Source: an uncultured Flavobacteriaceae bacterium (lineage in GTDB: Bacteria > Bacteroidota > Bacteroidia > Flavobacteriales > Flavobacteriaceae). Taken from it: 64,000 nucleotides of DNA. The first letter of the stretch is position 1, and the number at the start of each line of letters is the position of its first letter. The position numbers and the translations under genes were made by a program. Positions 1 through 64,000 of the stretch are shown in pieces. Location: NCBI GenBank assembly GCA_937944485.1, contig CALDYU010000012.1, positions 1 to 64,000 of the forward strand, read 5' to 3'. The notes under the pieces are model-generated. The model was not told the DNA's origin. It searched no databases and saw nothing but the letters and a program-made list of their open reading frames with translations.

Positions 1-2
1 AT

Positions 3-530
3 CGGCCCAAATTAGAGGTAGAAACTTTAATGCGTCTTTTGGTTTCTTCTTTGCGGAAAGAACTTAAAACTTTTAACGAAAACAATGTTAAACTAAATAC
101 AATTGGCAACATAGGCTCTTTGCCCAAAAAGGCCCAAAAAGAATTGGAGGAGACTATATCAAAAACTCAAAGGAACACAGGACTCACCCTCACTTTGGCA
201 TTAAGTTATGGATCACGGGAAGAATTGACAAATGCAATGAAAGGCATCGCGGTCAAAGTTAAAAATAATATAATTTCACCTGAAAATATTGACGAAACCA
301 TTATAAATACTCATCTTTACACGCAAAATTTGCCAGACGTAGACTTGCTTATCCGTACCAGTGGGGAACATAGGATAAGCAATTTTTTACTTTGGCAGAT
401 TGCCTACGCTGAATTATATTTTATTGACGTATTTTGGCCCGATTTTAGTGAGCATCATTTAGTAGAAGCCATAAAAAATTACCAGAATAGAGAACGAAGA
501 TTTGGAAAAACTAGCGAACAACTCAATTAG
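3..530 (+). CDS. uppS: Isoprenyl transferase (undecaprenyl diphosphate synthase), 5'-truncated by window edge
   Basis: Frame open to the window start (RPKLEVETLMRLLVSSL...); C-terminal motifs DLLIRTSGE.RISNFLLWQIAYAELYF and FWPDF are typical of UppS; directly upstream of bamA. Confidence 0.93.
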   Translation, partial: RPKLEVETLMRLLVSSLRKELKTFNENNVKLNTIGNIGSLPKKAQKELEETISKTQRNTGLTLTLALSYGSREELTNAMKGIAVKVKNNIISPENIDETIINTHLYTQNLPDVDLLIRTSGEHRISNFLLWQIAYAELYFIDVFWPDFSEHHLVEAIKNYQNRERRFGKTSEQLN

Positions 531-534
531 TGGT

Positions 535-3147
535 ATGAAAAAGTTCATCCCCCTCAATTTTATAGTATTCTTCTTATTATTTATTTCAACCACTTTTGTA
601 TTTGCCCAAGCCGTATCTTATGATACTGGTAAAAAGTATGTTTTAGGTGGTTTAGAAGTAACAGGGCTCCAAAGCTATAACGAGCAAACAGTGAAAACTT
701 ATACTGGTTTACGCGTTGGGCAACCTATAACAATACCAGGAGATCAAATTAGTGCTGTTCTTAATAAACTTTGGAGTTTAGAACTTTTTAGTAATCTAGA
801 ATTTTATATCTCTAATATTGATGGTAATACGATCTTTTTAGAACTTGCGATTACAGAAAGACCGACCTTAACTGATGTCACTTTATACGGTGTAAAAAAG
901 CGCAAGGTTGATGATATTATTAAAGATACAGATTTAAAAAAGGGAAAGAAAATTACGGAGAGTCTAATTGCTAATACGAAAAATTACCTTCAAAACAAGT
1001 TTAAAAAACAAGGCTATTATAATGCAAAAGTGAGCATTGCAACCGCTTTAGATACTTCAGAGACCAATGCGAGAAGTATGATTGTCAACGTTAAGAAAGG
1101 CGATAAGGTAAAAATTAAAAACATCTCTTTCGAAGGAAACGAACAACTGCCCGAAAAGAAACTTCGACGTGCGCTGAAGAAAACAAAGAAGAAACGATTA
1201 GGTCGATTCTGGAAAAAATCAAAATACATTAAAGAAGATTATGAAGCTGATTTGGGCCTATTGGTAGACAAATATGCTGAAAATGGTTTTAGAGATGCGC
1301 GTGTACTAGCTGATACTATAGTTAATGTTGATGAAAATAATATCGACATAAATATTAAGGTAGAAGAGGGAAATAAATATTATTTCGGAGATATTGATTT
1401 TGTTGGTAATAGTGTTTATACTGATAGGCAACTGCATGATTTTTTGAAGATAAAAAAAGGATCGACTTATAACGGAGTGCTTTTAAGAGAGCGTATTGCC
1501 GATGATACAAAACCTGATGCTGCCGATATAACAAGCGCATATCAAAATAATGGATACCTTTTTTCGAGCATTAATCCTGTTGAGGTTTCAGCAGCTAATG
1601 ATACCATCAATTTTGAGATTCGAATTATTGAAGGTAAAGAGACTTTTTTAGATCATGTAACGGTAAATGGTAACGAAAGAACAAATGACCATGTGATCTA
1701 TAGAGAACTTAGAACAAGACCTGGTCAGAAATACGATAAATCAAGTATTATACGAAGTATTCGAGAATTAGGGCAATTAGGTTATTTTGATGCTGAGCAA
1801 ATCAAGCCAGATATTCAAAACCCAAATCCTAACGAAGGCACTGTGGATTTGGCATGGGATTTGGTTGAATCAGGTTCAAGTCAGATAGAATTGCAAGGTG
1901 GTTACGGTGGTGGTGGTTTTATTGGTACCTTGGGCTTATCTTTTAGTAATTTTTCGATCGGAAATATTTTTAAGGGAGAATCTTACCAACCAGTACCAAT
2001 GGGTGACGGTCAAACTTTCGCTTTACGACTGCAGGCAAGTAGAACATTTCGCGTTTATAGCTTGAATTTTTCTGAACCTTGGTTAGGGGGTAAGAAACCC
2101 GTTCGTTTTAATTTATCATTATCTCGAACTCAGCAATTCGGAGTACAACGGGATGCTCGTGGTAGATTTCAACCCAATAAAGACCAGCAATTTTCTATTA
2201 CTGGTATTAGTGCTGGTTTGGCTAAAAGAGTACAGTGGCCAGATGATTTCTTTACCATTTCACATTCCTTAAGTTATCAATTGTATGATTTTCGGAATTA
2301 TAATATTGGTTTGTTCAATTTTGGCAATGGTAAATCAAATTCACTGGCATATACTTTCGGTATATCAAGAAATGCCCTTTCTGGTGGTCGAATTTATCCG
2401 AGAGGGGGTTCAAATTTTGAAATTACTGCAAAGTTGACGCCACCTTATTCTTTATTCAGTAATAAAGATTTTGCTTTTTTTCGAAATCGCAGCGAAGAAT
2501 TGAATGAATTAAGGGCAAGTGGTCAAGTCTTGACCACGGCAGAAACTACAGAGTTGGAAAATTCAGATCAAGAACGATTTAAGTGGTTAGAATACTATAA
2601 GGTGAAATTTAAGGGTGATTGGTATACAACTCTCGCTGGTAGTGCTGATAAATCTTTAGTGCTGCGCACCAATGCCGAGTTTGGGTTTTTAGGAAATTAC
2701 AACAATGATATAGGTGATGTGCCTTTTGAACGTTTTTTTCTAGGTGGAGATGGTCGTGCTAATTTTACTTTAGATGGTAGAGACCCTGTACAACTAAGAG
2801 GTTATAAGGAACAGGCCCTAACGCCAGTAGACCCTATTACTGGGCGCGTTGAAGGAGCAACAATCTATAATAAATTTTCTTTAGAACTTAGATATCCACT
2901 CACTTTAAAACCTTCTGCATCCATTTATGGACTCGCTTTTTTAGAAGCAGGTAATTCTTTCAACAATTTTCAGGAGTTTAATCCGTTTCAATTAAAACGA
3001 TCGGCGGGTGTGGGGCTACGCATATTTATGCCAGCGTTTGGTTTATTAGGTATTGATTTTGGATATGGTTTCGATAGAGACTTGCAGCCAGGATCAACTG
3101 GACCAAATGGTTGGGAAACACACTTCATTATTGGCCAACAGTTTTAA
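535..3147 (+). CDS. bamA: Outer membrane protein assembly factor BamA (POTRA repeats plus beta-barrel)
   Basis: ORF 502..3147; ATG at 535 gives signal peptide MKKFIPLNFIVFFLLFISTTFVFAQ; POTRA-like repeats; C-terminal surface antigen region ending in F. Confidence 0.92.
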   Translation: MKKFIPLNFIVFFLLFISTTFVFAQAVSYDTGKKYVLGGLEVTGLQSYNEQTVKTYTGLRVGQPITIPGDQISAVLNKLWSLELFSNLEFYISNIDGNTIFLELAITERPTLTDVTLYGVKKRKVDDIIKDTDLKKGKKITESLIANTKNYLQNKFKKQGYYNAKVSIATALDTSETNARSMIVNVKKGDKVKIKNISFEGNEQLPEKKLRRALKKTKKKRLGRFWKKSKYIKEDYEADLGLLVDKYAENGFRDARVLADTIVNVDENNIDINIKVEEGNKYYFGDIDFVGNSVYTDRQLHDFLKIKKGSTYNGVLLRERIADDTKPDAADITSAYQNNGYLFSSINPVEVSAANDTINFEIRIIEGKETFLDHVTVNGNERTNDHVIYRELRTRPGQKYDKSSIIRSIRELGQLGYFDAEQIKPDIQNPNPNEGTVDLAWDLVESGSSQIELQGGYGGGGFIGTLGLSFSNFSIGNIFKGESYQPVPMGDGQTFALRLQASRTFRVYSLNFSEPWLGGKKPVRFNLSLSRTQQFGVQRDARGRFQPNKDQQFSITGISAGLAKRVQWPDDFFTISHSLSYQLYDFRNYNIGLFNFGNGKSNSLAYTFGISRNALSGGRIYPRGGSNFEITAKLTPPYSLFSNKDFAFFRNRSEELNELRASGQVLTTAETTELENSDQERFKWLEYYKVKFKGDWYTTLAGSADKSLVLRTNAEFGFLGNYNNDIGDVPFERFFLGGDGRANFTLDGRDPVQLRGYKEQALTPVDPITGRVEGATIYNKFSLELRYPLTLKPSASIYGLAFLEAGNSFNNFQEFNPFQLKRSAGVGLRIFMPAFGLLGIDFGYGFDRDLQPGSTGPNGWETHFIIGQQF

Positions 3148-3242
3148 TTTAATCAATCGTTGCTTCAAAAGCTAAATGCTTCATTTTAAAAGTTTTAGTA
3201 TTTTTGGCACGATATTTTCTATTGGATAAAACGAAATCAGAA

Positions 3243-4058
3243 ATGAAAGTAAAAACAAAAGTTCTTATCGTATTGGCAGTTGTATTTTGCGCTTTGCAAA
3301 TTCAAGCTCAGAGAGGAGTTCGAATCGCCTATGTAGATATGGAATATATCTTAGAGAATGTTGAAGAATATAGAGCAGCAACAGAGCAACTAGCAACCAA
3401 AGTTCAAAAATGGAAGGTTCAAATTGAACAAAAACAGAGCATTATTGAACAGATGAAGAAAGATTTGATGGCAGAAAAAGTGCTATTAACAGATGAGCTA
3501 ATCGCTGAGAGAGAAGAGGAGATTCAGATATTAGAAAAGGAGATGATTGAATACCAACAAGATCGATTTGGGCCACAAGGAGATTTGGTGTTATTGAAAC
3601 GACAATTAATTCAACCGATACAAGATCAAGTATTTAATGAGGTTCAGAAAATAGGAGTGAATAAAAAATATGATTTTATTTTCGATAAATCTGGGGATGT
3701 TGTAATGTTGTATTCGCAAAAAAGACACGATATTAGCGAATTAATTTTAAGACAAATCGCAAGAACCCGTAAGGTGAGTGCCCCTAAGAAAAAAGCGGAT
3801 CGAAAAATACGTTTTGATGATGAAGATGACGAAGAAGTGGTTGAAGAAATGACTGACGCCCTAAAAGATCGAAAAGCGAAAGCAGCAGCTGCTAAAACTG
3901 CAAGAAATAAGTCAGCTGAAGAAAAAAAGGCCGAGCAGTTGAAGTTGCGTGAAGAACGTAAAAAGGCCTATGAAGAAAGACGAAAGAAGCTTTTAGAAGA
4001 AAGAGAAGCGAAAAAGAAAGCAAAAGAAAAAGAATCAGAAAAAGATTCAAATGAATAA
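3243..4058 (+). CDS. OmpH/Skp-family periplasmic chaperone with long charged C-terminal tail
   Basis: Signal peptide at MKVKTKVLIVLAVVFCALQIQAQ; coiled-coil region; VRIAYVDMEYILEN start; downstream of bamA. Confidence 0.85.
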   Translation: MKVKTKVLIVLAVVFCALQIQAQRGVRIAYVDMEYILENVEEYRAATEQLATKVQKWKVQIEQKQSIIEQMKKDLMAEKVLLTDELIAEREEEIQILEKEMIEYQQDRFGPQGDLVLLKRQLIQPIQDQVFNEVQKIGVNKKYDFIFDKSGDVVMLYSQKRHDISELILRQIARTRKVSAPKKKADRKIRFDDEDDEEVVEEMTDALKDRKAKAAAAKTARNKSAEEKKAEQLKLREERKKAYEERRKKLLEEREAKKKAKEKESEKDSNE

Positions 4059-4095
4059 TCACTAACAGTTAAACTCAATTATTAAATTTAAACTC

Positions 4096-4605
4096 ATGAA
4101 ACAAGTAAAGAAAATAGCTATAGCTTTGGTTTTGTTCGTAGCTGCCACAAGTTTTGTAAATGCACAGAGCAAAGTTGCCCACATCGATGTTCAGCAACTA
4201 TTATCTGATATGCCTGAAATGAAAGCGGCACAATCAGAATTGAAAAAACTCTCTGAAACGCTACAAGCTGATATACAAGGAGCAATGACAGAACTACGTA
4301 ATAAATTTACGCAGTACAATAGTGAAGCGGCGAATATGTCAAAAGAAGAGAATGATAAAAGAGCTGCTGAGCTTCAAGGCCATGAAAAGACTATTGGTGA
4401 GGCACAACAAAATGCGCAACAAGAAATTCAAAAGAAGCAGGCAGAGCTTTTTGCTCCTATTTCAGATAAAGCAAAAGCTGCTATTGAGAAAGTAGCTGCG
4501 GCACAAGGTTATGACTACGTAATTGATGCTCAAGCTGGTGGTGGTTTGATTGTAGCCAAAGGCAAAGACTTATTGGCCGAGGTAAAACAAGAATTGGGCT
4601 TCTAA
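4096..4605 (+). CDS. OmpH/Skp-family periplasmic chaperone
   Basis: Signal peptide, SKVAHIDVQQLLSDMPEMK, coiled coil, YDYVIDAQAGGGLIVAKGKDL. Confidence 0.88.
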   Translation: MKQVKKIAIALVLFVAATSFVNAQSKVAHIDVQQLLSDMPEMKAAQSELKKLSETLQADIQGAMTELRNKFTQYNSEAANMSKEENDKRAAELQGHEKTIGEAQQNAQQEIQKKQAELFAPISDKAKAAIEKVAAAQGYDYVIDAQAGGGLIVAKGKDLLAEVKQELGF

Positions 4606-4627
4606 GTTATATAGTAAAACGTAATTA

Positions 4628-4657
4628 AAAAATGCTCGCAATTCGCGAGCATTTTTT
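4628..4657. terminator. Intrinsic terminator, probably bidirectional between skp and the convergent glycosyltransferase
   Basis: AATGCTCGC-AATTC-GCGAGCATT perfect stem flanked by A-run and T-run. Confidence 0.85.
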
Positions 4658-4659
4658 AA

Positions 4660-5511
4660 TTATAACAATTTACGTTTGATATTTTTCCAACGTAATTTTC
4701 GAATGAACTCACCTTGTTTTTTTGTAACCAAAAATGGTTCTCGTTCTTTTTTGGCGGTATAGTAGCCTTCGAAATTATTAAAAAAAACGGACCACAGTCT
4801 GCGCTTCCAAGCCATTTTCGCTGATGCGATAAAGCTTATCCAGAAACCGTAGCGCATAGTATACATAGCTCTACCTTGCATGAGTTTAGCTTTTGCTTTA
4901 TAAGAGTGACCTGTGGGGCGTTGATGCTTTACATGAAGCGTGTCATCAGTAAAGATTTCATAGTTATGGTATTGGGCCAGAAGTTCATCAACCGTATCCC
5001 AACCCATAGCGTTTTTTAATCCGCCAATGGCGGCAAAACAGTTTTTAGAATACGCCTTTATGGCCCCTCTTACATGATCTTTATTCATTGGGTGGTTTAA
5101 CTGCCAATCACCATTTTGATATTGCTCATAGATAAAGCCTCCGGCAATTCCAACCTTAGGATTTCCTTTAAAAATATAGGCAATTCGTTCGAAGTAGTTT
5201 TCAGGTAAGATGACATCGGCATCTAATTTAACAACGAAGTCATAATGATGGTCTAATAATTTCAATCCTTTATTAAACGCGTTGATGACTTTACTACCAG
5301 GTAGATGTACTTCAGAAGAAGAGATATTTAATTTTTCAAATAATGGATTTATTTCTGTAAACTGATTGATTATAGCCTCAGTATCATCTGTAGAGTTGTC
5401 ATTGACAATAATTACTTTTTTAGGCTGCAAATGTTGTCGCTCTATTGAATTAAGCGTATCGGCTAAAAAAGCTTCTTCATTATGGGCAGGAATGACTATG
5501 TAGTAGATCAA
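4660..5511 (-). CDS. Glycosyltransferase family 2
   Basis: IVIPAHNEEAFLADTLNSI, VNDNSTDDTEAI, VVKLDADVILP motifs. Confidence 0.88.
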   Translation of the reverse strand: MIYYIVIPAHNEEAFLADTLNSIERQHLQPKKVIIVNDNSTDDTEAIINQFTEINPLFEKLNISSSEVHLPGSKVINAFNKGLKLLDHHYDFVVKLDADVILPENYFERIAYIFKGNPKVGIAGGFIYEQYQNGDWQLNHPMNKDHVRGAIKAYSKNCFAAIGGLKNAMGWDTVDELLAQYHNYEIFTDDTLHVKHQRPTGHSYKAKAKLMQGRAMYTMRYGFWISFIASAKMAWKRRLWSVFFNNFEGYYTAKKEREPFLVTKKQGEFIRKLRWKNIKRKLL

Positions 5512-5516
5512 ATGAA

Positions 5517-6428
5517 TTAGTTTTTTGCAATAAATGGTTTAATCATTTCGAACTTTGACTTAGGAACAAAAAAACAATTACGAATGCCATTATCTTCAGA
5601 ACGATTTAAACTTTTTACATGCAATAGCCCAGAGACCGAATAGTTATAGAATTCGTAGCCCAACGTATTAAAAAAATCTTCCAATTCCTTTTCAATGGTG
5701 TTAAAAAGTGTCTCGCAAATGACTATAGGCTCGTATTTTTTAATTTCATCTTTCCCTGAAAATAAAATATCAATCTCCGTACCCTCGGTATCTAATTTAA
5801 TAAGATCAATTTTATTTAGTTTTTCAGTTGCTATAAACTGTTTTAAGGTCATTGCTTTAACCGTATTTTTAATGAAATTCCTCGAAGTTGTTTTCGTTCC
5901 CGCATTGCCTTCTCCTGCTAGGTTATACTTTAGGTATTTGTATTTTTTATTTGCTACTTCATAAAAATCAATAAGGCCTGTTTCGTGTGATAAAGCAACA
6001 TTAACGGGCGTAATATTATTCTCGAATCCATTTACTTTAATATTTTCATTGAGGTAATGCTTGGGCCCAAGTGCTGGTTCAAATGCAAATACAGTAATAT
6101 TTTTATTAGTCTTAGCTGCCAAAAGTGAATAATAGCCTATGTTAGCGCCGATATCTAAAAAATGAGTAACTTCTTTAGCTAATTGCTCGAATATTTCTGA
6201 ATATTCAAAATGTTTATAGCCATTCCAAAAAAGCAATTGGGTTAAGTAACTTGTTTGATTGGTACGTATTTTAACATTACCCGAGTCAGTGCGAATGGTA
6301 ATTTGATACGAAGGAGGGATTTTAATTTTTTTTGGTAAAAAGGGTAAAAAGAGCTTATTTAAAGTTCGAAGGACTTTATTAATGCGCCGTTGATATATAA
6401 ATTTATAAGCAATTTGGGGTATTGGCAT
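5517..6428 (-). CDS. FkbM-family SAM-dependent methyltransferase
   Basis: FLDIGANIGYYSLLAA (SAM motif I), LIKLDTEGTEIDIL motif typical of FkbM family. Confidence 0.87.
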   Translation of the reverse strand: MPIPQIAYKFIYQRRINKVLRTLNKLFLPFLPKKIKIPPSYQITIRTDSGNVKIRTNQTSYLTQLLFWNGYKHFEYSEIFEQLAKEVTHFLDIGANIGYYSLLAAKTNKNITVFAFEPALGPKHYLNENIKVNGFENNITPVNVALSHETGLIDFYEVANKKYKYLKYNLAGEGNAGTKTTSRNFIKNTVKAMTLKQFIATEKLNKIDLIKLDTEGTEIDILFSGKDEIKKYEPIVICETLFNTIEKELEDFFNTLGYEFYNYSVSGLLHVKSLNRSEDNGIRNCFFVPKSKFEMIKPFIAKN

Positions 6429-6509
6429 TATTATGATCTTTACAAGATGTAAATATCACCAATTCTCGAATAACATACATCATTTAATTTGAAGACAATG
6501 CAAATCCAT

Positions 6510-7568
6510 CTAAACGCTGTAAACGATCGCATTAACATTCATGCCAGCACCAACGCTTGCGAAAATAACAATATCGCCCTTTTTTATAGAATGGTTTTTT
6601 AATTTTTCATTACGAACCATATCTAACAATGTAGGTATTGTAGCTACAGAACTATTGCCTAATTGACCAATATTCATGGGCATGACGCCTTCAGGCATTT
6701 CTTTATCATATAAGGCATAAAAACGTTTGACGATTGCCTCATCCATTTTTTCATTAGCTTGATGGATAAATATTTTTTTAACATCGTTGATAGCCATTCC
6801 GCTTTCTGATAGACAATCATACATCGCTTGAGGTACGTGGGTTACTGCAAATTCATAAATTTTACGTCCGTACATTTTAATGTACTTAGTGTCTTCTTCG
6901 GTTTGTGTTTTATACGATTTGCCGAAGAAAAGAAAATACGCCTCATCGTGGGCATAAGTGGCACTTGCATGAGCTAAAATTTCTCCAGCATTAGATTTTG
7001 CTTCAATAATGGTTGCACCGGCACCGTCAGAATATATCATTGAATCTCGATCATACGGATCTACAATTCTAGAAAGAGTTTCAGCACCTATTACTAAACA
7101 TTTTTTCGCAATTCCACTTTTTATAAAGGCATTGGCTTGAATTACCGCTTCCACCCAACCAGGGCACCCAAAAAGAATATCATAGGCAACACATTTGGGA
7201 TTTCGAATTCGCAAATGGTGCTTAACGCGAGTAGCTAAACTGGGTAGCGTGTCTCCTTGTGATTGTCCGTAAGTAATATCACCAAAATTATGTGCAAGAA
7301 TGATATAATCAAGATCTTCTTTGTTAATACCGGCATCAGTAATAGCCTTTTCAGCAGCTAGAAAGGCGATGTCAGAGGTATTTAGATTCTTTTCGGCATA
7401 GCGTCGTTCTCGAATACCAGTAATTGCTTTGAATTTCTCAATAATGACATGATTCTCATTTTTGAATGGCGAACCATCGGAATTTAAAAATTCGTGTTGC
7501 CCAAAATCTTCGTTCTCTACGATCTTAGCGGGTATATAACTGCCTGTTCCTGTAATTGCGATTTGCAT
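6510..7568 (-). CDS. 3-oxoacyl-ACP synthase III (KAS III/FabH-like)
   Basis: ITGTGSYIPAKIVEN, AITGIRERRYAE, FGCPGWVEAV active-site Cys, HQANEKM, GNSSVATIP. Confidence 0.88.
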   Translation of the reverse strand: MQIAITGTGSYIPAKIVENEDFGQHEFLNSDGSPFKNENHVIIEKFKAITGIRERRYAEKNLNTSDIAFLAAEKAITDAGINKEDLDYIILAHNFGDITYGQSQGDTLPSLATRVKHHLRIRNPKCVAYDILFGCPGWVEAVIQANAFIKSGIAKKCLVIGAETLSRIVDPYDRDSMIYSDGAGATIIEAKSNAGEILAHASATYAHDEAYFLFFGKSYKTQTEEDTKYIKMYGRKIYEFAVTHVPQAMYDCLSESGMAINDVKKIFIHQANEKMDEAIVKRFYALYDKEMPEGVMPMNIGQLGNSSVATIPTLLDMVRNEKLKNHSIKKGDIVIFASVGAGMNVNAIVYSV

Positions 7569-7671
7569 TGTTAAGAGTTTGGTTGATTATAAACATAGTG
7601 AATTGTAATTTAAATGCTATGCACGCATACTATAATTACGATATTCAAGGTCTATGCTATATTTTTTAAAG

Positions 7672-7706
7672 TAAAAAAAAGCCTTTCAATTATTCATGAA
7701 AGGCTC
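7672..7706 (-). terminator. Intrinsic terminator downstream of gcvP
   Basis: AGCCTTTC-N10-GAAAGGCT with T-run on the minus strand. Confidence 0.8.
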
Positions 7707-7729
7707 GTAGCATCTGTTTTTTATTAAAG

Positions 7730-10588
7730 TTACTCGACTTCTGCGTATGCTTCAATAGGAGCACAAGTACAAATTAAATTACGATCTCCAAAAGCATCAT
7801 CAACGCGCCGTACGGATGGCCAAAATTTATTTTCCGAAACATAAGGTAATGGAAACGCTGCTTCTTGTCTACTATATGAAAATGGCCAATGATCATTAGT
7901 GACCATCTCCATAGTATGGGGTGCATTTTTTAATATATTTTGATCACTTTCAGCATTTGAGACATCAATTTCTTTACGAATGGACAGCATGGCATCGCAA
8001 AAACGATCTAATTCGGATAAACTTTCACTTTCAGTCGGTTCAATCATAATTGTTCCAGCCACAGGAAATGAAACGGTAGGTGCGTGAAAACCATAGTCCA
8101 TCAAACGTTTGGCAATATCAGTTACTTCGATGCCATTTTGTTTGAAAGGACGACAATCTATAATCATCTCATGTGCCGCACGGCCTCTTTCACCCGTATA
8201 CAAAACGTCATAATTACCTTCCAATCGACTTTTAATATAATTGGCGTTTAATATGGCAATTTTGGTAGACTTAGTTAAACCAGCTTCTCCTAACATTTTA
8301 ATATATCCATAGGAAATTAAACAGGCTAAAGAACTGCCCCATGGCGCGGCTGAAATTGCCGAAATTGCGTTTGTACCTCCCGTATTGATAATAGGGTTTC
8401 CTGGTAGGAAAGGAACTAATTGCGGCGCTACGCAAATTGGTCCAACACCAGGTCCGCCGCCTCCATGTGGAATGGCAAAAGTTTTGTGCAGGTTCAAATG
8501 ACAAACATCTGCACCAATCATTCCTGGGTTGGTTAAACCTACCTGCGCATTCATATTGGCTCCATCCATATACACCTGACCACCATGATCATGAATTAGC
8601 TGGGTTATTTGTTTTATAGAAGATTCAAACACGCCATGAGTAGACGGGTAAGTCACCATTAAGGCCGCTAAATTATCAGCATGTAATTCGGCTTTTTCTT
8701 TCAAATCAGAAAGGTCAATATTACCGCGCTCATCTGTTTTAGTAACTACAACTTTCATGCCTGCCATTACAGCTGAAGCCGGATTGGTTCCGTGTGCAGA
8801 AGCAGGAATTAAGCAAATATGGCGATGTCCCTCGTTTCTAGATTCATGGTAGGCTTTAATCGTCATTAACCCTGCGTATTCTCCTTGCGCTCCTGAATTA
8901 GGTTGTAAAGAAGTATCAGCAAATCCTGTTATCGTACTTAAGTCTTTAGCCAAGGCTTTCAGAACTATTTGATATCCTTCTGCCTGCTCTATGGGTACAA
9001 AGGGGTGAATATTTCCCCATTTTGCCATGCTAAGAGGCAACATTTCAGAGGCCGCATTTAATTTCATGGTACAACTGCCAAGTGAAATCATAGAGTGGTT
9101 CAAAGCCAGATCTTTGCGTTCTAGTTTTTTGATGTAACGCATTAATTCTGTTTCCGAGTGGTACGAGTTAAAAACTTCGTTTTGTAAATAAGAAGTTGTG
9201 CGTTGAAGATGAACTGGAATGATTCCTTCAGTAGCTACAGCTATTGAAAGATCTTCTTTTATGGTTCCATTAAGTTCAACGAAACAAGAAAGCAAATTTT
9301 TAAGATCTTCTTTACTAGTTGATTCATTTATTGAAATAGAAATAGTTTCGTTATCAATGTAGTTCAAGTTTATGCCTTTTTTCTCTGCAATAACCTTTAA
9401 TTTACTTGTATCTTGAATTTTTAGTTTTAAGGTGTCAAAGAAGGCAGTATTGAGTTGTTTATAACCAATTTTATGGAGTAGTTTTGATAAGGATTTTGTT
9501 TTTAGATGAACCTGTTCGGCAATATATTTCAATCCGTTCGGACCATGATAAACCCCGTACATGCCTGCCATTACTGCCAGCAATACTTGAGCCGTACATA
9601 TATTTGAAGTGGCTTTGTCTCTTTTAATATGTTGTTCTCTAGTTTGTAAAGCCATGCGTAGTGCTGGCTTACCATCACTGTCTTTTGTAACTCCAATGAT
9701 GCGCCCCGGAATACTTCTTTTATAGGCTTCTTTTGTGGCAAAAAATGCGGCATGCGGTCCTCCGTATCCTAAAGGAATTCCAAAACGCTGAGTGGTACCT
9801 ACAACTACATCAGCACCAAATTCTCCCGGAGGGGTGAGCAGTACCAAGCTTAATATATCGGCTGCGACAGCAATTTTTATATCATTTTCTTTGGCTTTGG
9901 TTACAAAACTGGCATAATCATGAACCTGTCCGTGCTTTCCCGGGTATTGTAATAGAGCACCGAAAAAATCAGGTGAAAATTCGAAATTTTCATGATTTCC
10001 AATGACCAATTCTATGTGTAATGGAGTCGAACGAGTTTGTAATAAAGAAAGTGTTTGCGGTAAGACCTCTTCTGATACGAAGAACTTCAACACTCCATTT
10101 TTCTTTTGGGCACGACTTCGTACATCAAAAAGCATAGTCATGGCTTCAGCAGCAGCTGTACTCTCATCTAGAAGAGAAGCATTGGCCAGCTCCATTCCAG
10201 TAAGATCTGTAACTACGGTTTGGAAATTTAATAGCGCCTCAAGGCGACCTTGAGCAATTTCTGCTTGATAAGGCGTATATGCGGTATACCAGCCTGGGTT
10301 TTCTAGAATATTTCTTTTAATTACGGAAGGTGTAAGACTTTCGTGATAGCCTAAACCTATGTAGGTCTTAAATATTTTATTTTTTTCAGCGAGCTTTTCA
10401 ATGTGTGATAAGAATTCATGTTCGCTCATTGCTTCATCTAATTCAAGAGGGGTTTTGAGTTGAATGTCATTCGGAATTGTTTCTTGAATTAGTTGTTCAA
10501 TACTTTCTACCTGCAAGGTATTCAGCATATGCTGAAGATCGTTTTTATTAACGCCAATATGGCGTGTTGCAAACACATCTGTTTTCAT
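7730..10588 (-). CDS. gcvP: Glycine dehydrogenase (aminomethyl-transferring), P-protein
   Basis: Full-length 952 aa; FATRHIG N-terminus, HLNLHKTFAIPHGGGGPG PLP-lysine motif, YPSTHGVFE. Confidence 0.97.
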   Translation of the reverse strand: MKTDVFATRHIGVNKNDLQHMLNTLQVESIEQLIQETIPNDIQLKTPLELDEAMSEHEFLSHIEKLAEKNKIFKTYIGLGYHESLTPSVIKRNILENPGWYTAYTPYQAEIAQGRLEALLNFQTVVTDLTGMELANASLLDESTAAAEAMTMLFDVRSRAQKKNGVLKFFVSEEVLPQTLSLLQTRSTPLHIELVIGNHENFEFSPDFFGALLQYPGKHGQVHDYASFVTKAKENDIKIAVAADILSLVLLTPPGEFGADVVVGTTQRFGIPLGYGGPHAAFFATKEAYKRSIPGRIIGVTKDSDGKPALRMALQTREQHIKRDKATSNICTAQVLLAVMAGMYGVYHGPNGLKYIAEQVHLKTKSLSKLLHKIGYKQLNTAFFDTLKLKIQDTSKLKVIAEKKGINLNYIDNETISISINESTSKEDLKNLLSCFVELNGTIKEDLSIAVATEGIIPVHLQRTTSYLQNEVFNSYHSETELMRYIKKLERKDLALNHSMISLGSCTMKLNAASEMLPLSMAKWGNIHPFVPIEQAEGYQIVLKALAKDLSTITGFADTSLQPNSGAQGEYAGLMTIKAYHESRNEGHRHICLIPASAHGTNPASAVMAGMKVVVTKTDERGNIDLSDLKEKAELHADNLAALMVTYPSTHGVFESSIKQITQLIHDHGGQVYMDGANMNAQVGLTNPGMIGADVCHLNLHKTFAIPHGGGGPGVGPICVAPQLVPFLPGNPIINTGGTNAISAISAAPWGSSLACLISYGYIKMLGEAGLTKSTKIAILNANYIKSRLEGNYDVLYTGERGRAAHEMIIDCRPFKQNGIEVTDIAKRLMDYGFHAPTVSFPVAGTIMIEPTESESLSELDRFCDAMLSIRKEIDVSNAESDQNILKNAPHTMEMVTNDHWPFSYSRQEAAFPLPYVSENKFWPSVRRVDDAFGDRNLICTCAPIEAYAEVE

Positions 10589-10716
10589 AAAAAGTTATTC
10601 AATTAGTCAGGCAAAATTAGGCATTAATTTGGTCTAGAAAAGTATAATATCGGCGAACAACGCGAAAGTTTTTAACTAAAATTATAGGTTATAAACACTT
10701 TGGCTACTTTTGTTTA

Positions 10717-11553
10717 ATGAGAGCACTGCGACGTATTTTCAATTTTTATCTCGATGCCAGTGTGCACGTTGCTTTGGCCGTTTTCGCTCTTGTTAAAATA
10801 AGCGAACTTACGTTCAACATTTTTGGCAATTACCATCTTGCCTGGTTTCTGTTTTTCGGGTCAATAAGTTGCTATAATTTTATTAAATACGGAATTGAAG
10901 CTAAAAAATACCTAATGGTTGCTAATCAATATCATAGGGGCATACAGCTGTTCAGTATTGCGGCTTTGATTTTTGCTTTATACCATGCACATTTTTTAAC
11001 TGTCAAATCATGGTTAGGAGTACTTATTTTAGCCTGCCTTACAGGTTTATATGCGATACCAATTTTGCCAAAAAATAAAAATTTACGTAGTTGGGGAATT
11101 CTGAAAATTTGTATTGTGGCACTCGTCTGGGCTATAGCTACCGTGGTATTACCCTGTTTGTTAAAGATAGAACTAATAGGTTTTGATGTGTGGATTGAGA
11201 TATTTCAGCGCTTTATTTTTGTGCTGATTTTACTGCTGCCTTTTGAAATAAGAGATTTGAATTATGATCCTGAAGCCTTAAAAACGATTCCGCAACGCTA
11301 TGGCGTGATAAATACGAAGTTGTTAGGGCTTATTGCAACATTAGCATTTTTCCTCGCTACTTTTTTAAAAGATGAGATTGGTACTTTAGAACTTATTTCA
11401 AAAGGAATTATTTTTCTTTTACTCGCATTGGTACTATTAATCACGAAAAAGAAGCAATCAAAATACTTCAGTGCTTTTTGGGTTGAAAGTATACCAATAT
11501 TTTGGTGGATTCTTTGGATTGGCTTAGCACAATTATTTAGGACTTATTCGTAA
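10717..11553 (+). CDS. UbiA-like prenyltransferase family integral membrane protein
   Basis: Multiple TM segments; FEIRDLNYDPEALKTIPQRYGVINTKLLG resembles the second UbiA motif. Confidence 0.55.
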   Translation: MRALRRIFNFYLDASVHVALAVFALVKISELTFNIFGNYHLAWFLFFGSISCYNFIKYGIEAKKYLMVANQYHRGIQLFSIAALIFALYHAHFLTVKSWLGVLILACLTGLYAIPILPKNKNLRSWGILKICIVALVWAIATVVLPCLLKIELIGFDVWIEIFQRFIFVLILLLPFEIRDLNYDPEALKTIPQRYGVINTKLLGLIATLAFFLATFLKDEIGTLELISKGIIFLLLALVLLITKKKQSKYFSAFWVESIPIFWWILWIGLAQLFRTYS

Positions 11554-11785
11554 GCTCTTGCTTCATTTTGAGTTTTTCTTGTTCTGAAAGGCTTTGAAGA
11601 TTCGCTTTTTCACAAAGAACAGTAAACTTTGTATTTTGTTTGGTAAACTTAGAGCACGTTTTACACATGAATAAATGAAGTCTTAATTTCATTTTTTCAA
11701 GAAGAGAAGCTTCTTCATACTGTGTTTTGTTGCAAATAGTAGCGGCTTTTTCGCAGGAAATCATAATTTTAGAACCAATTTTCAT
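11537..11785 (-). CDS. Small zinc-finger/anti-sigma-like protein (82 aa; may start at 11764)
   Basis: ISCEKAATICNK...HLFMCKTCSKF Cys/His pattern; directly downstream of an ECF sigma factor. Confidence 0.65.
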   Translation of the reverse strand: MKIGSKIMISCEKAATICNKTQYEEASLLEKMKLRLHLFMCKTCSKFTKQNTKFTVLCEKANLQSLSEQEKLKMKQELTNKS

Positions 11786-12410
11786 TAAGGCAACCCATCA
11801 GGGCCGTTCTCGACCGATGTATCATTACCCAAAGGTTTGACGGATTAATACCTAATTCATTACAAATATCTTCAGTACTTATGCCTTGAATAGTTTTCAT
11901 AGTAAAAACTTTAGCTTGTTTTTTTGGTAATTTAGAGATGCACGATTGAATAGCCATGCCTAGTTCTTCATTTTCAATAACACTATTTTCAAGGGTGCTA
12001 AACGGATCAGCAACTTGTTCTTCTAACCAATCTCCTTGAGCATCACTTCCTGAGCTGTACGACATACGAACCTCTGCCTTACCTTTCTTAGAGTTGATTT
12101 TCCGATAGTGATCGATGACTTTACGCTTAAGAATGGCGATTAACCAAGTTCGTTCGGATGCATCTCCTTTGTAGTTTTTAGCAGATTTTAACCCAGCAAA
12201 AAATGTTTCCTGAACAAGGTCTTTTGCTATTTCAGCATCGCTTACCCGAGCTACAGCGAAATTAAAGAGATAATCCGCATATAAATCCACCCAGGTGTCA
12301 GGATTTAATTGATGTAATGGCATTCTTTCTGAGTTGTTTTCAAATGTACTAGAATTTGACGTAACAACCTGTAAATTTTTTGTGTTCTGTGTAAATTTAA
12401 GTGCGGCCAT
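11769..12410 (-). CDS. RNA polymerase sigma-70 factor, ECF subfamily
   Basis: DLVQETFFAGLKS (region 2), RTWLIAILKRKVIDHYRK, region 4 LPKKQAKVFTMKTIQGISTEDICNELGINPSNLWVMIHRSR. Confidence 0.88.
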   Translation of the reverse strand: MAALKFTQNTKNLQVVTSNSSTFENNSERMPLHQLNPDTWVDLYADYLFNFAVARVSDAEIAKDLVQETFFAGLKSAKNYKGDASERTWLIAILKRKVIDHYRKINSKKGKAEVRMSYSSGSDAQGDWLEEQVADPFSTLENSVIENEELGMAIQSCISKLPKKQAKVFTMKTIQGISTEDICNELGINPSNLWVMIHRSRTALMGCLNENWF

Positions 12411-12416
12411 AATTTT

Positions 12417-12424
12417 TATCTTTG
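12417..12424 (+). promoter_or_regulatory. Candidate Bacteroidota -7 box (TAnnTTTG) for the rhodanese gene
   Basis: TATCTTTG, 15 nt upstream of ATG 12439. Confidence 0.35.
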
Positions 12425-12438
12425 ATTAAATTAATGAT

Positions 12439-12786
12439 ATGCGATATTTTGTTTTATTTCCTCTAGTAATACTATTAGTAATGGGCTGTGCCCAAAGTAA
12501 TAGGAAACCTATCACAGAACTTTCACAAAACGAGATTAATAGTGTGATATTAATAGATGTTCGCACACCTCAAGAGTACGCTGAAGGTCATATTGATAAT
12601 GCTATAAATATCAATTGGTATGGGGAAGATTTCGTGAAACAGCTTGATGCCTTGAATAAGGATCAAACCATTTATGTGTATTGTAAAAAAGGAGGGCGCA
12701 GTGCTAAGGCTTTCAAAATACTAGATTCATTGGGCTATAGTGTAGTTGATTTAGAAGGAGGCTACGATGCCTATTTAAAAAAATAA
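12439..12786 (+). CDS. Rhodanese-like domain lipoprotein
   Basis: Lipobox LLVMGC; LIDVRTPQEYAEGHIDNAININ; active-site loop YCKKGGRSAKA. Confidence 0.88.
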   Translation: MRYFVLFPLVILLVMGCAQSNRKPITELSQNEINSVILIDVRTPQEYAEGHIDNAININWYGEDFVKQLDALNKDQTIYVYCKKGGRSAKAFKILDSLGYSVVDLEGGYDAYLKK

Positions 12787-12829
12787 ATTGAACGTTAAAT
12801 ATGAAGTGAGAACAATAATGCTAGAAACA

Positions 12830-13678
12830 TTATTCGATGCGAATTGACATTGTTGTTTTAGTATCCATTTTCATTTTCATACGCATCATTGCGCTCACAT
12901 CCATACTCAAATTCATAGGCAATTCAGAACTGTATTCAATTAGGTAGTTGTCTTTTATACTATAAGCACAAGTACCATCACCAGCACCATTTGCACTCAT
13001 TTTCATTTGTTCTTGTTCGCTATTAAGTGTAATAGACTGTTTTAGGTCGAAGTAGGCAATGTTCTTAGAGATCTCTTTCAATCGGTATGTAGTATTGATT
13101 ACAATTTCCATCGGGTTCATACCTTGCATTGGAATGCTCATAGGAATTTCATTGTTGAAAGTATCTCCAACATGTATTTCGGTTTTCGGAAAATCTATTT
13201 GCTTTTGTATATTCTCCATAGTTTTGGCAATAGTGGTACGAAGTTGTTCTGTAATATCAGTGCCGATTATCGAGTCTATTTCAAATACATTTTCGTCATT
13301 GTAGTAACCTAAAATTTGCATTCCTTCAATAGGGTTTGGTTGTTCTATCACCTGACCATTAATCTCGCTTTGCGAACTTATTTTTTCGTAACGCATTCGA
13401 GCTGGTATTGCTCCTGTTTCGCTTTTATCTTCAGTGGTAGAAATCATAATCATTGACATTTCTTGCTTGATTTCCATAGGGCTTTCAAATCCACCAGCTT
13501 TCATTTGTTTAAGAAGCTCTTCTTCGGCAACTACTTCTACAATTCCATTTGTTTCTGTTACCATTTGAGTGGTATACGTTGTATTGGGAGCGATATTGAT
13601 TTCAAATTTAAAGCCTTCTTGTGCAAGGCATGACAGATAACTAATACTAAAGACTACTGATATTATTAATTTTTTCAT
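12830..13678 (-). CDS. Secreted protein of unknown function (DUF6263-like)
   Basis: Signal peptide; overall beta-rich composition with no catalytic motif recognised. Confidence 0.55.
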   Translation of the reverse strand: MKKLIISVVFSISYLSCLAQEGFKFEINIAPNTTYTTQMVTETNGIVEVVAEEELLKQMKAGGFESPMEIKQEMSMIMISTTEDKSETGAIPARMRYEKISSQSEINGQVIEQPNPIEGMQILGYYNDENVFEIDSIIGTDITEQLRTTIAKTMENIQKQIDFPKTEIHVGDTFNNEIPMSIPMQGMNPMEIVINTTYRLKEISKNIAYFDLKQSITLNSEQEQMKMSANGAGDGTCAYSIKDNYLIEYSSELPMNLSMDVSAMMRMKMKMDTKTTMSIRIE

Positions 13679-13688
13679 GATGTTCTGA

Positions 13689-15713
13689 TTAATTTTTTAA
13701 AAGACCAGCTCTTTCTAACAAGGCCTCTACCTTGGGTTCAGCTCCTCTAAATCTCTTATAAAGAGTCATTGGGTTTTCAGTACCCCCCTTTGAGAGCACA
13801 TGTTCTTTAAATTTAGTGGCTACTTCTTTATTAAAGATACCCTTTTCTTTGAAAAAAGCGAAGGCATCTGCATCTAACACTTCAGCCCATTTGTAACTGT
13901 AATAGCCTGAGGAGTATCCGCCTTGAAAAATATGAGCGAAAGCTGTACTCATGCATGTTTCTTCGGTGTCAGGATATAAGTTGGTGCCCTCAAAAGCTTT
14001 TGATTCATGAGCTTTTACATTGGTAATTTCTGTTGGGTCAGCACCATGCCAAGACATATCTAAGAGTCCGAAACTGAGCTGGCGTAAGGTGGCCATACCT
14101 TCTTGAAAAGTAGCAGATTCTTTAATTTTCTGAATCAATTTCATCGGAATAACCTCACTTGTTTCATAGTGCTTGGCGAAAAGTTCTAGCGCCTCTTTTT
14201 CATAACACCAATTTTCCATCACTTGGCTAGGTAGTTCAACAAAATCCCAATACACAGAGGTACCTGAAAGACTGGGGTAGGTCGTATTAGCTAACATGCC
14301 GTGTAAACCATGTCCGAATTCATGAAATAAGGTAGTTACTTCATTGAAAGTTAAAAGAGAAGGTTTCGTTGCTGTGGATGGTGTAAAATTGCAAACATTC
14401 GAAATCTGCGGACGCACATTTTCTCCATCTTTTTTCCATTGTGATTTAAAAGAAGTCATCCAAGCACCACCGCGTTTTCCTGCTCTAGGATGAAAATCGG
14501 CATAGAAAATTGATATAAAGTTTAAATCTGCATCAAAAACACGATAGGTTTTTACCTCTTCATGATATTTGTCAATATCAGTAACTTCTTCGAATTTCAA
14601 TCCGAAAAGTTTTTCTGCTACTTTAAAAACACCATCAATAACATTCTCTAGTTTGAAATAGGGTTTTAATTGTTCGTCATCTAAACTGAACAATTTCTGC
14701 TTTAATTTTTCTGAGTAGTAACTACCATCCCACTTTTGTAGTTGATCAATGCCATCTAATTCTTTAGCAAATTCTTCGAGCTGTTTGAATTCTTTCTCTG
14801 CAGCTGGTTTCGCTTTTTCAAGAAGTTCATTTAAAAACGAATAGACTTTCTCAGGAGTCTCTGCCATACGTTCCTCTAGCACAAAATGCGCATGGGTTTC
14901 ATAACCCAAAAGATTGGCACGTTCATGACGTAACTTTGCTATTTTAAGTACATTTTCTTGATTATCTAATGCGTCTCCTTTAAATGATTTACTACCAAAA
15001 GCCAGGGAGAGTTCTTTTCGCAACTCCCTATTTTTTGCATATTTCATAAAGGGAATATAACTGGGGTAATCCAAGGTGAGCATCCATCCAGTAGCTTTGC
15101 CTTTAGCTTTTGCCAACTGGCTGGCAGCTTCTTTAGCACCTTCCGGCAATCCGTCTAAATCGCTTTCTTTGGTAATATGCTTTTGGTATTTATTGGTTTC
15201 TGCTAAAACGTTCTCTCCGAATTTCAATTTTAGTTTTGAGGCTTCGGCATCAATTTCCCGCAGTCTCGTTTTTTTCTCTTCGGATAGATTAGCTCCGTTT
15301 CTACTAAAGCTCTTATAGCGTTTGTCTAAAAGGGTATTTTCTTCTACGGATAATTCGAGAGTGTTTTTTTGCTCGTAAACGGATTTTATCCTTAAGAATA
15401 ACTTTTCGTTTAGCGTTATATCATTGCCAAATTCAGAGAGTAGCGGAGAAACTTCTTGAGCAATCTTTTGAATTTCTTCGTTGGTTTCAGCGGAATTCAA
15501 ATTAAAGAAAACACTTGAAATTCGGTCTAGTTGCTGACCTGAAAACTCTAAGGCCTCAATAGTATTTTTAAAAGAAGGAGCTTCGGCATTCGCGGTAATT
15601 GCATCAATTTCAGCCCGAGCATCGTCCATCGCTTTAAGAAAAGCAGGTTTGAAATGCTCATTTTTGATTTTTGAAAAAGGGGCGGTATCGAATTTTTCGA
15701 GTAGTGGGTTCAT
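13689..15713 (-). CDS. M3-family zinc metallopeptidase (oligopeptidase A/Dcp-like)
   Basis: LFHEFGHGLHGML HExxH-type motif; N-terminal NPLLEKFDTAPFSKIKNEHFKPAF. Confidence 0.93.
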   Translation of the reverse strand: MNPLLEKFDTAPFSKIKNEHFKPAFLKAMDDARAEIDAITANAEAPSFKNTIEALEFSGQQLDRISSVFFNLNSAETNEEIQKIAQEVSPLLSEFGNDITLNEKLFLRIKSVYEQKNTLELSVEENTLLDKRYKSFSRNGANLSEEKKTRLREIDAEASKLKLKFGENVLAETNKYQKHITKESDLDGLPEGAKEAASQLAKAKGKATGWMLTLDYPSYIPFMKYAKNRELRKELSLAFGSKSFKGDALDNQENVLKIAKLRHERANLLGYETHAHFVLEERMAETPEKVYSFLNELLEKAKPAAEKEFKQLEEFAKELDGIDQLQKWDGSYYSEKLKQKLFSLDDEQLKPYFKLENVIDGVFKVAEKLFGLKFEEVTDIDKYHEEVKTYRVFDADLNFISIFYADFHPRAGKRGGAWMTSFKSQWKKDGENVRPQISNVCNFTPSTATKPSLLTFNEVTTLFHEFGHGLHGMLANTTYPSLSGTSVYWDFVELPSQVMENWCYEKEALELFAKHYETSEVIPMKLIQKIKESATFQEGMATLRQLSFGLLDMSWHGADPTEITNVKAHESKAFEGTNLYPDTEETCMSTAFAHIFQGGYSSGYYSYKWAEVLDADAFAFFKEKGIFNKEVATKFKEHVLSKGGTENPMTLYKRFRGAEPKVEALLERAGLLKN

Positions 15714-15786
15714 GTTTTAAAAGTTCAAGTTCAAGCGTAAAGTACAAGTTCAATAACGCTCAAAATAGATTAGGAAATTAATTTTA

Positions 15787-15813
15787 CCAACTGCCAACTG
15801 CCAACTGCCAACT
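15787..15813 (-). repeat. Heptanucleotide tandem array (CCAACTG)3.9; minus-strand unit AGTTGGC
   Basis: CCAACTGCCAACTGCCAACTGCCAACT read directly; overlaps purE stop codon (15812..15814). Confidence 0.95.
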
Positions 15814-16300
15814 ATTTACTGCTTACCGATTTAGCCCCATCAATAACTTTTTGTTTCAAGCCTTCTTTGTAAAGAACTATCTTATCTAGCACACATTTAT
15901 CGGAAGCCCCAATAATTTGAGCAGCAAGTATACCAGCATTTTTAGCTCCGTTTAAGGCAACAGTAGCCACTGGAACACCTCCCGGCATTTGAAGAATAGA
16001 AAGTACAGAATCCCAACCATCGATGGAATTGTTGCTTTTTACTGGAACCCCAATCACAGGTAAGGGAGACATTGAAGCTACCATACCTGGTAAATGTGCT
16101 GCCCCACCGGCACCAGCAATAATAACCGAGTAGCCATTGGTGTGCGCATTTTTGCTAAAATCAAAAAGCTTTTCCGGCGTGCGGTGGGCAGATACGATAT
16201 CAACATCAACTTCGATGTCGAAACCTTTTAAAATGTCTATTGCTTCTTGCATTACGGGCAGGTCACTAGTGCTTCCCATTACTACGGCTACTTTACTCAT
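15812..16300 (-). CDS. purE: N5-carboxyaminoimidazole ribonucleotide mutase
   Basis: VVMGSTSDLPVM, SAHRTPEKLFDF, IAGAGGAAHLPGMVAS. Confidence 0.96.
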   Translation of the reverse strand: MSKVAVVMGSTSDLPVMQEAIDILKGFDIEVDVDIVSAHRTPEKLFDFSKNAHTNGYSVIIAGAGGAAHLPGMVASMSPLPVIGVPVKSNNSIDGWDSVLSILQMPGGVPVATVALNGAKNAGILAAQIIGASDKCVLDKIVLYKEGLKQKVIDGAKSVSSK

Positions 16301-16301
16301 A

Positions 16302-17519
16302 TTATTTGCTGATTACTTTAATTGTTTCCTTTACTTTTTGAGCCACTTTTCTGGCTTTACTAATATCTTCATTTACAATAGTCACATGACCCATTTTGCG
16401 AAAAGGCCGGGTTTGTTTTTTTCCATAAATATGAGGCGTAACCCCATCCATCCCCATAATTTTTTCGATGTTCTCATAAACCACATCACCAGTATGCCCT
16501 TCAGCGCCCACCAAATTAACCATAATACCTACTACTTTACTTGCCGTATTGCCTAAAGGCAAATCTAAAATAGCACGAATATGCTGCTCAAATTGATTCG
16601 TATAACTGGCTTCAATGCTATAATGACCACTATTGTGAGGTCTGGGTGCGACTTCATTGACTAAAATCTCATCATCTTCAGTCTGAAACATTTCTACTGC
16701 AAGAATGCCGATATGTTCCATTTTTTCAGAGACTTGTAGCGCTATTTCTTTCGCTTTTTCAGCTACTTGTGAATCAATTCTTGCGGGACAGATGACATAC
16801 TCTACCTGATTGGCTTCAGGATGAAATTCCATTTCTACAACAGGGTATGTAACTACTTGACCACTTGAGTTTCTTACTACAATTACTGCTAGTTCGTTCT
16901 TAAACGGAATTATTGTTTCAGCAATACACTCCCCTACAGATAGCCCTGCTAGATCATTTACAGAACGAACAACTTTGACTCCTTGTCCGTCATAACCGAA
17001 TTGCGCCGCCTTCCAAACAAAAGGAAATTCTATACCTCCATTTTCAACAGCATCTTTGATTTCACTAGCATATGCAAAACGAGTATATGCTGCCGTAGGA
17101 ATATTGTTATCGGTATAGAAAAGTTTCTGTGTGGCTTTGTTTTGTATTGTTCGCAATGCTCTTGTGGGTGGATATACTTTTAAACCTTCGTTTTCAAGCC
17201 TTTCTAAGGCATCTACATTCACATTTTCAATTTCGATAGTTAAGACATCAACATCTTTTCCGAAGTCATAAACAGTATCATAATCCATTAAATCACCCAA
17301 TACAAATTCATCACATGCGATTTTACAAGGCGCTTCTTTTGAAGCCTCTAAAACTTTAGTATAAATATCAAATTTTCGAGTTTCATAAAGTAGCATTTTA
17401 CCTAATTGGCCACCCCCTAAAATCCCCAATTTAAAGTCAGAAGAAAAGTAGTTATTCGCGTTATTCGTCAAAGTTGTTTTTTTAGATGTCACAAAAATAC
17501 ATTTAAATCGCAAAACCAT
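16302..17519 (-). CDS. purK: 5-(carboxyamino)imidazole ribonucleotide synthase (start codon uncertain)
   Basis: KLGILGGGQLGKML, ATP-grasp motifs, EVAPRPHNSGHYSIEA; 1 nt upstream of purE. Confidence 0.95.
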   Translation of the reverse strand: MVLRFKCIFVTSKKTTLTNNANNYFSSDFKLGILGGGQLGKMLLYETRKFDIYTKVLEASKEAPCKIACDEFVLGDLMDYDTVYDFGKDVDVLTIEIENVNVDALERLENEGLKVYPPTRALRTIQNKATQKLFYTDNNIPTAAYTRFAYASEIKDAVENGGIEFPFVWKAAQFGYDGQGVKVVRSVNDLAGLSVGECIAETIIPFKNELAVIVVRNSSGQVVTYPVVEMEFHPEANQVEYVICPARIDSQVAEKAKEIALQVSEKMEHIGILAVEMFQTEDDEILVNEVAPRPHNSGHYSIEASYTNQFEQHIRAILDLPLGNTASKVVGIMVNLVGAEGHTGDVVYENIEKIMGMDGVTPHIYGKKQTRPFRKMGHVTIVNEDISKARKVAQKVKETIKVISK

Positions 17520-17580
17520 AGTTATAGCTGTAAAAAAGAGAAATCAAAATAGTATATTTGCCCTTCTAAAAAACGGAACC

Positions 17581-18687
17581 TTGATTAAGCTGCACGACTC
17601 ATATTTTAAGCCTTTCATCAATCAAGCCGACATTCAAGAAGCGGTAAAAAAAATTGCAGAACAGATTGCTGATGACTATAAAGACGAGACTCCAATTTTT
17701 GTTGGGGTATTGAACGGGGCTTTTATGTTCGTAGCTGATTTGTTGAAGTACTACGAACACCCCTGCGAAGTTACATTTGTTAAGCTGAGCTCGTATCAGG
17801 GGCTCACATCAACTGGCATTGTAGAAACCCTGCTAGATGTTAGTGAAGATATTGCGAACAGAAGTGTCATTATTCTTGAAGATATCATTGATACGGGTAG
17901 AACCTTACAACAATTAGTACACCTTTTTTCTAATTCTAATGTAAAGGAGTTCAAGATTGCAAGCCTTTTCTTTAAGTCAGATGTCTACAATGGCGAGTAT
18001 GCTATAGATTATATAGGCATTAATATTCCAGATAAATTTATTGTTGGATACGGACTGGACTACAATGAATTGGGCAGGAATTTGAAAGAAGTATACCAAC
18101 TAAACCAAAAACATATGATTAACCTCGTATTATTCGGAAAGCCAGGTGCCGGTAAAGGCACCCAAGCCGAATTTTTGAAAGATAAGTACAATTTGAAGCA
18201 TATTTCTACAGGTGATTTATTTCGTTTTAATATTAAGAACAATACCGAACTTGGTGTTTTAGCAAAATCTTATATTGATAAGGGAGATTTGGTACCCGAT
18301 GAAGTAACTATAAAAATGTTACAAGATGATGTAGCCAAGAACCCTGATGCGAGTGGTTTTATTTTCGACGGTTTTCCGAGAACTACTGCTCAAGCCGAAG
18401 CATTAGATGCTTTTCTGGCTACTAAAGACATGAAAATAGATGCAACAATTGCACTTGAAGCTAATGATGAGGTTTTGATTCAGCGGCTTCTTGAAAGGGG
18501 CAAGATAAGTGGTAGAACAGATGATCAAGACGAAGAGAAAATACGCAATCGTTTTGATGAATATAATGAGAAAACAGCACCATTGAAAGATTTTTATGAA
18601 GCCCAAGGTAAATTTCATAGCGTCAATGGCATAGGCGAAATAGATGAAATTACATTGCGACTGGGTAAAGTTATAGAAGAACTTTAG
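17581..18687 (+). CDS. Fused hypoxanthine phosphoribosyltransferase / adenylate kinase
   Basis: N-terminus FVGVLNGAFMFVADL and VIILEDIIDTGRTLQ (PRTase PRPP loop); C-terminus INLVLFGKPGAGKGTQAEFL, DGFPRTTAQAEAL (Adk); single uninterrupted frame. Confidence 0.93.
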   Translation: MIKLHDSYFKPFINQADIQEAVKKIAEQIADDYKDETPIFVGVLNGAFMFVADLLKYYEHPCEVTFVKLSSYQGLTSTGIVETLLDVSEDIANRSVIILEDIIDTGRTLQQLVHLFSNSNVKEFKIASLFFKSDVYNGEYAIDYIGINIPDKFIVGYGLDYNELGRNLKEVYQLNQKHMINLVLFGKPGAGKGTQAEFLKDKYNLKHISTGDLFRFNIKNNTELGVLAKSYIDKGDLVPDEVTIKMLQDDVAKNPDASGFIFDGFPRTTAQAEALDAFLATKDMKIDATIALEANDEVLIQRLLERGKISGRTDDQDEEKIRNRFDEYNEKTAPLKDFYEAQGKFHSVNGIGEIDEITLRLGKVIEEL

Positions 18688-18688
18688 T

Positions 18689-19210
18689 ATGTCATCTAAA
18701 CTGCAACCCGTACTTGCTAATGAAACTGTGCATATAAGGCCCTTGGTACAGGATGATTTTGAGGCACTTTTTAGGGTTGCTTCTGACCCCTTGATCTGGG
18801 AACAACATCAAAATAGTGACAGACACACCCTTGCGAAATTTACAGAATTTTTTGATCAAGGAATTGCAGGTAAAGCGGCATTTGCAATACTTGACAAGAA
18901 ATCAAATAAAATAATAGGAAGTTCTAGATATCGAGTGATAAGTGAAATAGAAGGCGTAATTGAAATCGGATGGTCGTTTTTAGGTCGTTCGTTTTGGGGA
19001 GGAGCGTATAACAAAGAATTTAAAAAATTATTGATTAATCATGCTTTACAATTTTATAAGCATGTTGTGTTTTACGTACATATCAATAATTACCGCTCGC
19101 AAGGTGCCATGTTAAAAATAGGAGGGAGAAAGATGAAGGAGGATAGTACCTCGTGGGTGCGATCTACTAATGATACATTGACCTATGTCATTGACCACGC
19201 CCTGCATTAA
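18689..19210 (+). CDS. GNAT-family N-acetyltransferase
   Basis: VHIRPLVQDDFEALFRVASDPLIWEQH; IGWSFLGRSFWGGAYNKE; 1 nt after the hpt-adk stop. Confidence 0.85.
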   Translation: MSSKLQPVLANETVHIRPLVQDDFEALFRVASDPLIWEQHQNSDRHTLAKFTEFFDQGIAGKAAFAILDKKSNKIIGSSRYRVISEIEGVIEIGWSFLGRSFWGGAYNKEFKKLLINHALQFYKHVVFYVHINNYRSQGAMLKIGGRKMKEDSTSWVRSTNDTLTYVIDHALH

Positions 19211-19221
19211 AAAAGGACAAC

Positions 19222-19365
19222 ATGGGTGAAAAGGTTATTGATACTAAAACAGGATTAAAAGGATGTTTATTTACTTGCGGCATATCCTTTTTGCTCTTTG
19301 TACTTGCTTCTGTCGGGTATCTTATCTATGTTTTTTATATTAATGACACCATACCTACTAAATAG
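19222..19365 (+). CDS. 47-aa single-TM small protein (not in supplied ORF track)
   Basis: ATG at 19222: MGEKVIDTKTGLKGCLFTCGISFLLFVLASVGYLIYVFYINDTIPTK*; fills the gap between the GNAT gene and obgE. Confidence 0.55.
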   Translation: MGEKVIDTKTGLKGCLFTCGISFLLFVLASVGYLIYVFYINDTIPTK

Positions 19366-19380
19366 TTTAGGATATAAAAT

Positions 19381-20382
19381 ATGACTGAAGGTAATTTTGT
19401 AGACTATGTAAAAGTGTTTTTAACTTCTGGTAATGGAGGTAAAGGTTCTGTGCATTTACATCGTGAAAAATATATTACCAAAGGTGGTCCTGATGGTGGA
19501 GACGGCGGTCGTGGTGGTCATGTGATTCTTAGAGGGAATCAAAATTTATGGACACTTGTCACTTTTAAATTTAAGAAGCATTTTAAAGCTGGGCATGGTG
19601 CTCATGGTGCGAAAAGCCGTAGTACAGGTGCCGATGGTGAAGATGTGTTTTTAGAGGTTCCTTTAGGTACTATATTGAGAGATGCGGAGACGAATGAAAT
19701 AATTCTAGAAATCACGGAACATGGTGAAGAAAAAGTAGTGGTTGAAGGGGGCATGGGCGGCCGTGGTAATTGGCATTTTAAAACACCTACCAACCAAACA
19801 CCGAGATATGCCCAACCGGGCATTGAAGGTAAAGAAGGCGCATTTATTCTAGAACTTAAGATATTGGCTGATGTAGGCTTGGTGGGTTTTCCGAATGCGG
19901 GTAAATCGACTTTACTTTCAGTGATAACTTCAGCAAAACCGAAAATTGCGGACTATGAATTTACAACCCTAAAACCCAATTTAGGAATTGTGGAATATCG
20001 AGATTTTCAGAGTTTCGTAATGGCTGATATTCCTGGAATAATAGAAGGGGCTGCAGAAGGTAAAGGATTGGGACATTATTTTTTACGACATATAGAACGA
20101 AATGCAACCTTGTTATTTTTAATTCCAGCTGATAGTAATGATATTAGTAGGGAATATGAAATTCTTTTAGATGAGCTACGGAGATATAATCCTGAGTTGA
20201 TGGATAAAGAGCGATTGGTGGCTATTTCAAAAAGTGATATGCTCGATGAGGAGCTTATTGCAGAAATACGTGTAGAATTAGATAAAGATATGAAAGGGGT
20301 GCCTTTTATGTTCATCTCTTCTGTAGCGCAATTAGGTATCCAAGAGTTGAAAGACCGACTCTGGGCAATGTTAAATGGTTAG
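19381..20382 (+). CDS. obgE: GTPase ObgE/CgtA
   Basis: Gly-rich Obg fold ([14 protein letters not shown]), [37 protein letters not shown]. Confidence 0.97.
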
Positions 20383-20444
20383 TAGTATTCCGCTGCTAAT
20401 TACATTAATCTATGAGAATAAAACCCGAAATAAAACGTAGTGGG

Positions 20445-22880
20445 TTATCTTTTCAGTGCAAAGTGCTTTGTTACTATTTTTCCTGTAGCTAGCTCTATAA
20501 ACTGAAACCAATAATCGGTAGATGGCAAAGTTGTACCATTTAGAGTGCCGTCCCAATGCTGATTGAGATTATTGGTTTGAAAAAGCAAATTCCCGTATCG
20601 ATCATAAACCCTTAGTTCTCCATTAATATCGCAGTCATTAGCCAGCATACCAAAGCGATCGTTTTTGCCATCGCCATTTGGAGTAATAAATTTTGGAAAT
20701 TCAATATCACAGGTGTCATTTGGTGGTTCTTCACATTCCTTTTGATCAATACTTACGGTAAAGCTACTTTCATCAGAACAAGTACCTGATTCAAAATATA
20801 TAAAAATAGTTTGAGTTGCTGTAATCTCATCGCCTTCAAAAAGCTGTTGCCCCATGCCTTCAGATTCGGTAAAGTAGGTTCCACTGTTTAAAATAGGTAA
20901 AACATATTTTTGGCATTCAGTTACATCTTCAAGCGAATCAACAGAATTAGGAGTGTCAATAGTAACCGAAAAGCTTTTCTCATCATTACAAGTACTTGAG
21001 CCAGTGTATATGTAAATTATTTGAGATGCGGTAAGGGTATCTCCGGCAAACAATAGTGTTCCTGAAGCATCATTTTCAGTATAGTAATTGTTTCCTGGGC
21101 TAAGTTGGGGTAAGATATAGCTTCCGCAAACCGAAACGTCATTAAGGGTATCGGCAATAGGTTTTCCTGTTATAGTAATATCAAATGTACTTTCATTAGT
21201 GCATGAACCCGTATCCATATAAATATAGAGGCTCTGCGTACCAGTTATGACATCGCCTGCATTTAGCAAAGTGCCACCGCCATTTGTAGCTGTAAAATAA
21301 TTGTTGTTTGCGCTCAGTGCTGGTAATGTATAACTTGTGCATTCACTTACATGTGCTAGGTTATCTGCATTACATGAGCTGGTATTTACATTGATGGTAA
21401 TATCATGCCTAAATAAGGCAAGATCGGTTACAATGTCACTTGTTATTCTAACATGATAAATACCAGCATCAGCCGCTTGTATATTGTTTAAAGTTAAAGA
21501 GGGATTATCAGGAGCATCCACAATGGGCATATTATTTTTATACCATGTGTAGTGCAATTGTGTTCCTCGTGGAATTGTGGTGGTTAGCACTATGTTATTG
21601 GCGATATTTTCATTTAAAATTAAAGGCGCATCAAGCTTAGCTTGGGGAGTATCGTCAAAAATAATAAGCCCGCTGTCGTAGGCTGCAAATTCATTTTCAA
21701 AATCCCCAAAGTGAAATTTGTTATTCTCAAAGTTTAGCTGAGAAAGCGATGTGCTCAATGAAAAATCTGGAAAAGCACCGCTGAGTTGATTGCCATTCAC
21801 ATAGAGTGACCTAATCTTTGGCAGTGAAGCAAGTACAGGTGGCAATACCCCTGATAATTGATTATCGGTAACATATAAATTTGTCAGATTTAGGAGAAGT
21901 GAGAATTCAAGAGGTATAGTACCCGTCAATTGATTATCAGATAAATTCAATTGTTGGAGGGCGGTCATATTACCTAATTCAGGAGGAATTGTACCTGTAA
22001 ACTGATTTCCATTTAAATAAAAGAACCGACACTTTGTCCAATTGCCAAATTCAGGAAGCAAACCACCGGTAAATTGATTATCAGACCATAAAAACCAGTT
22101 GGCATTTGTAAAATTACCGTATTCAGGGGGTATAGGTCCTGTTAACTCATTGCTATGCATATAAAAAGAAGAGAGTTGCACAAGATTACCCAATTCTGGA
22201 GGCAAATTTCCCGTCAGGTTGCTTTGATCAATCCAAAGTGTAGTAAGGTTTACCAATAACCCAAGTTCGGGCGGTATTTGTGCTGGATCATAATCGTTAT
22301 TACCAATTTGCAAGCGTTTCAAAGTGGTTAAATTGCCTAGTTCTGGAAGTATTGTTCCCGTTAAGTTATTTTTATAAAGCGAAAGCACTTCTAGGTTGGG
22401 CAATGTGGTAATCGATAGTGGAATAGGCCCTGTCATTGTATTTTCATGTACTGAAAAGTTCTTTAAATTGGTAAGGTTACTAATTGCTGTGTCAATCGGT
22501 CCTGTTAGATTTCGATTAGAGTTCAAGGCAATTACCTCAAGACTTAAAATGGTATAAAGTTCGTTAGGAATGTTACCAGAAATTTTATTTCGCGATAGCA
22601 CTAATTCTTGTAACCATTGCAAGTCGCCAATCTCGGCAGGAATCGGACCGATTAGATTGTTTCCTTGAATATCTATTGCCGTCACATGACCTCCTGTAAC
22701 GGTAATGCCATACCAAGTATCTACTGTGGCGGCTGTATTCCAGTTGGTATTAATGTTCCAGTTGGGGCCGTCGGTGGTGTTGTATAGCGTAATTAAAGCT
22801 GCTCTTTCAGCAGGAGAAACTTGGGCATAAATTAAATGACAAGTCAATATAAAAAAAAGCGCAATAAGTAGGGGTCTCAT
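20445..22880 (-). CDS. Secreted leucine-rich repeat protein with Ig-like region, three tandem ~70-aa repeats and T9SS type-B sorting domain
   Basis: Signal peptide; plant-type LRRs (NLTGPIPxELGNLxxLxxLxLxxNxLxG); C-terminus FPKFITPNGDGKNDRF...VYDRYGNLLFQ...WDGTLNGTTLPSTDYWF.....FALKR. Confidence 0.92.
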   Translation of the reverse strand: MRPLLIALFFILTCHLIYAQVSPAERAALITLYNTTDGPNWNINTNWNTAATVDTWYGITVTGGHVTAIDIQGNNLIGPIPAEIGDLQWLQELVLSRNKISGNIPNELYTILSLEVIALNSNRNLTGPIDTAISNLTNLKNFSVHENTMTGPIPLSITTLPNLEVLSLYKNNLTGTILPELGNLTTLKRLQIGNNDYDPAQIPPELGLLVNLTTLWIDQSNLTGNLPPELGNLVQLSSFYMHSNELTGPIPPEYGNFTNANWFLWSDNQFTGGLLPEFGNWTKCRFFYLNGNQFTGTIPPELGNMTALQQLNLSDNQLTGTIPLEFSLLLNLTNLYVTDNQLSGVLPPVLASLPKIRSLYVNGNQLSGAFPDFSLSTSLSQLNFENNKFHFGDFENEFAAYDSGLIIFDDTPQAKLDAPLILNENIANNIVLTTTIPRGTQLHYTWYKNNMPIVDAPDNPSLTLNNIQAADAGIYHVRITSDIVTDLALFRHDITINVNTSSCNADNLAHVSECTSYTLPALSANNNYFTATNGGGTLLNAGDVITGTQSLYIYMDTGSCTNESTFDITITGKPIADTLNDVSVCGSYILPQLSPGNNYYTENDASGTLLFAGDTLTASQIIYIYTGSSTCNDEKSFSVTIDTPNSVDSLEDVTECQKYVLPILNSGTYFTESEGMGQQLFEGDEITATQTIFIYFESGTCSDESSFTVSIDQKECEEPPNDTCDIEFPKFITPNGDGKNDRFGMLANDCDINGELRVYDRYGNLLFQTNNLNQHWDGTLNGTTLPSTDYWFQFIELATGKIVTKHFALKR

Positions 22881-23061
22881 TGGGTTGGTTGGTTGGCGTA
22901 AACCAAACGCGTAACCCTTGACTATATTGCGTTTAAGGTTATTTCAAAAAGAAATAAATGACGGAATGAGCATTTTCTGGAAAGTTATTAGATGGTGTAG
23001 AGAATAATCAACGTATAAGTACTGGCCAAAACCTCTAAATGGCAAAATGCCAACAAAAAAC

Positions 23062-23117
23062 ACCTAGCAGTTGATACTTGCAAGTAATAATATAAACTCA
23101 CAAGACAACTGCTAGGT
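23062..23117 (-). terminator. Long-loop hairpin downstream of doxX, terminator-like on the minus strand
   Basis: Perfect 12-bp inverted repeat ACCTAGCAGTTG / CAACTGCTAGGT; minus strand continues into GTGTTTTTTG. Confidence 0.6.
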
Positions 23118-23166
23118 ATTAAAAGAATTTACAAGGTATTTTGAACCTTAATTAGTTTATTCCTTA

Positions 23167-23541
23167 TTAACCAGCTAGTAAGCTCTGATATTTGTCTTTG
23201 TACCCAAATAAAACTGCGATATTTAATACTAGTAAAATAGCTGCACCTGCAATGTTTTCCGAATCTAAAGTAGCATGAAATAAGATGGCACAAACCGAAA
23301 CACTCATTAAAATCAAGGCCATCAATGCTCCGAATTTGTTAAAAATAAAGGCCAGTCCTGCAACTATTTCAACTACTGCCACGAGTATTAATGTTTTACT
23401 GCTTGCGAGACCTCCGAAATATGTAGCGGCATCTCCAGTAGGGGCTTCCATCGGAATGAAATGAAAAAATTTGTTGAGTCCGAATACCAGAACAAATAAG
23501 CCCAGTAGTATTCTTAGAACCATAAAAACTTTTGAATTCAT
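23167..23541 (-). CDS. DoxX-family membrane protein
   Basis: Four TM helices; LRILLGLFVLVFGLNKFFHF; FGGLASSKTLILVAVVEIVAGLAFI. Confidence 0.85.
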   Translation of the reverse strand: MNSKVFMVLRILLGLFVLVFGLNKFFHFIPMEAPTGDAATYFGGLASSKTLILVAVVEIVAGLAFIFNKFGALMALILMSVSVCAILFHATLDSENIAGAAILLVLNIAVLFGYKDKYQSLLAG

Positions 23542-23729
23542 AATTTTTGGTTTTAGTTATTATAGATTTAAAGTTAGTCAAAATCAATAACTTAATTCGT
23601 ATTATCCATAGCTGCTACTAGGTTTTAGTCCAACTATCTAGTAATACACGAATTGCGCGACTTGCAATATGGTATTTTTAATTCTATAGGTACGTTAAAG
23701 CATCTGATTTTTTGAAAACTATATGTCAA

Positions 23730-23751
23730 TATATTGTTAATCAACAATATA
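23730..23751. promoter_or_regulatory. Perfect inverted repeat, candidate operator
   Basis: TATATTGTT-AATC-AACAATATA in the divergent doxX / S9 peptidase intergenic region. Confidence 0.4.
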
Positions 23752-24027
23752 CTAATGTGAAAAAGCATTCCTTACCTTTTTTTCAGCGTATTAGTGTGAC
23801 GTATACTAGAACTAAAAGACAGCCTTTGTATGATGTTTGAAGACCTAAATAAGCTTGACCATCTAGTGATTTAACCATTGCTTGTAATTTCAAATGTTGT
23901 ACAGGGTCTTTTGTAATTATTTGCTTTTTGAATTTTGTAAATTTAAGTGTAACAATTTTCTAAAGTTGTTACTAATGAAGTGTTCAATACTGTAATAAAA
24001 TAAGTTAGAATCAATAAATTAAAGAAG

Positions 24028-26328
24028 ATGAAAAAAATCAAACAGATTATGATTATTGGCCTATTGTGCATGAGTGTTCAGACTTTTGCTCAAGAGGTTG
24101 AAGGTACATGGAAAGGCAATTTGTCCGTTCAAGGAACAGAAATGCCCTTAATATTCAATGTAAGTGAAACCGATGGTGAATTAAGTGCTACTATGGACAG
24201 TCCGTCACAAGGTGCTACTGACATCCCTATGGATATAACTACTTTGGTAGACAATGTATTAACGATCGAGTTTAAAAAAGCGGGAATGAAATTCGTGGGA
24301 AATTTAGGCGAATCGAAAATCGAGGGAAACCTATTTCAAAGTGGCATGGAATTTCCCTTGGTACTCGAAAAATCTGAGAAAACCATTCCGGGCAATCCCA
24401 AGTTGCCCAGCACTGATAAAGCCTTAACAGAATTAGCGGCTCTTGGTGATGGTAATTTCACGTATTCAGTTGAAGATTATTTTGCTAAGCCTAAAGCATC
24501 AACATTTCGTTTTTCTCCGGATGGAAAATATATGTCATACCGAGAAAAAGATGAAAACGGCAAGCGTCATGTTTTTGTAAAAGATATTGCTTCAGGCAAG
24601 GTAAGTAGGGCGATTGAGGAAAAAGAAGAGTTGATTAGAGGATATGGATGGATCAATAACGAGCGATTGGTTTTTTTAATGGATCAAGGTGGTGATGAAA
24701 ATTATCACGTATATGCCGTAAATATTGACGGTGGTGATCAAAAAGATTTAACTCCTTTCGAAGGTGTTCGAGCAGACTTTAGTGAACTCTTAAAAGAGGA
24801 TAAAGATCATATTATTGTTCAAATGAACAAGAATAATCCTCAAGTTTTCGAACCCTATAAAGTAAATGTAGTTTCAGGCGAGATGGAGCAATTATACAAG
24901 AATGATGATGCAGCCAATCCTATTATGGGTTATAATTTTGATAAAGATGGCAAACTAAAGGGTTTTACTAGAATTAGAGATGGCGTAGAGCAAGATATAT
25001 ACTATGCCAAAGAAGAGGGTGATTTTACCTTATTAAAAAGTCTTAATTGGAAGGATGCTTTCTCCATTGTTCGATTTGACTATGCCACTGAAAACCCTCA
25101 TGACGCTTATGTTGTATCGAATTTGGAAAATGACAAAGCCGAAATATTATTATATGATTTAAAGAACGATAAGGTGATTAAGAAGGTCTTTTCGAATGAC
25201 GATTACGACGTTTCTGATCTTTCAATCTCAAGAAAAAGAAACTACGAACTTGACTATTTCAGCTATGAGGGTGATAAGCAGGTAATTGTACCAGTGAGTG
25301 ACTATTATAAAAAACTACATTCGAAATTTGAAAAGCAGTTTGAAGGAAGACAGTATAGTATTAGTGATTATACAGATGATGAGAACAACCTTTTACTTTA
25401 TGTTAGCAGTGATAAACTCTATGGCAAATACTATTCGTATGATGTGAAGAAAGACGAGTTCAAAGAACTTTTTAATCTAATGCCTCAATTGAAAGAAGAT
25501 GATATGGCCGAAATGCGACCGATTACTTTTAAAAGTCGAGATGGGGTTACGTTACACGGTTATATTACGCTGCCTAAGGCTGCCATCGATGGACAAAAAG
25601 TACCAGTCATCGTAAACCCACATGGCGGACCACAAGGCATCAGAGATTCATGGGGTTTTAACCCAGAAGCACAGTTGTTTGCAAGTCGAGGATATGCAAC
25701 TTTACAGGTTAACTTTAGAATATCAGGTGGTTATGGAAAGGAGTTCTTAGAGTCAGGCTTTAAACAAATAGGGAGAAAAGCCATGGATGACGTTGAAGAT
25801 GGTTTACAATATGTGATCGAACAAGGATGGGTCGATAAAGATAAGGCTGCCATTTACGGTGGAAGTCATGGTGGTTATGCAGTTTTACGTGGATTAACTA
25901 AAACGCCCGATTTATATGCTTGTGGAGTTGACTATGTTGGCGTGAGCAATCTATTTACTTTTATGAAGACTATTCCACCATATTGGAAGCCTTATTTGAA
26001 AATTATTAAGGAAATTTGGTATGATGAGGATATTGCCGAAGAAAAAGCCATTATGGAGGAAGTATCGCCGGTATATCAAATCGATAAGATTAAAAAGCCG
26101 CTATTTGTCGTGCAAGGTGCTAATGACCCACGAGTTAATATCGATGAATCAGACCAGATAGTTAGTGCATTACGTAACAAAGGTTTTGATGTACCTTACA
26201 TGGTAAAATACGATGAAGGACACGGATTTGGCAAAGAAGAAAACTCCATTGCATTATACAAGTCAATGATGGGCTTTTATGCAAAGCATTTGGGGGTACA
26301 GGAAGTATCCAAACCTATAAAGGATTAA
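24028..26328 (+). CDS. S9-family (prolyl oligopeptidase-like) peptidase, secreted
   Basis: Signal peptide; beta-propeller region; [31 protein letters not shown] nucleophile elbow; [19 protein letters not shown]. Confidence 0.92.
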
Positions 26329-26351
26329 GTTAAATAAAACATATGATTAAC

Positions 26352-26390
26352 AATAAGAGGGAAGTCTAACGCTTCTCTCTTATTATTTTT
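26352..26390 (+). terminator. Intrinsic terminator after S9 peptidase
   Basis: AATAAGAGGGAAG-TCTAACG-CTTCTCTCTTATT followed by ATTTTT. Confidence 0.75.
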
Positions 26391-26492
26391 AGGGCTTACG
26401 AGCGTCAAGTGATAAATGGTATTAGTACCTCTCAATGGATAAAATATACAGGTCATAAAAACACTTCACGTATAGATAAAATGAATTGGTAA

Positions 26493-27506
26493 CTAATTAC
26501 GCTTCACTTTCACTGTATAAGTAGCTATAATAATATCATTAACTTTAATGTGAACATCATATCTTCCTGGTTTTTCAAAGGTATACCGCAGTTGATATTC
26601 TTGCTTGTTTTGTAGCACATTTGGCCTTACCTCTTTAGTACTCAATCCGCTTGACAGCATTAATTGTATATTATTTTTAGAAATTTTGGATGCAGCGTTC
26701 AGGTCAAAGGTGAGGGGTTCGTTCTTTGTAACCTCCAAATGCATTTGCTTAGGACGACTAGGGGTAACCCCGATAGAAAAAGCTTCTTTGTAAACTACTG
26801 GTCCTTCAATGAATTGATTTAAAGTAGGTGGTTCTAGCAAAAGCGAAGATGCTATTTCGAGGGGATAATGGTTCTTTACAAAAAGTTGCGGGTCAGCCAG
26901 AAAGTAACTATCAAAATAATCTGATATGAATCGAGGACCCTCATTTTCTAAAATAATTCGTCCGGCAGACCATGTAGGATCACACAAATACCATTTACCA
27001 TTTAATTCGACGGCATTCCATGAATGATTGGGGATGCTATTTTCATTTAATACTAAAGTGGGCGTTCTACCGTATCCATTTACAATTTCACATTTAATAC
27101 CGGCTAAATGAGCCAATTCTCGAACTAAATATGCATAACCTGTACAGGCCGTTTTTTTATACTTAAGAAGGTTTTCAAATACTTTGGGGGTAAAACTGTC
27201 ATTCCATGCTGAAAGCTCTTCTTTGTTTTTAAACAGTTTTTTTCTTTTCCTAACAGTTTTCTGAAACGAGCTATAATCATTTTCGATATTCGTACATACC
27301 CAAGTATAAATACTTCTAAACTTTTCGACATCTGTATCTAAAGTATGGGTTAAATTATAGGTCAGTACAGGTAAATTTTTAAGGCTAGCACCTTTATATT
27401 TTAGTGCAATGCTGTCAGCTTTGGTAAATGTAATAGCATCAAAATCGGAACGTTGACCGTAGCCAATCATTCCGATTAAGAAGACTAGTATTGTAAGTGA
27501 CTTCAT
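26493..27506 (-). CDS. Transglutaminase-like domain secreted protein
   Basis: Signal peptide; FRSIYTWVCTNIENDY; KKTACTGYAYLVRELAHLAGIKCEIVNGYGR (Cys), NHSWNAVELNGKWYLCDPTWSAG (His/Asp). Confidence 0.9.
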   Translation of the reverse strand: MKSLTILVFLIGMIGYGQRSDFDAITFTKADSIALKYKGASLKNLPVLTYNLTHTLDTDVEKFRSIYTWVCTNIENDYSSFQKTVRKRKKLFKNKEELSAWNDSFTPKVFENLLKYKKTACTGYAYLVRELAHLAGIKCEIVNGYGRTPTLVLNENSIPNHSWNAVELNGKWYLCDPTWSAGRIILENEGPRFISDYFDSYFLADPQLFVKNHYPLEIASSLLLEPPTLNQFIEGPVVYKEAFSIGVTPSRPKQMHLEVTKNEPLTFDLNAASKISKNNIQLMLSSGLSTKEVRPNVLQNKQEYQLRYTFEKPGRYDVHIKVNDIIIATYTVKVKRN

Positions 27507-27970
27507 TATTTGAAGAGACCGATAAATTTTTGAAAGATGTTACGTTTTGATTTATAAACACCAGTAACTTCTACAGCGCCCATTAATGAAATGTCCGAAG
27601 CCGAGAAGGCAATGTTAACCTCAATAGTATCTGATTCACTCTCCGTGATTTTATATTCTTTCGGATTGTAGCCGATATAACTAAAAACTAAAATATCACC
27701 AGCTTCTAAAGCCTTAGGGAATTTAAACGTCCCATTACTATCAGTTACGGTTCCTTTACTGCTCCCCTTTAAGACGACATTTACACCCAATAGTGGTAAA
27801 TCATCTTGATCTAGAACTTTGCCGGAAACAGTATATGTTTTAAGATTATACGTTACCTCTGTTTGATGTTCTACATCATGACTTGCGACTTCTTGCGCAT
27901 TTAAACTAAATACGCTACATAATAAGAAAAGACAAAAGCCTTTTACAATAATTCGAATTGCATTTTTCAT
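27506..27970 (-). CDS. Secreted CarboxypepD_reg-like domain protein (154 aa)
   Basis: Signal peptide; YTVSGKVLDQDDLPLLGVNVVLKGSSKGTVTDSNGTFKFP...LVFSYIGY; stop overlaps the next start (TAATG). Confidence 0.88.
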   Translation of the reverse strand: MKNAIRIIVKGFCLFLLCSVFSLNAQEVASHDVEHQTEVTYNLKTYTVSGKVLDQDDLPLLGVNVVLKGSSKGTVTDSNGTFKFPKALEAGDILVFSYIGYNPKEYKITESESDTIEVNIAFSASDISLMGAVEVTGVYKSKRNIFQKFIGLFK

Positions 27971-28116
27971 AATTCAGTGGTTTTATATATTATACTTCTA
28001 AACTATGTTATTATTCATTTTTTAAAAACCAATAACTAGGCTAGTACTACTTTGAGTGCGTAAACGAACCCTATTTCGTAGTAAGCATTAATATCTAAGT
28101 TCAAGATAAGAAATTC

Positions 28117-31100
28117 TTAGTCTACCTTAACCCGGACACCTTCAGAATGACTGCTAAATTCAGGGGCATACATGCTTTGAATGCTCGTAATTCCATTACT
28201 AAAATTCCCAGCGTTATTTACTCTTAGGTCATATTCGAATATATAAACACCTTTGGGTAAATAATCAAAGAAAAAATTGGTGCTGGCATCTTTCGTACTT
28301 TCATAGTAGCCCAAACCGTCTTGCCATTTATATTTGGAGATGACGTTTATTGGTTCAAAACCTGCTGCTCGCATGTCTTTCATGTGAACAAATTCCATCG
28401 ATCGATCTGCGCGTAATTCAATACGTACTCGTACTAAATCACCAACCTTTAAAGCAGTCTTGCTTGTGATTTCTGAGATCTCTTCCCCCGTATCAGTGTT
28501 CTTTTTTAGAAAAAGTTTCTTTTTCAATTGTAATGGAGTTTCTGCCGAGGTAATTTTATCTAAATCTTCAAAGTATTGCCAGTACAATGCTCCCCAAGCG
28601 ATACCCTTTCCTTTTTTGCTGATTTGAACTTCAGCCATTTCAGGTTTTACTTCTGCACCTGGCCATGATGTTTTATAGTAACCTGTACCGGCTTCAACTT
28701 TTACATTTTCTAGTTTAGAGGGTTCTATTTTTTTACTACCTACCAAAACTTCAACAGCATCAGTAATTGATAACCAATCACTACCTTGAAGCAATAAAGC
28801 ATACACCGCTTCAGTAGTTGCTTTGGTGGTTTTCCATTGATTGGTTTGCTTATTCTTCAACAACCAGATTTTAAGATTGTCAACAGTCGTAATATCTTCG
28901 GGCGTGATTTCAGCGAACGCTTCAATCAAAAGTGATTGTGTTTCAATAGGCGCTTGGTACCAGTACCAAGAGTTGGTATTATTCTTCCAATACATTCCTA
29001 ATTCTTCCGAAGTGATACTATTCTCTTCTAAAGCGCGCAAAATCTTTGCGGCTGTTTTAGCATCTTTAGCTCGGTGCATAATTAAGGATAACATTCCTTG
29101 AGTATATAATTTTTTGTTTTTCCAGTACTTGCGCGCTTGCGCCTTATAATATGCCGTTATTTCATCAACTTTGTTCGAAGTTTTGATATCCTTAAAAAAG
29201 CTACGCATATAGAGATAATGAATCTGCGTGTTACTCAAATGATCATCATTTAAATCATCAGCATACTTTTTCATTTGGTTGTACTCTTTTACAAATTCGC
29301 CGTCTAAATAACGAATTGCTTTTTCAATCATGCGGTTTTGGTCACTGAGTATGGCCGAAGTGACCGAAAGGTGCTTTAGGTGTCCTAAACCAGAAATGAT
29401 ATGCTGGGTAATGTAGCGATTATCAGGTCCGCCATTAAACCAAGACCACGCTCCAGAACCTTTTTGATTTTGCTTTAGTTTATTGAGCGCAATTGCTTGC
29501 TCGTTTTTCATTTTATTCAAATTAAATAAGAGGGCGATACGCTTTTTCTGTTCGGTTTCAGATTGCGCATCGCGTACCCACGGCGTCTCTTGAATAAGTA
29601 GCGATTTTAACTCTTGGTTCTTTTCTAAATTGCTCACCAAAGCATCTGAATTTGCCCACTGTTTAAAGACATCTTGAATTCTCGGATTGCTATTTGCGAT
29701 ATGAGAGGCGAGCGAATTCGCATAATATTTCGAAAATGTTTGCTCATTACATTCATACGGATACTCCATCAAATAGGGGAGTGCCTGCACTGCATACCAA
29801 GCCGGATTGCTGGTCATTTCTAAGGTGAGTTTATGGTGCTTCAGCGTAGGTCGCTGAGCGGAGCCGAAGGGAGCCGAAGACGTGTTCTTTAACTTATCTA
29901 AAGTAAAGGTTTTTGTTTGGTCGCTACGTACCCACATTGGTAAGGTCTCCGTAACTAACATGCGATTGGTTAATACGGGGAGTAGATTTTGCTCCCCATC
30001 ACTAAAATCACCTGCTTTTGCGGCAACCGTGTACTGAACTGCCTGAATTCCTTCAGGAATTTTTAATCGCCAAGAAACTTGGGTATTGCCTAAGGAATCG
30101 ACTTCGAAGTCCCCCTCTGTCTGCGGCATCTCCCTCGAAGGGAGAGAAAGCAACAGTTTTTTTGAAATATCTAGTCCAGTAACAGCATCAGCTAATTCTA
30201 ATTTCGCTCGCCCTGAAAGGGTCTTCTTCGTGAGATTTGCAATTTTAGTACTGATAATAATTTCATCGCCTTCACGTAAAAAGCGCGGTGCATTTGGGAT
30301 GACCATGAGCTCTTTTTGCGTAACCGTTTCTAGAGTCCTTAGGGCACTTTCTAAGTTTTTAGTATGGGCTAACAATTGCAACTTCCATTTGGTTAATGCT
30401 TCTGGAGTGGTAAAACTAAATGACACATTACCTTCTTGGTCTGTTTTTAAATGCGGAAAGAAAAAAGCATTTTCTTGCAGGTTTTTGCGGATTTTTACAT
30501 TAGAAAAATCGGTTGATTTTTCTTTATTATTTTCAGGAGCGTTAGGCGGAGGAGGTGCACTGTCGCTATCACTGTTTATTGTTACCCCTGCAACCCTACC
30601 TTGTAAAACATTCGAAACATCTTCTGATTCAACGGTTACGACCGAGCCTGTCATGCTTTTTTTTGTTTTAGTTGCATAGGCCATAACGACTACTTCTTCC
30701 AAAGCATCGGAATCTTCATTCATATAAATTTTGAAAAAATTATCCTTTGCTATTTTTTTATTGGTACTGACAAAACCTATATAGCTAAACTCTAAGGTTT
30801 GGCCTTTTTTAACTTTGATTGAAAAGTTACCATCAAAGTCGGTTGTTGTCCCTTCGGTAGTCCCTTTTATGACTACATTCACACCAGGTAATGGCTGGCC
30901 ATTTTCGTCATAAATAGTGCCATCGACATATCCTTCAGGAACATCTTTGCTTGAATAAAATTGCGAGGTTCGACTTGCTTTTATACGTCTTAAATAATTT
31001 CTTCTTGCGTAGTAGTTATTTTCGATTGACAACCCAAACCAATTGAAACTATCGTAGCTATAATCATTTACTAAAGGTGCATGTACAAATTCTGATTGCA

Positions 31101-34100
31101 CTCTAAAATGGGTAGTACCAAAACTAGTATTGCCATTACAATTGACTTGTGAATAATAAGAAACTTTCGCTAGAGGATTAAAATACCAGATGTGGGGTTT
31201 AAAAGCATCAAGAGATGCATCATACATATTCGCTAGTAATTCGGCGGCTACTTGTTCTCCTTTTGCACCTTTTATTTTAAATGTCCAAGTTTCATCAACA
31301 CCAGGCTGCAACTTATTTCTAAAAGTGGACGCTTCGATTTCCAAATCTGTTTTAGGGTAAGGAACATTGATTCTTATTTTTCCGGTATGAAAGGAATTAA
31401 ATTTGGTAAAACTATAAGTAACTGCAAATCCTCCTAAATCAGTAGCTAAAACAGGTATTTTGAAATGTTTAGTGTCTTTATTCAATTGAATCAGTCGACT
31501 TTCAATAATTTTTTTATCCTTTTCAATATAAACCATGAGGTTTAAATTCTCGGCTGCGGTGCTTAGCGAAATTTTAGCATCTTCTCCCGGTTTATATTGT
31601 AGCTGATCTGTTTTAAAACGGATAAGTTGATTGTCAGCGAGCATTTTATCTTTTTCACTATATAGTGAGGTATACGCGATATCTTTTACATTTTGACCAA
31701 ATTTATCTTTGGTTTCAAGTTCAATGATATATTGACCAGACTCCCATTTTTTTATTTTACCTAAACTTATTTCTTTTGATACATTGGTGTCAAAATTTGT
31801 TTGCCAAACTAGGGCCCCTTTATCCCATTGTAAATAGTCATGCTCATTGGTAAAAGGGTCGTGAGGGTATAACTTTTTAAATTCCGTTTTACTAAAACCA
31901 GGATAATCAGGTGCTGGCCATGGCCGTGGGCGAAGCACATTTTCTGGGGATTTTAGTTTGTACATTTTAAGTACGCCTTTTGTGGCAACTTGCTCACCGT
32001 TCAGATTAAAAGAAGAAATGGCAAGTTTATTCTTTTTGGCGCTTTTATCTATCAAGCTTGCCATTTCTATGTTTGCAATTACGGCGTGATAGCCTACAGA
32101 AACAGTTGTTGTTGTGCTATGCGTTTCTCCATTAATATCGGTGACATCTGCGGTTAGTTCATAACTGAAGGTGGGCATATTGTTTTTATCAACACTGTTG
32201 TCTGGTAGGGCTTTAAAATTTATTTCATATTTTCCGGAAGCATCGGTAGTCGTCTCACCATGAGCGATTTCTTGCTCGGCATTGTTAAGATTGGGATAAT
32301 ACCAATAGCACCATCTCGGGTAATTCACCACTCGTTTAACACGATAAGTAACTTTGGCATCAGTAATGTTACTTCCGGCGTAAGCCACAGCTTTACCAAT
32401 TACTGTCACACTATCATTGATTTTATAAGTTTCAGTGACAGGTTCAAAGAAGGTTTCAAATTTCGGACGCTTATATTCCTCAACGGAAAAGTAATGCTCA
32501 TTATTAATTAAACTTGAATCAGCGTCGATTTCTAAGTAATACTCACCTGTAAGACCACTTGCAGGAAGCACAAATTCACCAGAGAACGAACCATAGTCGT
32601 TGGTTTCTAATTCTAATTCGGCAACTTCATCATCATTGACATTATACAAAGTAACAAACACCGATTCTTCAGTCATTAAACGAGACTTCTTTTTATAAGT
32701 TTCTACTAGAATACCCTTGAAATAAAGGGTTTGCCCTGGTCTGTAGATACTTCTATCTGTAAAAACGAAAGACTTTGATGTTACCTCTTCTTTTCTTGGT
32801 TTTCTTTGACTATTTAAATAATAATTACCGAAGTCAGCTTTGTCTTTTTCGTGTGACACATCAATTTGAACATTTGTCCAACTCGTATTCGATTTCTTAT
32901 TAATTATAACTCTTCCTAGTTGGTCAGTGGTTTTTGTAATACTATGTCTCGCGCGATTGTAGTTTTTACTATAATTTATTTTTACCTGAGCCCCTTTAAT
33001 TGGATTTCCATTGTTTCTATCGGTGATTTGGTAGATTTTGCTAATTGGGGTTTCTAATTCAGTAATAGCAATATTTGTTATTTGTACAGTACTGTGAGCA
33101 AAAGTAGTTTGACCATTTGTAGTTTCTACCAATATGATGTATTTGCCATTGGCTAATGCAGGCATGCTAATTTCTGTAGTATGTGATTGGTAATCGCCTT
33201 CATTTTTTAATTTGCTTTTCCATTCTTTCGTTATAGGTAATTTTTTAAGGAACTTCAGTTTCTCCTCTTTCTGATATAATTTATTAAATGCCCTAAGTTT
33301 AGATTGATTTACTTTAAGTGCTGATAAGTTTAGCGAATCTTGATTTTTATATTGCACCAATAACCTAGATATGGTATGAACAGGAATATTTTTTTCAGAA
33401 GTTAGCTGAAGTTCTGTTTTTAGTATTTGCGATTTTATAGCCATACATTTTTCAGCAGCTCTAGAATTAGAATGGTCTTGAATAATAGACTCACATAAGG
33501 CTAATGCTTCTTTTAATTTCCATTGGTATTTATTATTCGTTTTTGAATTATAAGTTTGCCCCCATTTTTGATACAAAAGAGCTATTTCGTAATTATAAAG
33601 TGCTGCATATTTCTTCTGTTTAAGGCCTGCAGCAGAGTTTTTAAGCACTTCGAGTAATTGGTCTTCTTTATTAGAGAAGATAGCATTATCGCGAACATAT
33701 TTTAAACGTTCAATATCAACCTCAACAAAGGCATCGATGGTGCCGTTTTTCAAATGAAAATCGAGCAGTTGCTGATATATAGCTAATGCTTTTGCTTGTT
33801 TTGAAGTTTGGTCAGCAGTTTTTATTGACTTTTGTGTAAACTGATAAGCTTCACAAAGGTAATCAGGGTTATTGATTTCAAACTTATTTGCGGGTGTAGT
33901 GATGCTATTCTCAGGGGTTTTGTAAAATGCTAAAGCTGTATGGGCCAGTAAATCATATAATGTAGGGCGATATTTTTCAGAATCTGCTCTTTTATGGAGT
34001 AGTAATTCAAATTCATCAACCTTAATTTGTTGTAATCTCTTTTTTTGTTTTAAAGAGGCATCAAAACGAGTATTAATTTCATCGAATAAAGTACTTAAAT

Positions 34101-34530
34101 CCCATGTTCTGAAATCGGTTGCATCTACTTTAGACTCAGTTTTTGTTCGATTATAAAAGCGGTAACGGTTTTTTTGAAAGTATTGCCAATACAGGTTTGC
34201 CAAATAACTCTCTAATACATTTTTAGTGGGAAATTCGGATTTGGCGATTTCTGATTTGAACTCTTTTATAATTTTGAGTTGTGCATCTTCCTCTAAGATT
34301 AAGGCGAATTTGGACGTATAGAGTAATGCTTTTATCGTTTGGGGGCTATTTTTTTCCTTCTTCGCCTTTTTAGAAATGGTATTGACGAGCGCTAAGGCCG
34401 ATTTTGGAAGTTCATCGAGTTCAAAATTTTCAACTTTTTTCCAAAGAACATTATATTCTTGAGACTCTTGCTGGGCTTGCGCCATATGCGAAAATAGAAT
34501 AGTAACTATAAAGAAAATCGAAGACCTCAT
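28117..34530 (-). CDS. Bacterial alpha-2-macroglobulin family protein with internal CarboxypepD_reg / truncated TonB-plug insertion
   Basis: 2137 aa; signal peptide; MG2-like FVFTDRSIYRPGQTLYFKG; YPYECNEQTFSKYY thioester (CNEQ, plus coords 29740..29751); VDGTIYDENGQPLPGVNVVIKGT...LEEVVVMAYATKTKKSMTGSV...LQGRVAGV. Confidence 0.93.
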   Translation of the reverse strand: MRSSIFFIVTILFSHMAQAQQESQEYNVLWKKVENFELDELPKSALALVNTISKKAKKEKNSPQTIKALLYTSKFALILEEDAQLKIIKEFKSEIAKSEFPTKNVLESYLANLYWQYFQKNRYRFYNRTKTESKVDATDFRTWDLSTLFDEINTRFDASLKQKKRLQQIKVDEFELLLHKRADSEKYRPTLYDLLAHTALAFYKTPENSITTPANKFEINNPDYLCEAYQFTQKSIKTADQTSKQAKALAIYQQLLDFHLKNGTIDAFVEVDIERLKYVRDNAIFSNKEDQLLEVLKNSAAGLKQKKYAALYNYEIALLYQKWGQTYNSKTNNKYQWKLKEALALCESIIQDHSNSRAAEKCMAIKSQILKTELQLTSEKNIPVHTISRLLVQYKNQDSLNLSALKVNQSKLRAFNKLYQKEEKLKFLKKLPITKEWKSKLKNEGDYQSHTTEISMPALANGKYIILVETTNGQTTFAHSTVQITNIAITELETPISKIYQITDRNNGNPIKGAQVKINYSKNYNRARHSITKTTDQLGRVIINKKSNTSWTNVQIDVSHEKDKADFGNYYLNSQRKPRKEEVTSKSFVFTDRSIYRPGQTLYFKGILVETYKKKSRLMTEESVFVTLYNVNDDEVAELELETNDYGSFSGEFVLPASGLTGEYYLEIDADSSLINNEHYFSVEEYKRPKFETFFEPVTETYKINDSVTVIGKAVAYAGSNITDAKVTYRVKRVVNYPRWCYWYYPNLNNAEQEIAHGETTTDASGKYEINFKALPDNSVDKNNMPTFSYELTADVTDINGETHSTTTTVSVGYHAVIANIEMASLIDKSAKKNKLAISSFNLNGEQVATKGVLKMYKLKSPENVLRPRPWPAPDYPGFSKTEFKKLYPHDPFTNEHDYLQWDKGALVWQTNFDTNVSKEISLGKIKKWESGQYIIELETKDKFGQNVKDIAYTSLYSEKDKMLADNQLIRFKTDQLQYKPGEDAKISLSTAAENLNLMVYIEKDKKIIESRLIQLNKDTKHFKIPVLATDLGGFAVTYSFTKFNSFHTGKIRINVPYPKTDLEIEASTFRNKLQPGVDETWTFKIKGAKGEQVAAELLANMYDASLDAFKPHIWYFNPLAKVSYYSQVNCNGNTSFGTTHFRVQSEFVHAPLVNDYSYDSFNWFGLSIENNYYARRNYLRRIKASRTSQFYSSKDVPEGYVDGTIYDENGQPLPGVNVVIKGTTEGTTTDFDGNFSIKVKKGQTLEFSYIGFVSTNKKIAKDNFFKIYMNEDSDALEEVVVMAYATKTKKSMTGSVVTVESEDVSNVLQGRVAGVTINSDSDSAPPPPNAPENNKEKSTDFSNVKIRKNLQENAFFFPHLKTDQEGNVSFSFTTPEALTKWKLQLLAHTKNLESALRTLETVTQKELMVIPNAPRFLREGDEIIISTKIANLTKKTLSGRAKLELADAVTGLDISKKLLLSLPSREMPQTEGDFEVDSLGNTQVSWRLKIPEGIQAVQYTVAAKAGDFSDGEQNLLPVLTNRMLVTETLPMWVRSDQTKTFTLDKLKNTSSAPFGSAQRPTLKHHKLTLEMTSNPAWYAVQALPYLMEYPYECNEQTFSKYYANSLASHIANSNPRIQDVFKQWANSDALVSNLEKNQELKSLLIQETPWVRDAQSETEQKKRIALLFNLNKMKNEQAIALNKLKQNQKGSGAWSWFNGGPDNRYITQHIISGLGHLKHLSVTSAILSDQNRMIEKAIRYLDGEFVKEYNQMKKYADDLNDDHLSNTQIHYLYMRSFFKDIKTSNKVDEITAYYKAQARKYWKNKKLYTQGMLSLIMHRAKDAKTAAKILRALEENSITSEELGMYWKNNTNSWYWYQAPIETQSLLIEAFAEITPEDITTVDNLKIWLLKNKQTNQWKTTKATTEAVYALLLQGSDWLSITDAVEVLVGSKKIEPSKLENVKVEAGTGYYKTSWPGAEVKPEMAEVQISKKGKGIAWGALYWQYFEDLDKITSAETPLQLKKKLFLKKNTDTGEEISEITSKTALKVGDLVRVRIELRADRSMEFVHMKDMRAAGFEPINVISKYKWQDGLGYYESTKDASTNFFFDYLPKGVYIFEYDLRVNNAGNFSNGITSIQSMYAPEFSSHSEGVRVKVD
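29845..29882. repeat. Short dispersed-repeat-like sequence inside the macroglobulin CDS
   Basis: GTAGGTCGCTGAGCGGAGCCGAAGGGAGCCGAAGACG; contains GGTCGCTGAGCGGAGCCGAAGG, encoding SSAPFGSAQRP on the minus strand. Confidence 0.55.
30110..30146. repeat. Second short palindromic-repeat-like sequence inside the macroglobulin CDS
   Basis: CCCCCTCTGTCTGCGGCATCTCCCTCGAAGGGAGA; internal stem TCTCCC-TCGAA-GGGAGA; encodes SLPSREMPQTEGD on the minus strand. Confidence 0.5.
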
Positions 34531-34619
34531 ACACTAAAATTTAAATACGGCCGAAATTGTAAAAGAGTTATTACAATTTAGCACTAATTAATAGAAAACT
34601 AAGACCAAAAATGGTACAA

Positions 34620-34641
34620 TTGGTTTGTGCTGGCAAACCAA
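34620..34641. promoter_or_regulatory. Perfect 8-bp inverted repeat upstream of the macroglobulin gene
   Basis: TTGGTTTG-TGCTGG-CAAACCAA. Confidence 0.4.
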
Positions 34642-34697
34642 AATGAGTGATTACCCTTATTCACTGAGTATAGCCCTGTTCGTGTATAAGTTAAGTA

Positions 34698-35483
34698 CTA
34701 TAAAGACTTCAATAATCCACCATCTATGGGAATGTTGGTACCTGAGATATAGGCGGCATGATCAGAAGCCAAAAAAGCTACTAAATACCCATATTCTTTG
34801 GGGTCTCCGATGCGTTTTAATGGAACTCGTGATTCCATTTCAGAACGAACTTCTGAAACGGGAATACCCAATTGCTCTGCCTTTTTTGCATTTAACTGCC
34901 CAATGCGATCGGTATCAAAATATCCCGTCAATATATTATTGACGGTAATTTTATCAATTCCGACATCGATGGCTAATGATTTAGCCCAAGTGGTTACTGC
35001 CGCTCGAATGGAATTGGAAAGTGCTAAATACGAAAGCGGCTCTCTGACTGAAACAGAGGCCACATTGATAATGCGACCAAACTTATTTTTGCGCATATGT
35101 GTCAAAGCCAATTCTGTAGTCAAAACCACCGTTTTAAAAAGAAGGTCAAAGGCCACCTGATAATCAGCCACATTTTTTTCTAGGGCACTACCAGCCGATG
35201 GCCCCTGCGTATTGTTTACAAGAACATCAATGGTATTATTCTCAAAGTACTGCGTAATTGTTTTTTTGAAATTATCAAAATTTGAAAAATCAACCAGTAC
35301 ATACCCATGTTTTTGGCCTTGATCAGTTGGTAATTGTGCTAGAATCGCTTTTAATTTATCTTCACTACGCGACATCAGCGTTACGCTGGCACCACTTTCC
35401 GCTAATTGTAAGGCGATGGCTTTACCAATGCCTGCACTACTTCCACCAACTAGCGCTTTTTTTCCTTCTAATGTTATATTCAT
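34698..35483 (-). CDS. SDR-family NAD(P)-dependent oxidoreductase
   Basis: ALVGGSSAGIGKAIALQLAESGA, NTQGP, IINVASVSV, IPIDGGL C-terminus. Confidence 0.9.
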   Translation of the reverse strand: MNITLEGKKALVGGSSAGIGKAIALQLAESGASVTLMSRSEDKLKAILAQLPTDQGQKHGYVLVDFSNFDNFKKTITQYFENNTIDVLVNNTQGPSAGSALEKNVADYQVAFDLLFKTVVLTTELALTHMRKNKFGRIINVASVSVREPLSYLALSNSIRAAVTTWAKSLAIDVGIDKITVNNILTGYFDTDRIGQLNAKKAEQLGIPVSEVRSEMESRVPLKRIGDPKEYGYLVAFLASDHAAYISGTNIPIDGGLLKSL

Positions 35484-35494
35484 ATTTTGAATTT

Positions 35495-35517
35495 TAACTC
35501 CTAACTCCTAACTCCTA
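35495..35517 (-). repeat. Heptanucleotide tandem array (TAACTCC)3; minus strand (TAGGAGT)3TAA
   Basis: TAACTCCTAACTCCTAACTCCTA read directly; first minus-strand unit starts with the TAG stop of the cupin gene. Confidence 0.95.
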
Positions 35518-35832
35518 TTTGTATTCTTCTCTTGCTGGACTAAAAACATCCATTAATTTACAGCGTGTAAGTGCTTTTCCACTATGGGGGACATTTGAGG
35601 CAATGGGCACAATATCTCCTGGATGGTATATTTTAGTATCTCCATCCAAAGTAAACTCAAACGCTCCTTCTATAATGTGCATGATTTGCTCGTGCATATG
35701 ATGATGTTCGGGCACTACAGCGTCTTTTTCAACATCCCAAAAAACCAAAGACATTTGTTCCGTATGCACTAATTTACCATGGTACCCCGGCATTATTTCT
35801 TTAGCTGTAATGTTTGATAAGTTGAGGTTCAT
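35515..35832 (-). CDS. Cupin-domain protein
   Basis: VVPEHHHMHEQIMHIIEGAFEFTLDGDTKIYHPGDIVPIASNVPHSGKAL; start inferred at MNLNLSNITAKEIMPG inside ORF 35515..35988. Confidence 0.85.
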   Translation of the reverse strand: MNLNLSNITAKEIMPGYHGKLVHTEQMSLVFWDVEKDAVVPEHHHMHEQIMHIIEGAFEFTLDGDTKIYHPGDIVPIASNVPHSGKALTRCKLMDVFSPAREEYK

Positions 35833-35922
35833 TGCAATACTATTTTTCGCTAAGATAAATATAAAGTGTTGGTTTTTGTAGCAAGTACCAATGCTTATCT
35901 TTACACCATAATTACTAATTTC

Positions 35923-37281
35923 ATGCAAATTCATTTTATCGCCATTGGCGGAAGTGCTATGCACAATCTTGCCCTTGCCCTTGCCCACAAGGGATATACT
36001 GTTTCAGGAAGTGACGATGTCATATTTGAACCTTCAAAAAGTCGTTTGGCGAATAAAGGCCTGTTGCCGTCAGAATTTGGGTGGTTTCCTGAGAAAATAC
36101 ACGAACACTTAGATGCCATAATTTTAGGAATGCACGCCAAACCTGATAACCTCGAACTGTTGAAAGCACAAGAACTAGGCTTAACCATTTATTCCTACCC
36201 TGAATTTCTTTATGAGCAATCAAAAAATAAAACAAGAGTAGTTATTGGTGGTAGTCATGGTAAAACAACAATTACCTCAATGATACTGCATGTTTTGAAC
36301 TATCATGACAGAGCCGTTGATTATATGGTTGGTGCTCAATTAGACGGTTTTGACCGTATGGTGCACCTAACGGAAGAAAATGATTTCATAGTGTTGGAAG
36401 GTGATGAATATTTATCATCACCCATTGATAGGAGACCAAAATTTCACCTATACAAACCGAATATTGCTTTGCTCAGTGGGATAGCATGGGACCATATTAA
36501 TGTTTTTCCCACTTTTGAAAATTATATAGAACAGTTTCAGATTTTTATCGACAGCATTGTAAAAGGGGGTAGCATTACTTACAATGAAGAAGACCCTGAA
36601 GTTAAAAAAGTGGTGGAGGCCTCTGAAAATTCGATTCGTAAACTAGCCTACCGAACACCTGAATATACTGTTGAGAATGGCAAAACACTTTTAGAAACGC
36701 CTGAAGGCCCAATGCCCATTGAAGTCTTTGGAAAACACAACTTGAACAACCTCGCTGGGGCCAAATGGATTTGTCAAAACATGGGTGTTGATGAAGATGC
36801 CTTTTATGAGGCGATTTCATCTTTTTCTGGCGCATCAAAGCGTTTAGAGAAAATAGCTGAAGGAAAAACTAGTGTAGCCTATAAAGATTTTGCGCATTCA
36901 CCAAGCAAGGTGGCTGCAACTACCAAGGCAGTAAAGGAACAATACCCTAATCGCAAATTAATTGCTTGTTTAGAATTGCACACCTATAGTAGTTTTAATC
37001 CTGAATTTTTAAAAGAGTATCGTAGCGCATTAAACGATGCTGATGTTGCAGTAGTTTTCTACCTGCCCGAATCTGTAGCTATCAAAAAACTTAAACCTGT
37101 ACATTCAGAACAAATAAAAGAAGCTTTTGGGCGTGCTGACCTGGAAATCTATACGAATGCAGAAGCATTTAGAAGTTATGTTCATGGTCAAAATTTAAAT
37201 AATGCTACTTTACTACTTATGAGTTCTGGTAACTATGGAGGATTAGATTTAGAGAAACTTAAAGTTAAAATAGAAGCTTAA
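35923..37281 (+). CDS. mpl: UDP-N-acetylmuramate:L-alanyl-gamma-D-glutamyl-meso-diaminopimelate ligase
   Basis: MQIHFIAIGGSAMHNLALALAHKGYTVSGSDD, GSHGKTTITSMI, EGDEYLSSPIDRRPKF, FAHSPSKVAATTKAV. Confidence 0.94.
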   Translation: MQIHFIAIGGSAMHNLALALAHKGYTVSGSDDVIFEPSKSRLANKGLLPSEFGWFPEKIHEHLDAIILGMHAKPDNLELLKAQELGLTIYSYPEFLYEQSKNKTRVVIGGSHGKTTITSMILHVLNYHDRAVDYMVGAQLDGFDRMVHLTEENDFIVLEGDEYLSSPIDRRPKFHLYKPNIALLSGIAWDHINVFPTFENYIEQFQIFIDSIVKGGSITYNEEDPEVKKVVEASENSIRKLAYRTPEYTVENGKTLLETPEGPMPIEVFGKHNLNNLAGAKWICQNMGVDEDAFYEAISSFSGASKRLEKIAEGKTSVAYKDFAHSPSKVAATTKAVKEQYPNRKLIACLELHTYSSFNPEFLKEYRSALNDADVAVVFYLPESVAIKKLKPVHSEQIKEAFGRADLEIYTNAEAFRSYVHGQNLNNATLLLMSSGNYGGLDLEKLKVKIEA

Positions 37282-37350
37282 TATGTTGATTGTTAACTGA
37301 ATAATTGTCAGGTATTAAGATTCTGGAATGTATTTTGACAGCCTAATGGT

Positions 37351-37533
37351 ATGATCAAAGAACAGCAGGCTTCAATTTTGAATTCGCTATTCCGTTTTTT
37401 AAGGCGGAAACTATCTCTATTTATGGTTGCATGTATGCTAGGTGTGTCAAATGTTATTTTAGAGGAAGAAAGAATGGTACATGATACTAGAGCAAAGGTA
37501 GAAGAACAAGCGGTTCATATAGAAGACGATTAA
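37351..37533 (+). CDS. Small hypothetical protein with one hydrophobic segment (60 aa)
   Basis: ORF between mpl and the convergent DUF1569 gene; LSLFMVACMLGVSNVIL hydrophobic stretch. Confidence 0.45.
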   Translation: MIKEQQASILNSLFRFLRRKLSLFMVACMLGVSNVILEEERMVHDTRAKVEEQAVHIEDD

Positions 37534-37970
37534 ACACCAAATTGTGTTAAGTGGTGATCTAAATGTTTATATTCCATTTTGCCCCATTGTTCATGTGTCA
37601 ATTTGCCAAATAACGGATGTGGGTTCCAGTCTTTCCTTGTTCTACAATTATAAAAATCGTTAACAAGTTGTTTTAAAATTGCTTTTTCCGTACTGAGATT
37701 TTTATCTTCTTTGGTCCTTAAATTAGATGCTGTCGGGAGGTTCTTTCGAAAAGGTTTGTCACTGTACATTTGTTTTTTAAAAAATAGTTTCACAAAAAAA
37801 TTGCCCTTACCTCTATGCTTATTTTTAATGCCGATCACAAAAGGAAACTGGCAGTGCCAAACCATTTGTCCGGCAGTCATTTTGCCCCATTGCCTTGTAG
37901 AATTTTCGTTCAAGGAATCAATTCGTTCAAGAACTTCATTATATGTAGTCCGTTCAAAAATAGATTTCAT
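37530..37970 (-). CDS. DUF1569/DinB-like domain protein
   Basis: RQWGKMTAGQMVWHCQFPF ... HPLFGKLTHEQWGKMEYKHLDHHLTQFGV metal-binding His pattern. Confidence 0.8.
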   Translation of the reverse strand: MKSIFERTTYNEVLERIDSLNENSTRQWGKMTAGQMVWHCQFPFVIGIKNKHRGKGNFFVKLFFKKQMYSDKPFRKNLPTASNLRTKEDKNLSTEKAILKQLVNDFYNCRTRKDWNPHPLFGKLTHEQWGKMEYKHLDHHLTQFGV

Positions 37971-38021
37971 AAGAAGTGTTTAAACCTTAAACTTAAGTTA
38001 TTTTTTCAATTTTTCTATTTG

Positions 38022-38035
38022 TAGGATTTATCCTA
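38022..38035. promoter_or_regulatory. Palindrome immediately upstream of radC
   Basis: TAGGAT-TT-ATCCTA, 10 nt upstream of ATG 38046. Confidence 0.3.
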
Positions 38036-38045
38036 TTTTTAAAAA

Positions 38046-38744
38046 ATGCAAGAACAAGTAGCTTCCCTTTCGATAAAAAAATGGTCTGATGATGATAAGC
38101 CAAGAGAAAAACTTGTTCGAAAAGGAAGAGTCATTTTATCTGATGCCGAACTCATCGCCATTATGATAGGCTCTGGTAGTCGTAATGAAAGTGCAGTAGC
38201 GTTATCAAAACGTATTTTAGCGTCTGTAAACAATAATCTTAATGAATTGGGAAGGCTGTCAATACAACAGTTAATGCAATTTAAAGGAATAGGTCAAGCA
38301 AAGGCAGTGACTATTTCAGCCGCTTTAGAAATTGGAAGACGTAGAAGAGGAGAAGAGGCTCGAAAAATAACGAAAATACAGAGTAGTAAAAGTGTTTTTG
38401 AGTTGTTACAACCTACCATTGGAGAATTAGAGCATGAAGAATTTTGGATTGTATATCTGAATAACTCTAATAAAGTTTTGCATTCTGCTCAGTTGAGCAA
38501 AGGTAGTATTACAGGTACATTAGTTGATGTTCGTTTGGTAATGAAGCAAGCTCTTGAATTAGGAGCTATAGCCCTGATTCTAGCGCATAATCATCCGTCA
38601 GGAACATTAAAACCTAGTACTTCTGACAAACAAATTACAGCTAAATTACAAAGTGCAGCTCAAGCTTTAGACCTAAAAGTTTTAGATCATTTGATCATTA
38701 CCCAAAAGGAATATTTTAGTTTTGCAGATGAAGACCTATTATAA
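38046..38744 (+). CDS. radC: DNA repair protein RadC (JAB/MPN domain)
   Basis: REKLVRKGRVILSDAELIAIMIGSG; HhH FKGIGQAKA; LAHNHPSGTLKPSTSD. Confidence 0.95.
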   Translation: MQEQVASLSIKKWSDDDKPREKLVRKGRVILSDAELIAIMIGSGSRNESAVALSKRILASVNNNLNELGRLSIQQLMQFKGIGQAKAVTISAALEIGRRRRGEEARKITKIQSSKSVFELLQPTIGELEHEEFWIVYLNNSNKVLHSAQLSKGSITGTLVDVRLVMKQALELGAIALILAHNHPSGTLKPSTSDKQITAKLQSAAQALDLKVLDHLIITQKEYFSFADEDLL

Positions 38745-38773
38745 AATTGTAATTTGTCTGAATTAAGCTGCTC

Positions 38774-40069
38774 ATGTTATTAATCTATACCCATAAGATT
38801 ACCCCGCGCTTCACATATATTATGAGGCAAATATTCACTAGAATCTTGGGTATTGAGATTATTTTCACTACTAAAGTTGAAGATTTTATAAAGCATATTG
38901 GGCCAAAAATCACCTATACCAAAAAACCGCTTCAGAATGAATTTTTCGTTCGAAGTAATGATATTTTGTTCGAGCAAGGTATAAGCGATATTCAAGTACT
39001 TGTAAGTCACTGGGATGGTATTCCATGTTTTTTTAACACCACTGACTCGAGTAGTATACCTTTTGATATTTTTTCAGCCAGTTTCTATTTACTGAGTAGA
39101 TATGAAGAATATTTACCCCATGTAAAGGATGTTCATGGTAGGTTTTCACCAAAAGATAGTGTGGCCTATCAATATAGTTTTTTACAACGCCCGATCGTTG
39201 ATGAATGGGCTAAGAAATTATTAGAAAAATTACAAGAACGTTTTCCAGATTTACAACGCAAAAAAAGAAAATTCAATTATACCTCAATAATTGATGTTAC
39301 TACTTCGCATTGTTATGCCTATAGAGGTTTTTTTCGCAGTGTTGCTGGTTTTCTGTTAGATTTAGGCTCTTTTCGATTTCGCCGCCTTGGTGAACGAATA
39401 AGCGTATGGTTTAACCCTAAGAAAGATCCATTTAATAATTATTCTTTTTTGATTGACATTCATAAGAAATTTCAAGTAAAAAGCTTGTTCTTTTTTCAAT
39501 TTGCTTCATATTCCACCTATGATAAAAATGTTTCACCCAATCATAATAAATTTAAATATTTAATTAAGTCCATTGCAGACTATAGTCAAGTTTCGTTGGC
39601 GGCATCTTACGGTTCATTTGAAAATTTAAACTTGCTCAAAACAGAAAAAAATAGACTTGAAAGTGTTATTAATCAACCTGTAAATAGCGTAAGAATGCGT
39701 TATAATAGAGTTGATATTCCAGCCACCTATCGTAACTTGGTTGATGCCGAATTTACTGATGATTATACCATGGGTTACACCCATGAGATTGGTTTTAGAG
39801 CAGGTACTTGCACCCCCTTTTTTTTATATGATATTAATTTAGAAGTACAACAGCCAATTCGTGTGCATCCGTTTGCTATTCACGATTATGCACTAGTAAG
39901 ATTGGCGACTAAAGCTGCAATAGATGATAAAGTGGAGGCGATATATAAACAAGTGAAGCATGTAGATGGCGATTTTATTACTATTTTTTCTAATGAATTA
40001 TTAGGCGGAGCCAGCAAAAGAAATTGGAAGATTTTGTATGCAGGATTAATAAGCAAGTATAATGTTTAA
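38774..40069 (+). CDS. Polysaccharide deacetylase-like family protein (DUF7033-like)
   Basis: FDIFSASFYLLSRYEEYLPH; SLAASYGSFEN; GYTHEIGFRAGTCTPFFLYDINLE. Confidence 0.72.
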   Translation: MLLIYTHKITPRFTYIMRQIFTRILGIEIIFTTKVEDFIKHIGPKITYTKKPLQNEFFVRSNDILFEQGISDIQVLVSHWDGIPCFFNTTDSSSIPFDIFSASFYLLSRYEEYLPHVKDVHGRFSPKDSVAYQYSFLQRPIVDEWAKKLLEKLQERFPDLQRKKRKFNYTSIIDVTTSHCYAYRGFFRSVAGFLLDLGSFRFRRLGERISVWFNPKKDPFNNYSFLIDIHKKFQVKSLFFFQFASYSTYDKNVSPNHNKFKYLIKSIADYSQVSLAASYGSFENLNLLKTEKNRLESVINQPVNSVRMRYNRVDIPATYRNLVDAEFTDDYTMGYTHEIGFRAGTCTPFFLYDINLEVQQPIRVHPFAIHDYALVRLATKAAIDDKVEAIYKQVKHVDGDFITIFSNELLGGASKRNWKILYAGLISKYNV

Positions 40070-40751
40070 AGAGTTGGTTACTGATGTTTTTTTTGATTTG
40101 GATCATACCCTTTGGGATTTTGAAAAAAACTCGGCCTTAACTTTTGAAAAAATATTAAGTCGAAATCACATCGATATACCGCTTTCGAAATTTTTGGAGA
40201 TATACGTGCCGACTAATTTGGCTTTCTGGAAATTGTATCGCGAAGAAAAGATAACCAAAGATGCATTGCGTTATCAGCGATTGAAATCTGTCTTTGATAA
40301 GCTTGAGCTTGAAATAACTGATACAATGATACATCGACTTTCTGATGAATATATTCAGTATCTATCTTCGTATAACCATCTTTTTCCGAATACTATTGAA
40401 ATTCTTGAATACTTGAAACCGAAATATCGATTACACATTATTACCAATGGATTTCAGGAAATTCAAGATAAAAAATTGCGAAATTCTGGTATTGACTCTT
40501 ATTTCGTACATGTCATAAATTCTGAAATGGCTGGGGTTAAAAAACCAAATCCTTTAATATTTCAGCTAGCTTTAGATCGAGCTGGAGTAGCAGCAGAAAA
40601 TTCAATGATGATCGGAGATAGCCTTGAAGCAGATATTCTAGGGGCTAAGGCTTTAAATTTTAACGTACTTCATTTTAATAGTCATCAAGAGCCAAAGCAT
40701 GAACATTGCCCAATGCTTGATCATTTATGTGAAATAAAAAGCTTTTTATAG
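40062..40751 (+). CDS. YjjG-type noncanonical pyrimidine nucleotidase, HAD hydrolase
   Basis: VFFDLDHTLWDFEKNS, LHIITNGFQEIQ, KKPNPLIFQLAL, MIGDSLEADILGA. Confidence 0.9.
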   Translation: MFKELVTDVFFDLDHTLWDFEKNSALTFEKILSRNHIDIPLSKFLEIYVPTNLAFWKLYREEKITKDALRYQRLKSVFDKLELEITDTMIHRLSDEYIQYLSSYNHLFPNTIEILEYLKPKYRLHIITNGFQEIQDKKLRNSGIDSYFVHVINSEMAGVKKPNPLIFQLALDRAGVAAENSMMIGDSLEADILGAKALNFNVLHFNSHQEPKHEHCPMLDHLCEIKSFL

Positions 40752-40807
40752 CGTTTTACTTTTTGGAACATGACTACAACTAAGTAGCAATTAATAAAGG
40801 TTGTTCA

Positions 40808-41356
40808 ATGAAAAGTAAACTTCGAATTGTCCCTATAGCAGTATTACTTTTAACTTCAATTGTATCTTGCGTAGAAGATTTAGATTTTAGTCAATTTAAT
40901 GATTTACAAGCAACTCCCAGTTACGAGGCAGGTATATTATATTTAGAAGCCCCCGAAAGTGTTATCAATTTAGTAAATGGGACTAATGTTTTTAGCCGAA
41001 ACTTCAACTTCGATGCTTTCAGTTCTGATATTTTTGCAGATCGCGTTCTTGATGGTGTAATTACTTTTATTGTTGAAAATACGACGAGTAAAGAATTAGA
41101 AGTTACCGTTCAGTTTTTGGATGAATCTGATACAGTTACTGATACTGAAATTTTCTTAGTTCAGGCAGCACCTACTCCAATTTTAAAAAGAGAAATAGCG
41201 TATGGCAATTCGGGTAGAAGTATCGATATAATTAAAACACTTTCTACCATTAGAGTGAGTGCTATTAATTTAGGGGATAATACAAGTGTTTCGAACCTTT
41301 CTGATCCAATGATTACAGTAAAGTCTAGCGGCAAATTCAGAGTTCAACTTAAATGA
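40808..41356 (+). CDS. Hypothetical lipoprotein
   Basis: Lipobox LTSIVSC; stop overlaps the start of the downstream gene (ATGA). Confidence 0.65.
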   Translation: MKSKLRIVPIAVLLLTSIVSCVEDLDFSQFNDLQATPSYEAGILYLEAPESVINLVNGTNVFSRNFNFDAFSSDIFADRVLDGVITFIVENTTSKELEVTVQFLDESDTVTDTEIFLVQAAPTPILKREIAYGNSGRSIDIIKTLSTIRVSAINLGDNTSVSNLSDPMITVKSSGKFRVQLK

Positions 41357-42783
41357 GATTTCCGCCATTCTTCTTAATATTCTTCTGCTGGGGAGCTCTT
41401 AGCATTTATAGTCAGAATAAACAACTGCTCTATGATTTTAATGAGATACCACAAGCCTTGTTAATAAATCCGGGAGTTCAAACTGATTTCAAATGGTATG
41501 CTGGAATTCCAGCTTTGTCTGGTATTTCAATACAGGCAGGTTCTAGTGGCGTTTCGGCTTATGATCTTTTTGCCGATGATGGAGTTGATTTTAATAGTAA
41601 AGTTAGAAACAGACTATTGGGTGCAATGACTTCAAGAGACGAGCTTAGTGGAACGTATCAATTTGAATTAATAAATGTTGGATTTAGAAGTCAAGACCCC
41701 AGTGTATTTTATTCTTTCGGAATTTATAATGAAGGTGATGCCATTGGTTATTGGTTTCAAGATTATGCACTCTTAGCTATTGAAGGCAATGCTGATCGTT
41801 TAAACCGAAGATTTCAATTAGGGGATTTGAAAACTAGGGGTGAGATTATGAACGTATTTCATTTTGGCGTAAATAAAGTGCTAAACGGAAAACTGACTGT
41901 TGGCGCTAGAGCTAAAATTTATTCTAGCATTTTCGATTTTAATTCAACTAGAAATAAAGGTTTTTTCGTTACTAGACCAGGAGAAAATAACATTCTGTCA
42001 AGCAGATTTAATGCTGATATGAAATGGAGAACTTCAGGTATTAATGCTTTAAAAACAGCAGCAAGTGATGATACCCTAGGTAATACGATAATAAAAAGAG
42101 GCTTTTTTGGAGGGAATTTAGGATTGGGCATTGATCTTGGGGTTACGTATAATTTGAATAAACAAACCGTACTAACCGCCAGCTTGCTTGATTTGGGGTT
42201 CATTTATCATTCGAATGACGTTGAAAATTATATCTTAAAAGGTGATGTTACTACGGAAGGTGTTGAGGTCATTTTACCGGGTGCTCTGGCCAATCCTGAT
42301 CGCGATTTCTGGCAAGATTTAGTGGATAATATAGAAGAAATTATTCCTTTTGAGAATAATTTTAATAGTTATATAGCTTTTAGACCAACAAAACTACATG
42401 CCTCACTTCGCCATAATTGGGGTGAACCTGTTCTTCGAAATATCGATTGTGATTGCGGACCTAATAATGTAGGGGCGAATCGAGCTCCTAAATATGTAAA
42501 TGGCGTTGGAGCACAGCTGTATATGATAAATCGGCCTAGAGGACCTCAAACCGCTTTAACTGCTTTTTATATGCGCCGGATTGGAAATGTACTTGCCTTA
42601 AAAACGACATACACAGTTGATAAATTTTCTTTAACAAATATTGGATTAGGCATAAACTTACAAGCTGGCCCAATCAATTTTTACGCGATGGCTGATAATT
42701 TGCTTGGTTACCAAAACATAGCTAACAGCCGGTACGCTTCTTTTCAATTAGGATTAAATATTATATCTTGGGGCAAGAATTAA
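41353..42783 (+). CDS. Outer membrane barrel-like protein (DUF5723-like)
   Basis: Signal peptide; NEIPQALLINPGVQTDFKWYAGIPALSGI; alternating beta-strand pattern. Confidence 0.72.
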   Translation: MRFPPFFLIFFCWGALSIYSQNKQLLYDFNEIPQALLINPGVQTDFKWYAGIPALSGISIQAGSSGVSAYDLFADDGVDFNSKVRNRLLGAMTSRDELSGTYQFELINVGFRSQDPSVFYSFGIYNEGDAIGYWFQDYALLAIEGNADRLNRRFQLGDLKTRGEIMNVFHFGVNKVLNGKLTVGARAKIYSSIFDFNSTRNKGFFVTRPGENNILSSRFNADMKWRTSGINALKTAASDDTLGNTIIKRGFFGGNLGLGIDLGVTYNLNKQTVLTASLLDLGFIYHSNDVENYILKGDVTTEGVEVILPGALANPDRDFWQDLVDNIEEIIPFENNFNSYIAFRPTKLHASLRHNWGEPVLRNIDCDCGPNNVGANRAPKYVNGVGAQLYMINRPRGPQTALTAFYMRRIGNVLALKTTYTVDKFSLTNIGLGINLQAGPINFYAMADNLLGYQNIANSRYASFQLGLNIISWGKN

Positions 42784-42915
42784 TATAACTTTAATTGTTG
42801 CCATATATCGAACAGTTTTTTTTGGCATAGTTATTTCATATTTGTGTATATGTATTAACATGAGATAGCAAAAATCAATAAAACAAATCTGTTTTATCTT
42901 CAAAAAATATAAAAA

Positions 42916-43839
42916 ATGAAAAGTATTATAATGGCAATTTTCTTAATGGCGAATTATGGTGCTCTGGCACAAAATGATTTAAGCGAATATAAGTATGTTG
43001 TTGTACCTAAAAGGTTTAGTGATTTTAAAGAAGAGAATCAGCACCGAACGAATACTTTGGTGAATTATTTGTTTCGTAATAAGGGTTTCGTTACTGCTTA
43101 TACTGATAATTTACCTGAAGACTTATACAATCATAGATGTTTGGGTTTATATGTTGATCTAATAGACAATTCTTCAATGTTTACAACGAAAGCTGCATTA
43201 GTACTAAAGGATTGTGATGGTAAAGAAGTGTTGATGTCTGAACAGGGGAGAAGCAAAAAGAAAAATTATGAGGATTCGTATAAAGAAGCTATTACCCATG
43301 CTTTTAACTCTTTTGCGGGATTGACCTATTCGTACAAACCCGAACAAATGGAAAACGATTCAGAGCCAGTTACTATTAGTTTTAAGAATGACGTGAAAAA
43401 GCTAGATGAACAATCTAATACCATAGAAACCAAGGATATTGAGCAAACGGCAACTGAAGAGATACAGTCGTTTAAAGACCGCGCACCAGTTGATTCTTCT
43501 TATAAGAAAGGTACAAGTAAAAAGAACACTTCTGAAATTAAACAAAATGATGAAACTATTGATAAAGTAGGTATGGAGAAATCGAAATCTGAAGAAGGTA
43601 TTGAAAGGGTTTCATCCTTAACTGGTGTTCTGTACGCTCAAGAATTATCTAATGGCTATCAATTGGTAGATAGTACGCCTAAAATTCAATTGAAGATGTA
43701 CAAAAGTTCAATGCCTAATGTATATGTAGCTAAGGGAGAACATAATGACGGTGTAGTGTATTCCTCTGATGGCAAGTGGTTTTTTGAATATTACGATGAA
43801 GGTGTGATGAAGAAAAAAGCGCTAAATATCAAGTTCTAA
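42916..43839 (+). CDS. Secreted protein of unknown function
   Basis: Signal peptide MKSIIMAIFLMANYGALAQ; EYKYVVVPKRFSDFKEENQHRTNTLVNYLF. Confidence 0.65.
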   Translation: MKSIIMAIFLMANYGALAQNDLSEYKYVVVPKRFSDFKEENQHRTNTLVNYLFRNKGFVTAYTDNLPEDLYNHRCLGLYVDLIDNSSMFTTKAALVLKDCDGKEVLMSEQGRSKKKNYEDSYKEAITHAFNSFAGLTYSYKPEQMENDSEPVTISFKNDVKKLDEQSNTIETKDIEQTATEEIQSFKDRAPVDSSYKKGTSKKNTSEIKQNDETIDKVGMEKSKSEEGIERVSSLTGVLYAQELSNGYQLVDSTPKIQLKMYKSSMPNVYVAKGEHNDGVVYSSDGKWFFEYYDEGVMKKKALNIKF

Positions 43840-45113
43840 AGTTCGTACTTATTTTTCCATCTGTTTTGTAGAAAGGTTTTGATAGTGTTTTCTCTTTGAT
43901 TTTCTCCTGGTTGATAGAAAGAGGTTCGTATTAACTCGTTAGGCAAAAATTCTTCATCTATAAAATTGTTTTGATAGTTGTGAGCGTATTTATATGCCTC
44001 TCCGTAACCCAAATCTTTCATTAATTTTGTTGGTGCATTCCTAAGTGGTAATGGCACAGATAAATCCCCAGTTTGCTTTACAGTTTGTTGTGCTTTACCG
44101 ATAGCCATATAACTTGCATTGCTTTTAGGTGAGGTTGCCAAATAGATAGCACATTGACTTAAAATAATTCTAGCTTCTGGATAGCCAATGGTTGTAACAG
44201 CTTGAAAAGTTGTATTGGCTAAAACCAAAGCTGTAGGATTGGCCAGACCAATATCCTCTGAAGCGGCAATCAACATTCTTCGGGCAATAAATTTTACGTC
44301 TTCGCCACCTTCGATCATCCTTGCTAACCAATATACTGCTCCATTTGGGTCACTTCCTCGAATAGATTTTATGAATGCCGAAATAATATCATAATGTTGC
44401 TCACCAGTTTTGTCATAAAGAACCGTGTTTTTTTGAACCTTGCTGGTAACCAACTTATCCGTAATAGTAATTTTGTCGGCTTCTTCAGAATTTACTACTA
44501 ACTCAAAGATGTTTAACAGTTTGCGGCCATCGCCTCCAGATAACCGCAATAATGCTTCTGTTTCTTTAAGCTTTATTTTTTTTTCCTTTAGAAAAGAATC
44601 TGTTAGCAAAGCTCTTTTTAAGAGCGCTTCTAAATCTGCTTTACCGAAGGCGTTTAGAATGTATACCTGACATCTTGATAGCAAAGCAGGTATAACCTCG
44701 AAACTAGGGTTTTCTGTGGTTGCTCCGATTAGGGTTACCCAGCCTTTTTCTACAGCACCTAAAAGTGAATCTTGTTGCGATTTGCTGAAGCGATGAATTT
44801 CGTCAATAAAGAGGATAGGGTTTTTTGAGGTAAACAGACCACCGCTTTGTTTTGCTTTATCAATGACCTCACGTATATCTTTTACACCACTATTGATAGC
44901 GCTTAAAGTATAAAAGGGTCTGCCGCTTTCTGTTGCAATAATATTTGCTAAGGTGGTTTTGCCTGTTCCTGGGGGTCCCCATAATATTAGGGAAGGAATG
45001 ACACCCTTCTTTATTTGACGGGTTAATGAACCGTTTTCACCTACTAAGTGACTTTGGCTAATATAATCTTCCAGAGTTTTAGGTCGTACGCGTTCTGCAA
45101 GTGGTTCATTCAT
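43836..45113 (-). CDS. rarA: Replication-associated recombination protein A (MgsA/RarA AAA+ ATPase)
   Basis: [52 protein letters not shown]. Confidence 0.95.
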
Positions 45114-45203
45114 CTGGTAAAAGTACTAAATATAATAAATGACAATTTTACTGGTTATACAATTTTGGCTTGTTTATTGTCAAATAATTTACTTTTATAA
45201 TAA

Positions 45204-45935
45204 ATGTCTGATCATTCACATTTTAAGTTCACCAATTCGGTACTGTTCGTTCCAATTATAGCAGTATTAGTCATTTGGGCCGTTTTTTGGTTTGAGTTGA
45301 ACTTTCAGACCAATTTAACTAAGTTTGGACTTTACCCTCGAAGTTTTATGGGCTTACGGGGTATTTTTTTTAGTCCGTTTATTCACGGGTCATTAGAACA
45401 TTTATATAATAATACTATTCCCCTTGCTTTACTGTTGGCGTCATTATTTTATTTCTATCGTGATGTAGCTTTTAAAGTATTGATTTTAGGCACTATATTT
45501 TCAGGAATAATAACTTGGGGTATTGGCAGACCATCATACCATATTGGGGCAAGCGGTATTATTTATTTACTGGCTAGCTTTATTTTTTTTAAAGGTATTT
45601 TTACGAAATACTATCGTTTGGTAGCGGTCTCTTTAATCGTGGTATTTATCTACGGAGGTTTGTTATGGTATATTTTTCCGACCAAAGATGGTATTTCTTG
45701 GGAAGGTCATTTAGGAGGGTTTTTAACTGGCCTGACTTTAGCTATTTTTTTAAAGGCTAAAATTCCAAAAATAAAGAAATATGCATGGGAGCAAGAAGAT
45801 TACAATGAAGAAGAAGACGAATTTTTGAGACAATTTGATGAAAATGGAAATTTTATAGAATTGCCGAAAGAAGAGGATTTAAATTCAGAATCCGTACAAA
45901 TTAAGTACCATTTCAAAAGTGGCAAAGATGAGTAG
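45204..45935 (+). CDS. Rhomboid-family intramembrane serine protease
   Basis: Multiple TM segments; HGSLEHLYNNTIPL; GASGIIY catalytic Ser motif; WEGHLGGFLTGL catalytic His. Confidence 0.9.
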   Translation: MSDHSHFKFTNSVLFVPIIAVLVIWAVFWFELNFQTNLTKFGLYPRSFMGLRGIFFSPFIHGSLEHLYNNTIPLALLLASLFYFYRDVAFKVLILGTIFSGIITWGIGRPSYHIGASGIIYLLASFIFFKGIFTKYYRLVAVSLIVVFIYGGLLWYIFPTKDGISWEGHLGGFLTGLTLAIFLKAKIPKIKKYAWEQEDYNEEEDEFLRQFDENGNFIELPKEEDLNSESVQIKYHFKSGKDE

Positions 45936-45943
45936 TTATATGC

Positions 45944-46684
45944 TTATGCCTTAAGTCGCTGTCGTACGGCCTCATAAAGAAATACGGCGCACGCCACAGA
46001 CACATTTAGAGATTCAATTTCACCTAGCAGGGGTAATTTCGCTACATGATCAGAAGCTTTAAGCACCGAAGGAGAAATACCTTTATCTTCTGAACCCATT
46101 ACAATAGCAATGGCACCATGTAGGGGAATATCATAAATTGAAGAATTTGTTTTTTCTGATGCTGAGATTACAGTTATACCTGAAGCTTGTAAATAGAATA
46201 TTGCATCTTTAATGTGATCAACTTTAGCAATAGGAACTTTATATGCCGCTCCTGCAGAAGTTTTAATCGTATCGCCGGTAATAGGGGCAGCACCTTTTTT
46301 TTGTATTATGATCCCGTCAACACCCGTGCACTCTGCCGTACGAATGATTGCACCAAAATTACGAACGTCTGAAAGTTGGTCTAAAAGTAAAAAAAGTGGA
46401 GTTTCTTTAACTGCTAGTATGTTTTCTACCAGTTTCTCTAGATTGACAAGAGTGATCGGAGAAATAGTAGCAACGACGCCTTGATGATTATTATTTGTTA
46501 GACGGTTTAACTTTTCAATAGGTACATACGAACTACTAATATGATTTTTTCGAATTAAACCTTCTAATTCATGATATAACTCACCTTTCAGGCCTCTTTG
46601 AATAAATATTTTATCAATAGACTCTTTTGATTTGATTGCTTCTAATATGGCTCTAATACCATAAACCTGGGTCTCTTTGTACAT
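45944..46684 (-). CDS. rlmB: 23S rRNA (guanosine-2'-O)-methyltransferase RlmB (SpoU family)
   Basis: VYGIRAILEAI; DQLSDVRNFGAIIRTAECTGVDGII; MGSEDKGISP; LNVSVACAVFLYEAVRQR. Confidence 0.93.
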   Translation of the reverse strand: MYKETQVYGIRAILEAIKSKESIDKIFIQRGLKGELYHELEGLIRKNHISSSYVPIEKLNRLTNNNHQGVVATISPITLVNLEKLVENILAVKETPLFLLLDQLSDVRNFGAIIRTAECTGVDGIIIQKKGAAPITGDTIKTSAGAAYKVPIAKVDHIKDAIFYLQASGITVISASEKTNSSIYDIPLHGAIAIVMGSEDKGISPSVLKASDHVAKLPLLGEIESLNVSVACAVFLYEAVRQRLKA

Positions 46685-46700
46685 CAGACAAAGGTAAATA

Positions 46701-46728
46701 AAAACCGCACCTAAATTTAGGCGCGGTT
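46701..46728 (-). terminator. Intrinsic terminator downstream of the first paralogue of the secreted pair
   Basis: AACCGC-A-CCTAAATTTAGG-C-GCGGTT. Confidence 0.6.
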
Positions 46729-46775
46729 AAAGGAATAATATTAAAGGCTAATTATTTTGTTAACTAAACTATTTT

Positions 46776-47531
46776 TTACTGTTTATTTAAAAATTCAATG
46801 ACACGAACTAAATCTTCTTCAATTTTAATATTTAGATTATTAGCGTTTATGTATTCTTTTAAAGGGCTCTTTAGTGGGCCATCAAAACTTTTTAAAAGTT
46901 TTTGCTTTTTTTGACTAATCTGGTCAATACGGTTTACACCATTCTTTTTGATATAGTATTCCGTGAATTCAGTAAATCTTGCCGGAGTTTCTTTGATAAA
47001 TGAATTATCCGCATCTTTACCTTCGGTAAATTTAATTTTAGTTCTTTTATAAAGCGTGAAATCATCACCACTGGTTAATTCCGTAAGGTAACCGTTCATG
47101 GTCTTGTTTTTAGCGGAAATAAAAGTATGGAATGATAGTTTTTTGCCTTTTACTAAAATATAAATATTCTTATCTCTTACTAAGGCTCTATGCCCCTCTT
47201 CTGGCAGAGAACTCCTTTTTACTTCAATTTCTTCATTTAATGCATTATAACGATAGAAAATCTTACCAACTTTATTTTTCTTATAAAATAAAACAGTTGG
47301 AGAAAAGTCATTCATAGTATATGGTGATCCTTCGATATTCGAAATATCAACTTCTTTTCGTTTTTCTTCAGCATCTTCAATTGGACCAAGTAATTGAGAA
47401 ATTAATCTAGAGGTTAACGGATTACCTTGTCCTCCAGCAGTCGCAACATTAGGAGTTCCACCTCCAGCATATTGTGCTTGTAGGTTTCCACCAACTAATA
47501 TTGTAAAGAGAATAATTATAGAATTTTTCAT
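46776..47531 (-). CDS. Secreted protein of unknown function, tandem paralogue A
   Basis: Signal peptide MKNSIIILFTILVGGNLQAQYAGGG; shares KVGKIFYRYNALNEEIEVK, RFTEFTEYYIKKNGVNRID with the neighbour. Confidence 0.75.
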   Translation of the reverse strand: MKNSIIILFTILVGGNLQAQYAGGGTPNVATAGGQGNPLTSRLISQLLGPIEDAEEKRKEVDISNIEGSPYTMNDFSPTVLFYKKNKVGKIFYRYNALNEEIEVKRSSLPEEGHRALVRDKNIYILVKGKKLSFHTFISAKNKTMNGYLTELTSGDDFTLYKRTKIKFTEGKDADNSFIKETPARFTEFTEYYIKKNGVNRIDQISQKKQKLLKSFDGPLKSPLKEYINANNLNIKIEEDLVRVIEFLNKQ

Positions 47532-47676
47532 AACACATTGAATTTGAATTAATACCACCTATAATTTACAAAAAAAAGCCGTTTTAACTTAAATTTTAAA
47601 TAAAAAATCACTAGGGTTTATTAAATATGTTTTGGCTATATATTTTGAAAATATAGTTTAGGCGTAAGTAACAAAA

Positions 47677-47705
47677 AAACCACTTTCTTTTTGAGAAAGT
47701 GGTTT
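47677..47705 (-). terminator. Intrinsic terminator between the paralogues
   Basis: AAACCACTTTCT-loop-AGAAAGTGGTTT with T-run on the minus strand. Confidence 0.85.
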
Positions 47706-47729
47706 CAAAGATTTAGACCTGAATTATGT

Positions 47730-48482
47730 TTAGGTATTCAAAAATTCGAATACTTTTAATAAATCGGCTTCCTTTTTAATATTTAGATTGTTTTCTTTAA
47801 TAAACGCTTTCGTTTTATTTTTAGCATCTACATCTAGTATTCTCAAAAGCTTCGCGTTCTTAGTAATAATTTCATCAATTCTATTTACATCTTTCTTTTG
47901 ATAATAGTATTCTGTGAATTGCGTAAATCTCGCTGGTACTGCTGCTACAAAAGAATTTTGCGCTGGTGTACCTTCAGTAAATTTAACGGTAATCCGTTTA
48001 TATAAATCGTAATTTTTACCACTAATCAATTGAGTAAGGTATCCATTAGTTGTTCTATTTTTGGAAGTAACAAAAGTATTAAATGCCATCTTTTTGCCAT
48101 CAATTAATAAGCTGGCCTTTTTGTCATTTGTTAGTGCTCTATAACCTTCATCATCGAAAATAGTTTTTTTGATCTCTATTTCTTCATTAAGGGCGTTGTA
48201 CCTATAATAGATTTTGCCGATTTTTTCATTATCGTAATAGAGAACTGTAGGTGCAAATTTATTTGATGTGTATGGCGAACCTTGAGCGTTCTCAAGCCAT
48301 TGCGACTTGCGTTTATCATTCGCCTCGCTCATAGGGCCTAAAAATTGACTGATAGCTTGGCCAGCAACAGAAGAAGCACTCCCACTAGTAGCTGATGACC
48401 CAGAAGTTGCCCCCCCAGCATATTGCGCTTGACTAAAACTTGCTACTAACACCAATAAACTTATGGTAAATAAATTTTTCAT
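47730..48482 (-). CDS. Secreted protein of unknown function, tandem paralogue B
   Basis: Signal peptide MKNLFTISLLVLVASFSQAQYAGGA; shares KIGKIYYRYNALNEEIEIK, RFTQFTEYYYQKKDVNRID with the neighbour. Confidence 0.75.
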   Translation of the reverse strand: MKNLFTISLLVLVASFSQAQYAGGATSGSSATSGSASSVAGQAISQFLGPMSEANDKRKSQWLENAQGSPYTSNKFAPTVLYYDNEKIGKIYYRYNALNEEIEIKKTIFDDEGYRALTNDKKASLLIDGKKMAFNTFVTSKNRTTNGYLTQLISGKNYDLYKRITVKFTEGTPAQNSFVAAVPARFTQFTEYYYQKKDVNRIDEIITKNAKLLRILDVDAKNKTKAFIKENNLNIKKEADLLKVFEFLNT

Positions 48483-48617
48483 ATTACATATTTTTTATTG
48501 TGATAAAGATACGAATACCATGCCAAATCTTGATAAATTAATTGTTAATATATAAGTTTGAAGATTATCCTTTGATATTGAAAATTATTGTTAAAAAATA
48601 CCACTAACTGTATTGAG

Positions 48618-49931
48618 TTAAATGTCTAAGAGAAGTATTTCAGGGGCATCTTTATCATAGTGATAACCTCTCCAAAAAAAACCCGGAGTAGCATATCGCC
48701 ATAAAACTTCACCTTCTTCGCTAACTTCCCAAAAGCCAAAATCACCTTCAGTAATGAGTCTATTTCCATTCGGTAATAGATCAACACCTGATACTTTGCC
48801 TGAAAATAAATTAGTGTCAGTAAAACTCCAAATTAGGTCTGGTTCATTATTTTCATTAGCTGATAAGGATAAATTATCGGGCAATGCTAACTCATATGCA
48901 GTAGATTGTTGGTTAGCGAACCCGTTGGAATAAATTAGTATATTCCCTGATTTGTCATCTTTAAGTAAGTTTGGGTGATGATTTCTATCAAAAAGTCTTG
49001 TTCCCTGCTTGTTTTTATAAGCCCTTGGGTTTCCAAAACGATATACCAAATCCCCTCCATTATTGAAGTTCCCACCAGCACTAGTTTTAGCTTCTTCTGA
49101 AGTTGTGCTATGATCTATAACCCATATTTCACTATAGAAATTGGCGCTTACGTAAATGAGATCTTTTTCTTCATCATATGCAATTCCATTAGCATGACTA
49201 ACATCTCCATCTGAATTTGGCACTTCTAAATAATTAATATCGATTAGTTGTGGATTTTGTGCAATATCTCCATAATTCAGCTTCGTGTTGTCGAAATCTT
49301 GTATTAAATGATCCCACATATGCCATTGCCATACGATCTTATTTGTTGCGGGATTTACTTCAATAACGGCGTCATAAATAATTTCAGTTTGGGCTGAAAA
49401 ACCAATTTCTTGGGCTTCTTGCGCTGACTTTTTCTCCCATGATAAAAAAAGAATATTGCCATTAGGTAGTTCAATGGCATCATGATGGGCAATGTGACTT
49501 TCGTTGGAGTACTCGAAACTCCATTGAATAATGCCATTCTTATCTATGAAAGCAACTACACCACCGAATCCTCCTAGCGTAATTGCAGGCGATTCAGATT
49601 CCAACATAGTTAAGAGTTTTCCGTCAGACAGTAAAAAAGCATCATTACCTAGCCTTTTATCGCTAAGATTCCATTCATAAACAATCTTCGTGGTTTTATC
49701 CATAAGATATACACGGTTCGCTCCTGCATCATTTACCAAAATCAGTCCGTCATACACCTTTTTAGGGGCAAGTACTTCTAGACCTTCTACATCCGGAAAA
49801 ACTAGGCCATTTTCCATTTCTGGCGGATTATCATCTAAAGATTTCATTCCAGAATCATCAGTACATGAAAAGAAGACTGCAACTAAGCTAATCGAGCACA
49901 ATAGATTTATAACATAAAGGAATAATTTCAT
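48618..49931 (-). CDS. Arylsulfotransferase-like (ASST) lipoprotein
   Basis: Lipobox SLVAVFFSC; GLILVNDAGANRVYLMDKTTKIVYEWNL; HHDAIELPNGNILFLSWE; VIEVNPATNKIVWQWHMWDHL. Confidence 0.75.
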   Translation of the reverse strand: MKLFLYVINLLCSISLVAVFFSCTDDSGMKSLDDNPPEMENGLVFPDVEGLEVLAPKKVYDGLILVNDAGANRVYLMDKTTKIVYEWNLSDKRLGNDAFLLSDGKLLTMLESESPAITLGGFGGVVAFIDKNGIIQWSFEYSNESHIAHHDAIELPNGNILFLSWEKKSAQEAQEIGFSAQTEIIYDAVIEVNPATNKIVWQWHMWDHLIQDFDNTKLNYGDIAQNPQLIDINYLEVPNSDGDVSHANGIAYDEEKDLIYVSANFYSEIWVIDHSTTSEEAKTSAGGNFNNGGDLVYRFGNPRAYKNKQGTRLFDRNHHPNLLKDDKSGNILIYSNGFANQQSTAYELALPDNLSLSANENNEPDLIWSFTDTNLFSGKVSGVDLLPNGNRLITEGDFGFWEVSEEGEVLWRYATPGFFWRGYHYDKDAPEILLLDI

Positions 49932-49976
49932 AGCATTTTTATTCTTTAGATATATTTTTTAAAAAAGATACAAAAA

Positions 49977-52900
49977 TTAATTATTTAACTCATGAATATT
50001 AAGCGGACCGTTATTTTGAGTAGCGATTAAAAGAGTTTTCTTGTTTTGCTCTATAAGCATAATGTCTTTGATGTTCCCATTAAGTATGAGGCCAGATTTA
50101 GACCAAGGCATCACTCCATATCCATCACTCTGGTTTGAGATAAGTATTAACCCTGAATAGGCATCTAATCTTGGTGTTTCAACCTCGGTTTCATATATAT
50201 TTCCGGCAATTAGAGCATCTTCATAACCATCATTGTTTAGATCTCTAAAATGCGCGCTAAGTATAGGAAAAAGCTGCGCTTCTTGGGGGAGAAATTTTTT
50301 ATAAAAAGATCCGTCGCCTTTATTAATTAGGAGTACGGAGTTAAATTCATTTGCCTCAGCTTCATACGATGTTTTTAGCTTTTCACCGTAAATGTCGACC
50401 ATGTTGGCATTAGCAAAATCAGAATAGGTTTCGAATTTTTGTTGTATAAAGGGCATTTGTTGCGATGAACATTCTCGACCCCTTATCGGAACGTATGTTC
50501 CATTGTACTGTTTGCTTAAAACAATATCAGGAGTGCCGTTATCATCAAAATCATTTGCAAAAACTTTTAAGGGTTTCTTTTTACTTGCCTTAAATTTTAT
50601 ATTCTGGCCCACATTACCTATTAGGTAATCTGGGAAACCATCTTTATTTATGTCAGTTTCGTGAATTGAAAACCACCACCCTTTTGAGTCTAAAATTCCT
50701 TGTTGATCTTTCTGTCTTTTAAAAAGGCCATTTTCATTTTTAAATAATCCAATAGCACTCCATTCTCCTACAGCCATAAAGTCTTCCCATCCATCGTTGT
50801 TATAGTCCGTAGTTATTAATTCATTAACTATTCCAAATGTTTGGAGTTCGGGTACAATATCTTCTGTTATGTCCCGTAATTCACCATTATTATTTTCCCA
50901 TAAAGTTGAAGGAGCATATTTTGGATAGCCTTTAGGTACGATTCTGTTTCCTACAAGAATATCAAGATCTCCATCTTTGTCGAAATCAATGACATCAACA
51001 GATTTCCCACTTTTAGGATTAAAATTGAGAACTTCTATTGTAGCTCTGGTATAATTGGCATTGCCATCATTGAGGTAAAGCCTGTCAGCATAGAAAGAAG
51101 AATAAGGCTCAAATTCATTTCCTCCGCTTACCACAAATAAGTCTAAATCATTGTCATTGTCAAAATCAAAGAAAATGGAGTTCATATCTTCATGAGTTCG
51201 ATCTTCGATAAAAGCGCTGATATTTTTTCTGCTAAATTTTCCTGAGGAGTTTTGTAAGTATAATGCACCACTTTGTCCGGAAGCACCTCCAATGTATATA
51301 TCATCCAGCCCATCGCCATTGGCATCGCCTTTACTCATAAATGGACCTTGCACAGACTGCTTATAAGGAAGTAAAATTTCTTGTTCAAAATCATCATAAA
51401 AATTTTCTTGATGATCAAAATCAAGCCCTACTTTACGGCTTTTAGAAAATTTAAATACGGTCCTTTTCTTATCTTTTTTTAGTTGCTTGTATTCTTGAGA
51501 ATTTTTTTCATTAAATACAATGGTATTATTTACAGCAACATTGACTTGCTTTTCAATTTTTCCGCTGGGCCATATAACTAAGACAGTATCTACAATTTTG
51601 TGATGTCCTAAACCGAAATGGGCAATATTTTCATGAGCTGATCTATACCCTCTTACTCTTCTAGTTTCAACAGATTGAGATTGATCAGCATATTTAATCT
51701 GTACTTTTGCAAATGATTCTGATAATAGGCCTTTGGTTTTTATTTTTAGATAGTTAGCATTTTCTTTTTCTGAACTAAGGTTTTCGTATAGAAAGCAGTT
51801 GTCGTCAATATTATTAACAATAAGATCAAGATCACCGTCATTGTCGAGGTCTCCTTGGGCGGTTCCATTACTATATGACATATCGGCTATGCCCCATTCT
51901 TTGCCTTGTTCTTTAAAATTGAGGTTGCCATTGTTTTGGAAAAGAATATTTGGCAACTTCTCTGTAGGCATTGCATCATAAAGTTGTTGTTTCATTTCTA
52001 ATGGAACCCTACCCTTGTATTTCACTTTAGCTTCATAAACTTTACGTTGTAGATCATTGTCGAGCGCATATCTTCTGTAACCGTTGGTAATGAAAACATC
52101 TTTATCGGTATCATGATCGTAATCTGACATGAGCACGGACCAACTCCAGTCAGTATTTGCCATTGAAGTAGCTTGAGCGATATTAGAATATTTATTATTA
52201 CCATGATTTAGTTGAAGGGAGTTGTACATATATTGATGCTGAAACCCGGCTTTATTCACTAGATAATCAAATCTATTTACATTCATTGAGGCCATCAAAG
52301 TTTTCGAGCGTACATGGTCATTAGCGGCCATATCAAGTACGAATATATCTTGTTTATTATCATTGTTTATATCGGCTATATCCATACCCATTCCGTAAAA
52401 GGAAATATGATTGGTATATTCCTTTATTTTATCAGAAAATGAACCATCTCCGTTATTAATAAAGAGGGCATCTGGAATATAGTAGTCGCTAGCAATATAA
52501 AAGTCAAGCAAGCCATCTTCGTTTATATCTGATACAGTTAGGCCTAAGCCAAAAATTGGACGTTCAATCCCAGAAGATTGGGTGACATCTATAAATTGCC
52601 CGTTTTCGTTTCTATAAAGGTGAGAACTGTTAAAATATTGCGATTCCGCGTCTTTTTTCACAAGCTTATACAGATTGATAGGATCTACGCCATAGTACTC
52701 ATTCTCGTTCATTACTAAACAGTCTAGATCCCCGTCGTTGTCGTAATCAAAGAATACGGACTGTGTGCTAATGCCCATATCGGCTAAACCATATTTTTCG
52801 GCCTCTTCAATGAAGGTGCCATCATGCTGATTAATCAGAAGTAAATTTTTCCTATCTAAACGCGAGTTAGGTCCACCTTGTGAGACGTATATGTCTAGCC

Positions 52901-53351
52901 AATTATCATTATTGATATCAACAAAAGTGACGCCGTTAGACCAGGTTTTACCATTATTAATCTTTGCGGTATTCGTTATGTCGTCGAATTTGAGTTTACC
53001 CTTATTAATGAATAATCGATTATTTACTTGATTGCCGCAAAAGAATACATCATTAAGTCCGTCGTTTGTTAAATCTGCAATGCCTACCCCTGCACCATTA
53101 TAAAAGTAGTCGAAATTGAATAAGTTTTCGTTTGTGGCAACATCCGCTACAATGCTATTATTAAAGATTAATCCGCTCTGTTGCGCCGTTATTTTGGCAA
53201 AAACTTTTTGAGTTTCTTTCTCCTTTTTCGGAGAAGTTTGGTTCTTTGGGTTTTTTTGCGAGCAGGTGGAAAAAATAATTAGATGAAAGCATGTAATAAA
53301 AAATTTCAAATAAGGAATAATTTTGCTTATTCGAGAACCGAAGTAATACAT
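49977..53351 (-). CDS. FG-GAP/VCBS repeat and ASPIC/UnbV domain lipoprotein (CRTAC1-like)
   Basis: Lipobox IIFSTC; more than 10 DxDxDGxxD calcium-type loops (e.g. DYDNDGDLDCLV, DLDNDGDLDLIV, DFDKDGDLDILV); ASPIC/UnbV-like LGHHKIVDTVLVIWPSGKIEKQ. Confidence 0.9.
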   Translation of the reverse strand: MYYFGSRISKIIPYLKFFITCFHLIIFSTCSQKNPKNQTSPKKEKETQKVFAKITAQQSGLIFNNSIVADVATNENLFNFDYFYNGAGVGIADLTNDGLNDVFFCGNQVNNRLFINKGKLKFDDITNTAKINNGKTWSNGVTFVDINNDNWLDIYVSQGGPNSRLDRKNLLLINQHDGTFIEEAEKYGLADMGISTQSVFFDYDNDGDLDCLVMNENEYYGVDPINLYKLVKKDAESQYFNSSHLYRNENGQFIDVTQSSGIERPIFGLGLTVSDINEDGLLDFYIASDYYIPDALFINNGDGSFSDKIKEYTNHISFYGMGMDIADINNDNKQDIFVLDMAANDHVRSKTLMASMNVNRFDYLVNKAGFQHQYMYNSLQLNHGNNKYSNIAQATSMANTDWSWSVLMSDYDHDTDKDVFITNGYRRYALDNDLQRKVYEAKVKYKGRVPLEMKQQLYDAMPTEKLPNILFQNNGNLNFKEQGKEWGIADMSYSNGTAQGDLDNDGDLDLIVNNIDDNCFLYENLSSEKENANYLKIKTKGLLSESFAKVQIKYADQSQSVETRRVRGYRSAHENIAHFGLGHHKIVDTVLVIWPSGKIEKQVNVAVNNTIVFNEKNSQEYKQLKKDKKRTVFKFSKSRKVGLDFDHQENFYDDFEQEILLPYKQSVQGPFMSKGDANGDGLDDIYIGGASGQSGALYLQNSSGKFSRKNISAFIEDRTHEDMNSIFFDFDNDNDLDLFVVSGGNEFEPYSSFYADRLYLNDGNANYTRATIEVLNFNPKSGKSVDVIDFDKDGDLDILVGNRIVPKGYPKYAPSTLWENNNGELRDITEDIVPELQTFGIVNELITTDYNNDGWEDFMAVGEWSAIGLFKNENGLFKRQKDQQGILDSKGWWFSIHETDINKDGFPDYLIGNVGQNIKFKASKKKPLKVFANDFDDNGTPDIVLSKQYNGTYVPIRGRECSSQQMPFIQQKFETYSDFANANMVDIYGEKLKTSYEAEANEFNSVLLINKGDGSFYKKFLPQEAQLFPILSAHFRDLNNDGYEDALIAGNIYETEVETPRLDAYSGLILISNQSDGYGVMPWSKSGLILNGNIKDIMLIEQNKKTLLIATQNNGPLNIHELNN

Positions 53352-53429
53352 ATCTTTTAAATCAAGGAGTATGGTTGTACTAATTTATGGAATATATTAG
53401 AAAAGGGCTTGGTGAGGGTAGCAAAAAAC

Positions 53430-53459
53430 AAAAAGCCACTTCAATTAAGTGGCTTTTTT
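53430..53459. terminator. Intrinsic terminator downstream of lipoprotein 53480..54424
   Basis: AAAAAGCCACTT-CAATT-AAGTGGCTTTTT. Confidence 0.88.
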
Positions 53460-53479
53460 AAAACGTAATATTATAAATA

Positions 53480-54424
53480 TTAATCTTTGCAGAAATCAAT
53501 AGCTATTGGGCCAGCTTCTACACCTTGATACCCACCAACTACATTTCCGTTAGGGGTGACAATTTCAAAGCCAATTTCACCATAACGATCTCCTGGAAAA
53601 AACCAGTCAGCTGATTGCGTGCCAGAAGGAATAGTGATGGTGCCTGAACCAGTCGACCCATCGTTAGGTGTACAATCACTTTCACCTAAGAAAGTACCAG
53701 CAGCACCTCCATAAGGAGAACACATGCCAATTTCGAGTACGGTACCATCATCTAAAGTGATAGTAATACCTGCACCACCTGAACCTGTATCAGTTTGCCA
53801 TCCATCTCCATAAGAGTCAGTCATGTTGACTGTCCAAACACCAGGTGTTGGAGGTTTCGGAGGGCATACAATAGTAGCGCTATATAAGAATGGCGAGCTA
53901 AAGAATGAACCGGTTAAAGTACCAGTATTATCAGCCGATGAAAATCTACGGCCATCTTTAAGAACCAATTCAAAACGAATAGTAAATCGGTCAGAACCAT
54001 CTACGTTATCATTAGAAATGGGTAACGCAGCTACTAATTCTGGTAAAGTTATAGCATATGTAAATCTAGGTAAACCAAATTCACCAGTTGTAAATGTCGA
54101 CGGATCTAATGTGGTTGCTAACGCTTCTTCAGTAGTAAAATCCGTAGCTCCGTCTGCAACAGAACGATCTAGAAAAGCAACCCAAACTTCTACCGCTTGC
54201 ACTAAATTACCTTTTTCTTGATCTTGAATTTCGGCTTCAACGCTAAAACTTGAATCTGTAGTTCCAATAGGAATTTCATCAGTAATTACATTGACGGTTC
54301 TCAGAATTGCACCTCGAGTAACATCTTCAAAGATTCCATCCACAACCTTATCACCTTCTTCACATGAAGAAATACTTAGTGCGGTTATTATTGCAAGTGT
54401 ATATAGTTGAATTGTTTTTTTCAT
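53480..54424 (-). CDS. SusCD-associated lipoprotein, shared N-module and DSYGDGW-type C-module
   Basis: Lipobox ALSISSC followed by EEGDK; FEDVTRGAILRTVN; C-terminal MTDSYGDGWQTDTGSGG. Confidence 0.8.
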   Translation of the reverse strand: MKKTIQLYTLAIITALSISSCEEGDKVVDGIFEDVTRGAILRTVNVITDEIPIGTTDSSFSVEAEIQDQEKGNLVQAVEVWVAFLDRSVADGATDFTTEEALATTLDPSTFTTGEFGLPRFTYAITLPELVAALPISNDNVDGSDRFTIRFELVLKDGRRFSSADNTGTLTGSFFSSPFLYSATIVCPPKPPTPGVWTVNMTDSYGDGWQTDTGSGGAGITITLDDGTVLEIGMCSPYGGAAGTFLGESDCTPNDGSTGSGTITIPSGTQSADWFFPGDRYGEIGFEIVTPNGNVVGGYQGVEAGPIAIDFCKD

Positions 54425-54453
54425 AGTATTCTAATTTAAATGGTAAAATTGAA

Positions 54454-54480
54454 AAATGCCCACAAAAAATGTGGGCATTT
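54454..54480. terminator. Intrinsic terminator between the two lipoprotein genes
   Basis: AAATGCCCACA-AAAAA-TGTGGGCATTT. Confidence 0.85.
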
Positions 54481-54483
54481 ATT

Positions 54484-55416
54484 TTACTGTTTGGTTAGTA
54501 CAAGAGTAACATCCGCAGATCCTCCGCAACCTCCACCATTTTCGGTGAAAATTAGAGTAATACTAGAATCATCGTTGGGATCATACATGGTCGTAGTGCC
54601 AGCAGGGCCATAAACTATATTAGGAGCGGCGCATGCTAAACCAGTATCAAGATCACCAATTTTTACTTCATCACAGATTAGCTCAAAAGGAAAGTTTCGC
54701 GCGAACCCACCAAATTGTGGATATGCTGTAACAGCAATTTCTCTTGTTGTTCCACCAGTTGCTGTGATTTCAACATTTTCTTCAACAAATACAGTTCCAA
54801 AAATACCACCTGTTGTTTGTGTTAAGGCGTAAGTGCCCGTGAAAGCACCTTCGGGAATAGGACAAATAACGGTTGGTGAATATAAAAATGGAGACCTAAA
54901 GAAGGAACCTGTTAAGGTACCTGTATTATCACCCGAAGAAAATCTACGTCCATCTGATAAAACTAGTTCAAAACGGATTGGAAATTGATCACCACCAGTG
55001 ATATCTGCTTCTGTTCTTCCAACAAAGTTCAATAGTTCTGGTAAGGTTACAGAATATGTAAATCTCGGTAAACCAAATTCACCTGTTGTGAAAGTAGAAC
55101 TTTCAACAGTATCGAAAAGTTGCTCATCAACGTTTGTGCCAGGACCAATTTGCTCGGTATTATCTGCAAAACCAACATAAACCTCTATTTGGTTTACTAA
55201 GGTTCCTTGTTCTTGATCTTGAACTTCAAGCTCAACTATAAAACTACCATCAGCTTGACCTATAGGTAATTCATTAGAAACCAGATTAACAGTTCTTAAA
55301 ATTGCTCCTCTAGTGACATCTTCAAAAATGCCATCAACTACTTTATCAGCTTCCCCACAAGAGTTAAAGGCTGATAAAACCAAGGCTAAAAGCCCAATAA
55401 ATGTATATTTTTTCAT
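54484..55416 (-). CDS. SusCD-associated lipoprotein, shared N-module with a different C-module
   Basis: Lipobox LSAFNSC followed by GEADK; FEDVTRGAILRTVN; C-terminal module GAFTGTYALTQTTGGIFG... unrelated to its neighbour. Confidence 0.8.
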   Translation of the reverse strand: MKKYTFIGLLALVLSAFNSCGEADKVVDGIFEDVTRGAILRTVNLVSNELPIGQADGSFIVELEVQDQEQGTLVNQIEVYVGFADNTEQIGPGTNVDEQLFDTVESSTFTTGEFGLPRFTYSVTLPELLNFVGRTEADITGGDQFPIRFELVLSDGRRFSSGDNTGTLTGSFFRSPFLYSPTVICPIPEGAFTGTYALTQTTGGIFGTVFVEENVEITATGGTTREIAVTAYPQFGGFARNFPFELICDEVKIGDLDTGLACAAPNIVYGPAGTTTMYDPNDDSSITLIFTENGGGCGGSADVTLVLTKQ

Positions 55417-55431
55417 TTCAGTCTTTATATT

Positions 55432-57069
55432 TTAGTTGGCAGGTGGAAACGTAGGAGATGCTGGATTAGTATCCCAGAAAACCTGCGTTGTTAAATCCGC
55501 ACGCTGTGTTAAATTAGCATTTGTTGTTACCTCATTTTGAGGATACAAAAATGTTCTTGGGAATGGACCTGGATCTAATTCCCAATTTGGAGACAAAGTA
55601 GTCGGAAACCCTGTTCTTCTATAATAGTTGTATGCTTCCGCACCACCTCCATATAAGGCAATCCAATATTGCTCAGCAAAGATATTTTCCTTGTCATCGC
55701 CAGTAGCTGCATTAAAGTCAGCAATAGTAGCTGTCACGTAATCAGAAACATCCATAGCAGTTGGTGCAACTGATCCATCAGCATTTCCATCTAAAGCAAT
55801 GAAACTTGCTGCTTTAGCAATGGATTTTTCCATACCCGCTTGCAAGAAAGGAGCAGCATCTCCACCTGTCGCAATTGCGTTTTGCCCTCTCCAAAAATCG
55901 ACATAAGAGGCAAGTAGAATAGGTTCAACACCTGCACCTCCACCACCTAGGCCTAAACCAACGTTGGCAAAAGAATTATCATCAAAACGACCGCCGGCTG
56001 GGTAAACCCCTGAAGCAACTTTTAAGAAACCATCTGGTGGAATACCTTCATCATTACCATGTGATCTTCCCCAATATCCTTGTTCAATAGAACAATAAAT
56101 AAAACCAGCATAATGAGCTGGAGGAACAGCTAGGCTACAAGCAAGTGTTTCTTCATCTTCTGGAGCGTCTGCACCTGGAGTAGCATCTTCCTGACGATAG
56201 AAATAATACCTTAAACGAGGATCATTTCTTTGTAACATATTATTCATTAACCAGTTAGACTCATAACCGCCCGCACCAGTTGGTGTATAGTCGCCAGCAT
56301 AGCTAGGATGACGTGTATCTGGTTGAAGCTCTCTAGTTCCATATGTGAATTGCATATCATCTGCAGTATCACTAATGTAATTATCAGCAGCGATAAGACT
56401 ATTAAAAGTGGCAGAATCACCAGTAGTAATTGCGGCCTTCAATCTAACGGTATTAATAAATCTAATCCACTTTGCTGTATCACCAGCGTAATAAAAATCT
56501 GTGGCACCATTAGTAGCTGGTCCAGAACTTAATAGACTTTCAGCTTCATCTAAAAGTGCTAGAGCACCAGCGTACACTGAAGGGCCGTCATCTAAAAGAG
56601 GAGCAGGAAATTCAGCTGGATTACCCGCTTGGCTCAACGCCGCCTCACCAATATAATCAACTAGTAATAGCAAACTATGAGCTTTCATAGCTTGACCGAT
56701 ACCTACATGAAAATTAAAATTTCCATTACCAACTTCACTATTGTTAATGTCAATAATAGCTTGTGTATTCAAAAAGAGATTACTATAAGTTGTACTCCAT
56801 ACACCACTCATCGTGGCACTTGAGAAGTTGTTGAAATAGTTTCTACCAAACATGTAATCTATTCGAGTTAATTGAGAACCTAAATTATTGAAGGTTGTCA
56901 TATTATTTCGATATCCAAATTGAATAGAGTTAAGTAATAAATTTGGATCTGCCTGATTCGGTGATAAGGCATTCGGACTAACCGTTAGGTCGAGTTCCGT
57001 TGTTTCACACGAATTCAACACTGAACCCGTGATAAAAGCAATCATTAATATTTTTACTAATTTTTTCAT
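55432..57069 (-). CDS. SusD/RagB-family outer membrane lipoprotein
   Basis: Lipobox GSVLNSC; SPNALSPNQADPNLLLNSIQ; IGQAMKAHSLLLLVDYIGEAALSQ; directly follows SusC. Confidence 0.92.
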   Translation of the reverse strand: MKKLVKILMIAFITGSVLNSCETTELDLTVSPNALSPNQADPNLLLNSIQFGYRNNMTTFNNLGSQLTRIDYMFGRNYFNNFSSATMSGVWSTTYSNLFLNTQAIIDINNSEVGNGNFNFHVGIGQAMKAHSLLLLVDYIGEAALSQAGNPAEFPAPLLDDGPSVYAGALALLDEAESLLSSGPATNGATDFYYAGDTAKWIRFINTVRLKAAITTGDSATFNSLIAADNYISDTADDMQFTYGTRELQPDTRHPSYAGDYTPTGAGGYESNWLMNNMLQRNDPRLRYYFYRQEDATPGADAPEDEETLACSLAVPPAHYAGFIYCSIEQGYWGRSHGNDEGIPPDGFLKVASGVYPAGGRFDDNSFANVGLGLGGGGAGVEPILLASYVDFWRGQNAIATGGDAAPFLQAGMEKSIAKAASFIALDGNADGSVAPTAMDVSDYVTATIADFNAATGDDKENIFAEQYWIALYGGGAEAYNYYRRTGFPTTLSPNWELDPGPFPRTFLYPQNEVTTNANLTQRADLTTQVFWDTNPASPTFPPAN

Positions 57070-57097
57070 AATAATTCTGTATAATTTATATCGTTTT

Positions 57098-60000
57098 CTA
57101 GAATGATGCTCTTAAGCTAATACCAAAACGTCTTGCGCTAGGTCCATTTAAGAAGTCAAAACCTTGACTGTTACCTACACCTGCACCTTGAACGTTTGGA
57201 TCAAAGTTGGCGCCATCTGGAGTATTATAAGCATCATACCAAAGGTTAAAGCCTTGAGCAGTTACTGTAAGTGATCCAAAAGGAGTTTTATCTAAGAACT
57301 TAGATGGAAAACTATATCCTAGCGATAATTCTTGCAAGCGTACAACAGAACCATCATAAACTTTAGCTTCTGCAGGGCCAAATAGAATATTACTAAAATA
57401 ATAGGTAGAGTTGTTAATCTGTCTATTATTAGGTACGCCATCGCTACCCTGAACTACACCTGGTAAGATATACGTATCTTCTCTATTTAGTGTTTCAGTT
57501 ATAAGTCCACGTCCTAATAAAGTAGCAATAGTACTTGATAAGATGTCACCACCTTTGATATGGCTTATTTGGAATCCAAGGTTCCAATTCTTATATGATA
57601 ATGAATTTATTATATTCATTACATAATCAGGGTTAGGATTACCAATTACAGGAACATTTCCATCGCGATCAACAGAGGTGTTTACATAATTACCACCACC
57701 ATCAACTTCAAGACGCCCTTGTGCATCTCTACTAAAGGCCGTACCTACAAGTGCGCCTAATTGCTCCCCTTCGATAGATGCGTTACCGCCTAAAAATAAG
57801 GCTCCACTTCCAGCATATATAATAATATCTTGCTCTTGTTCGGTAACTATAAATTTGCTTGTAGTGAAGTTTGCACGAGTATTCCAATTGAACCCACCGC
57901 TTTCATCACTTCTAAACCAATCAACACCTAAATCAGCTTCAATACCATCACCTTCAATTTTACCAACATTACTTTGAGTAGAAGTAAAGCCAGTAGATGG
58001 TGATAAAGGCTCATTTACAATTAAGTTTTTGGTCGTTCTATCAAAATAAGTGAAATCTAAAGAAACACGGTTATCTAAGAATTTAGATTCAAAACCAACT
58101 TCGATTTCTGAAAGTAATTCAGGTTTTAAATCTGGATTAGCTCTCACAGAAGAAATACTGTTCGTTGTAATTTCTCCACCTTCACCAAATACCTGTGTAT
58201 TTTGATTAGCCGTACCAAGAGTTGGGAATAAACCTAAACCTGGAAAGGTTGCCGATTGCCCAATACCTGCTCTTATTTTCAGAAAGTTTAAACCTTTTTG
58301 AGATTTAAGGCCTGAAAATGATGCTGTAGGTAACCAAGCTAAACTGGCTGAAGGATATGTTTGACTGTTATTCTCTGTAGCTAAATTTGATACCCAATCT
58401 GTACGTGTTGAAGCAGTCAAGAATAATTGATTGTCATAATCTAAAGTGGCTTGTCCTAAGATACCAGCAATATTTCTTTTCGCAGAAAATTGAATTGGGC
58501 TCTGGTTAGAAAAATTAAAATGTCTTTGAACACCAAATACAATTTGACCAGTACTTGCAACACCTTGCACATCAAATTCAGTAGATCTTGTTGTAGCACC
58601 TACATTAAAAGTCATACCTAATTTTTCAGATAGATCATAATTACCATTAAGTGCTAAATAATGATCCCAAATGGTGTTGTTATTATCAAAAGTGTTTAGA
58701 AATCCAAAAATAGCTTGTGTAAATTGAACTCCTCCTCTGTTTGAAGATTGCGTATTTCTTTCATTATAAAAATCTAAACCAGCACGATAGGTTAGGTTTA
58801 AATGCTCATTAAGATTGTATTGTAACGAGGCATTCCAGAAGAAACGATTCGTTAATTGACGATACTTAACGTTTTTCGAAGTCCAACGCGGATTGATTAT
58901 ACTATTGTTCTGACGATAGTAAACACTTGAACCATCAATAGGGTTTTCAAAAGGTAATCCATTTAAATCTACAGATCTTGGCGTAAAGAATACAGCTCCA
59001 AAAACAGAAAGACCAGTAGTACCATTACCACGGCTCGCTGCAATAGGAGGAGACTTATAATCTGACCTACTAAAGTTCATTGTTGCACTTACGGTAAACT
59101 TATTCGAAAGTTTAGACCGTCCACCAACTGAAACATTAGTTCTTCTCAACGAGTTGCCAGGAACGAAACCTTCATCATCTAAAAGACCCATGTTTACATT
59201 ATACGTCGTATTCCCGTCTTGAGAAGCTCCATTAATATTAATTGAAGTGTTGGCAATACTACCATCAGTTAGAAAGTTTTCTAAATTCGTGTAAGGTCTC
59301 CAATCATATCGCGCTCCTTGAAATTCAGGAAATGCAGCTCTAATAGAAGCTACCCCAGTAGTAGAATAAGGATGCTCAAGCGTACCGTTAGCATCTATAG
59401 CAGGTTGATTACCCCAACCAGACACACCACCTTCATCAAAACTTGGTCCCCAGTTACTAAAGAACCAACCAAACGATTGGTCGAAACCATTACCATATTG
59501 ATTTTGATAATCAGGCGTCGAAGCCATTTGATTAACAAAATAAGATTGATTTACAGTAATTTCGGTTTTCTTTGCACCACCTGAAGAAGCTCCAGCTTTA
59601 GTTGTAATAAGGATAACCCCGTTCTTACCTTGTGATCCATAAAGAGTAGCTGCAGCAAGACCTTTTAACACTTCTACCTTTGCAATATTATTAGGATCTA
59701 AATCTAAAAATCTAGAAGAACCAGTATTTCCAGAAATAAAACTTCCTGCATTGGTATCACTACTAAAAGGAACTCCATCCACTATAAATAGAGCTTGGTT
59801 ACTTCCACTAAAGGAACTTAAACCTCGAATTACAACGTTGGTTGCAGAACCAGACATACCACCTGCAGAGGTAATTTGCACCCCAGAAGCTTTTCCTGAA
59901 AGTACACGGGCAACATCACCGTCTGCTCTAGACTCTAAATCTTCAGAGCCAACAGAAGATACCGCAAAACCAAGAGCTTTTTTCTCTCGCTTAATACCTT

Positions 60001-60328
60001 GTGCAGTTACAACAACCTCTTCTAAGGCTTCTGCATCTTCCTGCATTTGAACATTTATGGTATTTCCAGCACCAATTGTTTGTTTTACATCTTTTTGACC
60101 GATGTAAGAGAAAAGAAGTGTTTGACCGACACTACCACTTATGGAGTAGTTTCCGTCAAAATCAGTTTGGGTACCAGTAGTTGTACCTTCTACAACGATG
60201 TTAACACCAGGCAGTGGCAGACCATCTTGATCTGTTACTGTTCCGGTAATCGTTTTGTCCTGTGCAAAAGATAAATGCACAACAAACGCCAACAATAGCG
60301 TTAAGATTCCATTTAATTTTGTTCTCAT
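57098..60328 (-). CDS. SusC/RagA-family TonB-linked outer membrane protein
   Basis: CarboxypepD_reg ITGTVTDQDGLPLPGVNIVVEGTTTGTQTDFDGNYSI; TonB box ALEEVVVTAQG; plug VIRGLSSFSGSNQALFIVDGVPF; start inferred at MRTKLNG inside ORF 57098..60358. Confidence 0.95.
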   Translation of the reverse strand: MRTKLNGILTLLLAFVVHLSFAQDKTITGTVTDQDGLPLPGVNIVVEGTTTGTQTDFDGNYSISGSVGQTLLFSYIGQKDVKQTIGAGNTINVQMQEDAEALEEVVVTAQGIKREKKALGFAVSSVGSEDLESRADGDVARVLSGKASGVQITSAGGMSGSATNVVIRGLSSFSGSNQALFIVDGVPFSSDTNAGSFISGNTGSSRFLDLDPNNIAKVEVLKGLAAATLYGSQGKNGVILITTKAGASSGGAKKTEITVNQSYFVNQMASTPDYQNQYGNGFDQSFGWFFSNWGPSFDEGGVSGWGNQPAIDANGTLEHPYSTTGVASIRAAFPEFQGARYDWRPYTNLENFLTDGSIANTSININGASQDGNTTYNVNMGLLDDEGFVPGNSLRRTNVSVGGRSKLSNKFTVSATMNFSRSDYKSPPIAASRGNGTTGLSVFGAVFFTPRSVDLNGLPFENPIDGSSVYYRQNNSIINPRWTSKNVKYRQLTNRFFWNASLQYNLNEHLNLTYRAGLDFYNERNTQSSNRGGVQFTQAIFGFLNTFDNNNTIWDHYLALNGNYDLSEKLGMTFNVGATTRSTEFDVQGVASTGQIVFGVQRHFNFSNQSPIQFSAKRNIAGILGQATLDYDNQLFLTASTRTDWVSNLATENNSQTYPSASLAWLPTASFSGLKSQKGLNFLKIRAGIGQSATFPGLGLFPTLGTANQNTQVFGEGGEITTNSISSVRANPDLKPELLSEIEVGFESKFLDNRVSLDFTYFDRTTKNLIVNEPLSPSTGFTSTQSNVGKIEGDGIEADLGVDWFRSDESGGFNWNTRANFTTSKFIVTEQEQDIIIYAGSGALFLGGNASIEGEQLGALVGTAFSRDAQGRLEVDGGGNYVNTSVDRDGNVPVIGNPNPDYVMNIINSLSYKNWNLGFQISHIKGGDILSSTIATLLGRGLITETLNREDTYILPGVVQGSDGVPNNRQINNSTYYFSNILFGPAEAKVYDGSVVRLQELSLGYSFPSKFLDKTPFGSLTVTAQGFNLWYDAYNTPDGANFDPNVQGAGVGNSQGFDFLNGPSARRFGISLRASF

Positions 60329-60383
60329 TTTTAAATTATTTGAATTAGCTAGAGGCAAAAATCATAATTTCATGTTAATAATC

Positions 60384-60391
60384 CAAAAGTA
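60384..60391 (-). promoter_or_regulatory. Candidate Bacteroidota -7 box for the SusC gene
   Basis: TACTTTTG on the minus strand, ~56 nt upstream of the SusC start. Confidence 0.4.
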
Positions 60392-60623
60392 TTTTAATAA
60401 AACTTTAAGGTTTGATTTTTTTTTGAAGGTTACAGATGAAACAATTACAGTTATTAGCACAGCTATATATAACATTTACAGTTTTTGCCTAGCTATTTTT
60501 TTTTTGAATTTTAACAGTTTGCTATCCTAATTAGAGTCTTTTTTCACAACATTGAATGGAATAGGCAAATGAAATTGGTGGTAATTCCATCGCGTTTATA
60601 ATCTTTTTTTTGAGTTATTTCGA

Positions 60624-60633
60624 GTGATCACCC
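60624..60633. repeat. GTGATCACCC, left member of an inverted pair
   Basis: Reverse complement occurs at 60850..60859. Confidence 0.5.
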
Positions 60634-60764
60634 CTGTCAATTGTCTTTAAAAATCACACCTTTTGATTTAAGATGTTCAAACTGACAAATGGTTGCTTAA
60701 AAACAATTTCGCAAATGCATTTTATTTTTAGTATCATGATTATCATATACCAAACAGTTATTGA

Positions 60765-60782
60765 ATGCTATGCAAATAGCAT
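60765..60782. other. Small perfect hairpin with GCAA tetraloop
   Basis: ATGCTAT-GCAA-ATAGCAT in the SusC/rpsL intergenic region. Confidence 0.4.
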
Positions 60783-60849
60783 CTTTTCTCTACCTGTAAA
60801 TGTTTCTTCTTACTAATTAGGTAATTGTAATTAGGCTTATACTTCCTAA

Positions 60850-60859
60850 GGGTGATCAC
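60850..60859. repeat. GGGTGATCAC, right member of an inverted pair
   Basis: Reverse complement of 60624..60633. Confidence 0.5.
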
Positions 60860-60910
60860 TAAGATTATAGGTGGTTACAAAAAAATCAAAAAAAATTAAT
60901 CTATTTGCAT

Positions 60911-60940
60911 TTGAATTATTCTGAAATAGTATTACATTTG
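60911..60940 (+). promoter_or_regulatory. Candidate promoter of the str operon (TTG - N19 - TACATTTG)
   Basis: TTG at 60911..60913 and TAnnTTTG at 60933..60940, 43 nt upstream of rpsL. Confidence 0.6.
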
Positions 60941-60982
60941 CCAGCCCTTAAACAGGGGGTTATAGTTTATATATAATATAGT

Positions 60983-61357
60983 ATGCCAACAATTTCACAA
61001 TTAGTACGAAAAGGAAGAGTCACAATTACTAAGAAGAGTAAATCGGCTGCTTTAGATTCGTGTCCTCAAAGAAGAGGGGTTTGTACACGTGTTTACACGA
61101 CTACACCTAAAAAACCAAATTCCGCTATGCGAAAGGTAGCAAGGGTTAGGTTGACAAATGGTAAGGAAGTAAATGCCTACATACCTGGGGAGGGTCACAA
61201 TTTACAAGAGCACTCGATAGTATTAGTAAGAGGCGGAAGGGTAAAAGATCTACCAGGAGTTAGATATCATATTGTTCGAGGTGCTTTAGATACGGCTGGT
61301 GTTGCAGGAAGAACGCAACGTCGATCTAAATACGGAGCAAAACGCCCTAAAAAGTAA
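60983..61357 (+). CDS. rpsL: 30S ribosomal protein S12
   Basis: [49 protein letters not shown]. Confidence 0.98.
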
Positions 61358-61381
61358 TTATAACTTTGTAAAGAAGCAGTA

Positions 61382-61858
61382 ATGAGAAAAAGACAGGCAA
61401 AAAAGAGACCACTATTACCAGATCCTAGATTTAACGATCAGTTAGTTACACGCTTTGTGAACATGATGATGTGGGACGGCAAGAAATCAGTTGCCTTTAG
61501 TGTTTTTTACGATGCAATAGATATCGTGGAAGAGAAAAAAACGGACGAAGAAAAGTCTGCCTTAGAATTATGGAAAGACGCATTATCAAATGTTATGCCT
61601 CATGTTGAAGTAAGGAGTAGACGTGTTGGTGGAGCAACATTCCAAATTCCTATGCAAATACGGCCAGACCGAAAAATTTCGACTGCTATGAAGTGGTTAA
61701 TTAGTTATGCTAGAAAGCGTAATGAAAAAGGTATGGCGCAAAAATTAGCAGCCGAGGTATTGGCAGCTTCCAAAGAAGAAGGTGCTGCGGTCAAAAAAAG
61801 AGTTGATACGCACAAAATGGCCGAGGCAAATAAAGCATTCTCTCACTTTAGATTTTAA
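61382..61858 (+). CDS. rpsG: 30S ribosomal protein S7
   Basis: [43 protein letters not shown]. Confidence 0.98.
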
Positions 61859-61864
61859 TCAGTA

Positions 61865-63997
61865 ATGGCAAGAGATTTAAAATATACAAGAAATATAGGT
61901 ATTGCCGCGCATATTGATGCTGGTAAAACTACTACTACAGAACGTATTTTGTTCTACACGGGTGTAAGTCATAAGATTGGTGAGGTGCATGATGGTGCTG
62001 CAACGATGGACTGGATGGAGCAAGAGCAGGAGCGAGGTATTACAATTACTTCTGCAGCGACTACATGCGAGTGGCAATTCCCAACAGAAAATGGAAAACC
62101 AACAGCTGACGCTAAAGGTTTTCACTTTAATATTATAGATACCCCTGGTCACGTTGATTTTACGGTTGAAGTAAACCGATCTTTGCGTGTTTTAGATGGT
62201 TTGGTTTTTCTCTTTAGTGCTGTTGATGGTGTTGAGCCGCAATCTGAGACAAATTGGAGACTAGCTGATAACTATAAAGTTCCCCGTATTGGTTTTGTAA
62301 ACAAAATGGATCGTCAGGGTTCAAACTTTTTAATGGTTTGTAAGCAGGTTAAAGAGATGTTGGGTTCTAATGCTGTTCCTATTGTATTGCCAATAGGTGA
62401 TGAAGCAGATTTCAAAGGTATCGTAGACTTGGCAAAGAATAGAGCTATTGTATGGCATGAAGAAGGTTTCGGATCTACATTTGATGTCGTGGATATTCCG
62501 GAGGAAATGAAGGCTGAAGTGAAAGAATATCGAGCAGCTTTGATTGAGGCTGTTGCTGAATATGATGAGGAATTGATGGAGAAATTTTTTGAGGATGAAG
62601 ATTCTATTACTGAAGAAGAGGTACACGCTGCTTTAAGAGCGGCGGTGATGGATAGAGCTATCATTCCAATGATATGTGGTTCTTCCTTTAAAAACAAGGG
62701 TGTTCAGTTCTTATTAGATGCTGTATGTAGATACCTGCCATCACCTATAGATAAAGATGCTATCGTAGGTACCGATCCTAATTCTGGTGAGGAAATTTCT
62801 AGAAAACCAGATGTTAAAGAACCATTTTCTGCTTTAGCGTTTAAGATTGCGACAGATCCCTTTGTAGGTCGATTGGCTTTCTTTAGAACATATTCAGGAC
62901 GCTTAGATGCAGGTTCATATATACTGAACAACCGTTCTGGTAAAAAGGAGCGTATTTCACGTATTTATCAAATGCATTCTAATAAGCAGAATGCGATCGA
63001 TTTTATCGAGGCTGGAGATATTGGTGCTGCAGTGGGATTCAAGGATATTAAAACAGGAGACACGATGTCTTCTGAAAAGCATCCGATTGTTTTGGAAAGC
63101 ATGGACTTTCCCGATCCTGTAATTGGTATTGCTGTTGAGCCTAAGACGAAGGTTGATGTAGATAAATTAGGTATGGCCTTAGCTAAATTAGCAGAAGAAG
63201 ATCCTACTTTCCAAGTAAAAACTGATGAAGCATCGGGTCAAACCATTATTTCAGGTATGGGTGAGCTTCATTTAGATATTATTGTTGATCGTTTAAGACG
63301 TGAATTCAAAGTTGAGGTAAACCAAGGTGAACCACAAGTTGAGTATAAAGAAGCCCTTACAAAAATGGCTGCTCACAGAGAAACTTATAAGAAGCAATCT
63401 GGTGGTCGTGGTAAATTTGGAGATATTGTTTTTGAAATGAGTCCTGCGGATGAGGATTTTGAAGGAACAGGGTTGCAGTTTGTTGATGAAATAAAAGGCG
63501 GTCGTATTCCAAAGGAATTTATTCCATCTGTAGAGAAAGGCTTTAAAGCGGCTATGATGAATGGGCCACTAGCTGGATTTGAAATGGATACAATGAAAGT
63601 TGTATTAAAGGACGGATCTTTCCACCCTGTCGATTCTGATGCACTTTCTTTCGAATTGGCTGCAAAAATGGGCTATAAAGCTGCGGGTAAAGCTGCGGGT
63701 GCTGTGATCATGGAGCCTATCATGAAGTTAGAAGTTATAACACCTGAAGAAAATATGGGTGATATTGTTGGTGATTTGAATAGAAGACGTGGAACAATCA
63801 GTGATATGAGCGATAGAGCAGGAGCTAAAGTAGTAAAAGGTACTGTTCCTCTTTCGGAAATGTTTGGATATGTTACTTCGTTACGTACGTTGTCCTCAGG
63901 TAGAGCAACGTCGACTATGGAATTCTCGCACTATGCAGAAACTCCATCGAATATTTCTGAGGAAGTAATTAAGGCAGCTAAAGGAGTAACCGCTTAA
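61865..63997 (+). CDS. fusA: Elongation factor G
   Basis: [45 protein letters not shown]; full-length with stop at 63997. Confidence 0.98.
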
Positions 63998-64000
63998 TTT

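Follow-up and report, generated by a model that had tools for sequence, protein, structure and literature searches.

How do short palindromic sequences come to be translated inside a protein gene, and what carries them there? The question is raised by a bacterial alpha-2-macroglobulin (A2M) gene in the 64-kb window of contig CALDYU010000012.1 analyzed here, which was studied together with the 3.41-Mb genome to which it belongs (G000) and a genus sample comprising 15 genomes, G000 included, with A2M orthologues available from 14 genus genomes. The gene (28117..34530, minus strand) comprises a 2137-aa ORF displaying the Pfam domains MG2, A2M_BRD, A2M, and bMG10. It also contains a stretch composed of a CarbopepD_reg and a SusC/RagA N-terminal-like region (residues 1202-1323; window positions 30562..30927), which separates the bait-region domain from the A2M domain and matches the structures of SusC homologues, e.g., 8aa4.

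The first-pass annotation had described two palindrome-like segments read through in frame in this gene, and both are indeed found inside the A2M ORF, translated as it had proposed. Segment 1 encodes SSAPFGSAQRP (residues 1551-1561; 29848..29880, minus strand) in the in-frame translation and contains the core of a palindromic element, so-called element A, which reads CTGAGCGGAGCCGAAG on the plus strand (29854..29869). The generalized core, CTGAGCGNAGYCGAAG, is found in 26 copies in the 3.41-Mb genome of origin versus 0 reversed controls, and in 11 of the 15 genus genomes, again with 0 reversed controls, excluding chance as the source of the segment 1 core. Segment 2, referred to as element B, encodes SLPSREMPQTEGD (residues 1462-1474; 30109..30147, minus strand). 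The proposal that both segments are dispersed palindromic repeats therefore holds for segment 1 within its own genome, whereas the segment 2 23-mer, CCCCTCTGTCTGCGGCATCTCCC, has no second copy there at up to three mismatches and qualifies as a repeat only across the genus. The linker-like positions assigned to the two segments are borne out by the length variability of the sites, their location in loops being judged from indel tolerance. The picture of two inserts placed around one domain has to be abandoned, given a third element in the same gene, a degenerate element A (29340..29365, plus strand; GGTCACTGAGTATGGCCGAAGTGACC) with a perfect 7-bp outer stem, variants in the orthologues and the in-frame translation VTSAILSDQ, and given the copies present in many housekeeping genes.

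The codon alignment of the 14 genus orthologues delimits the insertion proper of segment 1 as 24 bp (29851..29874, minus strand) encoding APFGSAQR, present in the A2M genes of G000 and G006 and absent in the other 12. The expectation that relatives lack exactly the inserted residues is thus confirmed for eight residues of segment 1; for segment 2, clean insertion boundaries cannot be drawn because the loop is hypervariable. G005, the sister species of G000, does not carry the 24-bp insertion, the G000/G005 grouping being supported at 100/99 in the A2M tree and at 0.989 in a tree built from segments of housekeeping genes. The identical stretch between G000 and G006 at segment 1 spans 32 nt, with surroundings ~80% identical, as in other pairs, and A2M genes ~71% identical overall. 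Horizontal transfer was considered as the origin of the common insertion and set aside, the windowed identity showing no increase in the flanks; the alignments therefore favor parallel insertions at the same position over recent transfer, and an ancient gain followed by losses is a conceivable alternative. The uninserted site of G013 reads CTTCGACTACGCTCAG, which is the exact core, reached by substitution alone. A core-like target was also considered as a general insertion rule and dropped: the empty A2M site resembles the core, but the empty PurL and SerA sites do not.

Element A consists of the 16-bp core, which reads CTTCGRCTNCGCTCAG on the opposite strand, and of a flanking stem that varies in sequence but is self-complementary. 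The genus stretches that were fetched comprise 127 rows of element A copies in context. Of 124 genus copies, 85% have complementary bases at -1/+1 and 81% at -2/+2, compared with 32% and 31% for shuffled partners (z = 12.7 and 11.9), and the pairing is preserved in the copies located in ORFs of ≥190 aa (77% and 92%). In copies close to genes encoding a GIY-YIG nuclease, described below, the pairing extends over four positions. These GIY-linked copies (n = 205) display the consensus GGTGG before the core, with G at position -5 in 195 of them, and as single-stranded DNA a GIY-linked copy folds into (i) an outer stem, (ii) an asymmetric internal loop, and (iii) a GC-GNA-GC mini-hairpin (z = -3.3). 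The element A copy in A2M has lost this fold and folds no better than its shuffles (z = +0.8).

The insertion of element A into coding sequence is not confined to A2M. In G000, 11 of the 26 copies fall within ORFs of ≥190 aa, and the genus as a whole contains 38 such copies, using four of the five stop-free reading frames. The hosts of in-frame copies, at sites often common to several species, include PurL, whose identity is confirmed by solved relatives, and the proteins that we take, by sequence recognition alone, to be LeuS, MetG, MetH, GltX, HemW, ArgS, ArgD, and a SerA-type dehydrogenase. Orthologue alignments disclose both empty and filled sites in PurL, HemW, SerA, MetG, LeuS, MetH, and GltX; in PurL the insertion comprises exactly 24 bp, AGCCCCTTCGGCTCCGCTCAGGGC, with a GCCC/GGGC stem, and nine relatives have nothing at this position. 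Single copies in A2M and PurL add eight residues, and pairs add more. Over all aligned segments, related cores amount to 58 matches versus 2 reversed controls, and 12 sites are filled in anywhere from 2 to 7 genomes; LeuS column 303, counted among these sites, is probably a native motif that has been conserved. Diverged element variants fill the MetG site in 7 genomes and the third A2M site in 6.

Two further observations concern individual loci. The LeuS of G005 (a 1277-aa ORF; L226, G005:C5:90400-91500) contains several in-frame hairpin inserts of the CCTCCCAAGGAGG type in one loop, representing a third palindrome family. At a locus of the window's own genome (L026, G000:C33:28290), an element copy directly follows what, from its appearance only, we presume to be the 3' end of a tRNA gene.

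The two remaining elements of A2M differ in their relation to element A. The loop of the third element carries recognizable element variants in six orthologues (G001, G003, G004, G005, G006, and G013), including an inverted pair of element A in G006 that encodes ASATLSDQYAEAERSRS. Segment 2, in turn, represents another palindrome family, equally tolerated in coding sequence and comprising a hairpin, TCTCCCTCGAAGGGAGA (30129..30145), which forms a 7-bp stem in the single-strand fold, followed by ATGCCGCAGACAGAGGGGG. In G005 and G003 the same A2M loop holds the B palindrome, which in G005 remains foldable despite changes to its stem, and no B palindrome was seen there in the orthologues other than those of G000, G005, and G003. 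Elsewhere in the genus, element B copies are found in MetH of G003 and in intergenic DNA of G001 (L043) and G003 (L044), and a degenerate B pattern matches once in each of four genus genomes. A partner gene for element B was not found, and no Rfam family matches the region.

Element A, on the other hand, does have a candidate partner. Its copies cluster tightly around a gene encoding a 104-aa, single-domain GIY-YIG protein (G000:C21:71601-71912; PF01541, E = 1.2e-17), whose nearest solved relatives are the UPF0213 proteins 1ZG2 and 1YWL, with 1ZG2 as the best PDB match (E = 3.5e-15). The putative catalytic residues Y6, Y16, R26, E63, and N93 are invariant in 66 GIY-YIG sequences. Among homologues sharing at least 60% identity, 87 of 96 loci have a core no more than 300 bp away, and 68 have one on both sides, versus 1 of 96 in the far flanks of the same loci; homologues below 40% identity, which serve as an internal negative control, have a core in only 2 of 10 loci. 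Counts of words shared between upstream and downstream flanks also gave many matches when the flanks were exchanged among loci, because all loci share one repeat, and the far-flank and distant-homologue controls were relied on instead. The sole Rfam match near the GIY-YIG loci falls far below the gathering score.

The abundance of the repeat follows the same gene. Across 151 Flavobacteriaceae genomes, the 62 with the GIY-YIG gene average 8.45 copies and the 89 without it 1.06, a difference of ~8-fold (Mann-Whitney p = 2e-10, uncorrected for kinship, with nearly every genome drawn from a different genus). In the window's genus, the four genomes with zero copies are all devoid of the gene. The correspondence has exceptions: no GIY-YIG match was found in G010 (18 copies) or in G002 (8 copies; a genome only 57% complete), nor in six genomes of the family that hold 5-13 copies.

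The named hosts of the GIY-YIG gene are mostly Bacteroidota, including Maribacter, Arenibacter, Flagellimonas, Aquimarina, Winogradskyella, and Chryseobacterium. The same gene with core-like repeats is also present in single MAGs assigned to Cloacimonadota, Electronema, and Ignavibacteriales (L340, L354, and L356), reflecting either transfer between phyla or binning error. Some core-less loci have palindromes of another kind but similar outline on both sides. One such family, comprising TCGATACA, a variable hairpin and CACTCG, brackets the GIY-YIG genes of L157, L169, L174, and L175, a pattern that suggests matched enzyme-repeat pairs. Two GIY-YIG homologues of G003 (L397 and L410, contig C322) are located inside open frames of 529 and 544 aa and are not stand-alone genes.

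We consider it probable that element A is a short mobile palindrome that inserts into the chromosome, protein genes included, and is most likely spread by the UPF0213-type GIY-YIG nuclease whose gene it flanks. We infer a mobilizing role of the nuclease and a cut-and-copy mechanism in which (i) the enzyme would recognize the hairpin or a core-like target, (ii) it would cut this target, (iii) the repair of the break would copy an element from elsewhere into the cut, as in homing, and (iv) selection would keep the frame-preserving insertions in tolerant loops. Proteins would acquire short inserts in this manner because an insertion of multiple-of-three length in a loop is tolerated.

The association between gene and repeat could equally arise from a gene that targets pre-existing repeats. 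According to this main rival explanation, the repeats spread by other means, with the GIY-YIG gene as a passenger of the homing type, cutting the repeat and inserting itself at that place, in keeping with classical GIY-YIG homing enzymes, which insert at their own cut site, and with the several copies that usually bracket the gene. IS elements that target REPs are, moreover, described (PMC1525189). We nevertheless regard a passenger as unlikely, since copy number across genomes follows the presence of the gene and all four zero-copy genomes of the genus are devoid of it, a correspondence that a passenger need not strictly produce. Less likely still is a history in which each site was filled once in an ancestor and passed on by vertical descent, with frequent loss and little mobility today: the diverged variants at several genus-wide sites, among them those of MetG and the third A2M element, fit old and drifting insertions, but segment 1 is identical over its 32 nt in two non-sister species with an overall A2M identity of only ~71%, and the sister of one carrier lacks it.

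Spread by the nuclease also has to be weighed against the possibility that element A is an ordinary REP element moved by a RAYT (Y1 tyrosine transposase), with which it shares the size class, the inverted pairs, and the occurrence of both intergenic and intragenic copies. GTAG REPs are thought to be moved by RAYTs (PMC3733652, PMC3116915). Neither G000 nor eight other genus genomes encode the Y1 transposase domain (PF01797), and six of these eight contain the repeat, so that G000, G001, G004, G006, G008, G013, and G014 are all carriers without Y1_Tnp; 28 of the 30 Y1 loci of the genus have no core nearby, and the GTAG end tag is missing. The RAYT was accordingly rejected as the mobilizer, and we hold this origin to be very improbable. 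That no mobility is involved, and hypervariable loops drifted to similar sequence or grew by slippage at hairpins, finds some support in the indel-rich sites, the core-like empty A2M site and the G013 core, but is hardly credible against the same 16-mer recurring throughout the genome, both within unrelated genes and in intergenic DNA, as well as beside GIY-YIG genes, the exact 24-bp gain with its stem in PurL, and the exclusion of chance by the controls.

In-frame palindromic repeats are already known, whereas neither the sequence of element A nor a link between such repeats and a GIY-YIG gene was found in the open-access literature searched. Besides Rickettsia, Di Nocera et al. 2013 (PMC3733652) name Opitutus terrae, Thauera, and Xanthomonas, among others, as bacteria with intragenic GTAG and CGTC REPs; the first-pass annotation had suggested a second lineage with coding-tolerant palindromes after Rickettsia, and element A therefore represents a further lineage, not the second. 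The same survey distinguishes two REP super-families, of which only the GTAG REPs have a candidate mobilizing enzyme, the CGTC REPs being devoid of a dedicated transposase, and files RPE-4 and RPE-6 under the latter (PMC3733652).

Like the Rickettsia palindromic elements (RPEs), element A is a short palindromic repeat located in frame, at tolerated sites of housekeeping and other protein genes, and missing from orthologues, as observed in A2M, PurL, and other gene segments. It differs in its sequence and host phylum, in the greater length of RPE-1, and in having a core that is conserved and a GIY-YIG gene linked to it. Element A works like an RPE without being filed as one, the likeness being one of behavior. 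Compared to the GTAG REP/REPIN-RAYT systems, it shares palindromes of 20-40 bp, inverted pairs, the flanking of a presumed mobilizing gene, and occasional intragenic copies, but the linked gene encodes a GIY-YIG nuclease instead of a RAYT, an asymmetric internal loop surrounds the GCGNAGC mini-hairpin, and no unpaired GTAG end tetranucleotide was found in the flanks of the 124 genus and 205 GIY-linked copies. The CGTC REPs, defined by a CGTC (or TGTC, CCTC) end tag, a stem of 8-9 bp and a loop of 4-5 bp (PMC3733652), resemble element A in being palindromes with intragenic copies and with Bacteroidetes among the reported phyla; no such tag is found at the ends of element A, whose core and flank consensus differ, and a candidate enzyme is available for element A whereas no transposase is known for the CGTC REPs.

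The nuclease itself compares with the UPF0213 proteins 1ZG2 and 1YWL, deposited as hypothetical proteins, in being a single-domain GIY-YIG protein of ~100 aa with the putative catalytic Tyr, Arg, Glu, and Asn. The repeat-linked subclade stands apart in that its gene is embedded in palindromic repeats and in that a further C/N motif is conserved at the C-terminus, beyond the stretch matching 1ZG2. The chances seem about even that element A exemplifies a class of short mobile palindromes, present in Bacteroidota and a few further phyla, that a free-standing GIY-YIG endonuclease drives as a counterpart of REP/RAYT with an unrelated enzyme, and that repeatedly write new in-frame loops into essential proteins at recurrent sites. 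Next to the RAYTs, a GIY-YIG nuclease linked to a repeat family would provide another enzymatic route of repeat mobilization, and recurrent in-frame insertion in aminoacyl-tRNA synthetases, PurL, MetH, and A2M is a route to longer loops in essential proteins.
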